DNA from: Blastomonas sp. | Lineage (GTDB): Bacteria > Pseudomonadota > Alphaproteobacteria > Sphingomonadales > Sphingomonadaceae | Assembly: GCF_030373265.1 (NCBI RefSeq) | Contig: NZ_JAUCZC010000014.1 | Span: 1 to 64,000 of the forward strand | DNA length: 64,000 nucleotides | Direction: 5' to 3' | Shown: positions 1 through 64,000 of the stretch, in pieces | Numbering within the stretch: the first letter of the stretch is position 1 | Layout of the letters: every line of letters starts with the position of its first letter | The notes under the pieces: generated by a model | Database searches by the model: none | Told to the model about the DNA's origin: nothing | Seen by the model: the letters and a program-made list of their open reading frames with translations, nothing else | Position numbers and translations under genes: made by a program

Positions 1-1
1 T

Positions 2-271
2 AACGGCTCCATCTACTCAAGAGTTGGAGCCTCCGACAATCCCGGTGCGGTTCAGTTCCCTAGTGGAGGGGCAATCGCACATATCGGAGTTTGGATCACT
101 CACATCCTTGGTCATAGCCTTCTTCATCTCTCAATCGAAGAACTCATTAAAATCGGGAGAAAGCCTATGAAAAAGATCACTGAATACATCAAAGCTGTCG
201 GTCGTTACACCCATTCGAGACTGCACGGGCTTCTGCCCACTCTCATCGTAGCAGCGATTGTAACCATCTAA
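2..271 (+). CDS. C-terminal part of an unrecognised protein (cut by window edge)
   Basis: The frame is open from the first bases of the window to a TAA at 269-271, giving 89 codons with no stop, and it ends exactly at a strong terminator. The protein is not recognised. Its last 34 residues begin with an internal ATG at 167, preceded by GGGAGA, and end in a hydrophobic stretch (LLPTLIVAAIVTI), so a separate small hydrophobic peptide starting at 167 is an alternative reading. Wobble positions are less GC-rich than in the chromosomal genes further right, which fits acquired DNA. The true start lies outside the window if the long reading is right. Confidence 0.45.
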   Translation, partial: NGSIYSRVGASDNPGAVQFPSGGAIAHIGVWITHILGHSLLHLSIEELIKIGRKPMKKITEYIKAVGRYTHSRLHGLLPTLIVAAIVTI

Positions 272-297
272 AGGCCCGCCCCACCGGCGGGCCTTTT
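271..297 (+). terminator. Rho-independent terminator
   Basis: A perfect 10-bp stem (AAGGCCCGCC at 271-280, GGCGGGCCTT at 286-295) with loop CCACC is followed by further T residues. It begins on the last base of the preceding stop codon, so it terminates the upstream gene. Confidence 0.8.
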
Positions 298-392
298 GGT
301 TTCTTCGGGCAGTTGGTCGATGCTGCCACCCTATCGGCCACCGATCCTTCGTTCACGCTCTGTGACGCGAGCAATCTGGGCTATGGGCAGGT

Positions 393-581
393 ATGAACAT
401 CGAAGTATATCAGCTGAGGGGAAGGGCGCCCTGTGCGGCGCGTATCGCAATCGAGCAGCGCCGACTCCGGCAGGCCATGACATGGGAGCAGCGCCGCGTT
501 GTTCGCGAAGTCGAGCAGATGACGCGTGAACGGGGTAAACACGAAGTCGGCGGCCCGGCGACAGCCGAACCGGAAGGATAA
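393..581 (+). CDS. Possible small upstream gene of the nuclease (62 aa)
   Basis: ATG at 393, stop at 579-581, eight bases before the ATG of the 712-aa gene. The last codons (GAA CCG GAA GGA TAA) supply the GGAAGGA that serves as ribosome binding site for the next gene, so if translated the two would be coupled. The product is Arg/Glu-rich and predicted helical (for example MTWEQRRVVREVEQ), with no family I recognise. An alternative frame (526-711) overlaps it. It could also simply be leader sequence. Confidence 0.3.
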   Translation: MNIEVYQLRGRAPCAARIAIEQRRLRQAMTWEQRRVVREVEQMTRERGKHEVGGPATAEPEG

Positions 582-589
582 GCGCTGGC

Positions 590-2728
590 ATGGCTCCCCT
601 GCATTCACTCCAAACGATCGTTGCAACCTTGCTAGCGAAACGGTCGCCGGCGGCGATGATCGCGGTGCTCAAACAGCTCGATCGGCCGCAGCCTTCGGCG
701 ACGCTGGATAGGGATGTCAAAGCGCTGGTCGACGCGCTGCCGGCACATCTGGAAGCTGACCGGAAGTCTGAGGCACTCGCCACTGCTCTGGCTGCGGTGT
801 TTGCTGACGGCGACGTTGCGATTAGCAGGATGCGGCGTAAGGGAATGCTGCGCGCGTCGAAATATGACTATCGTGGCCAGCTGATCGCCAACATCGCCCG
901 AGCGGCGCTCGACATGCGTCCGCTGGTGATGGCGCGCGACGAGCGTTTCGACTATCTCACGTCAATCCTCGCTTTGACCAAGCTCGCGCCGAGCGCGAAG
1001 TCTCTCTACGATCGCATCGTAAAAATCCTCGAGACCCGTGAAGATATTGCGCTCAAGACCGTCCTCGCTGTGGTGAACAGCCGGTTCTACAATCACAGTC
1101 TCTCGGATATGTCACTCAGCTCCCTGAAGATGGATCGGTACAGCATTGAGGACCTTTCCGACGCGGCGTCACTGATATTCATGATCTATGGTCGGATCTT
1201 TCCAATCCACGATCATTGCTGCAACCACATTGATGCCAAAGGCGTCACTGGCGCTACATCGAGCTACGAGCGGCTTTTCGTCGCGGCAGTCCGCCTGACG
1301 AAGTTCAAGGATGCAGAAGAGATGATCGACGGCCTCCCGTTCCAGGCCCGTGTCGACCGCGGTGTCGTACGTGTGGCCTCGGTCGACCCCGACATCGAAA
1401 AATCCATCCGGCTGGGCTATATTCAGGGCCAGAATCAAGTCGCGATCCGAGCGCGACACCTCAATGGGGCCAGTGCGGCGCTCTCGGTTCGCAACTTCAT
1501 TGAAAAGGGTTTCGAGAGGGGTGCCTTCGATCGGCTTGTCGAGCTTGTTGATTTTCCAGTTAGGCGGTTCCGGCTGTTTCTACCGACTGCCCCACAGATT
1601 TTTCAGATCTTCCGGACAGACGAATTGTTCCGCGACGAGCTCGAGAGCCTTCTGGTGATCGATGCAGACGTCTATGGCGATCATGACCCAAATGAGCAGA
1701 TCGCACCTCATGTCACCATGATGGATCTGCTCAAGGTGCAGCGTTATTTTAACTTCATCAGCTGCCTATATCAGCGAAAGTTGGAGGCCGTGTCGGAAGA
1801 GGCCGACCGTGCCTACCTGACGTTTACATCTACGATCCCAGTTGTGCCTCACGACCGGTTCTTCGAACAAATGCAACTCATCTTTGCCGACGAAGCCACG
1901 TCGCGCGCGATCATCGATTTGCTCGCCTTAAAATGGGAGGCACCCCATCTTGACCTCCAATATACGCCCTTGGTCGATCTCGGATCCTATTATGTGATCG
2001 CGCCGCACGTTCTGGCTGCCTCGAACTTGGCCCGCAATGTCACCGTGTCGAACAAGCTGCGCTCGTTCGCCCTGGCCTTGGGCGATCCCATGATGAAGGC
2101 AGTCATCGAGGCCTTCGCGTCCGCCGGCTTCAAGGTCCGCTCTGATTTCAAAATCCGAGCCGGTGGCAAGTCGGTCGAACTCGACATCGTCGCATGGCGC
2201 GATAACGCGCTATTCTTGTTCGAGTGCAAGAACGCATATCATCCTTGCTCCCCCCACGAGATGCGGAACAGTTTCGATGCGATCCGCGAAGGACGCGATC
2301 AACTCGATGTACGCGGTGAGCTATTCCGGCAAGCGCACCACCAGGCCGGTTTGTTCGCTAAACTCGGGTGGGATGTGCCGCCGACCGATCAAGTCCATAC
2401 CGGCATCATCATCGCCAACCGGATCTTCCATGGCGCGCGGTTCAACGGCCATCCCGTTCGCCAGGCCCATGAGCTTATCAATGTCTTGCGGAACGGCACC
2501 ATGGGCGGGGATGGACACGATCTTCGTTTTTGGGCGAATACTGAGTTCTCGACCGGCGATTTGACCACCTATCTTGGTGCGGACTCGGTAGCCGCCAAGC
2601 AGCTTGCTGCGCTTGAGCCTGTGCGGCTCGAGTTCGATCTTGGGGCTAAGCGACTGGTTTTTGACTCGTACGCGCTGGATCCGGAGCGGCTGATCGCGAT
2701 CATGTCCGAAAGCTACGGTAAGGCATGA
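590..2728 (+). CDS. Orphan 712-aa protein with C-terminal PD-(D/E)XK nuclease-like domain
   Basis: Residues 1 to about 490 are mostly helical and match no family I know. The C-terminal part shows the core of a PD-(D/E)XK (restriction-endonuclease-fold) domain: a helix carrying E507 (AVIEAF), a strand with D532 (ELDIVAW), then E545-x-K547 in a hydrophobic strand (LFLFECKN), with a following helix rich in polar residues. This is the classic E...D...ExK spacing of Mrr/NERD-like nucleases. No methyltransferase, helicase or integrase lies beside it. It starts at ATG 590 with GGAAGGA 12 bases upstream. It lies on the 3' side of a tRNA-Lys gene, in DNA with mobile-element debris, so a defence or element-maintenance role is plausible but inferred. 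Substrate (DNA or RNA) cannot be told from sequence. Confidence 0.85.
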   Translation: MAPLHSLQTIVATLLAKRSPAAMIAVLKQLDRPQPSATLDRDVKALVDALPAHLEADRKSEALATALAAVFADGDVAISRMRRKGMLRASKYDYRGQLIANIARAALDMRPLVMARDERFDYLTSILALTKLAPSAKSLYDRIVKILETREDIALKTVLAVVNSRFYNHSLSDMSLSSLKMDRYSIEDLSDAASLIFMIYGRIFPIHDHCCNHIDAKGVTGATSSYERLFVAAVRLTKFKDAEEMIDGLPFQARVDRGVVRVASVDPDIEKSIRLGYIQGQNQVAIRARHLNGASAALSVRNFIEKGFERGAFDRLVELVDFPVRRFRLFLPTAPQIFQIFRTDELFRDELESLLVIDADVYGDHDPNEQIAPHVTMMDLLKVQRYFNFISCLYQRKLEAVSEEADRAYLTFTSTIPVVPHDRFFEQMQLIFADEATSRAIIDLLALKWEAPHLDLQYTPLVDLGSYYVIAPHVLAASNLARNVTVSNKLRSFALALGDPMMKAVIEAFASAGFKVRSDFKIRAGGKSVELDIVAWRDNALFLFECKNAYHPCSPHEMRNSFDAIREGRDQLDVRGELFRQAHHQAGLFAKLGWDVPPTDQVHTGIIIANRIFHGARFNGHPVRQAHELINVLRNGTMGGDGHDLRFWANTEFSTGDLTTYLGADSVAAKQLAALEPVRLEFDLGAKRLVFDSYALDPERLIAIMSESYGKA

Positions 2729-3081
2729 TCTAGCGCGCGCGTCGACGCGGCGTATCCGTATCGCAAACGAGCGCGAGGCGCTCCGATTAAGGTGCCGGCT
2801 TGGGATCGCAATGCATCTGGGGGTGCGAGATTAGACTAGGCGAAAGTAACGACCGGGGATGTCGCATTGCGGTCATGATTGTCCTTGTTGTATGAAAACA
2901 TGCGGGCTTACGGATGCAGCCGGCGGCCTATTAATGACCGTGGTGAGGGCCCGTTGCTGTCGGCATGCGGACGATTGTGCGAACGGTAGGTTTCAGCAGG
3001 ACCTGCCTTCGAACGCTTGGCTATCGAGCGGCGCATGTCGCGTCGACAGCCGACATCGCACGTTCGGGTAACGCATGGTAG

Positions 3082-3231
3082 TGAACCCAAGTTCGTCGCC
3101 CGACACCCTTCATGGAATTGACCGCCAAATTGCCAAGATAGCCGGCGTGCTGATTCGAAGTCTCGTTGAGGCCCCGCAAGGTTGTTGTCGAGATTCAAAC
3201 GGCCATCCGACCAAAGAATGCACTGACCCAA
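3082..3231 (-). pseudogene. Decayed IS66-type transposase (TnpC) fragment
   Basis: A 50-codon stretch reads DGRLNLDNN followed, without gaps, by residues that keep the spacing of the IS66 TnpC C-terminal motif (DGRxExDNN...R...RK...F.G......SL). It has no intact start, an in-frame TAA lies just upstream, and the rest of the transposase is missing. The match is from memory of the family and is weak in places, so it may be chance. Confidence 0.35.
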
Positions 3232-3233
3232 TT

Positions 3234-3257
3234 GTTACCTAGGGCGTTACCTAGAGC
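3234..3257. repeat. Tandem 12-bp direct repeat
   Basis: GTTACCTAGGGC at 3234-3245 is followed directly by GTTACCTAGAGC at 3246-3257, one mismatch. It lies about 60 bp from the tRNA-Lys 3' end and could be an integrase arm-type site or just a short duplication. Confidence 0.6.
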
Positions 3258-3317
3258 TTGAGGTGGTCAAAGCAGCCAAAATCGACCGCTTTTAACTCTT
3301 TGTTATTATGAGGAAAA

Positions 3318-3393
<76 letters not shown>

Positions 3394-3570
3394 ACTCCGT
3401 GGCAGCGGGGTTTCGAATCAGCCGCCGCCGGGAAGAGCGCTGCCTATAAAAGATTGCGCGGGGATGAAAAGGGCTTTTGTGCCTCTAGGGGCAATTTTGT
3501 GCGGATTGGATGGCAAAAGCGCGTTGCCCATGCGGGCATGGCGCATCGCTTGGCCGTGGCTTGCGCGATT

Positions 3571-5493
3571 TCAGTCTGCCGCCTCGGAGGAGGGCGGCGT
3601 CTGGGCGGTGGGGTTTTCGCTCCGGGCTCGGAAAGCGGCGAATTCCGACGCCATCCGGTCCGAAATGTTGCCGCCCCATCCGGCCTCGAGCGCGAGCAGA
3701 CTGTCCATCGCCTTTTGCGGATCGAACATATAGGTCATGAAATCCTTGGCGACCGGCGCTGCGGCACGCGATCCGCCAAGGCCATGCTCGATCACCACCG
3801 CGGTCGCATACAGCGGCTTGTCGACCGGAGCAAAGCCTATGAACAGACCATGGTCGCGGTACTTCCACGGCACGCCTGCGCCGCCTCTGGTGCCCGATCC
3901 CAGGCCACGCACCTGCGCAGTGCCGGTCTTGCCCGCCATGGCAATGCCTTCCAGCGGCAGCTTGCTGCGCGCTGCGGTCCCCTGGCTGACGACCTGCGCC
4001 ATGCCGAGCTGGGCGATGGCGAGATGCTCTGGCGCATAGGGCAGGGTGGGGGCGACCTTGTCGTTCGGGATGAAATGCGGATAGAGCTTGCGGCCCGAGG
4101 CGATGCGCGCGGTCATGACCGCCAGTTGCAACGGATTGGCGATGACATAGCCCTGACCGATCACCGCGTTGAGCGAATCCGATGCGGTCCACGCCTGCTT
4201 GTACTTGCGCTGTTTCCATTCGCTGTCGGGGATGGTGCCGTAGCGCTGGTTGGCGCCGGCGAGGTCGAAATCCTCGCCCAGTCCCAGCTCGCGCGCCACC
4301 ATGGCGATCTTGTCATATCCCAGCCGGTGCGCCTGCGCGTAGAAATAGGTGTTGCAGCTCTTCTCGATCGCGCGAGTCATGTTGACCGGCCCGTGCCGCC
4401 CCAGACACTGGTAGAAGCGGTTGCCGAGACGGTAACCGCCCGGGCAGTTCACCGTTTCTTCCGGGTCGACCCCGTGCTGCAGGCATGCAATCGCCGCCAT
4501 CGGCTTGAGCGTCGATCCGGGGGGATACAGCCCGCGTGTCGCCTTGTTGAGCAGAGGGACGCGTTCGTCCTGCGACAGCATGGCATATTCCAGCCGGCCG
4601 ATGCCGTCCGAAAAGCTGTTGGGATCGAAGCACGGCATCGAGGAAAAGGCGAGGATGCCACCGGTCTGGCAGTCGATCACCACCGCTGCGCCCGATTCCC
4701 GCCCCAGCCGCCGCGCGACATAGTCCTGCAGGCCGCCGTCTATGGTCAACTGCAGCGGCTTGCCGGGGACGTCCTCCTGCACGCCCAGTTCGCGCACGAT
4801 CTTGCCCCGTGCGGTTACCTCGACCTTGCGTGCGCCTGGCTTGCCCTGCAGTTGCGGTTCGAAATATTTCTCAAGCCCGTCCTTGCCGATCTTGAACCCC
4901 GGGGTGATCAGCAATGGGTTCTTGTTCTGCTCATACTCCTCGGCATTGACGATGCCGACATAGCCCAGCAGATGGCCGACAGCGGCTCCGGTAGGATATT
5001 GCCGCGAGAAACCGCGCTGCGGCGCGACACCCGGCAGATCGGGCAGGCGCACCGACAGCGTGGCAAAATCCTCGTAGCTTAGTCCCGCGGCGACCGGTAC
5101 CGGCTGCAGGCCGCGTGCATCCTTCATCGCGACGCGGAGGTCCTCGACCTTGTCGGGCTCCATCTTCAGAATATCGCGCAGCTGGCCGATGGTGGCTTCG
5201 ACGTCCCGGACCCGCTGCGGGATGAGATCGACCCGGAAATCCGCCTTGTTGTTGGCGAGCGGCTTGCCGTTGCGGTCGATGATCCAGCCGCGCCGGGGCG
5301 GGATCAGCGTCAGGTTCACGCGGTTGCTCTCGGAGAGCATCTTGTAGCGCTCGTTCTCGACGACCGAGACATAGGCCATGCGCGACGCCAGGATCACGCC
5401 GATCAACCCTTGTGCTCCTCCGATCAGCGCGGTGCGGCGGCTGAACGTCATGTTCAGCGAACTGCGCGTGATCAGCTTGCCTGGTCGTTTCAT
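3571..5493 (-). CDS. mrdA: Penicillin-binding protein 2 (elongation transpeptidase)
   Basis: Class B PBP that cross-links lateral-wall peptidoglycan as part of the elongasome. After a short cytoplasmic tail there is one membrane anchor (about residues 21-42), a pedestal domain, then the transpeptidase domain with S327-T-L-K330 (nucleophile motif), S379-C-N381 and K522-T-G524. 640 aa is normal for the family. It is the last gene of the mreB-mreC-mreD-mrdA operon, 13 bp after mreD. The usual partner rodA does not follow; a 177-bp gap and tRNA-Lys come next. Confidence 0.96.
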   Translation of the reverse strand: MKRPGKLITRSSLNMTFSRRTALIGGAQGLIGVILASRMAYVSVVENERYKMLSESNRVNLTLIPPRRGWIIDRNGKPLANNKADFRVDLIPQRVRDVEATIGQLRDILKMEPDKVEDLRVAMKDARGLQPVPVAAGLSYEDFATLSVRLPDLPGVAPQRGFSRQYPTGAAVGHLLGYVGIVNAEEYEQNKNPLLITPGFKIGKDGLEKYFEPQLQGKPGARKVEVTARGKIVRELGVQEDVPGKPLQLTIDGGLQDYVARRLGRESGAAVVIDCQTGGILAFSSMPCFDPNSFSDGIGRLEYAMLSQDERVPLLNKATRGLYPPGSTLKPMAAIACLQHGVDPEETVNCPGGYRLGNRFYQCLGRHGPVNMTRAIEKSCNTYFYAQAHRLGYDKIAMVARELGLGEDFDLAGANQRYGTIPDSEWKQRKYKQAWTASDSLNAVIGQGYVIANPLQLAVMTARIASGRKLYPHFIPNDKVAPTLPYAPEHLAIAQLGMAQVVSQGTAARSKLPLEGIAMAGKTGTAQVRGLGSGTRGGAGVPWKYRDHGLFIGFAPVDKPLYATAVVIEHGLGGSRAAAPVAKDFMTYMFDPQKAMDSLLALEAGWGGNISDRMASEFAAFRARSENPTAQTPPSSEAAD

Positions 5494-5506
5494 GCCCGTC
5501 CCGCCA

Positions 5507-6022
5507 TCACCGCTTGAGGCGGACGCGGTCGAGTCGCGCCACGAGGCGCAACACCAGCGGAAATGTGAAGATGGCCAGGATCATCTGGGGATACAGCACC
5601 GAAAGGCGGATGTCGTTGACGAGAAAATTGTTGATGGCAAGGCCTCCTGCCAGGGCGACAATAATCGAGACGGCGGCAATGAACCAGTCCTGCCAGTAAT
5701 TCCGCCAGATATAGCGCTGGTCGATCAGATCGATGCCGATCAGGATGACCGACCACAACAGCACCGCGCTGCCCACGGGCTGGCCGCCGACAATGTCGTC
5801 AAACACGCCGAACGGCATGCCGGCCCATACCGGCCATAATCCGGGCCGCAGGATTTGCCAGGATATCAGGACCATCAGCCCGAAAGGCGGCAGCACCGGT
5901 GCGGATACCACCAGCGGCAGCAGGGGCGTCATCGACCCGAGCAGCACCGATGCAATCGGCACCACCGCCTTGCGGAAAGACGATGGCTCGCGGTTCAGCC
6001 GGGCGCGATAGGGGGCATTCAT
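5507..6022 (-). CDS. mreD: Rod shape-determining protein MreD
   Basis: Small polytopic inner-membrane protein of the elongasome, 171 aa, with about five hydrophobic segments and an Arg-rich C-terminus. Identified mainly by size, hydropathy and position: its start overlaps the stop of mreC by 4 bp and mrdA follows after 13 bp. Sequence conservation in MreD is low, so the call leans on this context, which is very strong. Confidence 0.9.
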   Translation of the reverse strand: MNAPYRARLNREPSSFRKAVVPIASVLLGSMTPLLPLVVSAPVLPPFGLMVLISWQILRPGLWPVWAGMPFGVFDDIVGGQPVGSAVLLWSVILIGIDLIDQRYIWRNYWQDWFIAAVSIIVALAGGLAINNFLVNDIRLSVLYPQMILAIFTFPLVLRLVARLDRVRLKR

Positions 6023-7014
6023 GGTCGCGGGGTATCCGCGGCCGTGCCGGGCGGTAGCGGCGCTTCGCTTGCCGGCGCGGGTGTCGCGGCCGGTTCGGCG
6101 CGGCGTGCTGGCGCAGTGCTGGCCGGCGCGACCGACACCGGCGGCAACGTGCCCGTGTCCGGATCGGCCAGCTCGGGCTCGTACATTTCCTGCACGATCA
6201 CGAAATCGGTTCCGGCGGGGTTGGCGAGCAACTTGCCGATCGCGCCATCGCTGGTCAGCCGCTCGATGATCGCGACCGGAACATTGGGCGGATAGACGCC
6301 GCCATTGCCCGACGTGACCATGACATCGCCGACCTTGAAGGGGTTGATGCCGATATCGATCAGCTTGATGTCGACACGCCCATCACCGCGACCCTGCGAG
6401 AAGGCGACCACGCCGTCGCGCGCGCGTCGCACTGGAACGACGTTTTCGGCATCGCTCAGCAGCAGCACCCGCGCGGTGTTGGGTCCGGTTTCCAGCACTC
6501 TGCCGATCAGGCCGCGCTGCGCCCGAACCGGCTGGCTGCGCTGGACTCCCTGCCGCGACCCCACGTCGATGGTGGCATAGCGACGGCTGCTCGAGGCGCT
6601 GGAGTTGATCAGCCGCGCGGTCGCAACCGGCCTGCCTTCCTGCTTGATCAGGCCAAGCAGACGACGCAGCTCGCGATTTTCCTGCTTGAGCGCTCGCGCC
6701 TCGATAAGGCGGACACGGTTGCGCTCGACTTCCCGCTCCAGCCGGGCGTTCTTGGAGCCTGCCTCGAAATAGGCGGACACTTCACGCCAGCTGCTCTGCG
6801 TGCTGACGCGAACGCCGGTGAGCAGTCGCGCCGGGGGAGCGGCCACTTCGGCCGCGATGCTGCGCACAGCCGAAAAGGCTGCAGGATCGAAATAGGAGAG
6901 AGCTAGGAGAAGCAGCCCGGCGAACGCACCTGTAAAGGCCAGCAGATAGCCGGTGAAGATTTGCAGTTGCGCCTTGCGGGAGAACCCGGGGCGCCGTTTG
7001 CGGGGCGGCGCCAT
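6019..7014 (-). CDS. mreC: Rod shape-determining protein MreC
   Basis: Bitopic periplasmic scaffold linking MreB filaments to PBP2. A basic N-terminus (APPRKRRPG) is followed by one membrane helix (about 17-41), a coiled-coil segment (about 85-115, E/R-rich) and the two-beta-barrel MreC domain (about 120-270, with GxxGRV-like turns and TSGNGGVYPP). The last 60 residues are a Pro/Ala-rich tail, common in sphingomonad MreC. It follows mreB by 13 bp. Confidence 0.95.
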   Translation of the reverse strand: MAPPRKRRPGFSRKAQLQIFTGYLLAFTGAFAGLLLLALSYFDPAAFSAVRSIAAEVAAPPARLLTGVRVSTQSSWREVSAYFEAGSKNARLEREVERNRVRLIEARALKQENRELRRLLGLIKQEGRPVATARLINSSASSSRRYATIDVGSRQGVQRSQPVRAQRGLIGRVLETGPNTARVLLLSDAENVVPVRRARDGVVAFSQGRGDGRVDIKLIDIGINPFKVGDVMVTSGNGGVYPPNVPVAIIERLTSDGAIGKLLANPAGTDFVIVQEMYEPELADPDTGTLPPVSVAPASTAPARRAEPAATPAPASEAPLPPGTAADTPRP

Positions 7015-7027
7015 GCTGTGATTGCCC

Positions 7028-8146
<1,119 letters not shown>

Positions 8147-8235
8147 CTAATCCGAGAGGCCCGGCCAGACCAAGCATGGAAATGCGGGGAACTCGGGAGT
8201 CGCGTCCAAGCCGCGCTTGGGCTAGGACCGGGGTC

Positions 8236-10044
8236 ATGTCAATACGAAGGCTTCCAAACGCACTGATAAACCGGATCGCTGCAGGCGAAGTGGTGGAAAG
8301 ACCGGCCAGTGCGTTAAAAGAACTGGTCGAAAACGCGATCGATGCAGGCGCGGACCGGATCGCCATATCGCTGGAGGACGGCGGCCTGGGCGGGCTTGAG
8401 GTCATCGACAACGGCTGCGGGATGAGCGCCGACGATATCGCGCTCGCGCTCGAGCGGCACGCGACCTCGAAGCTGCCCGACGATGCGATCGAGCTGGTGT
8501 CGACGCTGGGGTTTCGTGGCGAGGCACTGCCCAGCATTGCCAGCGTGGCGCGGCTGTCGATCGCCAGCCGGACCGGAGATGGCGATGGCTGGCGGCGCGT
8601 GGTCGATCATGGCGACGTCGTCGAGGATGGTCCTGCCTCGCTGCCGCCGGGCACCCGTATCCGGATGGACAGGCTGTTTGGCAATGTCCCCGCACGGCGC
8701 AAGTTTTTGCGGTCTGCGCGCAGCGAATATGCCGCGTGCATCGATGTGGTGAAGCGTCTGGCGATGGCCCGGCCCGATATTGCGTTTTCGCTCGAATCGG
8801 ATGGGCGGCGGGTGTTTTCGGTGCAGGCGGGGGAGGCGAGGTTGACTCGCATCGCCTCGCTCACCGCGCGCGGTCTTGCCGACAATGCGGTGCTGCTCGA
8901 TTTCGAGCGCGAAGGCGTTCGGCTGACCGGGGTGGCGGGACTGCCGACCTACAACCGCGGCGTGGCCGATCACCAGTTCCTGTTCGTCAACTCTCGGCCT
9001 GTGCGCGACCGGCTGCTGGTCGGAGCGGTGCGCGCGGCCTATGCCGAGATGCTGGCGCGCGACCGGCACCCGGTGGTGGCGCTGTTCCTCGACGTGGTCC
9101 CGCAGGATGTCGACGTCAACGTGCATCCGGCGAAGACGGAAGTGCGCTTCCGCGACGCCGCGATGGTGCGCGGGATGATCGTCTCGGGGCTCAGGCGCGC
9201 GCTCGACGAGGGCGGTTTCCGCGCGGTGCAACGCCCCGCAGAAGGTGCGCTGTCGCGCTGGCAGAGCGAGGCTGCTCCGCCGCCGCCAGAGCGCGACATG
9301 TTCAGCGCGGCCCCGGCCATGGCGCTGGCGCCTGCGCAGGAGCCGGCATGGCTCGCAGCAGCGGAGATAGCGAGCGGCGTCGCCGAACGCAGCCAGCCCT
9401 ATATCGCGGCCGCGCCGATGGGCCGCGCCGAGCCGTCCTACGCCCCGGTGCCGATGGCCGAGCGCTATCCTTTGGGCATCGCGCGCGGGCAAATCGCCAA
9501 GACCTATATCGTCGCCGAGGCCGAGGACGGGCTGGTAATCGTCGACCAGCATGCGGCGCACGAACGGCTGGTGCTCGAGCGGATGCGTAAGGCAGCGGAC
9601 GGCGGGCGGGTTGCTGCACAGGCGCTTTTGATCCCCGAAGTGGTCGAGCTCGACGAGACCGCCTGCGACCGGATCGAGGAGCGTGCAGCCGAGCTTGCCG
9701 ACTTCGGGCTCGAGGTCGAACGCTTCGGCCCGGCGGCGGTGCTGGTGCGCGCGGTCCCCGCGATGCTCGGCGGCGGCGATGTGCACGGGCTGGTCCAGGA
9801 CATCGCGGATGAACTGGGCGCCTTCGACGCGGCCTTGTCGCTCAAGGAACGGCTTGATCTCGTCGCCTCGACCATGGCGTGCCACGGATCGGTGCGGGCA
9901 GGCCGCGTGCTCTCGGTCGCCGAGATGAACGCGCTGTTGCGCGAGATGGAAATCACCCCGCACTCGGGCCAGTGCAACCATGGCCGCCCGACCTGGGTCA
10001 AGCTCGCGCATGGCGATATCGAGCGGTTGTTCGGGCGGAAGTGA
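8236..10044 (+). CDS. mutL: DNA mismatch repair protein MutL
   Basis: GHKL-family ATPase that couples MutS recognition to strand removal. The N-terminus has the family signature IRRLPNALINRIAAGEVVERPASALKE (split here: LINRIAAGEVV, then ELVENAIDAGA), DNGCGM and GFRGEALPSI motifs, and the C-terminal dimerisation domain begins near residue 410 (ARGQIAKTYIV). The frame is open from 8176, but ATG 8236 is chosen because the family starts just before IRRLP and AGGA sits eight bases upstream. 602 aa. No CxHxE endonuclease motif of the C-terminal zinc site is obvious apart from GQCNHGRP near the end, which resembles the conserved C-terminal motif of endonuclease-type MutL. Confidence 0.97.
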   Translation: MSIRRLPNALINRIAAGEVVERPASALKELVENAIDAGADRIAISLEDGGLGGLEVIDNGCGMSADDIALALERHATSKLPDDAIELVSTLGFRGEALPSIASVARLSIASRTGDGDGWRRVVDHGDVVEDGPASLPPGTRIRMDRLFGNVPARRKFLRSARSEYAACIDVVKRLAMARPDIAFSLESDGRRVFSVQAGEARLTRIASLTARGLADNAVLLDFEREGVRLTGVAGLPTYNRGVADHQFLFVNSRPVRDRLLVGAVRAAYAEMLARDRHPVVALFLDVVPQDVDVNVHPAKTEVRFRDAAMVRGMIVSGLRRALDEGGFRAVQRPAEGALSRWQSEAAPPPPERDMFSAAPAMALAPAQEPAWLAAAEIASGVAERSQPYIAAAPMGRAEPSYAPVPMAERYPLGIARGQIAKTYIVAEAEDGLVIVDQHAAHERLVLERMRKAADGGRVAAQALLIPEVVELDETACDRIEERAAELADFGLEVERFGPAAVLVRAVPAMLGGGDVHGLVQDIADELGAFDAALSLKERLDLVASTMACHGSVRAGRVLSVAEMNALLREMEITPHSGQCNHGRPTWVKLAHGDIERLFGRK

Positions 10045-10052
10045 GTGGACGT

Positions 10053-10187
10053 CTTTCCCCTACCGCTTGCGGGAGGGGCAGGTTCAGCTTGCTGAACCGG
10101 GGTGGGCCGGGAGCACAATTGTCTGTGCAGGCCCACCCCGACTTCGGCTGCGCCTCAGTCACCCCTCCCGCAAGCGGTAGGGGAAAG
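10053..10187. repeat. REP-type palindromic element with nested hairpins
   Basis: Perfect 26-bp inverted repeat (10053-10078 and 10162-10187) enclosing a second perfect stem (GGTTCAGC/GCTGAACC at 10082-10098) and a third (GGGGTGGGC at 10099-10107 with GCCCACCCC at 10131-10139). Such three-stem elements lie between genes in sphingomonads. It sits behind mutL and may also stop or protect its transcript. Confidence 0.85.
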
Positions 10188-10258
10188 GCAATCGCCTTTA
10201 ACCCCGCCCATCATCCCGTTATACGCCAGCCATCATCCCCATTCCCGGAGCATTCCCC

Positions 10259-10771
10259 ATGCGCGTCGCCTTTCTGTTCCCACTCGCCCTGCTCGCCGCG
10301 TGCGGTAGCCAGAAGCCTGCCGATGATACCCTGGGGACTCTCGATGGCGACGGTGCGGCCCAGCAGGGCACGGTTTCTGCCTCGGCGGGGGGCGCTACGC
10401 CTGCACCGGTTACTGGCGGGCAGGCGGTCGATGCCGAGGGGGCGAAGCTTGAGCCTCTGCTGTCGAGCGCCATAAGCGAGGCGGGGCTGGTGAGCGGATC
10501 GTGCCGGTTCAGCCCCAGCAAGGGCGCGCTGCCGGTGCTGGTGGCGAGCCTCGCAGGGGGCAAGGGGATCATCTCGGTCGGTGGCAGGCAGGTCGATGTC
10601 GCTGCAACCACCACGGTCGCGCCGAGCGGCGGCAGCTTTGCCGGCGACGGTGTCACGTTGACGGTGTCCGCCAGTGACACCCCGACGCTGGGCCGTGCAG
10701 CCACGATGCAGGTCACCGATGCCGATGGCCCGGCGTTCACCTATCGCGACGGGTTCTGGCTCTGCAACTGA
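10259..10771 (+). CDS. Putative lipoprotein (170 aa)
   Basis: Signal peptide with lipobox (LLAACGS, Cys near residue 15), so probably lipid-anchored in the envelope. The mature part is Gly/Ala/Thr-rich with a beta-rich C-terminal half ending in YRDGFWLCN. The conserved ending and the single later cysteines suggest a disulfide with the internal SGSCRFS cysteine. No function is known to me. Confidence 0.8.
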   Translation: MRVAFLFPLALLAACGSQKPADDTLGTLDGDGAAQQGTVSASAGGATPAPVTGGQAVDAEGAKLEPLLSSAISEAGLVSGSCRFSPSKGALPVLVASLAGGKGIISVGGRQVDVAATTTVAPSGGSFAGDGVTLTVSASDTPTLGRAATMQVTDADGPAFTYRDGFWLCN

Positions 10772-10783
10772 GGCTTGGCGCGC

Positions 10784-11248
10784 TCAGTCCTCGATTGGCG
10801 CATCGGGGTTGCGCACCTTGATCAGGCCGTTGCTGCGCATGGTCATCACCGGCTCGTCATTCTGGTTGAAGATCGTGAGGTCGGACTTGAACAGCCCCAT
10901 GTCCGGGCGGTTCTTGGACCGGCGCTTTTCGATGATCGTGGTCTCGACGCGCAGCGTATCGCCGGGAAAGACCGGCTTCACCCAGCGCAGATTGTCCATG
11001 CCCGGCGACCCCAGACCCGCCTGACGGCTGGTCTTCATGTTCTCCACCAGCATCGCCATGGTCATCGCGCAGGTGTGCCAGCCGCTCGCCGACAGCCGCC
11101 CGAAATGGGTCTTGGCTGCAGCTTCATCGCTCAGGTGAAACGCCTGCGGATCGTATTTGGAGGCGAACTCGATCACCTCCTCCCGGGTCACATCATAGCG
11201 GCCAAAGCGCGCGGTGGCGCCGATCTCAAGGTCTTCAAAGTAAATCAT
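10784..11248 (-). CDS. MaoC-family dehydratase (hot-dog fold)
   Basis: Begins MIYFEDLEIG, typical of MaoC/R-specific enoyl-CoA hydratase-like proteins, with the catalytic D-x4-H motif (YDPQAFH) and a central helix LSASGWHTCAMTMAML. About 154 aa, a single hot-dog unit. Likely hydrates a trans-2-enoyl-CoA; the actual substrate is unknown. Two ATGs lie two codons apart (11254 and 11248); the longer open frame to 11284 adds residues not seen in the family. It converges with the lipoprotein gene. Confidence 0.88.
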   Translation of the reverse strand: MIYFEDLEIGATARFGRYDVTREEVIEFASKYDPQAFHLSDEAAAKTHFGRLSASGWHTCAMTMAMLVENMKTSRQAGLGSPGMDNLRWVKPVFPGDTLRVETTIIEKRRSKNRPDMGLFKSDLTIFNQNDEPVMTMRSNGLIKVRNPDAPIED

Positions 11249-11289
11249 GAACATGAGTTTCGTTTGGCAACCTTCAAACTGCAAGCAAA

Positions 11290-12531
11290 TTATCGCGCGA
11301 CGATGCCGGCAAGGCTCGCGGCATTGCCATCCGAGGGCAACGGATCGAAGCCTGCGAGCCGGGCGACCAGCGGATAGACATCGACATTGTCGAACACCGG
11401 CAGGCCAGATGTCGGCTTGATCGACGGGCCGAACGCTAGGAACAGCGCCAGCATATCGGGATCGGCATTGTCATAGCCATGCGCACCGCCGGTCACCGGG
11501 TAGCGCGGCGGGCCCGAGAGGATCGTCCAGCCGGGCGCGGCGAGGCAGATGATCGCTGCGACTCGCGGGTTCTTGCCATAGTGCAGCCGCGCGGGCAGGT
11601 CTTCCTTGCGATAGCACTGCATATGGTCGTGCGGCTTAAGCAGCGCGTCGTGCACGCGGGTGTCGGTTCCGGTCACCGGTTCGATCGCGCCATAAGGGCC
11701 CATCTCGACCGCGATGTAGCTGGCCGAATCGATGAGGTCATCGAGCTGGATGACGCGGTCCTCGGCGGTCTGCGCCATGCCGTGATCGGCCGTGATGACG
11801 ATGTTGGCCTCGCGCCCCATCGCCGCGAGCCCGGCGACGAGCTCGCCGACCCGGGCATCGACCTCGGAGATCGCGGCATCGAGTTCGGGGGTGCGGCCGG
11901 GTCCGAAACGGTGTCCGGCGGTGTCGACGGTATCGAAATACATCGTGATTAGCTGCGGGCGGATGTCGGCGGGGCGACGCATCCAGTCGAGCACGGTGTT
12001 GACGCGCTGCTCGTTGGAGATGTTTTGATCAAACCGCATCCAGTCGCGCGGGCGGGTGGTCGGGCCGGCGGCAGCATCGCCACTTGCGACCTCGCTTCCC
12101 GGCCAGAACATCGTTGCCGAGCGGACACCCGCCTTTTCTGCGGTGATCCACAACGGTTCCGCCTCGATCCACCAGAACGGATCGAGCGCCTGCTTGGCGT
12201 CGCCCATGCTGAAGATCTGTCCCGGACGGCGCGGGTCGATCATCGAATTGCCGACGATGCCGCTGCGATCGGGGCGCTTGCCGGTGACGATGGTGTAGTG
12301 GTTGGGGAAGGTCTTGGTCGGGAAGCTCGGGCGCATCGCCGCGGCGACCCCCTTGGCCTTCAGGGCGTTGAGATTGGGGGTGAGACCACGATCGAGATAA
12401 TCGGGGCGCATTCCGTCGATCGAGATCAGGATCGTCGACGGGCGCTCGGCCTGCTGCGCACTGGCGGGCAGCGCGATGGCGAGGACTGCGGCCCAGCACA
12501 GGACGACGAAGGCGCGCAAGGAGGTGCTCAT
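11290..12531 (-). CDS. Exported type I phosphodiesterase / nucleotide pyrophosphatase
   Basis: 413 aa with a clear signal peptide (cleavage near ASAQQ). Alkaline-phosphatase-superfamily metal and catalytic residues are visible: D39 (SIDGMRPDY), T74 as nucleophile (PTKTFPNHYT), a DTAGHRFGP motif and ITADHGMA. It resembles the ENPP group, which cleaves phosphodiester or pyrophosphate bonds outside the cytoplasm. ATG 12531 is chosen because the signal peptide starts there; it overlaps the TGA of the upstream phoD-like gene by 4 bp (ATGA), so the two are translationally coupled. Confidence 0.93.
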   Translation of the reverse strand: MSTSLRAFVVLCWAAVLAIALPASAQQAERPSTILISIDGMRPDYLDRGLTPNLNALKAKGVAAAMRPSFPTKTFPNHYTIVTGKRPDRSGIVGNSMIDPRRPGQIFSMGDAKQALDPFWWIEAEPLWITAEKAGVRSATMFWPGSEVASGDAAAGPTTRPRDWMRFDQNISNEQRVNTVLDWMRRPADIRPQLITMYFDTVDTAGHRFGPGRTPELDAAISEVDARVGELVAGLAAMGREANIVITADHGMAQTAEDRVIQLDDLIDSASYIAVEMGPYGAIEPVTGTDTRVHDALLKPHDHMQCYRKEDLPARLHYGKNPRVAAIICLAAPGWTILSGPPRYPVTGGAHGYDNADPDMLALFLAFGPSIKPTSGLPVFDNVDVYPLVARLAGFDPLPSDGNAASLAGIVAR

Positions 12532-14084
12532 ACCGACAATCCTGTCATTTTCGCTCCGGGGATGCCATGCGCGACCTCTGCGGTGGCGCGGCGCTTCATC
12601 GTGTTGCTGCGGGTCGAGACCTGATCGACCACCTGGAAGTGGCTGAGCCACGCATCGGGGGTGACCTCGCACACCACATAGCCGCGCTGGTCGTTGAGGA
12701 ACTTGAGCTCGGGATTGTTCTTCATCATCTGCTCGCTGCCATAGCGCAGGTCCGATCCGTCACCGCCGCTGCTGATCGAGGTCGATACGATCTCGGTGCC
12801 CACCACCTTGTCGCGGTGGACCAGATCGCCGACGAAGTTCTGATGCTCGTCGCCGGTGAGCACGATGACATTGCCCAACCCCGCCATCCGGCCGAGCATC
12901 CGCTGGCGCGGGACCTCGTAGGCGGCCCAGCTGTCCATGTTGGCGATGCGGGTATCCTCGTTGGCGGCGCGGCGCCGGTCGAGGCTCATCATCATGATCT
13001 GCTGGCCCAGGCAATTCCAGCGTGCCTGATTGCTCGACAGGTTCTTGGCGAGCCAGGCCTCCTGCTCGGCGCCCAGGACCTGCGCGGTCTTGTCGTGGAC
13101 GCCTTCGCACAACGGCTTGAAGCCATCGTCGCAGGCCTGGTCACTGCGATACGAGCGGGTATCGAGCAGCTGGATTTCGGCGAGGTTGCCGAAGCGCGCG
13201 GTGCGATGGAAGGTGCCAGTGCCGAAGCGCGGCATGTTGGCCCTGCGCACCGGCATATGCTCGTACCACGCCTGGAGCGCGGCGGCGCGGCGCAGTTCGA
13301 ACATCTCGGCGGGCGAGCCGCTGCCGCTGATCCCGGCGACCCAGTTGTTGTCAATCTCGTGGTCGTCGAAGGTGGGGTAGAAGCTGTGCGCGGCGTGCGC
13401 GCGCTGCAGATCGGTGTCGGTCTTGTACTGCGCATAACGCTGGCGATAATCGGCCAGGTCATACAGCAACTGCCCGGCATGCTGGCGTACCGGCACCTGC
13501 AGCCTGCCGGTGAAATACGATGCGCTGCTCGGGCTGCCGCGCCATTCGTAGATATAGTCGCCATAATGGAAGACGAAGTCGAGCTCCTCGCGCGCCAGAT
13601 GGTTGTATGCGCCGAAAAAGCCGTCCTCGTAATTCTGGCAGCCGACAACGCCGAACTTGAGCTTATCCATCGCGGCCCCGGCGGCGGGCAGGGTGCGTGC
13701 TCGGCCCGAGAAGCTGCGCTCTCCGCCCGCGGTGAAGCGGTACCAATAGGGGCGATTGGCTTGCAATCCGGCGACCTCGACATGCACCGAATGCGCGACC
13801 TCGGGCCGCGCCACGGTCGTGCCCTTGGCGACGATGGTAGCAAAGCGGTCGTCGCTCGCGACCTCCCATTCGACATCCATCGGGGTCATCGCCATTCCGC
13901 CGTGCAATTCGAGCGGATCGGGCGCCAGCCGCGTCCAGATCACGAAGCCATCCTGAGAAGGGTCGCCCGAGGCGATTCCCAGTGCGAACGGAAAGGTGCG
14001 AAAGACGCTTTGCGCGCGCAGGATACCGGGCGCGCCGATCACGACGAGCGGAGCGGCGGCGATGAACAGGCGGCGGGAGAGCAT
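12528..14084 (-). CDS. phoD: PhoD-family alkaline phosphatase/phosphodiesterase
   Basis: 518 aa. N-terminal SRRLFIAAAP resembles a twin-arginine signal, as usual for PhoD, which is exported folded with its metals. It has the N-terminal fibronectin-like domain (FALGIASGDPSQDGFVIWTRL) and the metallophosphatase core (GVVGCQNYEDGFFGAY, FHYGDYIYEW, PTFDDHEIDNNW, LTGDEHQNF). Paired with the downstream pyrophosphatase, it suggests extracellular release of phosphate from organic esters. Pho regulation is likely but I did not find a clear Pho box in the 100 bp upstream. Confidence 0.92.
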   Translation of the reverse strand: MLSRRLFIAAAPLVVIGAPGILRAQSVFRTFPFALGIASGDPSQDGFVIWTRLAPDPLELHGGMAMTPMDVEWEVASDDRFATIVAKGTTVARPEVAHSVHVEVAGLQANRPYWYRFTAGGERSFSGRARTLPAAGAAMDKLKFGVVGCQNYEDGFFGAYNHLAREELDFVFHYGDYIYEWRGSPSSASYFTGRLQVPVRQHAGQLLYDLADYRQRYAQYKTDTDLQRAHAAHSFYPTFDDHEIDNNWVAGISGSGSPAEMFELRRAAALQAWYEHMPVRRANMPRFGTGTFHRTARFGNLAEIQLLDTRSYRSDQACDDGFKPLCEGVHDKTAQVLGAEQEAWLAKNLSSNQARWNCLGQQIMMMSLDRRRAANEDTRIANMDSWAAYEVPRQRMLGRMAGLGNVIVLTGDEHQNFVGDLVHRDKVVGTEIVSTSISSGGDGSDLRYGSEQMMKNNPELKFLNDQRGYVVCEVTPDAWLSHFQVVDQVSTRSNTMKRRATAEVAHGIPGAKMTGLSV

Positions 14085-14185
14085 CGGGCGATGTCCTTCA
14101 TGGCAAGGGGCAACGGTTGATCACCCCGTAGGCGTCAAGTCTGGCAGTTCGATGACAGCCTGCCAATCAGCGGCAGGCCGACCGA

Positions 14186-15286
14186 TCAGACATTGAACTT
14201 GAAGTGCAGCACGTCGCCATCCTGGACGACATATTCCTTGCCTTCCTGCCGCAATTTGCCCGCATCGCGCGCGCCGGATTCGCCGTTGAGCGCGATATAA
14301 TCGTCAAACGCGATGGTTTCGGCGCGGATGAAACCGCGTTCGAAATCGCTGTGGATCTCGCCTGCGGCTTGCGGACCCTTTGACCCGACCTCGACCGTCC
14401 ACGCGCGCGCTTCCTTGGGGCCGACGGTGAAGAAGGTGATCAGGTGGAGCAGGTCGTAGCCTGCCCGAATCACGCGGGCGAGCCCGGTTTCCTCGAGTCC
14501 GAGATCGGCGAGGAACTCCATCCGGCCGTCCATGTCCATCGTGATCAGTTCGGCCTCGATCGCTGCTGACACCACGACGGCTTCGGCGCCTTCGGCCTTG
14601 GCCTTTTCAAAGACGCGCGCGCTGAAGTCGTTGCCGTGCGCCGCGCTGCCTTCATCGACATTGCAGACATAGAGCACCGGCTTGGACGTCAGCAATTGCG
14701 CCTGCGCGAGCACGCGGGCTTCTTCCTCGTCGGCGGGCTCGGTCAGCCGGGCCGGCTTGCCTTCGCGCAGCAGCTCCAGCGCCTTGCCGAGCACCGATGC
14801 GCCGATCTTCGATTCCTTGTCACCCTGCTGGCCGCGCTTGACCAGGCCGGGGACACGCTTTTCGAGGCTCTCGAGGTCGGAGAGCAGCAGCTCGGTCTCG
14901 ACCGTCTCGGCGTCCGAGATCGGATCGACCTTGTTCTCGACATGCTGGATGTCGTCATCCTCGAAGCAGCGCAGCACATGGACGATGGCGTCAACCTCGC
15001 GGATGTTGCCGAGGAACTGGTTGCCCAGGCCCTCGCCCTTGGAGGCGCCGCGCACCAGCCCGGCGATATCGACGAACGCGAGCTGGGTCGGGATGATCTT
15101 CTGGCTGCCGGCGATGGCCGCAAGCTTGTCGAGCCGGGGATCGGGGACAGCGACGTTGCCGACATTGGGCTCGATCGTGCAGAACGGATAGTTCGCCGCC
15201 TGTGCCGCCTGCGTCTCGGTGAGCGCGTTGAACAATGTGGACTTGCCGACGTTCGGCAGCCCGACAATACCGCATTTGAAACCCAT
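14186..15286 (-). CDS. ychF: Redox/ribosome-associated ATPase YchF (Obg family)
   Basis: 366 aa. P-loop [14 protein letters not shown] near the N-terminus, [10 protein letters not shown], a coiled insertion in the middle and a C-terminal TGS domain ([29 protein letters not shown] is the family region; shortened here to [11 protein letters not shown]). YchF prefers ATP over GTP and binds ribosomes. It is the last gene of the rplY-pth cluster; the preceding stop lies three bases upstream. Confidence 0.97.
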
Positions 15287-15289
15287 TGA

Positions 15290-15727
15290 TCAGTCCTTGC
15301 CGAATGTAAGTGCCGTGGTGGGCAGCAATCTCGAATCTTCGAGCGCTGCCGTCCGGTGGCCAATCCCGGCCAGATAGGCGGCATCGCTGTTCCACGCAAT
15401 AAAGGCTTCCACGCTGGCCTGGCGGATCAGCATGACCGCATCCCAGCGTTCACTCGCTGGCCCGATCAGCCACGCTCCACCATCGCCGAGATACTCGACC
15501 GAGCCGCCGCTGGCGTGCAGGAAGGGCAGGGTGTGTTTGACATAGCGCAGGAAGGCTTCTCGACCGCTGATCGGCTGGTCCGGCGCAAGGTCAGGCGTGG
15601 CGGAATAGTTCGCCTCCGGGCGAAAGCGCAGGAGGTTGAGCATCACCACCGGGCCGGTGATCCCGCGCATCATGAAATCGCGTCCGGCAGTCTGAGTCAC
15701 ATCAAGATAGGTGGGAGCATCGCTCAT
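15290..15727 (-). CDS. DUF1330-like protein (145 aa)
   Basis: Ferredoxin-fold, DUF1330/Dabb-like small protein: a VVMLNLLRFRP strand, GREAFLRYVKHTLPFLHASGG helix and a second half with WDAVMLIRQASVEAFIAW, typical of the family. Such proteins dimerise and their biochemical role is mostly unknown. Its start overlaps the stop of the SEDS-like gene by 4 bp, and it ends three bases before ychF, so it is in the operon. Confidence 0.8.
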   Translation of the reverse strand: MSDAPTYLDVTQTAGRDFMMRGITGPVVMLNLLRFRPEANYSATPDLAPDQPISGREAFLRYVKHTLPFLHASGGSVEYLGDGGAWLIGPASERWDAVMLIRQASVEAFIAWNSDAAYLAGIGHRTAALEDSRLLPTTALTFGKD

Positions 15728-16569
15728 CGCGTTTCACTTCCATTTAAAGTTGCCGCCAGCAGGGCCGCGCCGAGCCAAAGTCCCAGCACAAAGCTCATCC
15801 CTGCACCGACCAGGGGAACAGGGAACCAGCCGAACATGGGGGCGACGATGATCGCGGCCATATAGATCGCGAGCGACATGGCTGCTGCACCGCCGGGGCG
15901 GGAGCGGCGGACAAGCACCGGAAGCCCTATCAAGGCCGTGAGGGCCACAGCGGAAAGAGCGACATGGATCGAGCCTGCCAGCCCGATGATCTGCTCGACC
16001 TCCGCCACCGGCAGCAACGGATCGGGTTGCATCAGCGACAGTCCGGCGAGCCCCCCGATGCTGCCAATGGCGGCCCAGCCGGACGGCGTGCGGGCGGGCA
16101 GGAGCCACGCGAGGCACGCCAGCGCCAGCGCAATCGCCTGCGAGGCGTCGGGCTGCAGCGCCAGGATTGCGATGAGCACGGTCGCGAGGATCGGCGGCGC
16201 GCGGTGCGCCGAGCCGAGTTTCGCCAGTGCGACAACGACTGCGGGCAGGACAAGCGCGGCGATATTGACCTGCACAGGGCCGATGGCGATCCAGCGATGC
16301 ACATCCATCTGCCCCGGCGCTGCCAGCGTGGCGGCGAGCAGCAGGACGCCGGCACAGGCGATGGCGAACCAGATACGGGGTCGGGGCGTGGTACGAACGA
16401 TGGCAATCGCCGCAACACCACCCACCAGCCAAGCCGCAATATTGGGGATCCAGCGCACCGCGGGGATGCCTGTCAGCACCATCGTCAGCACGCCGGTAGC
16501 GACGGCGGCCAAGGAGAGTGCGGCAAAGGCCGCCAGCAACCGACGATCAGCGCGCGCGAAAAATGCCAT
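15724..16569 (-). CDS. Divergent SEDS-like (RodA/FtsW/SpoVE) polytopic membrane protein
   Basis: 281 aa with roughly eight to nine hydrophobic segments. Several short blocks follow the order of SEDS glycosyltransferases: HRWIAIGP (91-98, compare GxxRWIxLGP), an amphipathic NIAALVLPAVVVAL (102-115), LALQPD (136-141, compare AQPDLGT), LPVAEVEQIIGL (186-197, compare LPERHTDFIFAV) and FPVPLVGAGMSF (249-260, compare VPLPLVSYGGSA). It is about 90 residues shorter than RodA, and the catalytic Asp of RodA aligns by eye with Glu. It may therefore be an altered or inactive relative. Stop/start overlaps link it to pth (1 bp) and the DUF1330 gene (4 bp). The assignment rests on motif order, not on a profile search. 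Confidence 0.6.
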   Translation of the reverse strand: MAFFARADRRLLAAFAALSLAAVATGVLTMVLTGIPAVRWIPNIAAWLVGGVAAIAIVRTTPRPRIWFAIACAGVLLLAATLAAPGQMDVHRWIAIGPVQVNIAALVLPAVVVALAKLGSAHRAPPILATVLIAILALQPDASQAIALALACLAWLLPARTPSGWAAIGSIGGLAGLSLMQPDPLLPVAEVEQIIGLAGSIHVALSAVALTALIGLPVLVRRSRPGGAAAMSLAIYMAAIIVAPMFGWFPVPLVGAGMSFVLGLWLGAALLAATLNGSETR

Positions 16570-17138
16570 CAGGATTGCAGCCGCAGCGCCACGTCGTTCA
16601 TGAAGCGCGCGTCATCGTCCTTGGCGAGCCAAGCCGCTTCGGCGGCGATCGCGCCCAGCATGTCGCTAAGGTCGTCGAATTCGGTCTTGTGATAGTTGCC
16701 CAGCACATGCCCGGTGACCCGGTCCTTGTTGCCCGGATGGCCGATGCCGATGCGCACGCGGCGGAAGTCGGGGCCGATATGCTGGTCGGTCGAACGCAGG
16801 CCGTTGTGCCCGGCAGTGCCGCCGCCGCGTTTGACCTTGACCTTGAACGGCGCGAGATCGAGCTCGTCGTGGAAGACGGTGACGGCGTCAGGCTCCAGCT
16901 TGAAGAAGCGCATCGCTTCTCCAACCGCCTGGCCGGATTTGTTCATGAAGGTTGCGGGTTTGAGCAGCAGCAGCTTTTCGCCGCCCAGCCTGCCTTCCAT
17001 CGCCCAGCCCTGGAAGCGGCGCTTGGGCGGCTCGAAGGCGTGCACATCGGCAATGGTGTCGAGCGCCATGAAACCGACATTGTGCCGGTTCATCGCATAT
17101 TCCGCGCCGGGATTGCCAAGGCCGACCCAGATTTGCAT
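16569..17138 (-). CDS. pth: Peptidyl-tRNA hydrolase
   Basis: 189 aa, normal size. Frees tRNA from prematurely released peptidyl-tRNA. Family blocks WVGLGNPGAEYAMNRHNVGF (shown only in part: GLGNPG, NRHNVGF with the catalytic His), ATFMNKSGQAV, FHDELDL and GGTAGHNGLRS are intact. It lies 110 bp behind rplY, the classic L25-pth pairing, with a palindromic repeat in between. Confidence 0.98.
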   Translation of the reverse strand: MQIWVGLGNPGAEYAMNRHNVGFMALDTIADVHAFEPPKRRFQGWAMEGRLGGEKLLLLKPATFMNKSGQAVGEAMRFFKLEPDAVTVFHDELDLAPFKVKVKRGGGTAGHNGLRSTDQHIGPDFRRVRIGIGHPGNKDRVTGHVLGNYHKTEFDDLSDMLGAIAAEAAWLAKDDDARFMNDVALRLQS

Positions 17139-17146
17139 GGGATTCT

Positions 17147-17235
17147 CCCTTCCCCTTCAGGGGAGGGGCCGGGGGTGGGGAAAAAATTTCCCACCGGTCC
17201 TGCCCCACCCCAACCCCTCCCCTGAAGGGGAGGGG
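17147..17235. repeat. REP-type palindrome between rplY and pth
   Basis: Perfect 17-bp inverted repeat (17152-17168 with 17214-17230), enclosing a second G-rich/C-rich stem (GGGGGTGGGG region at about 17171-17180 with the C-rich arm near 17202-17210). It fills the whole gap between two genes of one operon and may modulate their relative expression by an mRNA hairpin. Confidence 0.8.
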
Positions 17236-17248
17236 CTCTTCGGGAAGA

Positions 17249-17863
17249 TTACGCTTCTTCTGCCTCATCGGCAGCTTCGCCGTCGCTCGACTTGAGCGCC
17301 GAGGGAGCAACGATGGTGGCGATGGTGAAATCGCGATCGGTGATCGCCGATTCGCTGCCCTTGGGCAGGGTTACCGCAGAGATGTGGATGGAGTCGCCGA
17401 TATCGGTTCCGGTCACATCGACTTCGATCTGGTCAGGGATCTTGGTCGCGTCGCAAACCAGTTCGAGCTCGTGACGCACGACGTTGAGCACGCCGCCACG
17501 CTTGAGGCCGGGCGATGCTTCTTCGTTGACGAACACGACAGGGACCGAGACCTCGACGGTCGAGCCCTTGGCGATACGCAGGAAGTCGACGTGAAGCGGA
17601 CGATCCGACACAGGGTGGAAGGCCACGTCCTTGGGAAGCGTGATGACCTTCTTGCCATCAACTTCGACTTCGACGATCGAATTCATGAAGTGGCCCGAGC
17701 CGAGCAGCTTGCTCAGTTCGCGTTCCGCGATGTGGATCGCTTCGGGGTCTTTCTTGTCGCCGTAGATTACGGCGGGTACACGGCCTTCGCGGCGGAGTGC
17801 ACGGGAGGCTCCCTTGCCTGCCCGATCACGCAGCTGGGCCGACAGGGTAAGCGAATCGCTCAT
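17249..17863 (-). CDS. rplY: 50S ribosomal protein L25 (long CTC/TL5 form)
   Basis: 204 aa: an L25 RNA-binding domain ([24 protein letters not shown]) that binds 5S rRNA, followed by the C-terminal beta domain of the general-stress CTC type and an acidic tail (EAADEAEEA). The open frame extends upstream to 17926, but ATG 17863 ([10 protein letters not shown]) matches the family start. First gene of the operon with pth. Confidence 0.96.
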
Positions 17864-18003
17864 AAACTGTCTCCAGAGTTTTTGGTGGTCGTACAATCCC
17901 CGCGCCACGCCTCCAGGGATGACCATGGTGTCGGGGAAGGCGGGCTTATACGGGCAGAAGGCCGCAAAAGCAAGCGTTGTGGCCGTCGGCGCGGACTGGG
18001 TCT

Positions 18004-18909
18004 CTATTGCAGACGGGTAACGGTGTAACCGCGTGTCTCGAGCAGCGACTGGACGCTGTCAGGGCCTGCCAGATGCGCTGCGCCCACCGCGACGAAGGGC
18101 CGCGCGCCCAATTGCAGCATGTCGGTGATCTGGTCTGCCCAATCGCGGTTGCGGCGGACGAGGATTTGTTCGCGGATTTGCGGACGCTGGAGCAATCCAC
18201 GATTGGCAGCCTCCTCCAGTTGGCCGACATCTCCGGTTAGCCAACCGGTGACCATGTCGCGATAGGCAGACGGCGCATTGTCGGCATCGGCGATGACGCT
18301 TGCCAGCATCGCGCGCTGATCATCCTCGGGCAGATCGTCGAAATAGGTGAACTGGCGTGCGGGCGTCTCCAGCCCGATCACGGCCTTGTCGCGCTGGCGA
18401 TAGCGCTTGGCCAGGACGCGTTCGACTCCCGCCTCGCGGACCATGTCCAGATCCGCGGTGGCAGCGCCTGCCAATGTGATCGCAGCCGCCCAGCTTTCCA
18501 GCGTCTCGAACCGCGACGGGTTCAACCGTCCCTTGGCGCGGAGCTTTTCACCCGCGTCGCGCAATTCGGGCGGCAGACGGTCAGCGAGCGACGGCTGGTC
18601 CGGGCTGTTGCCGAGCTGCTGGAAAATCCGTGTGATCTCCGCCGAATCTTCCAGCCCGACGACCTCGAGCACCAGGCGGTCGCTCTTCTCCATCGCCTTT
18701 TTCATCTCGGGGGTGATCCACTTGATGTTCGCGGGCAGGGCGTGGATGCCGCCGAACAGCCAGGCTTCTCCCTGCGGTCCCCGCACATGCCACAAAGCCG
18801 GCGTGCCCTGCGTGGGGCCATCCCAGGCTGCCATCGAGGGGAAACTGCCGCAGGCCTGGACGAGCAGCAACAGAGGCAGGATCAGCCAGCGGGCGAAGGT
18901 CAGGGTCAT
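18004..18909 (-). CDS. TraB/GumN-family lipoprotein
   Basis: 301 aa with a lipobox near residue 20 (LLVQACGS). The GumN/TraB signature is present: [22 protein letters not shown], a glutamate-bearing [10 protein letters not shown], and a C-terminal [19 protein letters not shown] with conserved His. The family (TIKI-like fold) includes putative metalloproteases, but substrates of the bacterial members are not known. The patatin-like gene lies 41 bp upstream on the same strand, so co-transcription is likely. Confidence 0.9.
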
Positions 18910-18950
18910 GCGCCTTAGTTAGGGACGGGGACGGACAAAGGGAACAGGCG

Positions 18951-21287
18951 TCATTTGCCGAACGCTGCTTCGATCTCGCGCCGGATGCCGGACACAAGGC
19001 CTGGATCGGTGGTCAGCACTTTGTCCTCTTCATCGCAGATAGCAAGAAACGCGCGGCGCTTGAAATCGGCCAGCACGCCATCGGGAAGCGTGTTTCCAGT
19101 GGGAAGCGCCGAAGCGATGATGTCGATCAGACGCTCGGCGCCGTGGAGGCGGCCCCACAGATAGTCGTTCTCGCGATAGGCGCGGCTGAAGAACGCCCCA
19201 AAGCTGTTGAACTGGATGCCCTTGAGCGTCGCATCGGCGCTGCCGCTGCGGATAGATTGCGCATCATCGGGCGATATCCGGTCGACCTTGATCGGATCGT
19301 ACTCATTCTGCCCTTCGCCCTGCAGCAGTGGCAGCGTGGCGATGTCGTAAAACGGAAAGCCCAGATAGGCGAGCAGCATCGAGCGGCGGCTGGCCTTGGG
19401 CAGCATCGCGAGCGCGCTGGCGAGCTGTTCATCGACGATGGCGTCGGCCGAGCGCAGATCGCGCCGCGCGGCAAGCTCGGTGATGGCCATGGCGGGGTTG
19501 TCGATGGCCGATGCGGCGATGTCGGCGAAGCCCTGGCCCAGCATGTCGGCGGTCTCGCGCTCCAGATAATGCGACAGGCAGGTATACAGCGTGTCATGCA
19601 TGGCGACGACCACCTCGGGCGGGGTACGGCCCGATTGGGCAATGTCCTCGCCCAGCCTGCGCGCCAGAAACCGCAGCCGGCGAATCCTGAAGCCAAGGTC
19701 CTGGGTGCGGAAGAAGGTGATCGCTTCATCGCTTGCGCCGCCGCCCTTGCCCGACAGCCGGTCGAGCCCGGTGCGCTGCAGCTCCGCCATGATCGCTTCG
19801 CGCAGGCGTTCGGCATAGAGCGCCCTGGGCCCCTGATGCGCCCGGCGCAGCGTGTCGACGATGTCCTCGACAATCGATGCCATCTTGAGCTGGCCGTAGG
19901 ACGCATAGGCAAAGCCCGCCATATGCGCGGCGCGATCCTGCGCCTTGTTGCGCCAATTGGTCAGCCGACGGGGTGTCGGGCTGTCGAGGAACAGCGTGTA
20001 GCCGAACAGCTTGCTGACCGTCTCCTCGACCTCGCCGCGCAGCGAATCGGTGATGGCGCGCATCTGGCGCACGCGGCTGGTGCGGCGCTCGATGCCTTCC
20101 AGATTGTCGCGGATCGGCTGCTCGCGCGGAATGTCGGAGATCGCGCCGAAGATGGTCGAGAAAAAGCCGGGGAGCCGGTGTCCCATCGCATCGCGCTGAT
20201 GCGCCTGGTCCAGGCCGCGCGCGACATCGGGCTTGGGGTCGATGTAGACGAACCGGCGGTCGACCTCGCGGTGCGCAGGCCGGTTCTTCAGCGCGTCGAT
20301 CGCCTGTGCAAAGGGGGCATTGGCGAGCACCGATCCATCGATCAGCACCGCGCTTTCGGCGTGACCATCGTGAAAATGCTGCGGGAATATCCGCCGCAAA
20401 AAGCCATCGCGGCCTGGCCAGAGTTTTGCGCGCCGCTCCAGCATCCGGTCCAGCTCGGCGACGTTGAAGGGTGGGAATGCGCCCGGAAAGCTGGCCGTCG
20501 CCCGCGCGGCAAAGACCAGCTCTGCAGGATCGGCCAGCGCATCGTGGCGCCCGCGCATATAGCGAAAACCGATCGACAGCCGGTGTTCGGTCTCCACCAC
20601 CTCTGCCGGGCTGTTGAGCCGAAGCCGTTCGAGATGCCCCTTGAAGTCGGTCACGGTCACAAACAGGTCAAGCGGCTGGCCGATGGGCACCAGCCGCGGG
20701 CCTGCAGGCGTGGCCGCCATGGCTTCCAGTGCATCATAGAGCAGCCCGGAAAAGCCCGTGCCGCTGAACGGCGGCGCGAACCAGCGCGCGCGGACCAGTC
20801 GCGACAGCTTGGTGCGCACCTCGCTGCGCGCCTCGGGCGCGACGCTGCGGTCGAGCGCGCCGCCGGGCCGACGCAACAGCAGCCACACCAGAGGCTGCGC
20901 CCAGAACTTGGTGAAGCGCGACCATGGCCGGGCGTCGGGATCGAGCAATTGGTCGATATCGGCGCATTCCAGCCATAGCCGGGTGAGCGGTTCGAGCGAT
21001 TGGCCACTGGACAGGGCCTGCGCCAGGAACACGCCGTTGATCCCCCCCGCGCTGGCCCCGGCGATGATGTCGGGCAGCAGCCGCAGCTTGACCTGCGCAT
21101 GCGATGCCATCGTCTCGAACAGGTCGCGGTAGACGCCCTGGCTGCCGCTGGCGGGCGGATCACAGGCGTGGAAATTGCGGCTGGCCCTCGTCGCCCGCCA
21201 GATTTCCTTGGTGATGCCGTGCATGTAGACCGCAAGGCTGATGCCGCCATAGCAGATCAGGGCAATGCGGAGCTCCTTCTGGCGCAT
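18951..21287 (-). CDS. Large patatin-like phospholipase-related protein
   Basis: 778 aa. The N-terminus LRIALICYGGISLAVYMHG is the oxyanion-type start of the 'patatin-related protein' group, followed by the nucleophile elbow GASAGGIN (GxSxG) and the catalytic Asp in LIDGSVLANAPF. A long C-terminal region (about 400-778) is specific to the group and includes a DUF3376-like part. It likely hydrolyses acyl esters of lipids near the membrane. ATG 21287 is used because the conserved region begins there; the frame is open to 21347. Divergent from radA with a 130-bp gap. Confidence 0.9.
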   Translation of the reverse strand: MRQKELRIALICYGGISLAVYMHGITKEIWRATRASRNFHACDPPASGSQGVYRDLFETMASHAQVKLRLLPDIIAGASAGGINGVFLAQALSSGQSLEPLTRLWLECADIDQLLDPDARPWSRFTKFWAQPLVWLLLRRPGGALDRSVAPEARSEVRTKLSRLVRARWFAPPFSGTGFSGLLYDALEAMAATPAGPRLVPIGQPLDLFVTVTDFKGHLERLRLNSPAEVVETEHRLSIGFRYMRGRHDALADPAELVFAARATASFPGAFPPFNVAELDRMLERRAKLWPGRDGFLRRIFPQHFHDGHAESAVLIDGSVLANAPFAQAIDALKNRPAHREVDRRFVYIDPKPDVARGLDQAHQRDAMGHRLPGFFSTIFGAISDIPREQPIRDNLEGIERRTSRVRQMRAITDSLRGEVEETVSKLFGYTLFLDSPTPRRLTNWRNKAQDRAAHMAGFAYASYGQLKMASIVEDIVDTLRRAHQGPRALYAERLREAIMAELQRTGLDRLSGKGGGASDEAITFFRTQDLGFRIRRLRFLARRLGEDIAQSGRTPPEVVVAMHDTLYTCLSHYLERETADMLGQGFADIAASAIDNPAMAITELAARRDLRSADAIVDEQLASALAMLPKASRRSMLLAYLGFPFYDIATLPLLQGEGQNEYDPIKVDRISPDDAQSIRSGSADATLKGIQFNSFGAFFSRAYRENDYLWGRLHGAERLIDIIASALPTGNTLPDGVLADFKRRAFLAICDEEDKVLTTDPGLVSGIRREIEAAFGK

Positions 21288-21417
21288 AAGCGGGGCGCGG
21301 ACCTTATCATTTGCTGTGCGGTCTGCGGATATCCGCAGACGTTCCATCTATGCGACGTGGCGCGGGAAGCGCAAAGCGGGAATTGCGTTCCAGTTTTGTT
21401 CGAGCTATGCCGCGCTC

Positions 21418-22803
21418 ATGGCCAAACCCCGCAAAACCTATGTCTGCCAGGCCTGTGGCAGCGTCGCCACCCGCTGGCAGGGCCAGTGCGCCGACTGCGG
21501 CGAATGGAACACATTGGTCGAACAGGCGGCGCCGACGGCTTTTTCCGCGCGGCACGATCTGCAAACCGGCGGGCACCGCATCGTGCTGTCGAAACTGGAC
21601 AGCGCCGTGGCTTTGCCGCCGCGCATTCCAACCGGGATCGCCGAATTCGACCGGGCGCTCGGCGGCGGGCTGGTGGCGGGGTCTGCCGTGCTGATGGGGG
21701 GTGACCCTGGGATCGGCAAATCCACGCTGCTGCTGCAGGCCTCGGCCAACATGGCCAAGTCCGGCAATTCGATCGTCTATATCAGCGGCGAGGAGGCCGC
21801 CGACCAGGTGCGGTTGCGGGCGAAGCGGCTTGGGCTTGCCGACGCGCCGATCGACCTCGCCTCGGCAACATCGGTGCGCGATATCCTCACCACGCTGCGC
21901 GCCATGGCGCCGCCGGTGATGCTGGTGATCGATTCGATCCAGACGATGCACAGTGACCTGATCGAGGGCGCGCCGGGCACGGTCAGCCAGGTGCGCGCGT
22001 CGGCGCAGGAACTGATCCGCTTCGCCAAGGAAACCGGGTGCGCGGTCATCCTGGTCGGGCACGTCACCAAGGATGGCAGCATCGCAGGGCCCCGCGTGCT
22101 TGAGCATATGGTCGATACCGTGATGAGCTTCGAGGGTGAACGCAGCCACCAGTACCGCATCCTGCGGTCGATCAAGAACCGCTTCGGCGCCACTGACGAA
22201 ATCGGCGTGTTCGCCATGGAGGAGGAGGGATTGTCCGAAGTCGGCAATCCGTCGAGCCTGTTCCTCAGCGATCGCGATGCGCAGATGCCCGGGACATCGG
22301 TGTTCCCAGCGCTGGAGGGCACCCGTCCGGTGCTGGTCGAGATCCAGGCGCTGACGGTGCGGCTGTCGAGCGGCGCGACGCCGCGTCGCGCGGTGGTCGG
22401 GTGGGATTCGGGACGTCTCGCGATGGTACTGGCGGTACTCGAGGCGCGCTGCGGGCTGAGCTTCTCGACCGCTGAGGTTTATCTCAATATTGCAGGCGGC
22501 TATCGGCTGTCGGACCCTGCCGCCGATCTGGCCGTCGCCGCAGCGCTGATCTCCGCACTGTCGGAACGCCCGATCGGTGCCGGAACGATCGTGTTCGGCG
22601 AGCTGTCGCTGTCGGGCGAACTGCGCCCGGTGGCGCACGCCGGGCTGCGGCTGCGCGAGGCGGCCAAGCTCGGTTTCGAAAAGGCGCTGGTGCCAGCAAG
22701 CGTCACGGCCAAGGGCAAGGGGGCAGGGGATACCAGCGGGATGCGGCTGACGTCTTATGCCCGGCTGGCAAATCTCGTTGACCAACTGCTTGGCCGTAAC
22801 TAG
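21418..22803 (+). CDS. radA: DNA repair protein RadA/Sms
   Basis: 461 aa RecA-like helicase that moves DNA branches in recombinational repair. Four-cysteine zinc finger C10-x2-C13...C24-x2-C27, Walker A GGDPGIGKST (94-103), the RadA-specific KNRFG motif near residue 250 and a C-terminal Lon-protease-like domain (LNIAGGYRLSDPAADLA) are all present. ATG 21418 is chosen because the zinc-finger protein starts with MAKPRKTYVC; the frame is open back to 21265. Confidence 0.97.
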   Translation: MAKPRKTYVCQACGSVATRWQGQCADCGEWNTLVEQAAPTAFSARHDLQTGGHRIVLSKLDSAVALPPRIPTGIAEFDRALGGGLVAGSAVLMGGDPGIGKSTLLLQASANMAKSGNSIVYISGEEAADQVRLRAKRLGLADAPIDLASATSVRDILTTLRAMAPPVMLVIDSIQTMHSDLIEGAPGTVSQVRASAQELIRFAKETGCAVILVGHVTKDGSIAGPRVLEHMVDTVMSFEGERSHQYRILRSIKNRFGATDEIGVFAMEEEGLSEVGNPSSLFLSDRDAQMPGTSVFPALEGTRPVLVEIQALTVRLSSGATPRRAVVGWDSGRLAMVLAVLEARCGLSFSTAEVYLNIAGGYRLSDPAADLAVAAALISALSERPIGAGTIVFGELSLSGELRPVAHAGLRLREAAKLGFEKALVPASVTAKGKGAGDTSGMRLTSYARLANLVDQLLGRN

Positions 22804-22814
22804 CGGTCGAGGCC

Positions 22815-23318
22815 ATGACCGCATTCGATATCATCGTGCTGACGCTGCTCGCGGGCGGCGCGATTCTGGGTTTCAAGAACGGCTTTGTCCACGCGGCGGT
22901 CACGCTGATCGCGTGGGTCGCAGGCATATTTGCGCTGCGGCTTTTCCATGCACCGGTCACCATGCTGCTCAAGGAACCCGTTGGCAACGACAGCGGCGCG
23001 GCTGCGCTGGCGTTGGTAGGATTGTATCTGGGGGTCTATCTGCTGGGCAAGATCATCGCCAACGCGCTGCGCGCGCGGACCCGCAAATCGGTGCTCGGGC
23101 CGATCGACCGCGTCCTCGGCTTCGGCTTCGGCGCGATCAAGGGATTGATCGCCGCTACGCTTGCCTATCTGCTGATCACGATGGTCCACGACATCATCTG
23201 GCCGGGCGAGGGCCAGCCCGAATGGATTACGCAAAGCCGCACCTTCCCATTGCTCAACGCGAGCGGCACAGCGCTGGTGGATCTGTACGATTACCAGCAG
23301 GCATTCGGCGATGAATGA
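22815..23318 (+). CDS. cvpA: CvpA family membrane protein
   Basis: 167 aa with four hydrophobic segments and the family start TAFDIIVLTLLAGGAILGFKNG (given in part: FDIIVLTLL, GFKNGFV). The region GPIDRVLGFGFGAIKGLI is typical. CvpA was named for colicin V export, but its general role is in envelope homeostasis and remains uncertain. It begins 11 bp after radA, an arrangement common in alphaproteobacteria. Confidence 0.92.
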   Translation: MTAFDIIVLTLLAGGAILGFKNGFVHAAVTLIAWVAGIFALRLFHAPVTMLLKEPVGNDSGAAALALVGLYLGVYLLGKIIANALRARTRKSVLGPIDRVLGFGFGAIKGLIAATLAYLLITMVHDIIWPGEGQPEWITQSRTFPLLNASGTALVDLYDYQQAFGDE

Positions 23319-23351
23319 CGTTCGCAAGCCCGATGCATTGAGAGCCCGTCC

Positions 23352-23792
23352 ATGAACGCCCCCGGCAAGCCGCTCTATACGCAAGATATCCTGTCGCTGG
23401 CGGTGTCGCTGATCGATTGGCCGATGACGTCGGATATGCCGCATCAGGCAGAGTTGCGATCGCAAAGCTGCGGGTCGGTGGTGCGCGTAGGGCTGGATTT
23501 GACCGGTGAAGGTCATGTGGCGCGTTTCGGGGTCGATGCTCGCGCCTGCGCGCTGGGGCAGGCCTCGGCAGCCGTGCTGGCTGCTCACGTTGCCGGACAA
23601 GACCAGCCAGCCCTGGTCGCGGCGCGCGACGCACTGATGGCGTTCTTTTCCGGGACACGCGCTGATCCGGGGGACTGGCCGGGCGTCGAGCATCTGGCCA
23701 GCGCCTTGCCTTATCCGGCGCGGCATGGTTCCATCCTTCTGCCATGGCGCGCGGCGGCCGTGGCGCTTGAGCCTTTATCCGCAACGGACTGA
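23352..23792 (+). CDS. NifU/IscU-like Fe-S scaffold domain protein
   Basis: 146 aa. Resembles the N-terminal NifU/IscU fold: RSQSCGSVVRVGLDL with C40 and DARACALGQASAAVL with C66. The third cluster-ligand cysteine of classical scaffolds is replaced: the region ARHGSILLPWRA has Ser127 where a Cys is expected. It may bind a cluster differently or have another role. It sits between cvpA and the antiporter gene, 5 bp before the latter. Confidence 0.82.
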   Translation: MNAPGKPLYTQDILSLAVSLIDWPMTSDMPHQAELRSQSCGSVVRVGLDLTGEGHVARFGVDARACALGQASAAVLAAHVAGQDQPALVAARDALMAFFSGTRADPGDWPGVEHLASALPYPARHGSILLPWRAAAVALEPLSATD

Positions 23793-23797
23793 ACCTC

Positions 23798-25564
23798 ATG
23801 GACCATGGCGGCGATATCTTCCTGTCCGGCACCGTGCTGCTCGCAGCCGCGCTGGCCTTCGTGCTGCTGTTCCGCAAGCTCGGGCTGGGCGCGGTGCTGG
23901 GCTATCTGGTGGGCGGCATCGTCATCGGCCCGCAGGTGCTGCAACTGGTGGCAGACCCCGAGCTGATCGTCGGCTTCGCGGAAATCGGCATCGTGCTGCT
24001 GCTGTTTCTGGTCGGACTGGAACTTGCCCCCTCGCGGCTGTGGCAGCTCAAGCGCGACATCTTCGGCCTGGGGTTGGCGCAGGTCGCCCTGTGCGGCCTG
24101 GTGCTGGCATTGTTCATCTATGTCGTAACCGGCTCGACCTGGGGCGCAGCGCTGGGGCTCGGCCTTCCGCTCGGGCTGTCCTCGACCGCGCAGGTGCTTC
24201 CATTGCTCCAATCCGAAGGGCGGTTGAACACCCCCACCGGTGAACGCGCATTTTCGGTGCTGCTGTTCCAGGACCTGTCGATCGTGCCGTTGCTGACGAT
24301 CATCGCCGCGCTGTCGCGGGCACCGCAGACCGGGCCGCAGACCCCGGGCTGGCTGCTCGCGTTGTATGCTCTGGCGGCGATCGGCGGGCTGGTGGTTGCC
24401 GGGCGCTATGGTCTTGCACCGCTGCTCAAGCTCATCGGCAAGGTCGCAGAACGCGAGCTGTTCATCGTAGCGGGGCTGTTCGCGGTGTTCGGTAGCGCGG
24501 CGCTGATGCATTCGATCGGGCTTTCGGCGGCGCTGGGGGCATTTGTCGCGGGCGTGATGCTCGCCGATTCACCGTTCCGGCACGAGCTGGAGGCCGACAT
24601 CGATCCGTTCCGCTCGATTCTGCTGGGCCTGTTCTTCCTTGGGGTCGGGATGATGCTCGACCTCAACGTGATCATGGCCAATCCGGTGTTCATCATCGCG
24701 ATGGCGCTGGCGCTGGTCGGCATCAAGATCGCGATCATTTTCGGGCTCGCCAAGGCGTTCGGGACGGAGACCCGCGCGGCGTTCGTGCTCGGGCTGCTGC
24801 TCAGCCAGGGCGGGGAGTTCGCCTTCGTGCTGTTCGCCGAAGCCCAGGCGGCGCTGCTGATTGCTCCGGAAGCCGCCAGCCGGTTTGGCGCGATCGTCAC
24901 GCTGTCGATGGCGACCACGCCCTTCCTGATGCTGCTCAGTCGCCTTTTTGGCGGGGTGCGCGGAACTGGCACCGATGACATGGTTGATCCGGAGCAGGCG
25001 CGCCAGTCGAACGCGATCGTGGTGGGGCATGGCCGTTTCGGTCAGGCCGTGGCGCAGATCTTTGCTGGCGCCAATATTTCGGTGACGCTGATCGATATCA
25101 ATCCCGACCAGATCCGGCTCAGCGGCGAATTCGGACGCAAGGTCTTTTATGGCGACGGCACGCGCATCGATCTGCTGCGCCGCGCTGGCGCCGAACAGGC
25201 GGGCTCGCTGCTGTTCTGCATGGACGACAAGGAGTTCGGTCCAGACCAGCTCGGGCCGATCGCGCATGCCTTTCCCGACGCGCAGATCTTCGTGCGCGCT
25301 TGCGACCGTCGCCAGTTGCTCGCGCTCAAGCACGCGCCGATCGCCGCGGCGCAGCGCGAGCTTTTCGAATCCTCGGTCAAGCTCGCGCACACCGCGCTGC
25401 TGCGCACCGGGATCGATCCGATCATGGCCGACCGCGTCGTCGAGGAATTCCGCCGACGCGATTGCGAGCGGCTTGAGCTCCAGATGGAGCAGGGCAGCAT
25501 GCACGCGGGCAAGCACCTGAGCTTTGGAGCGTTCGATTCCGAAGCCTTTGATCCGAAAGTGTGA
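23798..25564 (+). CDS. Kef-type K+/H+ antiporter (CPA2) with RCK domain
   Basis: 588 aa. The first about 385 residues form a 12-13-helix CPA2 exchanger (LFLVGLELAPSRLW, LGLPLGLSSTAQVLPLL, AFVAGVMLADSPFRHELEADIDPFR). A Rossmann TrkA-N/RCK domain follows (VVGHGRFGQAVAQIF, then DINPDQIRL), which gates such transporters through nucleotides or glutathione adducts. Closest in layout to KefB/KefC/YbaL. No KefF/KefG-like partner lies beside it. Confidence 0.92.
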   Translation: MDHGGDIFLSGTVLLAAALAFVLLFRKLGLGAVLGYLVGGIVIGPQVLQLVADPELIVGFAEIGIVLLLFLVGLELAPSRLWQLKRDIFGLGLAQVALCGLVLALFIYVVTGSTWGAALGLGLPLGLSSTAQVLPLLQSEGRLNTPTGERAFSVLLFQDLSIVPLLTIIAALSRAPQTGPQTPGWLLALYALAAIGGLVVAGRYGLAPLLKLIGKVAERELFIVAGLFAVFGSAALMHSIGLSAALGAFVAGVMLADSPFRHELEADIDPFRSILLGLFFLGVGMMLDLNVIMANPVFIIAMALALVGIKIAIIFGLAKAFGTETRAAFVLGLLLSQGGEFAFVLFAEAQAALLIAPEAASRFGAIVTLSMATTPFLMLLSRLFGGVRGTGTDDMVDPEQARQSNAIVVGHGRFGQAVAQIFAGANISVTLIDINPDQIRLSGEFGRKVFYGDGTRIDLLRRAGAEQAGSLLFCMDDKEFGPDQLGPIAHAFPDAQIFVRACDRRQLLALKHAPIAAAQRELFESSVKLAHTALLRTGIDPIMADRVVEEFRRRDCERLELQMEQGSMHAGKHLSFGAFDSEAFDPKV

Positions 25565-25657
25565 TCTCGGCCAGGCGCGGTCGCTGACTCGCAAAACATT
25601 GGACGAATGCGCGGCCAATGCCTATGTAACAGGCTGATCAGGGATAATCATCGCGCC

Positions 25658-25936
25658 GTGAAGTTGCTTCTAGCCTTGCTTGCCATTCTCACCGGATTTT
25701 CGGTGGCAGATGGCGTGCGCGTTGCCGAACCGGCAATTGCCGAGGGCGAAGGCGGCGCGCGCAGTGGTTGGAGTGCGGATGATTCCCGTCCCAATATCGC
25801 CATTGCTGCGGTGTTTGCGGTCGCGGCGGTTCTGCCGCTGGTGCTGGCCAGTGTGCCAGCCATGCGTTGGATGCCCAAGCCTGCGCGCCGCCAGGTTGCG
25901 TCAACGGTCCACCGCTCGGACAGGCTGCTCCAGTAA
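25658..25936 (+). CDS. Small exported/membrane protein upstream of secA
   Basis: 92 aa from a GTG start (VKLLLALLAILTGFSVADG), which reads as a signal peptide, with AGGGAT 12 bases upstream; a longer frame from ATG 25607 adds an unlikely polar extension. A second hydrophobic segment lies at about residues 44-64 (IAIAAVFAVAAVLPLVL) and the C-terminus is basic. Function unknown. It is the nearest gene upstream of secA on the same strand, 158 bp away. Confidence 0.65.
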   Translation: MKLLLALLAILTGFSVADGVRVAEPAIAEGEGGARSGWSADDSRPNIAIAAVFAVAAVLPLVLASVPAMRWMPKPARRQVASTVHRSDRLLQ

Positions 25937-26094
25937 GCCTGTCGGATTGATGGCGACCTGGCTCGGCCGCCCGCTGTGCGTGTCCCCCGGTTACACTGCA
26001 TTCTTCTTCCAGCCTTTCCCAAGGCTTTGCCGCACCGCCATCCTTTGCGCGCGTCGGCGTCTCCATACCCTCCGTTTTCTAAGGAATTACCGCC

Positions 26095-28818
26095 ATGCTC
26101 GGCGCCATTGCCAAATCGCTTTTTGGGTCGGCCAACGACCGTTACGTCAAGGGCCTGCTCAAGGTCGTCGACAAGATCAACGCCTTCGAGCCGCAGATTT
26201 CCGCGCTGTCGGACGATGACCTGCGCGGCCAGACACAGAAGTTTCGGGACCGGGTGGCGGCGGGCGAGAAGCTCGACGACATTCTCCCCGAAGCCTTCGC
26301 CACCGTGCGCGAAGCCTCGGTCCGTACTCTCGGCATGCGGCATTTCGACACGCAGATGGTCGGCGGCATCGTTCTGCACAAAGGCGAGATCGCCGAGATG
26401 CGCACCGGCGAGGGCAAGACCCTGGTCGCCACGCTGGCCTGCTATCTGAACGCGATCGAAGGCAAGGGCGTCCACGTGGTCACGGTCAACGACTATCTCG
26501 CCGCGCGCGATGCCGAATGGATGGGCCAGGTCTATCGCTTCCTGGGGCTCACCACCGGTGTGATCGTTCCCAATCTGGGCGAAACCGCTCGGCGGGATGC
26601 CTATGCCGCCGATATCACTTATGCCACCAACAACGAGCTCGGCTTCGACTATCTGCGCGACAACATGAAGCACGAGCGCAACCAGATGGTGCAGCGCCCG
26701 TACAACTTCGCGGTGGTCGACGAAGTCGATTCGATCCTGATCGACGAAGCGCGCACGCCGCTGATCATATCGGGGCCGACCGACGACAAGTCGGAGATGT
26801 ACATCGCGGTCGATGCCATCGTGCTCAAGCTCGACGATAACGATTACGAAAAAGACGAAAAAGCGCGGTCGGTCATCCTCACCGAGGACGGTACCGAAAA
26901 GGCCGAACGCTTGCTCGAGGAGGCAGGCCTGCTCGAGGGCAGCAACCTTTACGATGTCGAGAACACCCAGATCGTCCATCACCTCGACCAGGCGCTCAAG
27001 GCCAATGTGATGTTCAAGCGCGACATCGACTATATCGTCAAGGACGACCAGATCGTCATCATCGACGAGTTCACCGGGCGCATGATGGATGGCCGCCGCT
27101 GGTCGAACGGCCTGCACCAGGCGGTCGAGGCCAAGGAACGCGTCCAGATCAAGCCCGAGAACCAGACTCTCGCCTCGATCACTTTCCAGAACTATTTCCG
27201 CATGTACCCCAAATTGTCGGGCATGACCGGCACCGCGGCGACCGAGGCGGCCGAGTTCTTCGACATCTACAAGATGAATGTCGTCACCATCCCGACCAAC
27301 AATCCGATCCGCCGGATCGATGAGGAAGACGAGTTCTACAAGAACACCGCGGACAAGTTCCAGGCGATCGCCAAGGGCATCCGCGAGAAGAACCTCATCG
27401 GCCAGCCGGTCTTGGTCGGCACCGTGTCGATCGAGAAATCCGAGTTGCTGTCGGAATATCTCAACAACGAAGGCGTACCGCACAGCGTGCTCAACGCCCG
27501 CTTCCACGAGCAGGAAGCGCGCATCGTGGCGCAGGCCGGACGCATGGGCGCCGTGACCATTGCCACCAACATGGCCGGCCGCGGTACCGACATCCAGCTG
27601 GGCGGCAATATCGAATACCGCATCGATGACGAGCTGCGCGACATGCCCGACGGGCCCGATCGCGATGCTGCCATCGAGCGGATCAAGGCTGAGGTCGCGG
27701 CGGAAAAGGCCAAGGTGCTCGAAGCCGGCGGCCTGTTCGTGCTCGGCACCGAGCGGCACGAAAGCCGCCGCATCGACAACCAGCTGCGGGGTCGCTCGGG
27801 CCGACAGGGCGACCCTGGCCTGTCGCGCTTCTACCTGTGCCTCGAGGACGATTTGCTGCGCATCTTCGGCCCCGACACGCTGTTTTCGCGGATGATGAAG
27901 AACAACCTGGCCGATGGCGAGGCGATCGGTTCCAAATGGCTGTCCAAGGCGATCGAGACCGCACAGAAGAAGGTCGAAGCGCGCAACTATGATATCCGCA
28001 AGCAGGTCGTCGAATATGATGACGTGATGAACGATCAGCGCAAGGTGATCTACGAACAGCGCGCCGAGATCATGGACGCCGAGGCGGTTGACGACGTCGT
28101 GCTCGACATGCGCAACGACACGGTCAATTCCATCGTCGGTGAAGCCTGCCCTCCGGGCACCTATCCGGAACAGTGGAACGTCGAAGGCCTCAAGGCACGC
28201 GTGTCCGAAGTGCTGGGGCTCGAGCCGGATATCGATGCCTGGCTGCAGGAGGATGTGATCGAGCCCGATATGATCGAGCAGCGCATCCGGGAAATGGCCG
28301 AAGCCAAGGTCGAAGACAAGGCCGGGCAGGTCGAGACCGGAATGTGGCGCTCGATCGAGAAGTCCGTGCTGCTGCAGAGCCTCGACCATCACTGGAAGGA
28401 GCATCTGGCGACGCTCGATGCGCTGCGTCAGGTCGTGTTCCTGCGCGCTTATGCACAGAAGACGCCGATCAACGAATACAAGCGCGAGGCCTTCGGGCTG
28501 TTCGAGCGCATGCTCGAGGTCATCCGTGAGGACGTGACCGGGACGATCATGGGCCTGGAGATCCGCGAGCCCGAGGTGCCGGCATTGCCCGAGCTGCCCG
28601 ACTTCCTGACCACGCACTTCGATCCGTTCACCGGCGAGGACAACAGCGCCGATATCGACGGTGGCACTCGCGGTACGGTCGCAGCGACCCTGCCGCCGCG
28701 CCAGTCGCCGATGCCGGAGGCCTCCGAAGAGCTGTTCACCGGTGAAATCAGCCGCAACGCGCCGTGCCCTTGCGGATCGGGCCGCAAGTACAAGCACTGC
28801 CACGGCAAGGCTGCCTGA
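26095..28818 (+). CDS. secA: Preprotein translocase ATPase SecA
   Basis: 907 aa. Drives unfolded proteins through SecYEG. Walker [33 protein letters not shown], the preprotein-binding domain, [13 protein letters not shown] and [10 protein letters not shown] motifs are complete. The C-terminus has the zinc-binding SEC-C motif ([14 protein letters not shown]), which binds SecB. Start ATG 26095 follows AAGGAATTACCGCC. An untranslated leader of about 150 bp separates it from the small exported protein. Confidence 0.99.
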
Positions 28819-28852
28819 TCACAGGCGATTTTAGCGTATGCCGGTCATTAGG

Positions 28853-28940
28853 CCCGTCGTCAGCCCGACAATGGCCACCTCTCGATTGATCGCGAGGTGG
28901 CCGGCGTGGCTGGGCTGCCGCGCAGCCAGGAGACGACGGG
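28853..28940. ncRNA. Three-stem structured element downstream of secA
   Basis: A perfect 9-bp outer stem (CCCGTCGTC 28853-28861 with GACGACGGG 28932-28940) encloses a perfect 9-bp hairpin (GGCCACCTC 28873-28881 with GAGGTGGCC 28894-28902, loop extended by CGAT/ATCG) and a 6-bp hairpin (GGCTGC with GCAGCC, about 28912-28927). Together they form a three-way junction. It could be a REP-type DNA element, a 3' mRNA structure or a small RNA; the strand is undecided. Confidence 0.45.
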
Positions 28941-29025
28941 TTCAGTTGAGGATGGCCGTGCGCACAAGATCGGCCCGGCCCGCACTGACGCCCTGCAAGT
29001 GAAGCTGGATCGGGTGACTTGCTTC

Positions 29026-29052
29026 AAGGGGTCTATCGCGGGTGCCCCTTTT
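29026..29052 (+). terminator. Probable Rho-independent terminator behind secA
   Basis: Stem AAGGGG (29026-29031) with CCCCTT (44-49 of the next line, 29044-29049), 12-base loop, followed by TTTG after a run of five T. Just upstream another stem pairs GCAAGT (28995-29000) with ACTTGC (29017-29022). It probably ends the secA transcript. Confidence 0.5.
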
Positions 29053-29070
29053 TGCTCTACCTAGCCAAGA

Positions 29071-30948
29071 ATGCAGGAACAGGTTTGGCTTGATGAAGCG
29101 CCGGGCGCTGACGACACCGCAAAAGGCAAAGCTGCGCTCGCCTATCTTGCAACCGTAGGCGGCGTTTTGAGGCTCCCGGGCCGTGAGATCTCGATCACCG
29201 AGACATGGTTCGTGCCGAGCGGTGTCACGGTCAAGGGGAAAGGCCGGCCCACGCATGTCCGGTTTTCCGGGACCCGTCCTCTCGACATTGCAGGCACGTC
29301 TCACCTCAGTCCGCGCCAAGGCAATTTCCGGACGTCTGCCTTGGCGCTGGTGGGTCAGTACCCCGACGACATTTCCAGCACCCACTACAGTTCGGACCAT
29401 ACCGGCGATTACCCGGTCATTGAACCGCGCGCGTTCGCCGCTGACAGCATCCTCAAGGCCGGTTCGACCAGCTTTGATGTCGCCCGCGCTGACGATCTGG
29501 CAGATGTCTCGGTTGGCGACTATCTGCGTCTCGAACGTGGATTCATGGGCTGGCACACAGCCCTGCACGAGATTGTTTGCGTGCGGGAAATCGAGGGCGC
29601 CACCGTGACCGTGGCCTGGCCCTTGCAGTACGAATATCGCAATGCCGCAAATGACCCGTTCAATCTCTTCATGAAGCCGATCGCCTATAACGGTGGTCGT
29701 GCTGCGCCCGGCGTGGATCAGTCGGCTTTCGAGGGCTGGCGGCAGTGTGGCTGGCGCCGGATCAACCCCGTGATCAACGCCCGGCTCGAAAACATGCGCA
29801 TTTCGAACGAGGTGGTGCACGCGGGCTATGCCAACCTGGCGGTAATGATCTGTCGCGGTTTCAATTGCACGTTCGACAACATCGAGTTGAACGGTGGCGG
29901 CCTGTTTAACCTGCTGAGCGAAGGGACGCGCGGCACACTCGTCGCGGAACGGTCCAGCCCCGCCGTGCCTCAGACGGATGTGCTGCCGGGCAACGGCTCC
30001 AATCGGACGCATATCCGAGCCGATATGAAGACCGGGTCATTTGCGATCGAAGAAGGGTGCCTGAAAGGCACGTTCGAGGGCCGGTCGAGCACCAATATTC
30101 AACTCCAGCATTTCTGCCGCGACAACGTTGTGGATATGGTGGCAGTTAGCGAGTCGCTCTATGGCATCATCGTCGACAAGAGCGCTCCGGCGCTGATCAA
30201 GGGTCGGTACACCAGCTCTCAGCCAGCGCTTTGGGTCGTAACGCGCGACCTGTTCCATCATTACCCGCAAGCCACACTCGCCATGTACGACAGCCTGGTG
30301 GGGGATTACTTCAATGGAATGCTCATCGAAGCTCGATGCGACTTGGCTCAGAGCACGGCGAACAATAGCCTCGACGTCTATCTCGGCCAGCCAATCCGTG
30401 GCGAGATCGCCTTGGGCGGCAAGTTTGGGGGTGTTTACAGCATCCCGGATGGCAAAGCCGGCGTCATAGTCGGCAATGCCACACGTCTTACGGACCGGAC
30501 CGACCAGACCGCCCCCTTGGTGTCCGGGCGCCCCGCCGGGAAGTTTCCGTTCGACCGTGATGTTACCTACGCCGACGGGACCAGTGGCAAGGTGTGGCGA
30601 CGGATGAACATCAACCGCAAGACGATCGATCGGGTGGCGAACGCCTCCGATTTCACGGTCAATTCGAGCACCACGCAGGGTGGTGTGAAGGCTGAGGACG
30701 TCGCCATGATCCTCGTCCAGAACACAGCGACGATCGACGTCAACACGCAGCATTATGTCGAGGGCCTGCCGGAATTTACCCCCGTGGCCTACACCGCAGG
30801 CAACGCGCGCCGTTGGCATATCAGTGACGTCGCTAGGGTGAACAGCGGCACAGGCGAAGTCAGCCTGGCAACGCCAGTGCCCGACAACTGGCGGGCTGTG
30901 TCAGGCAATGCGGCGGTGAGCTGCGTGTTTTTTGGGCGCTGGGGCTAA
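29071..30948 (+). CDS. Orphan right-handed beta-helix (pectate-lyase-3/tailspike-like) protein
   Basis: 625 aa. The N-terminus GADDTAKGKAALAYLATVGG followed by VLRLPG matches the start of pectate-lyase-3 superfamily beta-helices, which in phage tailspikes and polysaccharide-degrading enzymes carry such a DDTA...LPxG opening. The middle has helix-rung-like repeats (NMRISNEVVHAGYANLAVMI, CTFDNIELNGGGLFNLLS) and the end is beta-rich (VSCVFFGRWG). There is no signal peptide, the ribosome binding site is weak, and no phage or polysaccharide genes lie next to it, so it may be a 5'-truncated or isolated cargo gene. It lies on the 3' side of tRNA-Asn. Confidence 0.75.
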   Translation: MQEQVWLDEAPGADDTAKGKAALAYLATVGGVLRLPGREISITETWFVPSGVTVKGKGRPTHVRFSGTRPLDIAGTSHLSPRQGNFRTSALALVGQYPDDISSTHYSSDHTGDYPVIEPRAFAADSILKAGSTSFDVARADDLADVSVGDYLRLERGFMGWHTALHEIVCVREIEGATVTVAWPLQYEYRNAANDPFNLFMKPIAYNGGRAAPGVDQSAFEGWRQCGWRRINPVINARLENMRISNEVVHAGYANLAVMICRGFNCTFDNIELNGGGLFNLLSEGTRGTLVAERSSPAVPQTDVLPGNGSNRTHIRADMKTGSFAIEEGCLKGTFEGRSSTNIQLQHFCRDNVVDMVAVSESLYGIIVDKSAPALIKGRYTSSQPALWVVTRDLFHHYPQATLAMYDSLVGDYFNGMLIEARCDLAQSTANNSLDVYLGQPIRGEIALGGKFGGVYSIPDGKAGVIVGNATRLTDRTDQTAPLVSGRPAGKFPFDRDVTYADGTSGKVWRRMNINRKTIDRVANASDFTVNSSTTQGGVKAEDVAMILVQNTATIDVNTQHYVEGLPEFTPVAYTAGNARRWHISDVARVNSGTGEVSLATPVPDNWRAVSGNAAVSCVFFGRWG

Positions 30949-31142
30949 TCGCCATCGTGTCGATCAGGATAGCGTCGACATTGGCGACGCCGATCGACGG
31001 GCTACCGTGATTGGGTTGCGAATATGGCGCCCGGCGCAGCGAATTGGTCGCGGCGGTGGCCAATAGCCAGCGCGCTCTCCGCAAATACGCCAATATTTTG
31101 CTAGGGTTGTGCGACCCAACGCGACCTGTTGTACCAGGTAGG

Positions 31143-31217
31143 TGGCTCCCCGAGTAGGATTCGAACCTACGGCCAAGTGATTAACAGTCACCTACTCTAC
31201 CGCTGAGCTATCGGGGA
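31143..31217 (-). tRNA. tRNA-Asn (anticodon GUU)
   Basis: The complementary strand folds into acceptor TCCCCGA/TCGGGGA, D arm GCTC/GAGT, anticodon stem GGTGA/TCACT with loop CTGTTAA (GTT), T arm GTAGG/CCTAC with loop TTCGAAT, discriminator G and encoded CCA (31143-31145). The 3' end faces the orphan beta-helix gene. Confidence 0.97.
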
Positions 31218-31310
31218 ATGCCCTTTATCCTCTTGTTGAACCTGCGTTCTCCAAGAGAAGCGCGCCTATAGCACCGGGTTTTTTGGTTTGGCAAGCGTCT
31301 CGATGCGCCT

Positions 31311-32099
31311 TCACACGATAAATTGTTCGGCAGATATCCGGTCATCGAGGCTGTGGCCCGGATCGAACATCAACGACAGCCTGCGGTTGGGGTCGATGGC
31401 GATCTGGATATCGCGGATATCGCGGACTTCGCGCTGGTCGGCGACCGCGCTGACCGGGCGTTTGGCAGGCTCCAGGATGCGCAGCGAGATATTGGACGAA
31501 TCGGGCAGCAGCGCGCCTTTCCAGCGGCGTGGGCGGAACGGGCTGATCGGGGTAAGCGCCAGCATGCCGCACCCCAGCGGCAGGATCGGGCCATTGGCGG
31601 ACAGATTGTAGGCGGTCGATCCCGCGGGTGTCGCCACCAGCACGCCGTCGCAGACAAGTTCGCCGATTCGCACGGCATTGTTGACGCTGACTTCGATCTT
31701 GGCGGTCTGGCGGGTCTCGCGCAGCAGCGAAACTTCGTTGATCGCAGGATAGGTCACCCGTTCGCCCGACATCGTGGTGGCTGTCATCGATAGCGGCAGC
31801 ACCTCATAGGACTGCGCCTGCTCGAGCCGCCGCACGATGCTGTCGCCGCTGTGCCAGAGGTTCATCAGAAACCCGACCGTGCCCAGGTTGAGGCCATAGA
31901 CCGGAATGATCCGTCCGCGCTCCAGCATCTGGTGCAATGTCTGCAGCATGAACCCGTCGCCACCCATCACCACGACGATATCGGCGTCTTCAAGCGGTAC
32001 CCAGTCATGGGCAGCCTGGACCTCGCGCGCGGCCTTGCGGGCCCGCTCGGTGGGCGAGACGGCCAGCGCGATTTTGCGATCGTGAACCGAGGTCGGCAT
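31311..32099 (-). CDS. nadK: NAD kinase
   Basis: 262 aa, the compact bacterial form. Phosphorylates NAD to NADP. The GGDG motif is at residues 46-49 (VVVMGGDGFML), with NLGTVGFL, NEVSLLRE and the Asp-rich DGVLVATPAGSTAYNLSANGP (quoted in part: TPAGSTAYNL) motifs intact. ATG 32099 is preferred over the ATG at 32126 as it matches the family start. Divergent from the EAL gene. Confidence 0.96.
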   Translation of the reverse strand: MPTSVHDRKIALAVSPTERARKAAREVQAAHDWVPLEDADIVVVMGGDGFMLQTLHQMLERGRIIPVYGLNLGTVGFLMNLWHSGDSIVRRLEQAQSYEVLPLSMTATTMSGERVTYPAINEVSLLRETRQTAKIEVSVNNAVRIGELVCDGVLVATPAGSTAYNLSANGPILPLGCGMLALTPISPFRPRRWKGALLPDSSNISLRILEPAKRPVSAVADQREVRDIRDIQIAIDPNRRLSLMFDPGHSLDDRISAEQFIV

Positions 32100-32246
32100 G
32101 CTTTGCGCCTTTGAGCCAGAGTGCACCGGGTCTTAACTGATCCCTGCTAATGCGCCAATCATTCTTGACGCCGTCCAGCGCGCCCCACAAAGGCTCAACC
32201 GGACGACCGCGGACCGGGCCATTTTTCTGTTTTTAGGGAGCGCATC

Positions 32247-33854
32247 CTGATCAGCATCGCCGAACAGCGGCATCGCCCGAGTTGGCGCAGGATCGGATCG
32301 GGTGTCTCCGATCCGGCGCTGACGGCCGCGTTGGCCGCAGCCGGTTTTACCGCCTCCACCACCGCCGATTCCGACCTGGCCGTGATCGATATCCGCGGGC
32401 AGGGGATGGACGCCGCAGCCGATGCTGGCGCCGCGCCAGCCGGCGTTGTCTTGTTGCTGTGCGATCGCGATCAGGCCGGGTCTCTGGCCGAACAGGTGCC
32501 GGCGGCTACCCACAGCCTGGTTGCCCCGTTCGATGATGCGGCGCTTATGCTGCAACTGACGCTGATCCGGGCGCAGCTTGGCGGGAGCGGGCGCGTCCCG
32601 CACGATCTGCACGTCCAGCTGGCCGCGATGCTCCATGCCGGCGGAGGCAGGCTGCACGCCATGCTGATCGGGCTGCGGCGGATGTCGGCGATCAATGCCA
32701 CCTATGGCGCGCCGGTTGGCGATGCGGCACTCGAAGCGATCGGGCAGCGGCTGGTGCGGCACAGCGCGCGGCTGTCCGTCGGCAACGCCTTGACCGTTCG
32801 GCTGTCGGGTGGCGATTACCTTCTGGCGCACACCATGCCCGAAGAGCGGGTTGGCTGGCAGGTGACGGCAGAGCGCCTGTTGCGGGTGATTTCCGAACCG
32901 CTGGATGCACAGGGCCATCGCTTGCGCCTGACCGCGCGGGCGGCGCTCGCCATTGCCCGGCCCGACGAAAGCCCGATGTCGTTGCTCGACAGATTGTCGG
33001 CAGGGCTGGCGACTGCGCGCGAAAGCGCGGCCGAACCGGTGCGTTGGGCCGACCGGCAATCGGACAATGCCCCACAAAGCGGTTACCGTCTGGAGCAGGA
33101 CATCGTGCGCGCCATCGAGCGCGACGAGATCACGGTGCTGTTTCAGCCGCAGTTTGCTGTCGACAGCGGCCGCATCAGCGGCGCCGAGGCGCTGGCCCGT
33201 TGGCAGCATCCGCAATTTGGTGAAATCGGTGCCGGGGCCTTGTTTGCGATTGCCGACAAAGCGGACTTCACGCGGTCTTTGTCGCGCCATATCCGGCGGC
33301 GCGCCATGGAACAGGCCGCTGCCTGGACGGGCCGGTTGGCCAGACTGCGGCTGTCTCTCAATGTCACTGCAGAAGACCTTGGCGAGAAAGGCTTTGCCCG
33401 GCGTGAACTGGCCATGATCGCGGCTTCGGGGTTTGTGCCGCAGCGGCTGACGCTCGAAATGACCGAATCGGCCCTGATTCCAGACCTCAAACGCGCCGCG
33501 TCCCGCTTCGCCAGCCTGCGCGAGGCGGGGGTCTGCATTGCTGTCGACGATTTCGGCACCGGGTATTCCAGCCTGTTGTACCTCAAACGGCTTCCGCTCG
33601 ATTACCTCAAACTCGACCATGCGATGACTCGCGATATCGGCGGGGCCGAGGCTGACCGCATCATTGTTCGCTCGATCATCGCGATGGCAAAAGCGCTTGA
33701 TCTCAAGGTGATAGCCGAAGGGGTAGAGAACGAGGCCCAACTCGCCGCCTTGCGCGAGGAAGGCTGCGATTACTTCCAGGGCTTCCTGCGCGGCAAGGCG
33801 ATGGAGGCGGATGTGTTCGCTCAGTTTGCGAAGGACGCTCTGGCCCAACATTGA
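32247..33854 (+). CDS. Cyclic-di-GMP phosphodiesterase: receiver-like, degenerate GGDEF, intact EAL
   Basis: Reading order: an alpha/beta N-terminal region that looks like a worn receiver domain (SDLAVIDIRG), a GGDEF-like domain whose motif is SGGDY rather than GGDEF, so probably no cyclase activity, and a complete EAL domain (EALARWQHP, NVTAEDL, LEMTES, DDFGTGYSSL, LKLD, AEGVEN, YFQGF), so hydrolysis of cyclic-di-GMP is expected. No ATG or GTG lies upstream in frame. CTG 32247, seven bases after AGGGAG, would include the whole first domain; TTG 32331 is the next ordinary start but would cut the first strand and helix. I give the CTG start as an inference. Confidence 0.85.
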   Translation: MISIAEQRHRPSWRRIGSGVSDPALTAALAAAGFTASTTADSDLAVIDIRGQGMDAAADAGAAPAGVVLLLCDRDQAGSLAEQVPAATHSLVAPFDDAALMLQLTLIRAQLGGSGRVPHDLHVQLAAMLHAGGGRLHAMLIGLRRMSAINATYGAPVGDAALEAIGQRLVRHSARLSVGNALTVRLSGGDYLLAHTMPEERVGWQVTAERLLRVISEPLDAQGHRLRLTARAALAIARPDESPMSLLDRLSAGLATARESAAEPVRWADRQSDNAPQSGYRLEQDIVRAIERDEITVLFQPQFAVDSGRISGAEALARWQHPQFGEIGAGALFAIADKADFTRSLSRHIRRRAMEQAAAWTGRLARLRLSLNVTAEDLGEKGFARRELAMIAASGFVPQRLTLEMTESALIPDLKRAASRFASLREAGVCIAVDDFGTGYSSLLYLKRLPLDYLKLDHAMTRDIGGAEADRIIVRSIIAMAKALDLKVIAEGVENEAQLAALREEGCDYFQGFLRGKAMEADVFAQFAKDALAQH

Positions 33855-33864
33855 ACCTGCCCGG

Positions 33865-33948
33865 TCGTCATTCCCGCGAACGCGGGAATCCCGCTGGTGC
33901 GATAGGCTAGAAGAATTAGCGGGACCCCCGCGTGCGCGGGGGTGACGA
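33865..33948. repeat. REP-type repeat, family A copy 1
   Basis: Two hairpins in tandem: ATTCCCGCG/CGCGGGAAT (33870-33889) and ACCCCCGCG/CGCGGGGGT (about 33924-33942), linked by CCCGCT...AGCGGG and closed by CGTCA/TGACG. The reverse complement is nearly the same as the element at 58233-58317. It lies between the convergent EAL gene and mfd. Confidence 0.88.
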
Positions 33949-33988
33949 GTGAGGAGACTCCCGCGATTCCGGCGGCGACCGGTCGAAC

Positions 33989-36900
33989 CTACCCCGCCTT
34001 CGTCTTCTTCTTCAATATCCCCGCCAAACCCTTGGAAAGCTGGATCAACCCGTTGATCCGGGACGCAGGGTCGCTCCACACGCGCTGGATCATCAGTTTC
34101 TGGTCGGGCCGCAATTTGGCGATGCCCTTCAGGCGTTCGACATAAGCGAGCAGGCCGGGCACATCGGGGAAGCTGTCGTTGTGGAAGCTGACCAGCGCGC
34201 CGCGCGCGCCGACGTCGATCTTGGAGACGCAGGCGGTGATGCAGTTCTGCTTGATCTCGATCAGCTTGATCAGATTGGTGGTCGGCTCGGGCAGAGGTCC
34301 GAAGCGGTCGATCATCTCGGCGGCGAACGCCTCGATCTCGGGTCCGCTGCTGAGGTCGTTCATCCGCCGGTACAGCGCCATGCGCACGGCCAGATCGGGC
34401 ACATAGTCCTCTGGGATGAGGATAGGCGCGTCGACGGTGATCTGCGGCGAGAATTTCTGACGCGGCAGATCGAGTGCGAAGCCGCCCGCCTTGGCCTCGA
34501 GGATCGCCTCTTCGAGCATCGACTGATACAGCTCGAACCCGACCTCGCGGATATGGCCCGACTGCTCGTCGCCGACCAGATTGCCCGCGCCGCGGATATC
34601 GAGGTCATGGCTGGCGAGCTGGAAACCCGCGCCAAGGGTGTCGAGATCGCCCAGCACCTTGAGCCGCTTTTCGGCTGTCTCGGTGAGCACGCGGTTTTCC
34701 GGTGTCGTCAGATAGGCGTAGGCCCGCGTCTTCGACCGACCGACGCGGCCGCGCAGCTGATAGAGCTGCGCCAGCCCGAAGGTGTCTGCACGGTGGATGA
34801 TCAGCGTGTTGGCGCTCGGGATATCGAGCCCGGATTCGACGATGGTGGTCGACAGCAGCACGTCATACTTGCGGTCGTAGAACGCGCTCATCCGCTCCTC
34901 GACTTCGGAGGGTGCCATCTGGCCGTGCGCCATGATGTGCCGGATTTCGGGGACCTGTTCGCGGATGAACTCGCCCAGTTTGTCGAGGTCGCTGATTCGC
35001 GGCGCGACGAAATAGGACTGGCCGCCGCGATAATGTTCGCGCAGCAGCGCCTCGCGGATCACCACCGGGTCCCAGGGCATCACATATGTCCGCACCGCGA
35101 GCCGGTCGACCGGCGGGGTCTGGATCACCGAGAGTTCGCGTAGCCCGCTCATCGCCATCTGCAGCGTGCGCGGGATCGGGGTGGCGGTCAGCGTCAGCAC
35201 ATGGACGTTGGCCTTGAGCGACTTGAGCCGTTCCTTGTGGACCACGCCGAAACGCTGTTCTTCATCGATGATCACCAGCCCCAACCGCTTGAACTCGACC
35301 GATTTCGCGAGCAGCGCGTGGGTGCCGATGACGATGTCGGTGGTGCCGGCGGCCAGCCCTTCGCGCGTCGCCTTGGCTTCGCCCGCGGTCACCAGCCGTG
35401 AAAGGCGGCCGATGATCAGCGGGAAGTTCTGAAAGCGCTCGACGAAGTTGGTGTAATGCTGGCGCGCGAGCAGAGTGGTCGGCGCGATGATCGCGACCTG
35501 CATCCCGGCCATCGCCGCTGCAAAGGCCGCGCGCATCGCGACCTCGGTCTTGCCGAAGCCGACATCGCCGCACACCAGCCGGTCCATCGGTTTGCCCGAC
35601 GCCAGATCCTCGAGCACTTCGGCGATCACGCGTTCCTGGTCCTCGGTTTCCTCGTACGGGAAACGGTCGACGAAGCTGGCATAGGTGCCCGGATCGATCT
35701 CGGCGACATCGGCAACGCGCAGCGCGCGCTCGGCGGCTGTCTTCATCAACTCGCCGGCGATCGCCTGGATGCGCTCCTTGAGCTTGGCGCGCCTGCGCTG
35801 CCACGCCTCGCCGCCCAGCCGGTCGAGCGGCACGCCGTCGCTTTCCGAGCCGTAGCGGGTGAGGACATCGATGTTCTCGACGGGCACGAACAGCTTGTCG
35901 CCGCCCGCATAGGTAAGCCACACGCAATCGTGCGGGCTTTTGCCGACGGGGATCGAGACCAGCCCTTCATAGCGCCCGATGCCGTGGTCGATATGCACGA
36001 CCAGATCGCCCTGCGACAGCGATTGCAGCTCGGCGAGGAAAGCGTCGGCGGACTTGCGCTTCTTGCGCCGCCGCACCAGCCGGTCGCCCAGCAGGTCCTG
36101 TTCGGAGAGCAGCTCGTAGCGGTCGGTAGCAAAGCCATGATCCTGCGGCAGCACGACCATCGCCGCCATTCCGGTCGCCGCCTGGCCCAGCGCCTCCTGC
36201 CAGCTCCCAGCCAGCGCCATCCGCGCGAGGCCGTGGTCCTTGAGCAGGCCGAGCAGACGGCTGCGCGAGCCTTCCGAGTAGCTCGCGATGACCGCGCCCT
36301 TGGCCGCTGCGCGCAGCGATTCGATATGGGTGACGGCGGCGGTATAGACGTTGTCGCCGCGCGCGCGCTCGGCACCGAAATCGCGCGCGGCGCGATAGCC
36401 CAGGCCCAGCACATTTGCCGATTCGGGCTCGTCATGGCTGCTGACCAGATGCACTGGCGCCTCGGCTGTCAGTGCGCGCCATTCCTTCGGCACCAGATAC
36501 AGCGCCGAGGGCTTGAGCGGGCGATAGCTGCCCGTCTTGTCCTCGTTGCCGCGCGTCCGGTTGGCATGGTAATCGGTGATGCTCTCGAACCGCTGGTCGG
36601 CGGCGGCATCCGCGCCCGCATCGCGCAGGATAAGATCGGCGTCGTCGAGATGATCGAACAGCGTGGTCAGCCGCTCCTCGATCATCGGCAGCCAGTGTTC
36701 CATCCCCGCCAGCCGCCTGCCGTCGCTGATCGCCTGATACAGCGGGTCGCCGGTCGCACCTGCGCCGAAAGCTTCGCGGTAGGCGCTGCGGAAGCGTTTT
36801 ATGCTGTCGGCATCGAGCAGCACTTCGGAGGCCGGAAGCAAAATGTGGCGGCTGACCCGGTCGGTCGAGCGCTGGGTGCCGGGATCGAAGGCGCGCATCG

Positions 36901-37486
36901 AATCCAGCTCGTCGCCGAAGAAGTCGAGCCTGAGGCCACTGTCCATCCCGGCGGGGAATATATCGATGAGGTTGCCGCGCACTGCGAATTCCCCGGAGTC
37001 CGCAACGGTATCTGTCCGCGCATAGCCCTGGCGGATCAGCTTGGCGATCAGCGCCTCGCGCTCCACCACCATGCCGGGCTTGAGCTCGGCGCCCACCTGC
37101 CGGATGCGGAACGGGGTGAGCGTGCGCTGGGTGACCGCATTGGCGGTGGTGACCAGCAACTGCGGCCCGCCGGCGGGCTGCTGCAGCGTCCACAGAGCCT
37201 TCAGCCGTCGCGCGGTGATCGCCAGCGAGGGCGAGGCACGGTCATAGGGCAAACAGTCCCAGGCGGGAAACTCGATCGCCTCGATGTCTGGCGCATAAAA
37301 CGGCGCGGTCTCCGCCACCGCGTGCATCAGCGCATCGTCGGGCGCGATATAGATCACGCGCCCGCCGGACTTGCGACCCGCCGCAGCGCGCGCCAGATCC
37401 GCGAGCAGCAGCGGCAGCGCGCCGGTCGCCACGCCAGCGAGCGTCAACGGGCCCGTGGCCTGCAAAATCCTGCTGATGCTATCCAT
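33989..37486 (-). CDS. mfd: Transcription-repair coupling factor
   Basis: 1165 aa. Removes stalled RNA polymerase and recruits UvrA. UvrB-homology region at the N-terminus, RNA-polymerase-interaction domain (GDLVVHIDHGIGRYEGL, in part DHGIGRYEGL), superfamily 2 helicase motifs (CGDVGFGKTEVAMRAA, IDEEQRFGV, TLTATPIPRTL, LRGRVGRSKTRAYAYL) and the C-terminal TRCF domain. ATG 37486 fits the family start; the frame is open to 37606. Follows sdhE by 26 bp. Confidence 0.98.
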   Translation of the reverse strand: MDSISRILQATGPLTLAGVATGALPLLLADLARAAAGRKSGGRVIYIAPDDALMHAVAETAPFYAPDIEAIEFPAWDCLPYDRASPSLAITARRLKALWTLQQPAGGPQLLVTTANAVTQRTLTPFRIRQVGAELKPGMVVEREALIAKLIRQGYARTDTVADSGEFAVRGNLIDIFPAGMDSGLRLDFFGDELDSMRAFDPGTQRSTDRVSRHILLPASEVLLDADSIKRFRSAYREAFGAGATGDPLYQAISDGRRLAGMEHWLPMIEERLTTLFDHLDDADLILRDAGADAAADQRFESITDYHANRTRGNEDKTGSYRPLKPSALYLVPKEWRALTAEAPVHLVSSHDEPESANVLGLGYRAARDFGAERARGDNVYTAAVTHIESLRAAAKGAVIASYSEGSRSRLLGLLKDHGLARMALAGSWQEALGQAATGMAAMVVLPQDHGFATDRYELLSEQDLLGDRLVRRRKKRKSADAFLAELQSLSQGDLVVHIDHGIGRYEGLVSIPVGKSPHDCVWLTYAGGDKLFVPVENIDVLTRYGSESDGVPLDRLGGEAWQRRRAKLKERIQAIAGELMKTAAERALRVADVAEIDPGTYASFVDRFPYEETEDQERVIAEVLEDLASGKPMDRLVCGDVGFGKTEVAMRAAFAAAMAGMQVAIIAPTTLLARQHYTNFVERFQNFPLIIGRLSRLVTAGEAKATREGLAAGTTDIVIGTHALLAKSVEFKRLGLVIIDEEQRFGVVHKERLKSLKANVHVLTLTATPIPRTLQMAMSGLRELSVIQTPPVDRLAVRTYVMPWDPVVIREALLREHYRGGQSYFVAPRISDLDKLGEFIREQVPEIRHIMAHGQMAPSEVEERMSAFYDRKYDVLLSTTIVESGLDIPSANTLIIHRADTFGLAQLYQLRGRVGRSKTRAYAYLTTPENRVLTETAEKRLKVLGDLDTLGAGFQLASHDLDIRGAGNLVGDEQSGHIREVGFELYQSMLEEAILEAKAGGFALDLPRQKFSPQITVDAPILIPEDYVPDLAVRMALYRRMNDLSSGPEIEAFAAEMIDRFGPLPEPTTNLIKLIEIKQNCITACVSKIDVGARGALVSFHNDSFPDVPGLLAYVERLKGIAKLRPDQKLMIQRVWSDPASRINGLIQLSKGLAGILKKKTKAG

Positions 37487-37512
37487 AAAAGGTGGGTGTC
37501 CGTCGTCCGGGA

Positions 37513-37779
37513 TCAGCGGGGAATGTCGATGAAGTCGAGCTGGCGCATCGCGTCCATTTGCGGCCCTTCGTATGCCGCGGGGACCGGCAGGGTTCCGATC
37601 GCCCAAGCCATGATATCTACGTCCTGTTCCTCGATCAGCGCCTCGAACCAGGTCAGTTCGTCATCGGACCAGCCGTTGCCGTAGCGGTCGAAGAATCCGC
37701 CGATCATGAAATCGGCCTCGCGGGTGCCCCGGTGCCAGGCGCGGAAGGCCAGGCGGCGCAATCGGGTTTCGCGGTCCAT
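37513..37779 (-). CDS. sdhE: FAD assembly factor SdhE (succinate dehydrogenase)
   Basis: 88 aa. Helps attach FAD covalently to SdhA. The conserved RGxxE loop is present as HRGTREADFMIG, followed by WSDDELTWFEALIEEQDVDIMAW (core: FEALIEEQDVDIM). The pairing with mfd and the divergent recG is typical of alphaproteobacteria. Confidence 0.95.
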   Translation of the reverse strand: MDRETRLRRLAFRAWHRGTREADFMIGGFFDRYGNGWSDDELTWFEALIEEQDVDIMAWAIGTLPVPAAYEGPQMDAMRQLDFIDIPR

Positions 37780-37877
37780 GCGAGAAGTTCCTTTGCTTGC
37801 GGGGCGGGCCGCGCCTGCCTAAGACGGCAGGACTTCAGCCAGCGGAACGATTTGGTTCCGCGTTTTTTGCGATAGCC

Positions 37878-39935
37878 ATGCGCCCCGATATACTCAACCC
37901 CGCATTCGCTGAGATCGAGACCCTCAAGGGCGTCGGCGTGAGCCTGCAAAAGCCGTTCGCGCGGCTGGGAATATCGCGGGTCAAGGACATGGCCTATCAT
38001 CTGCCCACCGGCTTCATCCGCAGGCGTTCCGTCGAGACCGCAGACGATGCTGCCACCGGCGAGCAGATCATCATTGCGCTCACCGCCACGGGCTATCGCA
38101 GCAGCCCCGGGCGCGGGCCGACCCGGGTGATCGCCGAGGACAAGATCGGCAATCACATCAGCCTGGTCTATTTCGGCGGCAATCCGGGCTGGGCGCGCAA
38201 GCTCTGGCCGCTGGGCGAAACCAAGCTCGCGGCGGGCAAGCTCGAGATCTGGGGCGAGGCGTGGCAGATCGTCCACCCCGATCACGTGGTTGCGCCCGAG
38301 GAAGCCGACCAGATCGGTGAGGCCGAGCCGGTCTATCCGCTCGCCGAGGGGCTGGGGCAGAAACGTGTCGCAGCGCTCGCCGCGCAGGCGCTGGCGCTGA
38401 TGCCGCCCTTGCCCGAGTGGATTGAGCCGACACTGAAGGCGCGCGAGGGCTGGCCCGACTGGCACGACGCGTTGGCGAGCGCGCATCAGGGGATGGACGA
38501 GCTGCCCCGCGAGCGGCTGGCCTATGACGAGATTTTCGCCAACCAGCTCGCCTTTGCGCTGATCCGGCAGAGCAACCGCAAGCGCAAGGGAATCGCTCTG
38601 CAGGGCGATGGCCATCTGCGTGATGCGTTGCGGCTGCCGTTCGCGCTGACCGGTGCGCAAGTGCGCACGATCGGCGAGATCACAGGCGACATGGCGCAAG
38701 CGGTGCCGATGCTGCGGCTGTTGCAGGGCGATGTCGGCGCGGGCAAGACGCTGGTCGCGGTGATGGCGATGCTCAACGCGGTCGAGTGCGGCGGGCAGGC
38801 GGCCTTGCTCGCACCGACCGAGATTTTGGCGCGGCAGCATTTCGAGACCATCTCGCGGATGCTTTCGGGACTGCCGGTTGCCATCGCGGTGTTGACCGGA
38901 CGCGACAAGGGCCGCGCGCGCGAGGCGACGATGATGGGGCTGGCCGATGGATCGATCCAGATCATCATCGGCACGCATGCTTTGTTCCAGGATGCGGTGC
39001 AGTATCGCAACCTCGCGCTCGCGGTGATCGACGAGCAGCACAAATTCGGCGTGTCGCAGCGGCTGATGCTGCAGGAAAAGGGCAGGGCGACCCCGCATCT
39101 GCTGGCGATGACCGCAACCCCGATCCCGCGCACGCTGACGCTCAGCCATTATGGCGAGATGGATGTGTCGCGGCTCGACGAACTGCCGCCGGGGCGCCAG
39201 CCGATCGAGACGCGGGTGATCGCCGACGAACGGCTTTCCGAGATCGTCGATGGCCTAGGACGGCATATCGAACGCGGAGGGCAGGCGTACTGGGTGTGTC
39301 CGCTGGTGATGGACAGCGAGACCAGCGACCTTGCCGCCGCCGAGACCCGCGCAGCGCAATTGAGCGAACGCTTTCCCGGCAAGGTCTCGCTGGTTCACGG
39401 CCAGATGCCCGCCGAACGCAAGGACGCGATGATGGCGGACTTTGCCAGCGGCAGGACTTCGCTGTTGGTGGCGACGACGGTGATCGAGGTTGGGGTCGAT
39501 GTTCCCAACGCGACGCTGATGATCATCGAGGCGGCCGAGCGGTTTGGCCTCGCCCAGTTGCACCAGCTGCGCGGACGGGTGGGACGCGGCGACCAGAAAT
39601 CGGTGTGCGTGCTGCTGCGCGGGTCAGCGCTCAGCGAGACCGCGCGCGCGCGACTGGCGCTGATGCGGTCGAGCCAGGACGGGTTCCATATCGCCGAGGA
39701 AGATCTGCGGCTGCGCGGGGGCGGCGAGTTGCTCGGCACGCGGCAGTCGGGCGACGGCGCGTTCCGGATCGCGACGCCCGAACAGGTCCAGCGGCTGATC
39801 CCGACCGCAACCGACGATGCGCGGCTGCTGATGGACCGCGATGGCGGTCTCGACAGCGAACGCGGCCAGGCCGCGCGGGTGGCGCTGTATCTGTTCGAGC
39901 GGGATTATGGCGCGAAGCTGCTGAGGGGTGGGTAG
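37878..39935 (+). CDS. recG: ATP-dependent DNA helicase RecG
   Basis: 685 aa. Branch-migration helicase that regresses stalled forks. N-terminal wedge/OB domain (LKGVGVSLQKPFARLGI, DMAYHLPTGFI), helicase motifs LLQGDVGAGKTLVAVMAM, IDEQHKFGV, AMTATPIPRTL, GQMPAERKDAMM and LRGRVGRGDQKSVCVLL. ATG 37878 matches the family start; an in-frame extension to 37797 is not expected. Confidence 0.97.
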   Translation: MRPDILNPAFAEIETLKGVGVSLQKPFARLGISRVKDMAYHLPTGFIRRRSVETADDAATGEQIIIALTATGYRSSPGRGPTRVIAEDKIGNHISLVYFGGNPGWARKLWPLGETKLAAGKLEIWGEAWQIVHPDHVVAPEEADQIGEAEPVYPLAEGLGQKRVAALAAQALALMPPLPEWIEPTLKAREGWPDWHDALASAHQGMDELPRERLAYDEIFANQLAFALIRQSNRKRKGIALQGDGHLRDALRLPFALTGAQVRTIGEITGDMAQAVPMLRLLQGDVGAGKTLVAVMAMLNAVECGGQAALLAPTEILARQHFETISRMLSGLPVAIAVLTGRDKGRAREATMMGLADGSIQIIIGTHALFQDAVQYRNLALAVIDEQHKFGVSQRLMLQEKGRATPHLLAMTATPIPRTLTLSHYGEMDVSRLDELPPGRQPIETRVIADERLSEIVDGLGRHIERGGQAYWVCPLVMDSETSDLAAAETRAAQLSERFPGKVSLVHGQMPAERKDAMMADFASGRTSLLVATTVIEVGVDVPNATLMIIEAAERFGLAQLHQLRGRVGRGDQKSVCVLLRGSALSETARARLALMRSSQDGFHIAEEDLRLRGGGELLGTRQSGDGAFRIATPEQVQRLIPTATDDARLLMDRDGGLDSERGQAARVALYLFERDYGAKLLRGG

Positions 39936-39944
39936 ATGCCGAAA

Positions 39945-40080
39945 ATCCTCCCCGGCACGGGGAGGGGGACCACGAAGTGGTGGAGGGGAAGCGTCAGGGT
40001 GAGTCCCTCGAAGGAAAGCACAACCACGCTTCCCCTCCGTCTCGCCTGCGGCGAACCACCTCCCCTAAAGGGTGAGGATC
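39945..40080. repeat. Large imperfect palindrome between recG and PilZ gene
   Basis: Left arm 39945-39991 contains CCTCCCCGGCACGGGGAGG (a hairpin in itself), ACCACGAAGTGGT and GGAGGGGAAGCG; right arm 40028-40080 has CGCTTCCCCTCC, then a CGCCTGCGGCG hairpin, ACCACCTCCCCT and GTGAGGAT. The arms pair over most of their length. It lies between convergent genes and probably doubles as a terminator. Confidence 0.75.
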
Positions 40081-40092
40081 AAGGCTAAAACC

Positions 40093-40434
40093 TCAATGCC
40101 GCCCGTTGGGCCCGGTGCTGGCGCCCAGAACGTCGATCATCTCGTTGAACTCGTTGAGCCGGATGACGCGCTCAAGCTGAAAGCCGCTTCGGCCGCCGAG
40201 CGACCAGATCAGGTGCGCTTCGATGCGACCAATCACCGGCAGGCGCACGGTGATGCGTTCGCCTTTGGCGAGTGGCATCTCGCCCTCTGTCATGAAACCG
40301 TTGGCCGAAATATTGACGATATGCGTCTTGATATCGCCCAGATGGCGATGCTCGGCAATGGTCGCATGATTCACCGCATGGCGTGCGGCCTGCCGCTTTT
40401 CTACCACTGCGAGTTTTGCTCCTCTGGACATCAT
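40093..40434 (-). CDS. PilZ-domain protein
   Basis: 113 aa single PilZ domain. The cyclic-di-GMP-binding signature is visible as EKRQAARHAV (RxxxR) and NISANGFM (N/DxSxxG), spaced normally. Two ATGs in a row (40434, 40431) follow GGTGG; a longer frame to 40542 is not needed. A likely effector of cyclic-di-GMP; the EAL phosphodiesterase lies 7 kb away, not in the same operon. Confidence 0.9.
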   Translation of the reverse strand: MMSRGAKLAVVEKRQAARHAVNHATIAEHRHLGDIKTHIVNISANGFMTEGEMPLAKGERITVRLPVIGRIEAHLIWSLGGRSGFQLERVIRLNEFNEMIDVLGASTGPNGRH

Positions 40435-40538
40435 GGACCACCCGTTTGCGACACAATTGACTGACGCGCACCATCGGTCAAAAGTGCGAACAAAGTGTAA
40501 ATTCTGACGGGACGTATACGCGCTTCGGATTATTACGC

Positions 40539-41762
40539 TCAATCCTCCGCGAGCACCAGCCCGTGTTTTTTCTGGCCCAGGCTCACCGTGTCGCCCGGCT
40601 TCACCATATGATCGAACGCCTGCACCTTCTCGCCGTTGACGCGCACCGCGCCTTCCTCGATCTTGCGCTTGGCTTCCTTGTTGGACGCGGTGAAGCCCAA
40701 GGCGGTGTTGGCCTGAACGATCGACATGCCGCCCGCCGGCACTTTGACGCTAGGCAGATCACCGCCGGCATGGCCCTGCTCGAAGGTCGCGCGCGCGGTT
40801 TCGGCGGCTGAGCGCGCCGCCTCTTCGCCCCGGCACAGCGTTGTAGCGGCGTCGGCGAGGATTTTTTTTGCGTCGTTGATCTCGGCGCCCTCGAGCTTTT
40901 CGAGCCGTGCGATCTCGTCGAGCGGAAGATCGGTGAACAGCCGCATGAAGCGCCCGACATCGGCATCCTGCGTGTTGCGCCAGAACTGCCAGTAATCATA
41001 GGCGGGCAGGCTGTCCTCGTTGAGCCAGACCGCGCCTTTCTCGGTCTTGCCCATCTTGCCGCCATCGGCGAGCGTGATCAAAGGCGTCGTGACGCCATAG
41101 ACCTCGGTGCCATCGACCCGGCGCGCCAGCTCGATCCCGTTGACGATGTTGCCCCACTGGTCCGATCCGCCCATCTGCAGGCGGCAGCCGACGCGGCGCG
41201 ACAGCTCGAGGAAGTCATAGGCCTGGAGGATCATGTAGTTGAACTCGAGAAAGCTCAGCGACTGTTCGCGGTCGAGCCGCAGCTTGACCGAGTCGAAGCT
41301 GAGCATCCGGTTGATCGAGAAATGCTGGCCGATATCGCGCAGGAAGGGCACGTATTCGAGCCTGTCGAGCCACTCGGCATTGTCGACCATGATCGCGTCG
41401 GTCGGACCGTCGCCGAAGCTGAGAAACCGTTCGAACACGCGCTTGATCGAGGCAACGTTGGACGCAATCGTCTCGGGGGTCAGCAGGCGCCGCGCCTCGT
41501 CCTTGAAGCTGGGATCGCCGATCTTGCCGGTGCCGCCACCCATCACGACGATCGGCTTGTGGCCGCTCTGCTGCAGGCGGCGCAGCAGCATGATCTGCAC
41601 CAGCGAACCGACATGCAGCGACGGCGCGGTGGGATCGAACCCGATATAGCCCGGCACGATCTGCTTGGCCGCAAGCGCATCGAGCGCTGCAGCATCGGTC
41701 AGCTGATGGATATAGCCGCGCGCATCGAGCAGCGCCAAGAGATCGGAGGTGTACTGGCTCAT
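40539..41762 (-). CDS. tyrS: Tyrosyl-tRNA synthetase
   Basis: 407 aa class I synthetase. HIGH-type motif [10 protein letters not shown] near residue 50, GGSDQWGNI for tyrosine binding, KMSKS-type motif as KMGKT, and a C-terminal S4 RNA-binding domain ([19 protein letters not shown] in part). KMGKT resembles the variant used by the TyrRS group with KFGKT-type motifs. Confidence 0.97.
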
Positions 41763-41810
41763 GATGGCCGCGCGCTTAGCATTGATGGCGGCGTGCGGGA
41801 AGATCGCTTG

Positions 41811-42854
41811 TCACGTGAGCGACGGTTCGCAGCGCCGATCGTCGCATGGGATGATCTCGAACGTGCAGTGCGACAGGTTGCCGATGCCGCCCAGCAGCCG
41901 GCGATAATGTTCCGGCGGCCGCGGATGGTGCGTGGCGAGCGACACGATCAGCGCCAGATGCCCGGTGCCGACCTGCCAGAGGTGCAGATCGACCACGCGG
42001 TTGTCGGCATCGCTCTCGATCCGCTGGCGGATGGTTCTGGCGGTTGCCGGGTCCGCCTCCATGTCGAGCAGGACGCGGGCGCACTCGCGCAGCAACCCGC
42101 GCGCCCACCACAGGATGACCGCTGCGCCGACGATGCCCATCAATGGATCGAGCCAGTTCAGCCCGAGCCAGAGGCCGCCGAGCAGCGCGACCAGCGCGAG
42201 CAGCGAGGTCAGCGCATCGGTGAGCACATGCACATACGCGGCGCGCAGATTGTGATCGTGGTGGTGATGGCCGTGGTGCTGGTGTTGATTGTGCGCATGG
42301 TCGTGCGCATGATGCTGGTCGTGCCCGTGCCCATGACCGCTCAGCATGACCGCGCTGGCGATGTTCACCGCAAGCCCGATCAGCGTGACGATGATCGCCG
42401 TCGAATAATCGATCGCGACCGGATCGGCGAGGCGGCCGATTGACTCCCAGATCATGAGCAAAGCGATCACGCCCAGCAGCAGCGCGCTGCTGAAACCGGT
42501 CAGCGACCCCACCTTGCCGGTGCCCATCGAGAACCTGCGGTCGTGCGCATGGGTGCGAGCAAAGCGGTACGCAAAGGCGGCCAACCCCAAGGCTGCGACA
42601 TGGCTTCCCATGTGCCAGCCATCGGCGAGCAGCGCCATCGATCCCGTCCAAAGGCCGCCGACGATCTCGGCGACCATGGTCACCGCGGTCAGCGCGACCA
42701 CCCACAGGGTGCGACGTTCGCTCTGCGCCTCGCCATCGGCGGCGAAGCGGTGGTCATGGGTCAGCTTTTCGAGCGCGGCATCGTGGTGCATGGGCGTTCC
42801 GGATGACAGGGGGGCGTCGGGGTGTTCTCCGATCGCAAGACCCGATTCTGTCAT
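41811..42854 (-). CDS. dmeF: Cation diffusion facilitator, DmeF-like Co/Ni exporter
   Basis: 347 aa. Six-helix CDF transporter: TGSMALLADGWHMGSHVAAL carries the metal-site Asp/His (DGWHMGSH), and YVHVLTDALTSLLAL gives the second HxxxD (HVLTD). A long His-rich loop (about residues 173-205, GHGHGHDQHHAHDH...) and the N-terminal HHDAALEKLTHDHRF are typical of DmeF, which exports cobalt and nickel. ATG 42854 or the inner M at residue 22 could be the start. No DmeR-like regulator is adjacent. Confidence 0.9.
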   Translation of the reverse strand: MTESGLAIGEHPDAPLSSGTPMHHDAALEKLTHDHRFAADGEAQSERRTLWVVALTAVTMVAEIVGGLWTGSMALLADGWHMGSHVAALGLAAFAYRFARTHAHDRRFSMGTGKVGSLTGFSSALLLGVIALLMIWESIGRLADPVAIDYSTAIIVTLIGLAVNIASAVMLSGHGHGHDQHHAHDHAHNQHQHHGHHHHDHNLRAAYVHVLTDALTSLLALVALLGGLWLGLNWLDPLMGIVGAAVILWWARGLLRECARVLLDMEADPATARTIRQRIESDADNRVVDLHLWQVGTGHLALIVSLATHHPRPPEHYRRLLGGIGNLSHCTFEIIPCDDRRCEPSLT

Positions 42855-42897
42855 TGCGGGACCGCCAGCGCAATCCCCCTTGAGGGCGGCGCGGCGC

Positions 42898-43803
42898 TCA
42901 GCCTTCTGCCAGCGCCTTGAGCAGCGCGCGCTCGAGCGGGTCGAGCCCGCCGTCGCTGCTGACCATCGCTTGCAGCCATGCCTGCTCGGTGGCCGTCAGA
43001 CCTTCCTCGGGGGCTGGTTCAGGATCGATGGTTGCGGGCACGGCGGCCTTGTCGCGCAGCGACCCTGCCATGCGCCCGAAGAAGCTGCCGATACCCGACG
43101 AGGTGTCGGCCATGAAAGCGTGCAGCCTCTGCGCGTCCTGGCGGGTGAGCGCACGGAAGCGCTGGTTGGTCATCAGATGCAGGCTGATAGCCTGGACGAA
43201 CAGGGTCTGCCACTCGGGGGCATTCGCACCGGCCAGTGTCGCATCCTTGATCTCGAACAGCAATTCCGCCTCGGCGCGGCTGATGTGGGCGGGCGCATCG
43301 CCGCCGGCTGCATAGAGCACGCGGCGCAGCAACCGCACTTCGGATGTGCCGATGGTGCCAGGCTGGAGGCCAGCGCCGCTCCGGGTCGGGCCCTCGCCAA
43401 GCAGCACCGCATCGCGGATCTGCTGCAGGGCATAGGCTTTCAGGCTGTCGGGAACGTTTTCGGCGCGCTCGATCACCTTGATCAGCAGCTCCAGTTCGGC
43501 CAGCGTATCGACCCTGCCGTCGTGGTCGACGGCGCGCATCAGCCATGCGGCGTTGTCGTCGCTGACATATCCACGCGGTTCTGCCTGCTCGACCACATAA
43601 GCGGTGATCGCTTCGACGAAGAAGTCCACCCATTCCGCGCTGGGGGCGCTGCAGCTCTGGTTGAGCTCGAACAGGATATCCGCCTCGTGCGCGCTGATCT
43701 TGCCATCGGGCCACACGGCGCGGCGCAGGGCCAGCGTTTCGTCCGGTCCCAGAGCGCGCGTCTGGGCGATCATCGCAGTCACATCATCAAGAGGTTTGGT
43801 CAT
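42898..43803 (-). CDS. TerB-like helical protein with internal duplication
   Basis: 301 aa, acidic, all-helical. Two copies of one unit are visible: residues 27-72 (RRAVWPDGKISAHEADILFELNQ...EWVDFFVEAI) and 159-211 (RRVLYAAGGDAPAHISRAEAELLFEIKD...EWQTLFVQAI), and shorter TerB-like pieces (AVDHDGRVDTLAELELL; SSDGGLDPLERALL) lie between and after them. The D-x-D-G loops recall TerB/EF-hand-like metal sites. Function unknown. The ATG at 43803 is preferred to 43824. It lies 43 bp upstream of dmeF on the same strand. Confidence 0.78.
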   Translation of the reverse strand: MTKPLDDVTAMIAQTRALGPDETLALRRAVWPDGKISAHEADILFELNQSCSAPSAEWVDFFVEAITAYVVEQAEPRGYVSDDNAAWLMRAVDHDGRVDTLAELELLIKVIERAENVPDSLKAYALQQIRDAVLLGEGPTRSGAGLQPGTIGTSEVRLLRRVLYAAGGDAPAHISRAEAELLFEIKDATLAGANAPEWQTLFVQAISLHLMTNQRFRALTRQDAQRLHAFMADTSSGIGSFFGRMAGSLRDKAAVPATIDPEPAPEEGLTATEQAWLQAMVSSDGGLDPLERALLKALAEG

Positions 43804-43876
43804 GGGAATTGCGCCGCCTGCCACTATTGTTGCCGCTGACCATAGCCGGCAACGCTTAACGATGGGTTAGGGCTGA

Positions 43877-45034
43877 ATGGTTGCTTCGGTGAGACAGCTT
43901 TTCTATCACCGGCAGATGGCAAAGCCTTTCAAAAGAACGGATATTGCAGCGATCTGCGGGCGGGCCGGGCTCGCCGCAATCGTCTTGGCAACAACCGGGT
44001 GCACCAGCAGCCGTATGCTGGATCGTCACGCCGACTGCGTTGCCCCTACGGCTTTGCCCACCGTGAGGCCGATGCCTCAGGACGAAAAGGCGGTGCGGCT
44101 GAGCGTGCTGATCTACAACGTCGAAGGGCTGCCATGGCCGGCGCGCAAGAACCGGGAGCCATCGCTTCGTCGAATCGGCGAGACGCTACAGACGATGCGG
44201 GCGAAAGGCACGGGGCCGGATGTCGTGATGCTGCAAGAGGCGTTTACCCCGGCTGCGCGCCATATCCTTGTCCAGGCTGGCTATGCCAATATCGTTTCGG
44301 GACCGGGACGACGCACGCGGCGCAGCATCGCCGCGGCCGACATCGACACCTCGTTCAAGAAGGCGCGGAAACGCAAAAAGGGCGAGCGCTTCGGTCGGCT
44401 GCTCAACAGCGGGCTGTACATCGCTTCCGATCTGCCGCTGACGGTGCTGGCGGCGGAGCCGTTTTCGCGCCGGGCCTGCGCGGGATTTGACTGTCTGGCC
44501 AACAAGGGCGCGCTTGTCGCCGAGGTTCATGTCGGCGGCATGCCGCAGCCCCTCGTGCTGTTGACAACGCATCTCAACTCCCAGCGCGCGGCCCGAGTTT
44601 CCTTGGGGCGCGCCCGCGAGGCGCATGGCTATCAGATCGACGAAAACGCCCTTTTGCTGGATGAGGTGCGCGAGCCGTCCTCGCCACTGATCCTGGGAGG
44701 CGATTTCAACATGCGCGGCGACATCAGCCGCTTTGAGGCATTTGCAAACGCCCAGCCGTATCGGATCGTCCATGAATTCTGTATCAGCCAGCCTGACGTC
44801 TGCGCCGCGAAACTGTCGTTCGACGGCGACGAGCCGTGGCTCGATACCCAGGATCTGCAAGCGTATGACCATGGCCGTGCCATCGCCATGGTTCCGGTTG
44901 AAATCGCTGCCATGTTCGACGGGCTGAGAGGCGAGCGTTTGTCCGATCACGACGGGCTGCTGGTCACCTACGAAATGCGTTGGCCATCCGCTCTTGGCAA
45001 TTCCACGCCTCCTGTCCCGGTCTGCAGCATCTGA
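43877..45034 (+). CDS. Endonuclease/exonuclease/phosphatase-fold lipoprotein
   Basis: 385 aa. Lipobox-like VLATTGCTS near residue 42 after a hydrophobic run. The EEP fold is recognised by LIYNVEGLPW, MLQEAF (metal Glu), LLTTHLNS, LGGDFNMRG and LSDHDGLLV (catalytic Asp-His). Could cleave sphingomyelin-like lipids, phosphoinositides or nucleic acid at the envelope; the substrate is not evident. ATG 43877 with AGGG just upstream; ATG 43916 is an alternative that still leaves a full signal peptide. Confidence 0.87.
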   Translation: MVASVRQLFYHRQMAKPFKRTDIAAICGRAGLAAIVLATTGCTSSRMLDRHADCVAPTALPTVRPMPQDEKAVRLSVLIYNVEGLPWPARKNREPSLRRIGETLQTMRAKGTGPDVVMLQEAFTPAARHILVQAGYANIVSGPGRRTRRSIAAADIDTSFKKARKRKKGERFGRLLNSGLYIASDLPLTVLAAEPFSRRACAGFDCLANKGALVAEVHVGGMPQPLVLLTTHLNSQRAARVSLGRAREAHGYQIDENALLLDEVREPSSPLILGGDFNMRGDISRFEAFANAQPYRIVHEFCISQPDVCAAKLSFDGDEPWLDTQDLQAYDHGRAIAMVPVEIAAMFDGLRGERLSDHDGLLVTYEMRWPSALGNSTPPVPVCSI

Positions 45035-45037
45035 CCA

Positions 45038-45850
45038 TCAGCCTTGCCTGGGTGGCAGCGGAAAGAAGGACGAGGTGCGCGCGATATAGTCCGCATAATC
45101 GGGGCGCGTCTTTTTGAGGCCGCGCTCCAGCATGGCTGCGCCGCTCCATTTGACGAGGGTGAAATTGAGGAACACAGGGCCAATCAGGCTTGCAACGCCG
45201 ATGTCCCAGCCAGTGGAGAGCGCGATCAGCCAGATGCCCCACCAGGTGCAGGCATCGCCGAAATAATTCGGGTGGCGGGTGTACCGCCACAGTCCGGTGT
45301 TCAGCACCTTGCCGTGGTTGGCGGTATCGGCGCGAAATCGTTCGAGCTGCCAGTCGCCGATCGTTTCGAAAGCAATGCCGACCAGTGCGACGATCGATCC
45401 CAAAATCGCCAGCGCGTTTGCGTCGCCGCCGCGCCATATGCCGAGTTGAGCAGGCAGGCATACCATGAACAGCAACGGGCCCTGGAGCAGGAAGACCTGC
45501 AGCAGGGCCGTCTTGGCAAAGCTCCAGCCCTTGTTGTCCTGCGCCGATGCGATGACCCTGGCATAGCGCGGGTCCACACCATTGCGGCGCCAGCGGATGA
45601 ACAGGTGAATACCGAGGCGCAGGCCCCAGGCCATGGTGAGCGCAAGGAGCAGCAGGGACGCAGGCGAGGCGGCGTTGGTCAGCCAGAAGGTTACCGCTGC
45701 CAGCAGAACCATCCCCAGTGGCCAGACGGCGTCGATGAAGGAGACATCCCTGATCGCGACAGCCACGCCCCACAGCACGATCATCACGCCGACGATCAGC
45801 ACCAGATTGTGCAGCAGCAGCGCAAGCGCCTCGGTCACCGGCAATGTCAC
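45038..45850 (-). CDS. DUF1295 membrane protein (steroid-reductase/ICMT-like)
   Basis: 270 aa with about six hydrophobic segments. The C-terminal signature GLWRYTRHPNYFGDACTWWG and a late MLERGLKKTRPDYADYIARTS (core: RPDYADYI) are those of DUF1295 in the steroid 5-alpha-reductase/isoprenylcysteine methyltransferase group, which use NADPH or SAM on hydrophobic substrates. Substrate unknown. Its start overlaps the acyltransferase stop by 4 bp. Confidence 0.9.
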   Translation of the reverse strand: MTLPVTEALALLLHNLVLIVGVMIVLWGVAVAIRDVSFIDAVWPLGMVLLAAVTFWLTNAASPASLLLLALTMAWGLRLGIHLFIRWRRNGVDPRYARVIASAQDNKGWSFAKTALLQVFLLQGPLLFMVCLPAQLGIWRGGDANALAILGSIVALVGIAFETIGDWQLERFRADTANHGKVLNTGLWRYTRHPNYFGDACTWWGIWLIALSTGWDIGVASLIGPVFLNFTLVKWSGAAMLERGLKKTRPDYADYIARTSSFFPLPPRQG

Positions 45851-46485
45851 AGATGGCTATCCTTGATAATGTCGATCCCTGCGCGATCGGGATGGCGCGG
45901 GGTCACGCTTTTGTAGAATTCCATGATTTGTTTCATATCTTCGGCGTAATCGCCGGTCGGCATGATCGCTGGACCAAGACCGCCAACCTTGCGGCCATAG
46001 TCCATCAGGCCGCACACCAGCGGCACGTGCGCAGCCAGCGCGATCTGATAAAAGCCTGTGCGCCACTGGCGGACGCTGCCGCGGGTGCCTTCGGGTGCGA
46101 TGGTGAGGACGAATTCGTCGCGCAGGGCGAACTCCTCGACCATCTGCTGCACCTGGCCACGATTGAAGCTGCGCTCGACCGGGACGCCGCCCATGTCGCG
46201 CATGAAGCGCCCCAATGGCCAGCGAAACAGCGACGTCTTGGCCATGAAGTGCGCCTTCACCCCCAGATCGGTGGTGAGGCCCAGAAAGTACAGGAAATCC
46301 CAATTGCTGGTATGCGGCGCCGCGATGATGACGAAGCGGCGCGGCTCGGGGACCACGCCTTCGGCACGCCAACCATGGCTGCGATAGAGCAGAAGAAGCA
46401 GTCGGCGGACCAGCCGGGACAGCAAGGATGGCGGACGGTCGTTCGTGCGAGGCGGCCACGCCCCGGTGTGCAACTCGATATCCAT
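45847..46485 (-). CDS. Lysophospholipid acyltransferase family protein
   Basis: 212 aa. PlsC-type motifs: HTSNWDF (HxxxxD), GGVPVERS and APEGTR, with LTDLGVKAHFMAK between. Probably transfers an acyl chain to a lysophospholipid or similar lipid at the inner membrane. ATG 46485 follows a GGGGGGCGG stretch; the frame is open further to 46557. Coupled by ATGA to the DUF1295 gene, suggesting a joint lipid-modification role. Confidence 0.9.
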   Translation of the reverse strand: MDIELHTGAWPPRTNDRPPSLLSRLVRRLLLLLYRSHGWRAEGVVPEPRRFVIIAAPHTSNWDFLYFLGLTTDLGVKAHFMAKTSLFRWPLGRFMRDMGGVPVERSFNRGQVQQMVEEFALRDEFVLTIAPEGTRGSVRQWRTGFYQIALAAHVPLVCGLMDYGRKVGGLGPAIMPTGDYAEDMKQIMEFYKSVTPRHPDRAGIDIIKDSHL

Positions 46486-46600
46486 GTACCGCCCCCCTGT
46501 CCCGGCCTCTCTGCCAGATACGGGAGGCAGAGTGCATAAGATGCAGCCCACAGGCAAATGATATCGATGGGTGTCGAAGCGCTAAGCTGCGTGCGGGAAT

Positions 46601-46945
46601 TCAGCCGGTCAACAGCGCGCTCAGACGCTCACCGAGGGCGCGTGCGTCGCCTGCCACATGCACCTGCTTGTTGCGGGCGGTTTCGCCCGATTGAACGGCG
46701 ACGTCACGCTTGCGCACCGCGAGCGCGGCCGCCAGCAGATCGATAAGGGCTGCGTTGGCCGCGCCTTCGGCGGGCGGTGCTGCGATACGGACAAGCAGCA
46801 CCGCACGGCCATCGGCATCCTGCCCGGCTCCAGCGATCCGACTTCGGGCAGCCCGTGGGGTCGCCCGGACGGCGATGACAACCCCGCCCGGCGCATCGCG
46901 CCAGGGCGGGGCAGGGGTTGCGGGTCCAAAAGCGTGATCAGCCAG
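46601..46945 (-). CDS. DUF167 (YggU-like) protein, probable CTG start
   Basis: 114 aa when read from CTG 46945. The family core VIAVRATPRAARSRIAG and VRIAAPPAEGAANAALIDLLA is continuous only if translation begins upstream of the first ordinary start codon (GTG 46801), which would cut the domain in half. AAGGGA lies nine bases before the CTG, and the gene begins six bases after the DUF885 stop. A five-codon ATG frame overlaps that stop in another phase, so a base error here is the alternative. Role of DUF167 unknown. Confidence 0.78.
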   Translation of the reverse strand: MADHAFGPATPAPPWRDAPGGVVIAVRATPRAARSRIAGAGQDADGRAVLLVRIAAPPAEGAANAALIDLLAAALAVRKRDVAVQSGETARNKQVHVAGDARALGERLSALLTG

Positions 46946-46951
46946 CGCGGT

Positions 46952-48769
46952 TCATCCCTTGGTCGCGATGATCCAGCGGTTGATCTTGTCCTCGAGCACG
47001 CTCATCGGCAGCGCCCCGGTGTTGAGCACCTGGTCGTGAAATTCGCGCGGGTCGAATTTGCTGCCGAGTTCGGTCTCAGCCTTGGCCTTGAGCCGCTGGA
47101 TCGTCAGCGCGCCGATCTTGTAGGCGAGCGCCTGGCTGGGAATGGCGATATAACGTTCGACCTCGGCGGTGGCGTCGGTCTCACCCATCGATGAGTTGTC
47201 GAGCATATATTTGATCGCCTGCTCACGGGTCCAGCCCTTGGAGTGGATTCCGGTATCGACCACCAGCCGCATCGCGCGGAGCATTTCGTCATCCAGATGA
47301 CCGAAGCGCTGATAGGGATCGGTATAGAGTCCCATCGGATAGCCCAGTTTTTCCGAATACAACGCCCAGCCCTCGACATAGGCGGTGTTGCCGCCGAACC
47401 GCATAAATGCGGGCAATGCCTCGTTTTCCTGCGCCAGGCTGATCTGGAAATGGTGCCCTGGTGCACCCTCGTGCAGATACAGCGTGGTGATTCCCGGGGT
47501 AGTGCGGCTGGGCAGGTCATAGGCGTTGAAATAGAAGATGCCGGGACGCGATCCATCGGGGTTGCCCGACTGATAGCTGCCGCCCGCCTCGAACTTCTCG
47601 CGGAATTCTTCATAGGGCCGGATCTCGAGCGGAGTGATCGGCAGCACCTTGAACTGGGTCGCAATCTGCGCATCGACCTTTTTGCCGATGTCGTAATAGC
47701 TCTGGGTCAGGCCCTCGCGGCTTTCCGGCTTGAACTTCGGGTCGGTGCGAATGTGATCGAAGAATTCGCCAAGCGTGCCGTTGAAGGCAACCTCGGCCTT
47801 GATCGATTCCATCTCGGTGAGGATGCGCTTGACTTCGCTCAGTCCCAGATCGTGCACTTCGTTGGCGGTCAGCGGCAGGGTGGTGGTCTGCTCGATCATA
47901 TAGGCGTACAGTTTTTCGCCGCCCTTCATGTACTTCAGTCCGACGCCTTCACGCGCATCTGCCAGATAGTCATCGGCCAGATAATCGCGCAGCCGCTGAT
48001 AGGCCGGGAAGATCTCTTCGGTAATGACCCTGCGATATTCCGCCGTGAATCGCGCCTTGTCGGCCTCACTGAAGTCCGCCGGAAACGTCTTGATCGGACC
48101 GTAATAGGGCGAGTCTTCCGGCGCCTGCTTGAGCTGGGTTTCCAGCTGCTCGATCACGTTGCGGATGGTCAGTTTCGTCTCGAATACACCCGAAGCCTGT
48201 CCCTCCTTGAAACGGCCGATCGACCGGTCGAGCAGGAGGACGAATTCCTTGTGGCGCTTGAGGTTGTTCTCATAGTCCACCACCGTCTTGAAGGGCGCGG
48301 TCCCGGTTCCCGAAGCGAAATTGGGGTAGAAGGTGTGGAAGCCGAAAAAATGGTTGAGCGGCCGAACGGCGGTCAGGGGGAGATACTCGGGCGACAGGCC
48401 CTTGAGTGTGTCCTTCTGGTTGCGCGTAAAAATGTCATACGCAATCTGGTTGGTCGGCGTCAGCTTTGCGCGATCGATGTTTGCCAGTGCGGCCAGATTG
48501 GCTTCGGCAGCCTTGCGTTCACCATCGTAATACGCGTCCGAAACATAATCGCCGAGCTGATCGGCATAGCGCAGATCGCCGCGAAAAAGACCGCCGATGG
48601 GATTGCGCTTGAGCTGGGCTTCGTCGTCCGCCGCGAACAGGGCGGTCAGCCGAGCATCTTCCGACTGGGGTGCAGCCTGAACCGAAGGCTGGCTCAGCGC
48701 GGGGGAAAGCGCCATCGGCGCGAGCGCAGCACTGGCGAGAAGCAGAATTGTCTGGCGGAACGACGGCAT
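46952..48769 (-). CDS. Exported DUF885 protein (putative metallopeptidase-like)
   Basis: 605 aa with a signal peptide (LLLASAALAPMALSPALS). DUF885 proteins carry a histidine-rich site, seen here as LYLHEGAPGHHFQ, and EGWALYSEKLG downstream, which together look like a zinc-peptidase centre (HExxxxHH with distal Glu). The peptide substrate is unknown. Promoter region to the right (48770-49054) is shared with the divergent receiver gene; I see no clear operator there. Confidence 0.93.
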   Translation of the reverse strand: MPSFRQTILLLASAALAPMALSPALSQPSVQAAPQSEDARLTALFAADDEAQLKRNPIGGLFRGDLRYADQLGDYVSDAYYDGERKAAEANLAALANIDRAKLTPTNQIAYDIFTRNQKDTLKGLSPEYLPLTAVRPLNHFFGFHTFYPNFASGTGTAPFKTVVDYENNLKRHKEFVLLLDRSIGRFKEGQASGVFETKLTIRNVIEQLETQLKQAPEDSPYYGPIKTFPADFSEADKARFTAEYRRVITEEIFPAYQRLRDYLADDYLADAREGVGLKYMKGGEKLYAYMIEQTTTLPLTANEVHDLGLSEVKRILTEMESIKAEVAFNGTLGEFFDHIRTDPKFKPESREGLTQSYYDIGKKVDAQIATQFKVLPITPLEIRPYEEFREKFEAGGSYQSGNPDGSRPGIFYFNAYDLPSRTTPGITTLYLHEGAPGHHFQISLAQENEALPAFMRFGGNTAYVEGWALYSEKLGYPMGLYTDPYQRFGHLDDEMLRAMRLVVDTGIHSKGWTREQAIKYMLDNSSMGETDATAEVERYIAIPSQALAYKIGALTIQRLKAKAETELGSKFDPREFHDQVLNTGALPMSVLEDKINRWIIATKG

Positions 48770-49054
48770 TGGTGTGGAACCTTTCAGGTCACATGGAGGA
48801 GCACGCCTGAAACATCGGGCAGGCTGCAGATGGTGTGCGCTATCACGTGGTTAATCGCACAGCAATCTGGCCGTTAATGCACTGGTCGATATCTGGGGTG
48901 CGTTTGCAGAAATCCGGTGATGCAAACGGGATGAATCGAGCGTTTCGATTAACATGCATCAACTAATCGATGAAACTTTATGGCGCACCACGGGTTTGAT
49001 ATTGCAAGCACCGTCCATAGGGGACAGTGACAGGAACCTTGAAGAACCATTGTT

Positions 49055-49462
49055 ATGACCGCCCGTATCCTCATCATTGAAGACGAATTTCTCGTCGCGC
49101 TCGACATGCAGGTCGGGCTGGAAGATGCGGGGCATGAAGTGGTGGGCGTCGGCGATGACTGGTCATCTGCGATGCGCCTGGCTCAGCTTCTTCCTGACGT
49201 CGCGCTGGTCGATATCAATCTTTGCGATGGGGCAACCGGACCGGCCATCGGGTCCTGGCTCGGCCAGGAGATCGGCTGCACCGTCATCTTCGTGACCGCC
49301 AACCCGCGTCAGATCGACATTCCCATTCCTGGTGCCCTGGGCGTCATGATCAAGCCAGTCGACAGCCGTCAGGTCGTAGAAGCAGTCGACTTCGCGGTCG
49401 CTGCCCGCAGCGGTGGCCAGACCCCGACCCCGCCGCCGGGATTGATGCTGCTGGCATCCTGA
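49055..49462 (+). CDS. Single-domain response regulator
   Basis: 135 aa CheY-like receiver without output domain. Acidic pair E9/D10 (IIEDEF), phosphoacceptor D53 (LVDINLCDG), a VTAN motif and K near residue 103 (MIKPVD). Runs towards the HWE kinase gene, with 38 bp between their ends, which suggests a cognate pair. The RILIIEDE start and INLxxG pattern are those of receivers that accompany HWE/HisKA2 kinases. Confidence 0.92.
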   Translation: MTARILIIEDEFLVALDMQVGLEDAGHEVVGVGDDWSSAMRLAQLLPDVALVDINLCDGATGPAIGSWLGQEIGCTVIFVTANPRQIDIPIPGALGVMIKPVDSRQVVEAVDFAVAARSGGQTPTPPPGLMLLAS

Positions 49463-49500
49463 ATGTCAGGCTCGGTGCTGCGATAGCTGCCGCGTCGAGG

Positions 49501-50604
49501 TCAGACAGGCGCACCATCGACGCGGCGTAACCGACCCGCCGACATCTGCATATCGACGCGCAGGCCTTCGCTCAACCAGTGCCTTTCAATGCCACCGGCC
49601 AGCTGCTGCGAAATCGCGAGCTGGACAAGCCGAGTGCCGAAGCCGGTTTCCGCAGGCTCTCCGGCAATTTCAGGCCCATCCCGTTCGGTCCAGCTCACCT
49701 GCACAACGTCATCATTCTGCGCGATGCTGATGTCGACCCTGCCATGCTCGGACGACAGCGCGCCGTATTTTGCTGAGTTTGTCGCCAGCTCGTGGAACAC
49801 CAAGGCGATCGGGGTGGCACTGCGGTCATCAATGGCGGGGTCATCGCCCGTGAGCACCAGTCGGCCTTCCCCCAAGGCGGGGTAGGCCACCAGGATCTCG
49901 GTGAGCAGGCCCTGCAATGTCGCTGCTATGGATACTGGCCGCGACAGCTCGCTATGCGGTCTGGCAAACTCGTGCGCGCGGCCCAGTGCGGCAATCCGGT
50001 CCTGAAGCTCTGCAGCGAGCGGTTTCAGCTCCGGGTTCTGACGCGCGGACATTCCGATCAAGCCGTTGATCACCGCAAAGATGTTTTTGATCCGATGGCT
50101 GAGTTCGCGGCTGAGAACCTCGTTCTCTTCGGCGATCATCTTGGAGTCGTGGATGTCGGTGCAGGTTCCGATCCAGCGGACGATGTCGCCCTTCTCGTTG
50201 CGCAGCGGGAGCGCGCGTCCCAGTGTCCAGCGGTATTCGCCGCTGTGGTGGCGCAGGCGATAGGTAATCTCATAAGGCTCGCCGGTTTCGAGCGAACGGC
50301 GCCACACGTCCCAGGCGTGCGGCTGGTCGTTGGGATGAAAGACGTCGTTCCATCCCTCTCCGTCAGTCGATCCAGCCGGAACACCGGTAAATTCATACCA
50401 CCGGGCGTTGTAATAATCGTGAAACCCGTCGGGCAGCGTCGACCAGACCATTTGCGGCATCGCATCGGTGAGAATCCGGAACGCGGTGTTCATCCGCAAT
50501 AAGGCATCACGGGCGGCCAGCAGCGATCCCTCGGAACCATTGCCGAGGGCAGCGGACCCGCCGCTGATACCGAATGCGCGCGCCAGAAAATCTAGATTAG
50601 ACAT
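49501..50604 (-). CDS. PAS sensor HWE-family histidine kinase
   Basis: 367 aa, cytoplasmic (no membrane segment). PAS domain with PAC motif at about 42-155 (WVxT-type PQMVWSTLPDG, GEYRWTLGRALPL), HWE kinase from about 160: phospho-accepting H170 (RELSHRIKNIFAVI), N-box FHELATNSAKYGAL and a WTE triad that names the family (VSWTERDGP). A PAS of this type can bind flavin but the LOV cysteine motif (NCRFLQ) is absent. Confidence 0.93.
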   Translation of the reverse strand: MSNLDFLARAFGISGGSAALGNGSEGSLLAARDALLRMNTAFRILTDAMPQMVWSTLPDGFHDYYNARWYEFTGVPAGSTDGEGWNDVFHPNDQPHAWDVWRRSLETGEPYEITYRLRHHSGEYRWTLGRALPLRNEKGDIVRWIGTCTDIHDSKMIAEENEVLSRELSHRIKNIFAVINGLIGMSARQNPELKPLAAELQDRIAALGRAHEFARPHSELSRPVSIAATLQGLLTEILVAYPALGEGRLVLTGDDPAIDDRSATPIALVFHELATNSAKYGALSSEHGRVDISIAQNDDVVQVSWTERDGPEIAGEPAETGFGTRLVQLAISQQLAGGIERHWLSEGLRVDMQMSAGRLRRVDGAPV

Positions 50605-50656
50605 GGAGACACTTTCTAGCGGAGCTAGCCGCCGGAGAACACGGGGGGTAAGCCCA

Positions 50657-51394
50657 TTACGTTTTGGCAGGCGGGAACCAGGTGGAATCGAGCGAACTGA
50701 ACCGGTCGACGAACCGCGCCAGATCGACCAACCCCTGCTCGTCCAGCAAAGTGACCGTACTGCGGTTGCGCGTGATCAGCTTTTCCTCGGTCATCTGACG
50801 GATCAGCCGGTTCACATGGACCTGAGTCAAACCCACCGCATCGCCCAGATCGCTCTGGGTGAGCGGGATTCGCACGACCGGATTATGTTCGCCGGTGATC
50901 GCGCGCATCCGAGCGGCGATCGAGAGAAACAAATTGGCGAGCCTCGCCTTGCCCTCGCTGCGGCCCATCGCCCGAAGGCGATCGGAAAGGTCTATGCCTT
51001 CCATCTGGCTGATCGAAAAGAACAAGGCCGCAAGGCGCGGATGGGTCAGAAATGTCTCGCCCAGCGCCGAGCGGGGAAACCGGCAAACGATCATATCGGT
51101 GGCCGCAACGATGCTTGCGGGGGCGTCGCGAAAGGCGATACCGGAGGCGCCGATCAGATCGCCGGAAAAATGGAAGCGCAGGATCTGCCGCTTGCCCTCG
51201 GTTACTCGTGTTTCCGACAGAGCCCAGCCCTGATGCACGATCAGCAGCTCGGAGACGTCCTCACCCTCCGTCCAAAGCGTGGTGCCAGCAGGATAACTTT
51301 TAGGCTCGCGTTCAAGCTCCGCGATCGCCTCCCGTTCGGACTTCGTGAGATCGAGATAGCGGTTCAAACGGACGACGAAACAGCTGTCGGTCAA
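50657..51394 (-). CDS. Crp/Fnr-family transcriptional regulator
   Basis: 245 aa from TTG 51394, which has AGGAG eight bases upstream; a longer frame to ATG 51463 adds an unlikely Cys/Gly-rich N-terminus. N-terminal cyclic-nucleotide-binding-type beta-roll (YPAGTTLWTEGEDVSELLIV in part), C-terminal winged helix with TQSDLGDAVGLTQVHVNRLIRQM (core: GDAVGLTQVHVNR). The Fe-S cysteines of FNR are not arranged as usual, so it is not an oxygen sensor of that kind. Effector unknown. Confidence 0.9.
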   Translation of the reverse strand: MTDSCFVVRLNRYLDLTKSEREAIAELEREPKSYPAGTTLWTEGEDVSELLIVHQGWALSETRVTEGKRQILRFHFSGDLIGASGIAFRDAPASIVAATDMIVCRFPRSALGETFLTHPRLAALFFSISQMEGIDLSDRLRAMGRSEGKARLANLFLSIAARMRAITGEHNPVVRIPLTQSDLGDAVGLTQVHVNRLIRQMTEEKLITRNRSTVTLLDEQGLVDLARFVDRFSSLDSTWFPPAKT

Positions 51395-51623
51395 AGATTG
51401 GTCTCCTGCGGTACAGACACTGTGGCAACACCCCGCAGCGTCTCCAGATGCATTTCCAAACACATGCCCGGCATCGCCATGATAGGTGTTTGAGATTAAT
51501 TATCCAGAAATTTCAACAAATTAACCTATGTTATAAACTCTTTTCACCAGCTAAGAGAACCAACGCGCAATGCCGCAAAGCGATCCTGCAATTCATTCGT
51601 TGCGTCGCGCACCCAATTGCATA

Positions 51624-51638
51624 GTGTTGCTGCAACAC
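51624..51638. promoter_or_regulatory. 15-bp palindrome, candidate operator of acyl-CoA ligase gene
   Basis: GTGTTGC-T-GCAACAC is a perfect 7-bp inverted repeat around one base, 31 bp before the ATG at 51669. Its position between promoter and start suits a repressor site, for example for a TetR- or FadR-type regulator; no such gene is adjacent except the Crp/Fnr gene. Confidence 0.4.
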
Positions 51639-51668
51639 ACAAAAATGCTGTGAGAGGATCGCTTGGAC

Positions 51669-53432
51669 ATGACGATAACGGAAGCCTCGGTCGCGCCTGA
51701 GGCCCATGCCTTCGACGCCTGGGCCCCACCTGTTGGTTGGCCTGTGATGTCACTCGAACAGATCGAGGCGGCGCTCTGCGCTCCCGGTCAGCCCTTCGAG
51801 ATTGAAACGGTCGACGTGGGCGGTATCCCTACCCGTTGCTGGAAGAATGCACCGCCCAGCCTGGCAGCCTTGGCGCACGCGGCCCGGACACATGGCGACA
51901 AGACCTTCATTGTCTATGAGGACGAGCGGGTCAGTTACGAAGGCTGGTTTCGCGCGACAGCGATCTTGGCTCAGGCGTTGCAGACAGCCGGGATCGGCAA
52001 GGGTGATCGCGTGGCGCTCGCGATGCGCAATCTTCCCGAATGGCCCGTGGCGTTTTTCGCTATCGTCAGCCTGGGTGCGATTGCGGTTCCGCTCAACGCG
52101 TGGTGGACCGGCGGCGAGCTGGCTTATGGCATCGCGGATTCCGGCGCGAAGCTGCTGATCGCCGATGCCGAGCGGGTCGATCGCCTCGCACCGCACCTTT
52201 CCGATCTGGCTACGCTCGAAAGCATCCTGGTGAGCCGCAGCGCGGGGGACATTCCGCCGCACGCCACGCGGCTGGAGGACGTGATCGGGTTGCCGGGTGG
52301 CTATGGTGCGCTCGAGCCAGTGGCACTCCCCGATGTTGGCATCGCACCCGATGATGCCGCCACCATTTTTTATACCAGCGGGACCACCGGCAACCCCAAG
52401 GGCGCGCTTGGCAGCCACCGCAATATGACCACCAACATCCTCACCACCGCGTATGCCGGTGTTCGCGCTGTGCTCAGGCGGGGCGAGACACCGCCTGCAC
52501 CCGAGGCTGCGGTGATGCTGACGGTGATTCCGCTGTTTCATGTCACCGCCTGCAGCGCAGGGATGACGGGGATCATGTTCGGCGGATCGACAATGGTGTT
52601 CATGCACAAATGGGATACCCAAAAGGCGCTGCAGATCATCGAGCGCGAACGCGTGACCGCGACCGGCGGCGTGCCGACGATTGCCTGGCAATTGATCGAG
52701 CACCCCGACCGTGAGAAATATGATTTGAGCTCGCTGAAGTCGATTTCTTATGGTGGCGCACCGTCCGCGCCCGAGTTGGTGCGCAAAATCCGCGAAGTAT
52801 TCGGCGCGCTGCCGGGCAACGGCTGGGGGATGACCGAGACCATGGCGACCGTCACCAGCCATAGCGCCGAAGATTATCTCAACCGGCCCGACAGCTGCGG
52901 GCCCGCGGTGCCGGTGAGCGACCTGAAGATCATGGACGCCGACGGTCAGACCGAACTACCTCCGGGCGAGGTCGGCGAGCTTTGGGCTCGGGGGCCGCAG
53001 ATCGTCAAAGGCTATTGGAACAAGCCCGCCGAAACCGCCGCAACCTTCGTCGATGGGTGGGTGCGCACGGGCGATCTGGCGCGTCTCGATGAGGAGGGGT
53101 TCTGCTACATCGTCGACCGCGCCAAGGACATGATCATCCGTGGCGGCGAGAACATCTACTCATCCGAAGTGGAAAATGTGTTGTACGATCATCCGGCCGT
53201 CACGGACGCCGCGCTGATCGGCCTGCCGCATCGCACGCTGGGCGAAGAGCCTGCAGCCGTGGTGCATCTGGCGCCCGGTTCCAGCGCGACCGAAGCGGAA
53301 TTGCAATCCTGGGTCCGCGAGCGGCTGGCCGCGTTCAAGGTTCCCGTGCGGATCGTGTTTTGCGAGGACACGCTGCCGCGCAACGCAAACGGCAAGATCC
53401 TGAAGAAGGATCTTGCCGTGCTGTTTGGCTGA
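51669..53432 (+). CDS. Fatty-acyl-CoA ligase (ANL superfamily)
   Basis: 587 aa. Adenylates a carboxylic acid and transfers it to CoA. P-loop FYTSGTTGNPKGALGSH, motif NGWGMTET, GYWNKPAETAATFVDGWVRTGDLAR (core: WVRTGDLA), DRAKDMIIRGGENI and catalytic Lys near the end (NANGKILKK). Closest in layout to long- or medium-chain fatty acyl-CoA synthetases. ATG 51669 with GAGAGGA nine bases upstream; the TTG at 51663 is less likely. Divergent from the Crp/Fnr gene. Confidence 0.94.
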   Translation: MTITEASVAPEAHAFDAWAPPVGWPVMSLEQIEAALCAPGQPFEIETVDVGGIPTRCWKNAPPSLAALAHAARTHGDKTFIVYEDERVSYEGWFRATAILAQALQTAGIGKGDRVALAMRNLPEWPVAFFAIVSLGAIAVPLNAWWTGGELAYGIADSGAKLLIADAERVDRLAPHLSDLATLESILVSRSAGDIPPHATRLEDVIGLPGGYGALEPVALPDVGIAPDDAATIFYTSGTTGNPKGALGSHRNMTTNILTTAYAGVRAVLRRGETPPAPEAAVMLTVIPLFHVTACSAGMTGIMFGGSTMVFMHKWDTQKALQIIERERVTATGGVPTIAWQLIEHPDREKYDLSSLKSISYGGAPSAPELVRKIREVFGALPGNGWGMTETMATVTSHSAEDYLNRPDSCGPAVPVSDLKIMDADGQTELPPGEVGELWARGPQIVKGYWNKPAETAATFVDGWVRTGDLARLDEEGFCYIVDRAKDMIIRGGENIYSSEVENVLYDHPAVTDAALIGLPHRTLGEEPAAVVHLAPGSSATEAELQSWVRERLAAFKVPVRIVFCEDTLPRNANGKILKKDLAVLFG

Positions 53433-53515
53433 CCTGGCTCCATGGCCGGGCCCTAGCCAGGAGGCCACTGCGCGTGCCGGCGTTGCCGGATCGTGCAGCG
53501 GCCCGGCCGGAATAA

Positions 53516-54301
53516 TCACTTCGTCGTGGTGGCCTCGGCAGGAAGGTTCGGAACCTTGCCGTCGGCAGCCTGCTGCGCGAACAGCTCGCGCATGACCTGC
53601 AGCGAGAAGAGGTGCGCGTGGATGAGCGGCAGAGCGCCGTTCTGGCTGAGCTTGCGCAGTTCATCGCCGCGCATTTCGCGCAGCTTTTCCTCGTTCACCA
53701 TCTGGAAGCCCTGATAGACGAAGGGCTGTGCCAGCAACTGATGCTCGATCTTGAGCTCACCATCCATCAGCAGGTCGTGCTTCTTGAGCTCTTCCATGAA
53801 GAACGCGGTGCCCTGAACGGCGCGCTCGAAATCCTCGCAGAATTTCAGGATGTTCTTGGTGTTCTCGGAGGGCTGGTCGCCATCGAACAGCGCATCGCCT
53901 TCCTCGAACTCGCCCAAAGCTTCGCAGGTCGGATCGAAGCAAAGCGAAAGTTCATCCGCATCGGGACGCAGCCGCGCGAGCATGAACGGGTAGCGGCGGA
54001 CATAGGCCGGAACATAAGCGGGCTGACGATACTTGCCATCGTCGTCGAGGAAGACGTTAACGCCCTCGTTCATGCCCATCAGCGCCAGCGGCACCGGGTC
54101 GGCGCCGGCCGAGAAGATGATCGGATAGTGACGCTGAGCCGCAGGAAATTCTTCCACGGTCAGCGGAATGGCGTGCTGGTTCTTGAGGAAGTGCGCGCCT
54201 TCGATCGCCCGCGAACGAAACTTGGCGTGGTCATTGGAATTGAGCGGCACCAGATCGTTGAAAAGGACCGGCAGACGGTTGGCTTGCGGCGCACTGGCCA
54301 T
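53516..54301 (-). CDS. SapC family protein
   Basis: 261 aa. Family features: PLNSNDHAKFRSR, YPIIFSAGADPVPLALMG and a central FDGDQPSENTKNILKFCEDF segment, ending with a helix and a Thr-rich tail. Named after a Campylobacter S-layer-associated gene; in sphingomonads it is often found near TonB receptors and tryptophan halogenase-like genes, but none lie next to it here. Function not established. Confidence 0.92.
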   Translation of the reverse strand: MASAPQANRLPVLFNDLVPLNSNDHAKFRSRAIEGAHFLKNQHAIPLTVEEFPAAQRHYPIIFSAGADPVPLALMGMNEGVNVFLDDDGKYRQPAYVPAYVRRYPFMLARLRPDADELSLCFDPTCEALGEFEEGDALFDGDQPSENTKNILKFCEDFERAVQGTAFFMEELKKHDLLMDGELKIEHQLLAQPFVYQGFQMVNEEKLREMRGDELRKLSQNGALPLIHAHLFSLQVMRELFAQQAADGKVPNLPAEATTTK

Positions 54302-54391
54302 GAACTATTCTCCGCTGAAACTGTTGCTGGGATTATTGTCGGGAAAACGCGCCTTAAGTTGCCCGAAAGCCCGGCGCAAGAGGGACCGCAA

Positions 54392-55825
54392 TCACGCAAC
54401 GATCAACTTGCCGGGATTCATGATGCCGTGCGGGTCGAGCGCGCGCTTGATCGCCTTCATGGCTCCGAGCCGTGCAGGGTCGCCCAGCCGTTCGAGCTCG
54501 TCGCGCTTCATCTGGCCGATGCCATGCTCGGCCGAGATCGATCCGCCTGCCGCTACCACCAGATCATGGACGAAGGCACTGATTTCCTTGCCGGGATCGT
54601 GCGGCCATTGCCTGGGGTCGGATCCCGCCGGGGCTGCGACATGGAAATGCACATTGCCATCCCCCATATGGCCGAATGCGGCCACTTCGGTTCCGGGGAA
54701 CCGCGCTTCCACTGCCACGCCCGCGTCGACGATGAACTGCGCCATCGCGGCGACCGGCACGCTGATGTCGTGTTGCATCGCCGGACCTTCGGCTCGTTCG
54801 GCCTCGGAAATGGAATCCCGCAGCTTCCAGAACGCTTCCGCCTGCGATTCGCTGGCCGAAATCGCTGCATCCAGCACCAGTCCGCGCGCAAATGCCTCCT
54901 CGAGCAAGGTCTCGGCAAAGGTTTCAGGGGCAGGCGCATCCGGACGGTCCCGGGCGAATTCGATCAACACGTGCCAGGGATAGGCCGATGCGAGAGGCGC
55001 GCGGGTTCCCGGAATATGGCGAAGCACGTTATTGAGGCAGCGTTGCGGCACGATTTCGAAGCCTTCCATCTCGCGGCCTGCGCGGTCTTCCAGCATCAGC
55101 AGCAGCTCGCGAGCGGCGAGCGGCGACCGCACGCCTGCCCACACCACCGCCCGGTCTATCAGCGCGGGCACCAGTTTGAGCGTCGCTGCCGTGACAATCC
55201 CCAAGGTGCCTTCGGCGCCGATCAGGAGGTGCTTGAGGTCGTAGCCGCGATTGTCCTTTTTCAGCGTCACCAGCCCCTCGAACAGTGCACCGTCGGGCAG
55301 GACAGCCTCGATCCCTTCAACCAGCGCGCGCATCGTACCGTGCCGCAGCACCTGGGTGCCGCCGGCGTTGGTCGAGACCAGCCCGCCGACCGTCGCCGAT
55401 CCCTTGCCGCCCAGCGTCAGCGGAAAGCGCAGGCCTTTCGCGGCAACCGCTTCGTGCAGCGTTTGCAGCACGACGCCAGCCTCTGCGATCACGGTGCGCG
55501 CTTGCGGGTCGATCGAGCGGATCGCGTTCATTCTGCGCGTGCTGAGCAACAGGGCCGCGCCTTGGGCATCGGGCGTAGCGCCACCGACCATGCCGCTGTT
55601 GCCCCCTTGGGGCACGACAGCCGTTCTGGTCCGCGCCGCCAGATTGATAACCTCGCTCAGTTCCAGTGCGCTCGCTGGCGCTACCATAGCCACCGCAGCG
55701 CCATGGTAACGTCCGCGCCAGTCGCTCAACCAGGGCGCAAGGTCGTCAGGATTGGTGGTTACCCCTTTGTCCCCGACGATCGCGCGAAGGGCGGCAACGA
55801 AGGGCGAAAATTCCGGATTGGTCAT
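54392..55825 (-). CDS. FAD-binding oxidoreductase, GlcD/D-2-hydroxyacid dehydrogenase type
   Basis: 477 aa. FAD-binding 4 domain (VVPQGGNSGMVGGATPD, LGGKGSATVGGLVSTNAGG in parts) and FAD-oxidase C domain (AFGHMGDGNVHFHV with metal-binding His, AEHGIGQMKR). Fits D-2-hydroxyglutarate or D-lactate dehydrogenases that pass electrons to the quinone pool or ETF. ATG 55825 (MTNPEFSPF) is the family-like start; the frame is open to 55960. Confidence 0.93.
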   Translation of the reverse strand: MTNPEFSPFVAALRAIVGDKGVTTNPDDLAPWLSDWRGRYHGAAVAMVAPASALELSEVINLAARTRTAVVPQGGNSGMVGGATPDAQGAALLLSTRRMNAIRSIDPQARTVIAEAGVVLQTLHEAVAAKGLRFPLTLGGKGSATVGGLVSTNAGGTQVLRHGTMRALVEGIEAVLPDGALFEGLVTLKKDNRGYDLKHLLIGAEGTLGIVTAATLKLVPALIDRAVVWAGVRSPLAARELLLMLEDRAGREMEGFEIVPQRCLNNVLRHIPGTRAPLASAYPWHVLIEFARDRPDAPAPETFAETLLEEAFARGLVLDAAISASESQAEAFWKLRDSISEAERAEGPAMQHDISVPVAAMAQFIVDAGVAVEARFPGTEVAAFGHMGDGNVHFHVAAPAGSDPRQWPHDPGKEISAFVHDLVVAAGGSISAEHGIGQMKRDELERLGDPARLGAMKAIKRALDPHGIMNPGKLIVA

Positions 55826-56034
55826 GGCCGGACTGTTACACCTGCTTGCCTGACCGGACAACGGCCATGACCTGACACCAGAACCGTTGCACAGATGCCA
55901 CACGTCGGGGCAAACGTCTGCCCGCCGGGCCGCGATCGGCAATGTTAATGCACCGTTCAATCGCAGGGCTTAACCCGGACCCGGGGTGGCTGCACGGGCA
56001 GTCCAAAGGGTCTGGAGGATAGCCGCGCGCGGCC

Positions 56035-56565
56035 ATGACATATGTCGACGTCCTGTTAGCACTTGTGATGCTGGGGTCGCTGCCCGCGATGGATGATCGC
56101 GTCTCCGCGACCCCGCCGGACGTTGTCGGCCTGCAACACGTGACTGCCGCTACCGATGCCGTGCCGCAAGCCGTCGCGCAGGTGCGGATCGAGCAGCGGT
56201 TGATCATTCGTGTGCCGCGGCAGTCGCTCTCGCGATCCTCGCTGCTCCCGTTGCCCGCGCCGCGCCAGGCTCCGCCACCGGAACCTCCGCGCTTTGAACG
56301 GCGCAAGATCGGCAAGTGCCTCGCGATGCGCGATGTCACCGGTGTGCGCGTCGTCAACAACGACATGCTGGTGCTGTTCATGCGCGATCAGCGGATGATC
56401 GAAGCGCAGCTTGAGCGGACCTGCAGTGCGCGCGAATTCTATCAGGGTTTCTATATGGAACGCAGCGGCGACGGGCGGTTGTGCGTGGACCGCGACCTGC
56501 TGCAGGCGCGCTCGGGCAGCAAATGCGAGGTCGAACGGCTGCGCCAGCTTGTTCCGGAGGATTGA
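56035..56565 (+). CDS. Hypothetical protein with signal-like N-terminus and Pro-rich linker
   Basis: 176 aa. A hydrophobic start (YVDVLLALVMLGSLP) looks like a signal peptide; a proline-rich linker spans about 75-90 (PLPAPRQAPPPEPP); a conserved-looking C-terminal half has three cysteines (GKCLAM, RTCSAREFYQGFYM, SKCEVERL) and may be disulfide-bonded in the periplasm. Not assigned to a named family. It lies 134 bp upstream of the helicase gene on the same strand. Confidence 0.75.
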   Translation: MTYVDVLLALVMLGSLPAMDDRVSATPPDVVGLQHVTAATDAVPQAVAQVRIEQRLIIRVPRQSLSRSSLLPLPAPRQAPPPEPPRFERRKIGKCLAMRDVTGVRVVNNDMLVLFMRDQRMIEAQLERTCSAREFYQGFYMERSGDGRLCVDRDLLQARSGSKCEVERLRQLVPED

Positions 56566-56698
56566 GCGCGCGTCTTCACGTCAACGCACAATGGTTGACT
56601 TTTGGCCGATGTTTGCCCACAGCACCCGCGTGGCCAATGGCCCTGCATCGATAGCGTGACGAACTGTGTCTGCGCTGCTGCCTTAATCTGGATACTCT

Positions 56699-58180
56699 AT
56701 GATATTTGCCGATCTCGGCCTTTCCGAAGAATTGATCCAGGCGGTCACTGATTCCGGCTACACGACCCCGACCGCGATCCAGGCGCAGGCCATTCCATCG
56801 GTGCTGATGGGCAAGGATATCATCGGCATCGCCCAGACCGGCACCGGCAAGACTGCTGCCTTCGTTCTGCCGATGATCGATGTGTTGGGCGAAGGCCGCA
56901 GCCGCGCGCGGATGCCGCGCTCGCTGATCCTCGAGCCGACCCGCGAGCTCGCCGCGCAGGTCGCGGAAAACTTTGACAAATACGGCAAATATCACAAGCT
57001 TTCGATGGCGTTGCTGATCGGCGGCGTCTCGATGGGCGACCAGATCAAGGCGCTCGAAAAGGGCGTCGACGTGCTGATCGCGACCCCGGGCCGCCTGATG
57101 GATCTGTACGATCGCGGCAACATCCTGCTGACCGGCTGCGGCTTGCTCGTCATCGACGAGGCCGACCGGATGCTCGATATGGGTTTCATCCCCGACATCG
57201 AGACGATCTGCACCCGGCTTCCCGCCACGCGTCAGACGCTGCTGTTCTCCGCAACGATGCCGCCGCCGATCAAGAAACTGTCGGACCGGTTCCTGACCAG
57301 CCCCAAGTACATCGAGGTCGCCCGCCCCGCGAGCGCCAATGCCTCGATCGAGCAGGGCAAGGTCCGCGTCCAGTCACGCCGCAAGCGCGATACGCTGTTT
57401 GCGATGCTCGATGCCGGCGTCCACACCGCGATCATCTTCTGCAACCGCAAGACCACGGTGCGCGACCTCAACAAGGCGCTGCGCCAAGGCGGCTTCGATT
57501 CGGGCGAGATCCATGGCGACATGGAACAGCGCGACCGCATCGCCGAGCTCGACAAGTTCAAGGACGGCACGATCAACATCCTGGTCGCATCCGACGTCGC
57601 TGCGCGCGGGCTGGACATCAAGGGCGTGAGCCATGTGTTCAACTATGACGCGCCGTGGCATCCGGACGATTATGTCCACCGCATCGGCCGCACGGGCAGG
57701 GCAGGGGCGACCGGCAAGGCGTATACCTTCATCACCGAGGAAGACGCCGAAGCGCTCGCCAACATCGAAAAGCTGATCGGGACCACCATTCCCGAAATCA
57801 CCGTAGCGGATCCGGGCGGCAAGAGCGTAGACGCCAAACCTGCCAAGGCACGTGAACCCGAAGAGCGTGCACCCCGCCGCAGAACCCGCAGCGGCGAAGC
57901 CAAAGCGCGTGCTCCGCGCGAAGAGCGTGCGCCGCGCGAAGAGCCAGCGCACGAAGAAGAGGTCATCACCGAAAAGCCGGCTCGCGAGAAGACGCGCGAA
58001 GACAAGGCTCGTGATGAACGTCCCCGCGCTGCAAAGCCGAAGGAAGAACGCCCGCGTTCGGCCGATCGCCGCCCGGGCGCCGCGAAACCGCGCCGCTCGC
58101 ATGAGCGCGACGATGGTCCCGATGACGGCTGGAACGGCCCGATGCCGGACTTCCTCTCGGTGGGCTTTGGCGAGAGCTGA
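56699..58180 (+). CDS. rhlE: DEAD-box RNA helicase, RhlE-like
   Basis: 493 aa. Q motif (FADLGLSEELIQAVTDSGYTTPTAIQAQAIP in parts), Walker A AQTGTGKTAAF, DEAD box VIDEADRMLDMGF, SAT, and C-terminal motifs ARGLDIKGVSHVFNYD and HRIGRTGRAG are intact. A 100-residue Arg/Glu/Lys-rich tail (about 380-480) should bind RNA. Likely remodels rRNA or mRNA, often cold-induced. Confidence 0.96.
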   Translation: MIFADLGLSEELIQAVTDSGYTTPTAIQAQAIPSVLMGKDIIGIAQTGTGKTAAFVLPMIDVLGEGRSRARMPRSLILEPTRELAAQVAENFDKYGKYHKLSMALLIGGVSMGDQIKALEKGVDVLIATPGRLMDLYDRGNILLTGCGLLVIDEADRMLDMGFIPDIETICTRLPATRQTLLFSATMPPPIKKLSDRFLTSPKYIEVARPASANASIEQGKVRVQSRRKRDTLFAMLDAGVHTAIIFCNRKTTVRDLNKALRQGGFDSGEIHGDMEQRDRIAELDKFKDGTINILVASDVAARGLDIKGVSHVFNYDAPWHPDDYVHRIGRTGRAGATGKAYTFITEEDAEALANIEKLIGTTIPEITVADPGGKSVDAKPAKAREPEERAPRRRTRSGEAKARAPREERAPREEPAHEEEVITEKPAREKTREDKARDERPRAAKPKEERPRSADRRPGAAKPRRSHERDDGPDDGWNGPMPDFLSVGFGES

Positions 58181-58232
58181 GCCTGCTGCGGAGGTTTCCG
58201 CGGTTTCGGAACTCAATTATTTTGGTCCATAC

Positions 58233-58317
58233 TCGTCACCCCCGCGAAGGCGGGGGTCCCGCTTCTACGCCGACCGTGCCAAGGACAGCGGGATTCCCAC
58301 GTTCGCGAGAATGGCGA
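58233..58317. repeat. REP-type repeat, family A copy 2 (inverted)
   Basis: ACCCCCGCG/CGCGGGGGT-type hairpin at 58238-58258, CCCGCT...AGCGGG linker, then the worn arm GATTCCCACGTTCGCGAGAATGGCGA. Compared with the element at 33865-33948 it is the same unit in reverse orientation with a few substitutions. It lies between the convergent helicase and TonB receptor genes. Confidence 0.88.
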
Positions 58318-58393
58318 AACTGAACTTTTTTGAACAGCCCAACGCCCCCGTTCTCCGGCTTTCGTCGGAGAACGGGGTGTGGGTATCGAAGCT

Positions 58394-60541
58394 TTAGAAG
58401 CTGAACTTCGCCGCGATGCGGAAGTCGCGTCCGGCAAGCGGGGCGAAGTCCTTGGTGAAGCTGGCGGCGCGACGACCCACGACATCGAAGATGTTGTTGG
58501 CCGACGCGATCAGCGTCACTCCGCGGGCGGAGCCAAAGGGCTTCCACGACGCGCTGGCGTTGACCAGAGTGAAGCCTTCGGTCTCGGTCTCGAAATTGGC
58601 ATTGCGGGCCTGATCGTCGAACCACTCGACTTCGGCGCGCAGACTGACCACATCGCTCCGTGCCTCAAGCCCGCCTAGCAAGCGCAGCGGTGGGATGCGC
58701 GGGACGGGACCCAAGCCGTCGAGTGAGGCACGAACATAATCGGCGACACCGTCCGCACTGAAGCGGAAGCCGCCAGCCCGGGCGAAGATCACCGAGGCTT
58801 CGGCTTCGAATCCGTAATATTTGGCATCGTTCTGGATGTACTGGAACACCGGAAGGTCGTCTTCTTCGAGACCGGTCGGAACGTCGATGATGAAATCGTC
58901 GAAGTCGTTGTAGAAGCCGGTGAGCGCGAGGCTCACGTCCGGGGTCGACCAGCGGATATAGGCTTCACCGCCCCAGCTCTTTTCGGTGGTGAAATTGGGG
59001 TTGCCGATCTCGAACGCCTGGGTCGCGATGTGCGCGCCGTTGGAAAACAGCTCTTCGGCTGCAGGCGCGCGCTGGGCGCGGTTGAGGTTGACCCCCATCC
59101 GCAACCGGTCGTCGGCGATATACGCCATGCCCAGTGCGAACGAGTACGAGTTGAAGTCCCGCTCGACGCCCAGCACCTGCGACTTCACATTGACCTTGTC
59201 ATAGCGCGCCGCGCCTTCGATTTCGAAGTTGCCGCTGCGCACTTCCTGCAGCGTGAAGATGCCGATCTGGTCGGTGACGTTGGGCGGGAGAAAAGCTTCG
59301 GCGCCGACTGCGCTGAAATCGCGGTGGACGTATTGCACGCCGCTCGCGCCGCGCCAGCCGCCGCGTTCGCGCTGCACCAGCTCGAGCCGCGATTCGATGC
59401 CCTGGTTGCTGAAAACGGTGCCGACTTCGTCACCTTCGAACTCGGTCTGGCTGAAATCGGCGTAGGCCGCGCGCAGGCGGAGCGATTCGAAAAATCCGGG
59501 AAGGAAGACTTCGCCGCGGAAATCGACCTTGATCTGGTCGAGGCCGATGGTGACGGGACCTTCTTCCTCTTCGCCGCCGGCTTCCTCTTCCTCGCCTTCC
59601 TCACCGTGGTGATGGCCAGCGCCGGGACGTTCTGGAACGCCATACAGGCTGTTGTAATAGCTGCCCGAGACCCCGAAGCTGCCGCCTTCGCCGATATAGG
59701 CCAGGCCGCCTGCGAAGCTGTAGGTTTCGGTGCCGGTGTTGGGGATGCGGCCGCGCAGGCCGGCAAGTTCTTCGGCCTCTTCAGCCTCTCCGATATTGCC
59801 TTCCTCGCGCTCCTCCGCCGCTTCTTCGAGCTGCTCGGCACGCAGGCCGGGGGAGAGAACGAAGCCGCCGACCCGCAGGTCATTGGACTTGCGATAGCTG
59901 CCGTCGAGATGCAGCACGAGCTTGGAAGTCAGCGGTACATCGAGGCTGGCGCCGATGCTCCGTTCGTCCGCCGCGGTGCCGTAAGTTGCGAGCGCATCGA
60001 GATGGAACGGCTCTTCGGGCACCTCGCGCGGAATGCGCTTGTCGATGGCGTTCACCGCGCCGCCAACCGCCTGTCCGCCGAACAGCAGCACGGCGGGGCC
60101 GCGCAGCACTTCGATGCGATCAAGCACGATCGGTTCTACCGTGACACCGTGGTCGGGCGAGGTGTTGGAGACGTCGATCGTGCCAATGCCGTCGGTGAGC
60201 ACGCGGATGCGCTCGCCCTGGAAACCGCGCAGCACGGGGCGCGATGCTCCGGGCGAGAAACTGGTGGCGGAAACGCCGGGCAGCTTGGTCAGCGTGTCCC
60301 CGATCTGCGAGCGGGCCTCGAGCGACAGCTCGTCACCAGACAGCTCGGATGTTCCGGCCAGAATGCTGAGATCGCGCACGAAGGGTGCGGTCACGACGAT
60401 GCCGCGATTGCGATGGAAATCATCACCATCGTCTTCGGCATTCACCGTGGCATCGGCCTGCTGCGCCAGCGCGGGCAGGGGGGCCAGCAGTGCGGTGCCG
60501 AGGCTAAGCGAGGAGGAAACGAGCAAAAGCGTGCTGCGCAT
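58394..60541 (-). CDS. znuD: TonB-dependent receptor, ZnuD-like
   Basis: 715 aa with a signal peptide (PLPALAQQ). Plug domain at about 45-170 (LPGVSATSFSPGASRPVLRGFQGERI in parts, VLRGPAVLLFGGQAVGGAVN), then a 22-strand barrel ending in the aromatic F (RDFRIAAKFSF). A His/acid-rich extracellular loop (HHH at 310-312 followed by Glu-rich residues to 328) and a second Glu-rich loop (238-260) match the metal-capturing loops of the zinc receptor ZnuD. Uptake of zinc across the outer membrane is inferred, supported by the candidate Zur site upstream. Confidence 0.87.
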   Translation of the reverse strand: MRSTLLLVSSSLSLGTALLAPLPALAQQADATVNAEDDGDDFHRNRGIVVTAPFVRDLSILAGTSELSGDELSLEARSQIGDTLTKLPGVSATSFSPGASRPVLRGFQGERIRVLTDGIGTIDVSNTSPDHGVTVEPIVLDRIEVLRGPAVLLFGGQAVGGAVNAIDKRIPREVPEEPFHLDALATYGTAADERSIGASLDVPLTSKLVLHLDGSYRKSNDLRVGGFVLSPGLRAEQLEEAAEEREEGNIGEAEEAEELAGLRGRIPNTGTETYSFAGGLAYIGEGGSFGVSGSYYNSLYGVPERPGAGHHHGEEGEEEEAGGEEEEGPVTIGLDQIKVDFRGEVFLPGFFESLRLRAAYADFSQTEFEGDEVGTVFSNQGIESRLELVQRERGGWRGASGVQYVHRDFSAVGAEAFLPPNVTDQIGIFTLQEVRSGNFEIEGAARYDKVNVKSQVLGVERDFNSYSFALGMAYIADDRLRMGVNLNRAQRAPAAEELFSNGAHIATQAFEIGNPNFTTEKSWGGEAYIRWSTPDVSLALTGFYNDFDDFIIDVPTGLEEDDLPVFQYIQNDAKYYGFEAEASVIFARAGGFRFSADGVADYVRASLDGLGPVPRIPPLRLLGGLEARSDVVSLRAEVEWFDDQARNANFETETEGFTLVNASASWKPFGSARGVTLIASANNIFDVVGRRAASFTKDFAPLAGRDFRIAAKFSF

Positions 60542-60673
60542 GATCTAGAGATGCTCCCGTGGACTGTGTTTTTTTCAGGTTGCAGCCGCCAGATGCCATT
60601 GGCCTTGGGAACAAGCGGAGAGAGAGACCCCGGACGCGACCCAGGCGGCTGATCGGGTGTCCGCTAGCATCGG

Positions 60674-60694
60674 TGTAATGTTATATCAATATGA
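60674..60694. promoter_or_regulatory. Candidate Zur operator between znuD and acs
   Basis: TGTAATGTTATATCAATATG contains ATGTTATATCA, close to the alphaproteobacterial Zur consensus (ATGTTATAACAT core). It lies 137 bp upstream of the znuD start and 113 bp before acs. The dyad is imperfect on the right half. The motif was recognised by eye. Confidence 0.4.
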
Positions 60695-60806
60695 ATAATG
60701 CAGCCCTGCGACAAGACGCTGCGGGTTGCCGTGCGCGGCCGCTTCCGGCACAAACCATGGCCTGCCAGGCCCTTGTCGGCCACCAATCAATGCAAGGACA
60801 CGCATC

Positions 60807-62765
60807 ATGACCAGCCCAAGCCAGCAGGATTCCGGAGCCGAGGCGCTGATCGCGCCGCCCAGTGACTCGGAAACCTGGTGCACGCCCGCGCAGTATCGCG
60901 AACTCCACGCCGCTTCGGTACGCGACCCTGACGGGTTCTGGGCGCTGCAGGCGGACCGGATCGACTGGGTGGCCAAGCCGACGCGGATTGACGGGTCTTC
61001 TTTCGATCCGGTCGATATCCGGTGGTATGAGGATGGCGAACTCAATCTGTGCTTCAACTGTGTCGATCGCCACGTCGCCGCTGGACACGGCGCGGATTGC
61101 GCGCTGATCTGGGAGGGCGATGCGCCAGGGGATGTGCGGTCGCTGAGCTATGACGATTTGCTGGGTGAAGTTCAGGCGATGGCCGGTGCGCTCAAGGCGC
61201 TGGGCGCGAAGAAAGGCGACCGGATCACGATCTACATGCCGATGGTGCTCGAAGGCGCGATCGCGATGCTGGCCTGCGCGCGGATCGGCGCGGTGCACTC
61301 GGTCGTGTTTGGCGGGTTCTCCCCCGAGGCGCTGGCCGGAAGGATCGAGGATTGCGGCAGCCGCTTCGTGGTCACCGCAGATGCGGGGATGCGCGGGGGC
61401 AAAACCGTACCGCTGAAGGCCAATGTCGATGCGGCGCTCGAGCAGCACGGGATCGATGTCGATGCGGTTCTGGTGGTGCGGCACACCGGCGCAGGCGTCA
61501 GCATGACCGAAGGCCGTGACCACTGGTATCATGACGTCACCGCGACGGTTCCCGAAACGTGCCCGTGCGAGCCGATGAAGGCCGAAGATCCGCTGTTCAT
61601 CCTCTATACGTCGGGATCGACCGGCAAGCCCAAGGGCGTGCTGCACACCACCGGCGGCTATGCGGTATGGGTGGCGACGACCTTCCACTACGCCTTCGAT
61701 TACCGTCCGGGCGAGGTCTATTGGTGCACCGCCGATATCGGCTGGGTCACCGGGCACAGCTATTCGGTCTACGGTCCGTTGCTCAACCGCGCGACCAGCC
61801 TGCTGTTCGAGGGCGTGCCCAATTATCCCGACCACAGCCGCTTCTGGGACATATGCGAGCGGCACGGGGTCAACATCTTCTATACCGCGCCCACCGCGAT
61901 CCGCGCGCTGATGCGCGAGGGCGACGCGCCGGTGACGAAGCACGACCTTTCCGCCTTGCGGCTGATCGGGTCGGTCGGAGAGCCGATCAATCCCGAGGCC
62001 TGGCGCTGGTATCACCGCGTCGTCGGCAAGGAACAGTTGCCGGTGATCGATACCTGGTGGCAGACCGAGACGGGCGGCATCATGATCACGACGTTGCCTT
62101 ATGCGCACGCGATGCGCCCGGGGAGTGCGGGCCTGCCGTTCTTCGGCATCGACCCCGAACTGGTCGATGCGGACGGCAACGTTCTCGACGGTGCGACCGA
62201 GGGCAATCTGTGCATCGCCGGATCATGGCCGGGCCAGGCGCGCACGGTCTATGGCGACCATGACCGCTTCGTGCAGACCTATTTCAGCACCTACAAGGGC
62301 AAGTACTTCACCGGCGACGGCTGCAAGCGCGACGAGGACGGCTATTACCGGATCACGGGCCGGGTCGACGATGTCATCAATGTGTCGGGCCACCGCATGG
62401 GCACAGCCGAGGTCGAAAGCGCGCTGGTGCTGCACCCCCGAGTCGCGGAAGCCGCGGTTGTCGGCTTTCCACACGACATCAAGGGGCAGGGGATCTATTG
62501 CTATATCACGCTCAACGCCGATGAGATCTTCGACGATGCGCTGGTGGCCGAGTTGCGAGCGCTGGTGCGCAAGGAGATCGGACCGATCGCGACCCCCGAT
62601 CACCTGCACTTCACCCCGGCACTGCCCAAGACCCGCAGTGGAAAAATCATGCGGCGCATCCTGCGCAAGATCGCCGAAAATGACGTCGGGGCATTGGGCG
62701 ATACCAGCACTCTGGCCGACCCATCGGTGGTCGATGCGCTGATCGCCGGGCGGCAGGGGGGCTGA
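60807..62765 (+). CDS. acs: Acetyl-CoA synthetase
   Basis: 652 aa. Makes acetyl-CoA from acetate, ATP and CoA. ANL motifs [20 protein letters not shown] (in part), [27 protein letters not shown] and [13 protein letters not shown] are complete; K613 in [11 protein letters not shown] is the lysine acetylated for control in Acs. ATG 60807 with AAGGACA upstream fits the family start (frame open to 60726). Divergent from znuD. Confidence 0.97.
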
Positions 62766-62869
62766 ATTATCTGTTAGATTGCGCAGAAATCTGCCACAAT
62801 CGGGCATCGGCTTGGCTATCGTGTCGTTCGATTCCTGCGCATTCGCAGCTTAGCCGGAAGATCCCCGCC

Positions 62870-63094
62870 ATGTTCAATACACTTCAATCCACGCTCGTCG
62901 TCGCCGGTCTGTTCGGGCTCGTTGCTGCGCCCTTTGTCGGCGTGATGCTGATCCTGCTCGCGATCGGCGCAACGTCGGGCCTCATCGTAGGACTGGGCTT
63001 CCTGGCGTTTCTGGCCAGCATCACCTTTGCGGTGTCCAAGGCCGGACGCAATTTTCTGGCGCCCCGCCTGGACAAAGCCGCACGTCGCAGCTGA
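62870..63094 (+). CDS. Small two-helix membrane protein (74 aa)
   Basis: Two hydrophobic segments (about 6-32 and 36-56: VAGLFGLVAAPFVGVMLILLAIG, LIVGLGFLAFLASITFAV in parts) and a basic C-terminus. 105 bp after acs. Codon use is typical of the chromosome. Function unknown. Confidence 0.65.
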   Translation: MFNTLQSTLVVAGLFGLVAAPFVGVMLILLAIGATSGLIVGLGFLAFLASITFAVSKAGRNFLAPRLDKAARRS

Positions 63095-63115
63095 TGGCTG
63101 TGATGGGCTGGCCCG

Positions 63116-63925
63116 TCAGAGCGACGGAGCGAGCAGAGCAACTAGCCACGCCGCCGCTGCCATCAGCGTGCCGAGCGGAAACCGGGTGGCGCTGGACAGC
63201 GCCACGCCGCGCCGTTGCAAGACAAGCGCAACCGCCAGCCCTGCACCGCTGGCGATCATGAGCACCAGCGGCAGCAGCTGCCAGCCCAGCCACAGACCGA
63301 TGGCGCCCAGCAACAGCGGATCGCCGCCACCCAGCCCCTCGCGTCCGCGCAGGGTTTGATAGGCAAATGCGATAGTCCACAGCATCGCGAAGCCTGTAAC
63401 GGCTCCGATCAGGCGGCTCGACCAGTCGGGAGGAATGCCTGCGAAGGCCGCGATCAGGCCTGCGATCGCCAAGGCGAGGGTCAGCGGATGCGGCAGCCAA
63501 TAGTGCCGAAAATCGAGCCACGCCAGAGGGAGCAGCAGCCAACCGAACACCGCCACGGCTACGCCGGTCCAGCCCGGATGTAGCGCCAAAGCCAGCACAC
63601 CGATTGCTGCAGCCATCAGTTCGATGATCAGGCTGTCACGCCCGATTGCAGCGCCGCATGATGCGCATCTGCCGCGCAAGCCGAGGTACGAAACGATCGG
63701 CACAAGCTGCCACGGACGCAGCCCGGCACCGCACGAATCGCAGGCCGATCGGCCTGCAAGAACCGACCGTCCCTGCGGCCAGCGGCTGACCAGGGCTGCC
63801 ATGAAACTCCCCAGAATGGCACCGAGGATCGCAGCGAGCACCGGCCCAAGGATCGAATGGTGGACCAACTGCGCGAGCATTGTCTGACAGGCCTCTTGCG
63901 GGATCGGGAAACTTGCTTGCGCCAT
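63116..63925 (-). CDS. Prepilin peptidase (A24, GspO/PilD family)
   Basis: 269 aa. N-terminal methyltransferase-like DiS_P_DiS domain with the two CxxC pairs (CDSCGAGL and CASCGAAI) and the RxxRG-containing VPIVSYLGLRGRC. The A24 protease part has both catalytic aspartates: LDFRHYWLPHPLT and GLGGGDPLLLGAIGLW. It would cleave and methylate type IV or type II pseudopilins. No pilin or secretion genes lie in the window. The second site reads GGGDP rather than the commoner GGGDVK. A downstream Met (residue 16) is a possible start. Confidence 0.9.
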   Translation of the reverse strand: MAQASFPIPQEACQTMLAQLVHHSILGPVLAAILGAILGSFMAALVSRWPQGRSVLAGRSACDSCGAGLRPWQLVPIVSYLGLRGRCASCGAAIGRDSLIIELMAAAIGVLALALHPGWTGVAVAVFGWLLLPLAWLDFRHYWLPHPLTLALAIAGLIAAFAGIPPDWSSRLIGAVTGFAMLWTIAFAYQTLRGREGLGGGDPLLLGAIGLWLGWQLLPLVLMIASGAGLAVALVLQRRGVALSSATRFPLGTLMAAAAWLVALLAPSL

Positions 63926-64000
63926 AGCGGGCTTGGCTGCGGCGTGGAAAGCGCATTCGCGATGCCCCTGCTGGGCATTTGAAATGGCGGACGGGTTGCT

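What the first reader, a model, noticed from the sequence alone, without database searches (positions are those of the whole stretch)
590..2728. Orphan 712-aa PD-(D/E)XK nuclease beside tRNA-Lys: candidate undescribed defence protein
The C-terminal E507/D532/E545-x-K547 arrangement is seen directly and is the active-site pattern of the PD-(D/E)XK fold. The N-terminal 490 residues match no family I know. It stands alone, with no methylase or helicase, in DNA on the 3' side of a tRNA gene with transposase debris. That setting is typical of single-gene defence or abortive-infection cargo, where a large sensor domain is joined to a nuclease. Function is inference.
Basis: partly seen in the sequence, partly recalled or inferred. 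Interest (0 to 1): 0.7.

Follow-up and report, generated by a model that had tools for sequence, protein, structure and literature searches.

The report
Mobile one-gene nuclease, likely anti-phage
A bacterium carries, at the edge of a mobile DNA island in a tRNA gene, a large protein that joins an unfamiliar helical domain to a nuclease-type domain; its rare relatives travel on plasmids and islands, several of them beside known anti-virus genes, so it may be an undescribed single-gene defence.

Summary
The ORF is real: 712 aa, near-full-length homologues at 18 other loci. AlphaFold2 (pLDDT 85.7) gives an alpha-beta-beta-beta-alpha-beta core at 500-608 with D532 on strand 2 and E545-x-K547 on strand 3; these and Q571 are kept in all 13 aligned members. 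Residues 1-490 match no Pfam family above cut-off and no solved fold significantly. The gene lies in an integrative island in tRNA-Lys: a 49-bp copy of the tRNA 3' end lies beside a tyrosine integrase on another contig (C40). 'Stands alone' is untestable: the contig starts 589 bp upstream. Homologues are rare (3 of 298 family genomes, own included; 8 of 72,556 plasmids) and mobile. Six of 15 neighbourhoods hold Septu, type I R-M, AbiE, a Wadjet JetD or a PD-T7-1 homologue; I judged 0 of 12 control stretches to hold a comparable system, but by single ORFs the excess is not significant (11 of 132 verified, at most 6 of 136; p 0.14). No partner gene is conserved. Best reading: single-gene anti-phage/anti-element effector, helical sensor plus NERD-type nuclease, analogous to Shedu but not a member. 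Activity, trigger and substrate are inferred.

The parts
590..2728 (+). 712-aa protein: helical N-terminal region plus C-terminal PD-(D/E)XK (NERD-type) nuclease
   Evidence: ORF; homologues; dN/dS 0.17 against L004; AF2 model pLDDT 85.7, pTM 0.86
590..1924 (+). residues 1-445: mainly alpha-helical N-terminal region, candidate sensor/regulatory domain (role inferred), no known fold
   Evidence: Foldseek of residues 1-490 against PDB, best E 0.4
1925..2074 (+). residues 446-495: conserved motif before the nuclease core (D455-x-Q457-Y458-x-P460 ... N479-x-x-R482-N483), inside the PADLOC viperin-associated NERD match 434-638
2075..2509 (+). residues 496-640: PD-(D/E)XK core, alpha-beta-beta-beta-alpha-beta
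   Evidence: secondary structure H500-511 E515-524 E527-537 E540-547 H555-578 E602-608; Foldseek probability 0.99-1.00, E 0.03-0.14, to 2inb, 2okf, 1y88, 3fov (the listing does not say which model residues align); profile match to 1y88 E 4e-4 at profile positions 512-560
2177..2185 (+). E530 and D532, metal-binding acid(s) on strand 2 (role recalled for the fold)
   Evidence: D532 in 13 of 13, E or D at 530 in 13 of 13
2222..2230 (+). E545-C-K547, the (D/E)XK motif on strand 3
   Evidence: 13 of 13, 20 of 20 rows
2300..2302 (+). Q571 on the helix after strand 3
   Evidence: 13 of 13
3318..3393 (-). tRNA-Lys (CTT), integration target
   Evidence: ARAGORN and Rfam
3314..3362 (-). att core: 49 bp, exact second copy at G000:C40:2699-2747 beside a tyrosine integrase (C40:1178-2557, -)
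1..3317 (.). visible part of the genomic island (gene G+C 57.3%, flanks 55.5-56.4%, rest of window 64.0%)
1..58 (.). possible IS3-family element end at the contig edge
   Evidence: one of two matching records examined (the other)

Best explanation
A single-gene, horizontally carried anti-phage / anti-mobile-element effector. The helical N-terminal ~445-490 residues sense an infection cue or hold the enzyme inactive; when triggered, the C-terminal PD-(D/E)XK nuclease (D532/E545, lysine K547, helper Q571) cuts DNA, either invader DNA directly or the cell's own DNA as abortive infection. Supported by computation: nuclease fold and conserved active site, an N-terminal region without known relatives, the tRNA-Lys island, mobility, several defence-gene neighbourhoods, no conserved partner. 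Inferred: catalytic activity, DNA rather than RNA as substrate, the sensing role of the N-terminus, protection from phage.
For: Fold and motif. PADLOC viperin-associated NERD profile E 1.7e-7 for the window protein and 12 of 13 members at E <= 0.1, best 5.5e-10. Island: 49-bp att copy plus integrase at C40, the same integrase segment at 93% and 88% in two same-genus genomes. A second mobile setting: three genomes (L007, L008, L010) share 13,826 bp at 99.8-99.9%, beginning at tRNA-Leu with no match to its left, carrying an integrase-like ORF (by eye), the family member and, in L008, a PD-T7-1 homologue at E 4.5e-118. Neighbours, scanned one by one: PtuA/PtuB in L009 and L022, AbiEi/AbiEii in L020, type I methylase in L017, JetD in L011. 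With L008 that is 6 of 15 loci; against 0 of 12 controls as I judged them, one-sided Fisher 0.017. PADLOC models matched at E <= 1e-15: 188 by 132 neighbour ORFs, 14 by 136 control ORFs; models are redundant. An ORF at the other end of the window's own island matches PADLOC candidate models, best E 5.6e-10. Patchy: 3 of 298 family genomes including its own.
Against: No experiment. By single ORFs the neighbour excess is not significant: 11 of 132 (a lower bound; only 19 of the 132 were scanned singly) against at most 6 of 136, p 0.14. The locus criterion was set after seeing the neighbours. In three annotated plasmids (L015, L016, L018) an error-prone polymerase/mutagenesis cassette lies upstream, which could mean DNA-damage work. 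No Foldseek hit at E <= 0.001. Pfam NERD below cut-off (17.1 against 22.1 bits). Neighbouring cargo may only share a vehicle.
Confidence: 0.6

Rival explanations
1. Modification-dependent (type IV-like) restriction: the N-terminal region reads modified bases in phage DNA and the nuclease cuts it, which explains the lack of a cognate methylase.
For: No methylase or other partner recurs beside the gene in the loci looked at (annotation; by eye; upstream ORFs); PD-(D/E)XK domain.
Against: Residues 1-490 match no Pfam family above cut-off and no PDB fold at E <= 0.001, so no known base-reading domain was seen. It is a sub-case of defence rather than an alternative to it.
Confidence: 0.15
2. An element-upkeep factor: a nuclease-fold protein that helps excision, transfer or replication of the island or plasmid that carries it, like the XisH/fdxN excision factors that are among the best structural matches.
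For: 2inb and 2okf (XisH, fdxN excision controlling factor) rank 4 and 8 in Foldseek, probability 1.00, E 0.031 and 0.055; the gene rides on mobile elements.
Against: Members sit on unrelated vehicles (plasmids typed MOBF, MOBP or MOBQ; tRNA-Lys and tRNA-Leu islands) and no integrase or relaxase neighbour recurs in all of them; the XisH-type chains are 128-129 aa and so cannot cover residues 1-490.
Confidence: 0.1
3. A DNA-repair or SOS-linked nuclease spread on plasmids.
For: Three annotated plasmids carry an error-prone polymerase/mutagenesis cassette upstream of the gene (in L018 an IS21 element lies between); L005 and L006 share that DNA at 95.4% over 8.2 kb and 99.9% over 17.9 kb.
Against: These five loci are one close lineage; the other annotated loci lack the cassette within 9 kb. 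A LexA-box scan was uninformative: the promoters used as positive control also gave none.
Confidence: 0.1

Closest known systems
Viperin-associated NERD protein (PADLOC PDLC02906)
   Same: Shares the nuclease core and about 60 residues before it (434-638 aligned to 365-525 of 542; E 1.7e-7).
   Different: Residues 1-433 are not covered; no viperin was named in the annotated loci or among the 25 of 188 PADLOC families shown for the neighbours. No viperin profile was run on its own.
Shedu (SduA, DUF4263)
   Same: Works alike: one protein, varied N-terminal sensor joined to a C-terminal PD-(D/E)XK nuclease (PMC12137116, passages seen).
   Different: No SduA or DUF4263 match for the window protein at E <= 10.
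NERD (PF08378) in PglW of BREX type 2, DndF, Mokosh type I and Nhi-like proteins
   Same: Same broad nuclease type; NERD is listed or discussed as a defence domain (passages of PMC10952713, PMC12839542, PMC10853773).
   Different: Below the Pfam cut-off; no kinase, helicase or ATPase domain matched.
Can2/Card1-type CARF-PD-(D/E)XK nucleases
   Same: Weak nuclease-core match (PADLOC CARF_PDDEXK E 0.014 for the window protein, 8.9e-6 for the best member, 6 of 13 members; Can2 in Foldseek, E 0.057, probability 0.66).
   Different: The window protein's CARF-model matches lie within residues 515-549 only; the N-terminal model is mostly helical and has no significant PDB match.
Upx (stand-alone PD-(D/E)XK defence protein; name and nature recalled)
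   Same: A single-gene nuclease-fold defence protein (recalled); its cryo-EM entry 9wuf is rank 3 for the N-terminal model.
   Different: That match is not significant (E 1.1, probability 0.16, TM 0.23) and no sequence match was found.

Membership tests
PD-(D/E)XK nuclease superfamily | alpha-beta-beta-beta-alpha-beta core with D on strand 2 and (D/E)XK on strand 3 (definition recalled) | tested here: met
   AF2 model and conservation; Foldseek domain matches with probability 0.99-1.00 but E 0.03-0.14; profile match to 1y88, E 4e-4
PD-(D/E)XK nuclease superfamily | metal-dependent cleavage of nucleic acid | not testable with these tools
   needs protein
NERD (Pfam PF08378) | score above Pfam gathering cut-off | tested here: not met
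   17.1 bits against 22.1 for the window protein; 7 of 13 members match at E <= 1, best 0.0024 (their bits were not shown)
Viperin-associated NERD (PDLC02906) | match along the whole profile | tested here: not met
   only profile 365-525 of 542
Viperin-associated NERD (PDLC02906) | viperin gene next door | tested here: inconclusive
   none named in annotated loci; the window's upstream side is cut off; unannotated loci judged by eye
Shedu (SduA) | DUF4263 domain | tested here: not met
   no Pfam or PADLOC match at E <= 10
CARF-PD-(D/E)XK (Can2/Card1) | CARF ligand domain at the N-terminus | tested here: not met
   matches restricted to 515-549; mostly helical N-terminal model without significant PDB match
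Anti-phage defence system | protection from phage | not testable with these tools
   needs plaque assays
Anti-phage defence system | carriage on mobile elements, patchy distribution | tested here: met
   plasmids, tRNA-Lys island, tRNA-Leu island; 3 of 298 family genomes
Anti-phage defence system | enrichment beside known defence genes | tested here: inconclusive
   named systems in 6 of 15 loci against 0 of 12 controls as judged by me, p 0.017; verified single ORFs 11 of 132 against at most 6 of 136, p 0.14
Classical restriction-modification | cognate methylase | tested here: not met
   none recurs beside the gene; among the annotated loci only L017 has a type I system next door; unannotated loci by eye; upstream side in the window unknown

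The most novel reading that the evidence does not exclude
An undescribed single-gene immune family of Pseudomonadota in which a ~490-residue helical domain of no known fold, with its own invariant residues (G85, R88, S90, Y92, K156, E270, S272, R274, G276, Y277, Q279), senses an infection signal and unleashes a NERD-type nuclease.
Probability: 0.5. Interest if true: 0.65.

Novelty: new variant of a known kind. Interest (0 to 1): 0.5.

Why it matters
If true, it adds a compact, self-contained defence protein with a new kind of sensor domain to the set of sensor-plus-nuclease systems, and gives ready test cases: three genomes share one tRNA-Leu island that carries it (with a PD-T7-1 homologue in L008), and copies identical over 638 aa sit on plasmids of Rhizorhabdus and Sphingobium. 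The architecture is known in kind (Shedu, CARF nucleases), so the new part is the N-terminal domain and its trigger.

Tried and rejected
E507 as catalytic acid: rejected, column not conserved. A two-gene unit with the small ORF 393-581: rejected, no like ORF upstream of 13 other members examined (compared by eye) and no Pfam match. DUF5919 match at residues 282-348 (E 0.04, below cut-off): treated as chance, 1 of 13 members. Viral origin: 0 of 50,697 phage records; viral contigs 0 with the single protein and 1 with the alignment (L022). Structural neighbours of residues 1-490: none at E <= 0.001, best 0.4. Whole-model viral fold search: none at E <= 0.001. LexA boxes: uninformative, the positive control failed. 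G785 and G762 hits match profile positions 467-641 and 463-556 only, in other large proteins, and were left out of the family; G765 matches positions 568-721 in a 174-aa frame and gave no tblastn match to the window protein at E <= 1, left out. L014 (gene interrupted by an IS5-family element) was described only and left out of alignments and tree; its flanks were kept in the neighbour count. L018 is shorter at the N-terminus (638 aa). L002 and L003 gave the same scores as L016 and L008 and were taken as the same sequences. Neighbour set: L015 stood for its lineage (L005, L006, L016, L018 not counted), L008 for L007 and L010. Control set: 14 stretches (159 ORFs) prepared, 12 scanned (136 ORFs); L071, window:30001-44000 and one 1901-aa ORF of L064 were dropped for the size limit before scanning. 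Literature: searches listed no paper that I recognised as describing this family, but it has no name, so text search is a weak test; papers were seen as listings or passages only.

Full report
OBSERVATION. The ORF at 590-2728 is present and complete: 712 aa from ATG. It is a real gene: near-full-length relatives lie at 18 other loci (L004-L013, L015-L017, L019-L022 and L067), with one shorter copy (L018) and one interrupted (L014). Identity over the alignment is 26-63%. dN/dS against L004 is 0.17 by NG86, dS 1.58. The window begins at base 1 of contig C14, so only 589 bases upstream are visible.

NUCLEASE DOMAIN. An AlphaFold2 model from 11 sequences has mean pLDDT 85.7 and pTM 0.86. Residues 500-608 show helix, three strands, helix, strand. 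D532 is on the second strand and E545-C-K547 ends the third. Foldseek against the PDB found no match at E <= 0.001. The lowest E-values (0.023-0.038) are mostly long, low-probability alignments to Bax1; domain-sized matches with probability 0.99-1.00 and E 0.03-0.14 are to 2inb and 2okf (XisH/fdxN excision factors), 1y88 (AF1548) and 3fov. A profile of 13 members matched only 1y88 in the PDB, E 4e-4, positions 512-560. In 13 rows D532, E545, K547 and Q571 are invariant, position 530 is E or D, position 499 is D in 12 and E in one, and position 507 varies. All 20 rows examined (19 distinct) keep E/D-x-D ...

FAMILY LABEL. Pfam NERD is below its cut-off (17.1 against 22.1 bits); 7 of 13 members match it at E <= 1. 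PADLOC's viperin-associated NERD model matches residues 434-638 at E 1.7e-7 and 12 of 13 members at E <= 0.1, over profile 365-525 of 542. NCBIfam and PHROGs give nothing at E <= 10.

N-TERMINAL REGION. Residues 1-490, modelled alone, give pLDDT 84.3, mostly helices with short strands. Foldseek finds no PDB match at E <= 0.001; the best is E 0.4, probability 0.09. It is less conserved than the nuclease (mean identity to the commonest residue 0.51-0.53 for blocks in 61-445, 0.63 for 496-580) but has invariant residues of its own: 12 of 190 at 61-250 and 8 of 95 at 251-345, against 11 of 85 at 496-580. A ligand- or partner-binding role is inference.

ISLAND. tRNA-Lys is at 3318-3393, minus strand. 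A 49-bp stretch, window 3314-3362, recurs exactly at C40:2699-2747 of the same genome. Next to it, C40:1178-2557 encodes a tyrosine integrase (Phage_integrase E 4.9e-16). The integrase-plus-att segment is 93% and 88% identical in two other genomes of the genus (G157, G1025). The far part of C40 (13991-18214) matches DNA about 1.2 kb beyond the tRNA 3' end in G1024 at 82%; in the other seven tRNA-Lys neighbourhoods fetched (L042, L044, L046, L048-L051) only the att/tRNA stretch matched, so this synteny rests on one genome of eight. C14:1-3317 and C40:1-2747 thus look like the two ends of one island, or of stacked islands, with an unread middle; that they belong together is inferred. C40:1-54 recurs at the ends of contigs C1, C23 and C29 and inside C32, and window 1-58 matches DNA beside an IS3-family transposase gene in one of two records examined, so the assembly may break at insertion sequences. 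An ORF at C40:74-760, HNH-like by eye and without a Pfam match at E <= 0.001, matches PADLOC candidate models at up to E 5.6e-10. The gene has 57.3% G+C against 64.0% for the rest of the window.

DISTRIBUTION AND MOBILITY. Matches: 3 of 298 genomes of the family, 2 of 385 of the class, 4 of 398 of the phylum, each count including the window's own genome; the other three in the phylum are partial. Also 8 of 72,556 plasmids, 0 of 50,697 phages, 10 loci in the genome collection and 1 viral-collection contig. Hosts are sphingomonads, Rhizobiaceae, beta- and gammaproteobacteria. In a midpoint-rooted tree the rhizobial copies and L067 split from the other 17 rows (100/99; long branches, so a hint only). 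L008, L010 and L007 share 13,826 bp at 99.8-99.9% from a tRNA-Leu gene onward, with no match to its left: one island in different chromosomal places. Plasmids of Rhizorhabdus and Sphingobium carry copies identical over 638 aa.

NEIGHBOURS. I scanned 132 ORFs within 7 kb of 15 members and 136 ORFs from 12 shifted control stretches of the same plasmids and genomes with PADLOC at E <= 1e-15: 188 models matched against 14. Models are redundant and only the first 25 of the 188 were shown. Nineteen of the 132 were also scanned singly: 11 match at E <= 1e-15, namely PtuA and PtuB (Septu) in L009 and L022, AbiEi and AbiEii in L020, a type I methylase in L017, JetD in L011, PD-T7-1 in L008, an HNH-type candidate (PDC-M68A) in L019 and mad3 in L067. 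RmrA and HEC-01A matches were not assigned to an ORF. Taking the first six loci as holding a named defence gene or system gives 6 of 15 against 0 of 12 controls, one-sided Fisher 0.017; verified single ORFs give 11 of 132 against at most 6 of 136, p 0.14. The criterion was set after seeing the data, so enrichment is suggestive only. L004 has a caspase-like ORF just upstream (Peptidase_C14 E 4.7e-39; PADLOC caspase E 1.7e-11). No partner gene was seen to recur across the family (unannotated loci by eye).

MECHANISM. Most likely a self-contained sensor-effector: the N-terminal region keeps the nuclease off until an infection cue, then DNA is cut. With no methylase seen, self-protection would come from the trigger rather than from host marking. 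Whether it spares or kills the cell is open. Shedu shows that one protein with an N-terminal regulatory domain and a PD-(D/E)XK nuclease can protect alone (passages of PMC12137116). NERD domains have been proposed as suicidal back-up effectors in BREX and Dnd systems (passages of PMC12839542 and PMC10853773). PD-T7-1, a homologue of which is the neighbour in L008, protects E. coli from phages (passages of PMC9519451).

VERDICT. It works like Shedu-type nucleases but meets no family's membership test beyond the PD-(D/E)XK superfamily.

Noticed in passing
L040 (G000:C40) 74-760 and 1178-2557: Inferred far end of the same tRNA-Lys island: an HNH-like ORF (by eye) matching PADLOC candidate models and a tyrosine integrase beside the att copy.
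   Followed up: partly
L008, L010, L007 8272-22097: One element of at least 13.8 kb at tRNA-Leu, 99.8-99.9% identical in three genomes with unrelated left flanks, carrying the family member and (scanned in L008) a PD-T7-1 homologue about 100 bp downstream.
   Followed up: partly
L004 8350-9894: Caspase-like (Peptidase C14) ORF immediately upstream of the closest homologue; its end overlaps the longest possible reading of that homologue's frame.
   Followed up: partly
L021 7324-8667: 447-aa ORF just upstream of the Rhizobium homologue with a D..LVVF..FSDK-like stretch that could be another nuclease; no Pfam (E <= 0.001) or PADLOC (E <= 1e-5) match.
   Followed up: partly
L015, L016, L018 upstream of the homologue: Damage-inducible mutagenesis protein / DUF6504 / error-prone polymerase cassette upstream of the family member in one plasmid lineage; a DUF4238 gene follows it in L016 and L018.
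   Followed up: partly
L046 (G246:C7) 1548-1592 and 13726-13843: Same genus, a second tRNA-Lys att-like copy 12 kb from the tRNA: tRNA-Lys may be an integration hot spot in this genus.
   Followed up: no
L014 8932-13240: Homologue on a Novosphingobium plasmid interrupted by an IS5-family element.
   Followed up: no
C40:1-54: 54-bp stretch shared with the ends of contigs C1, C23, C29 and a place in C32: probable multi-copy insertion-sequence end breaking the assembly.
   Followed up: no
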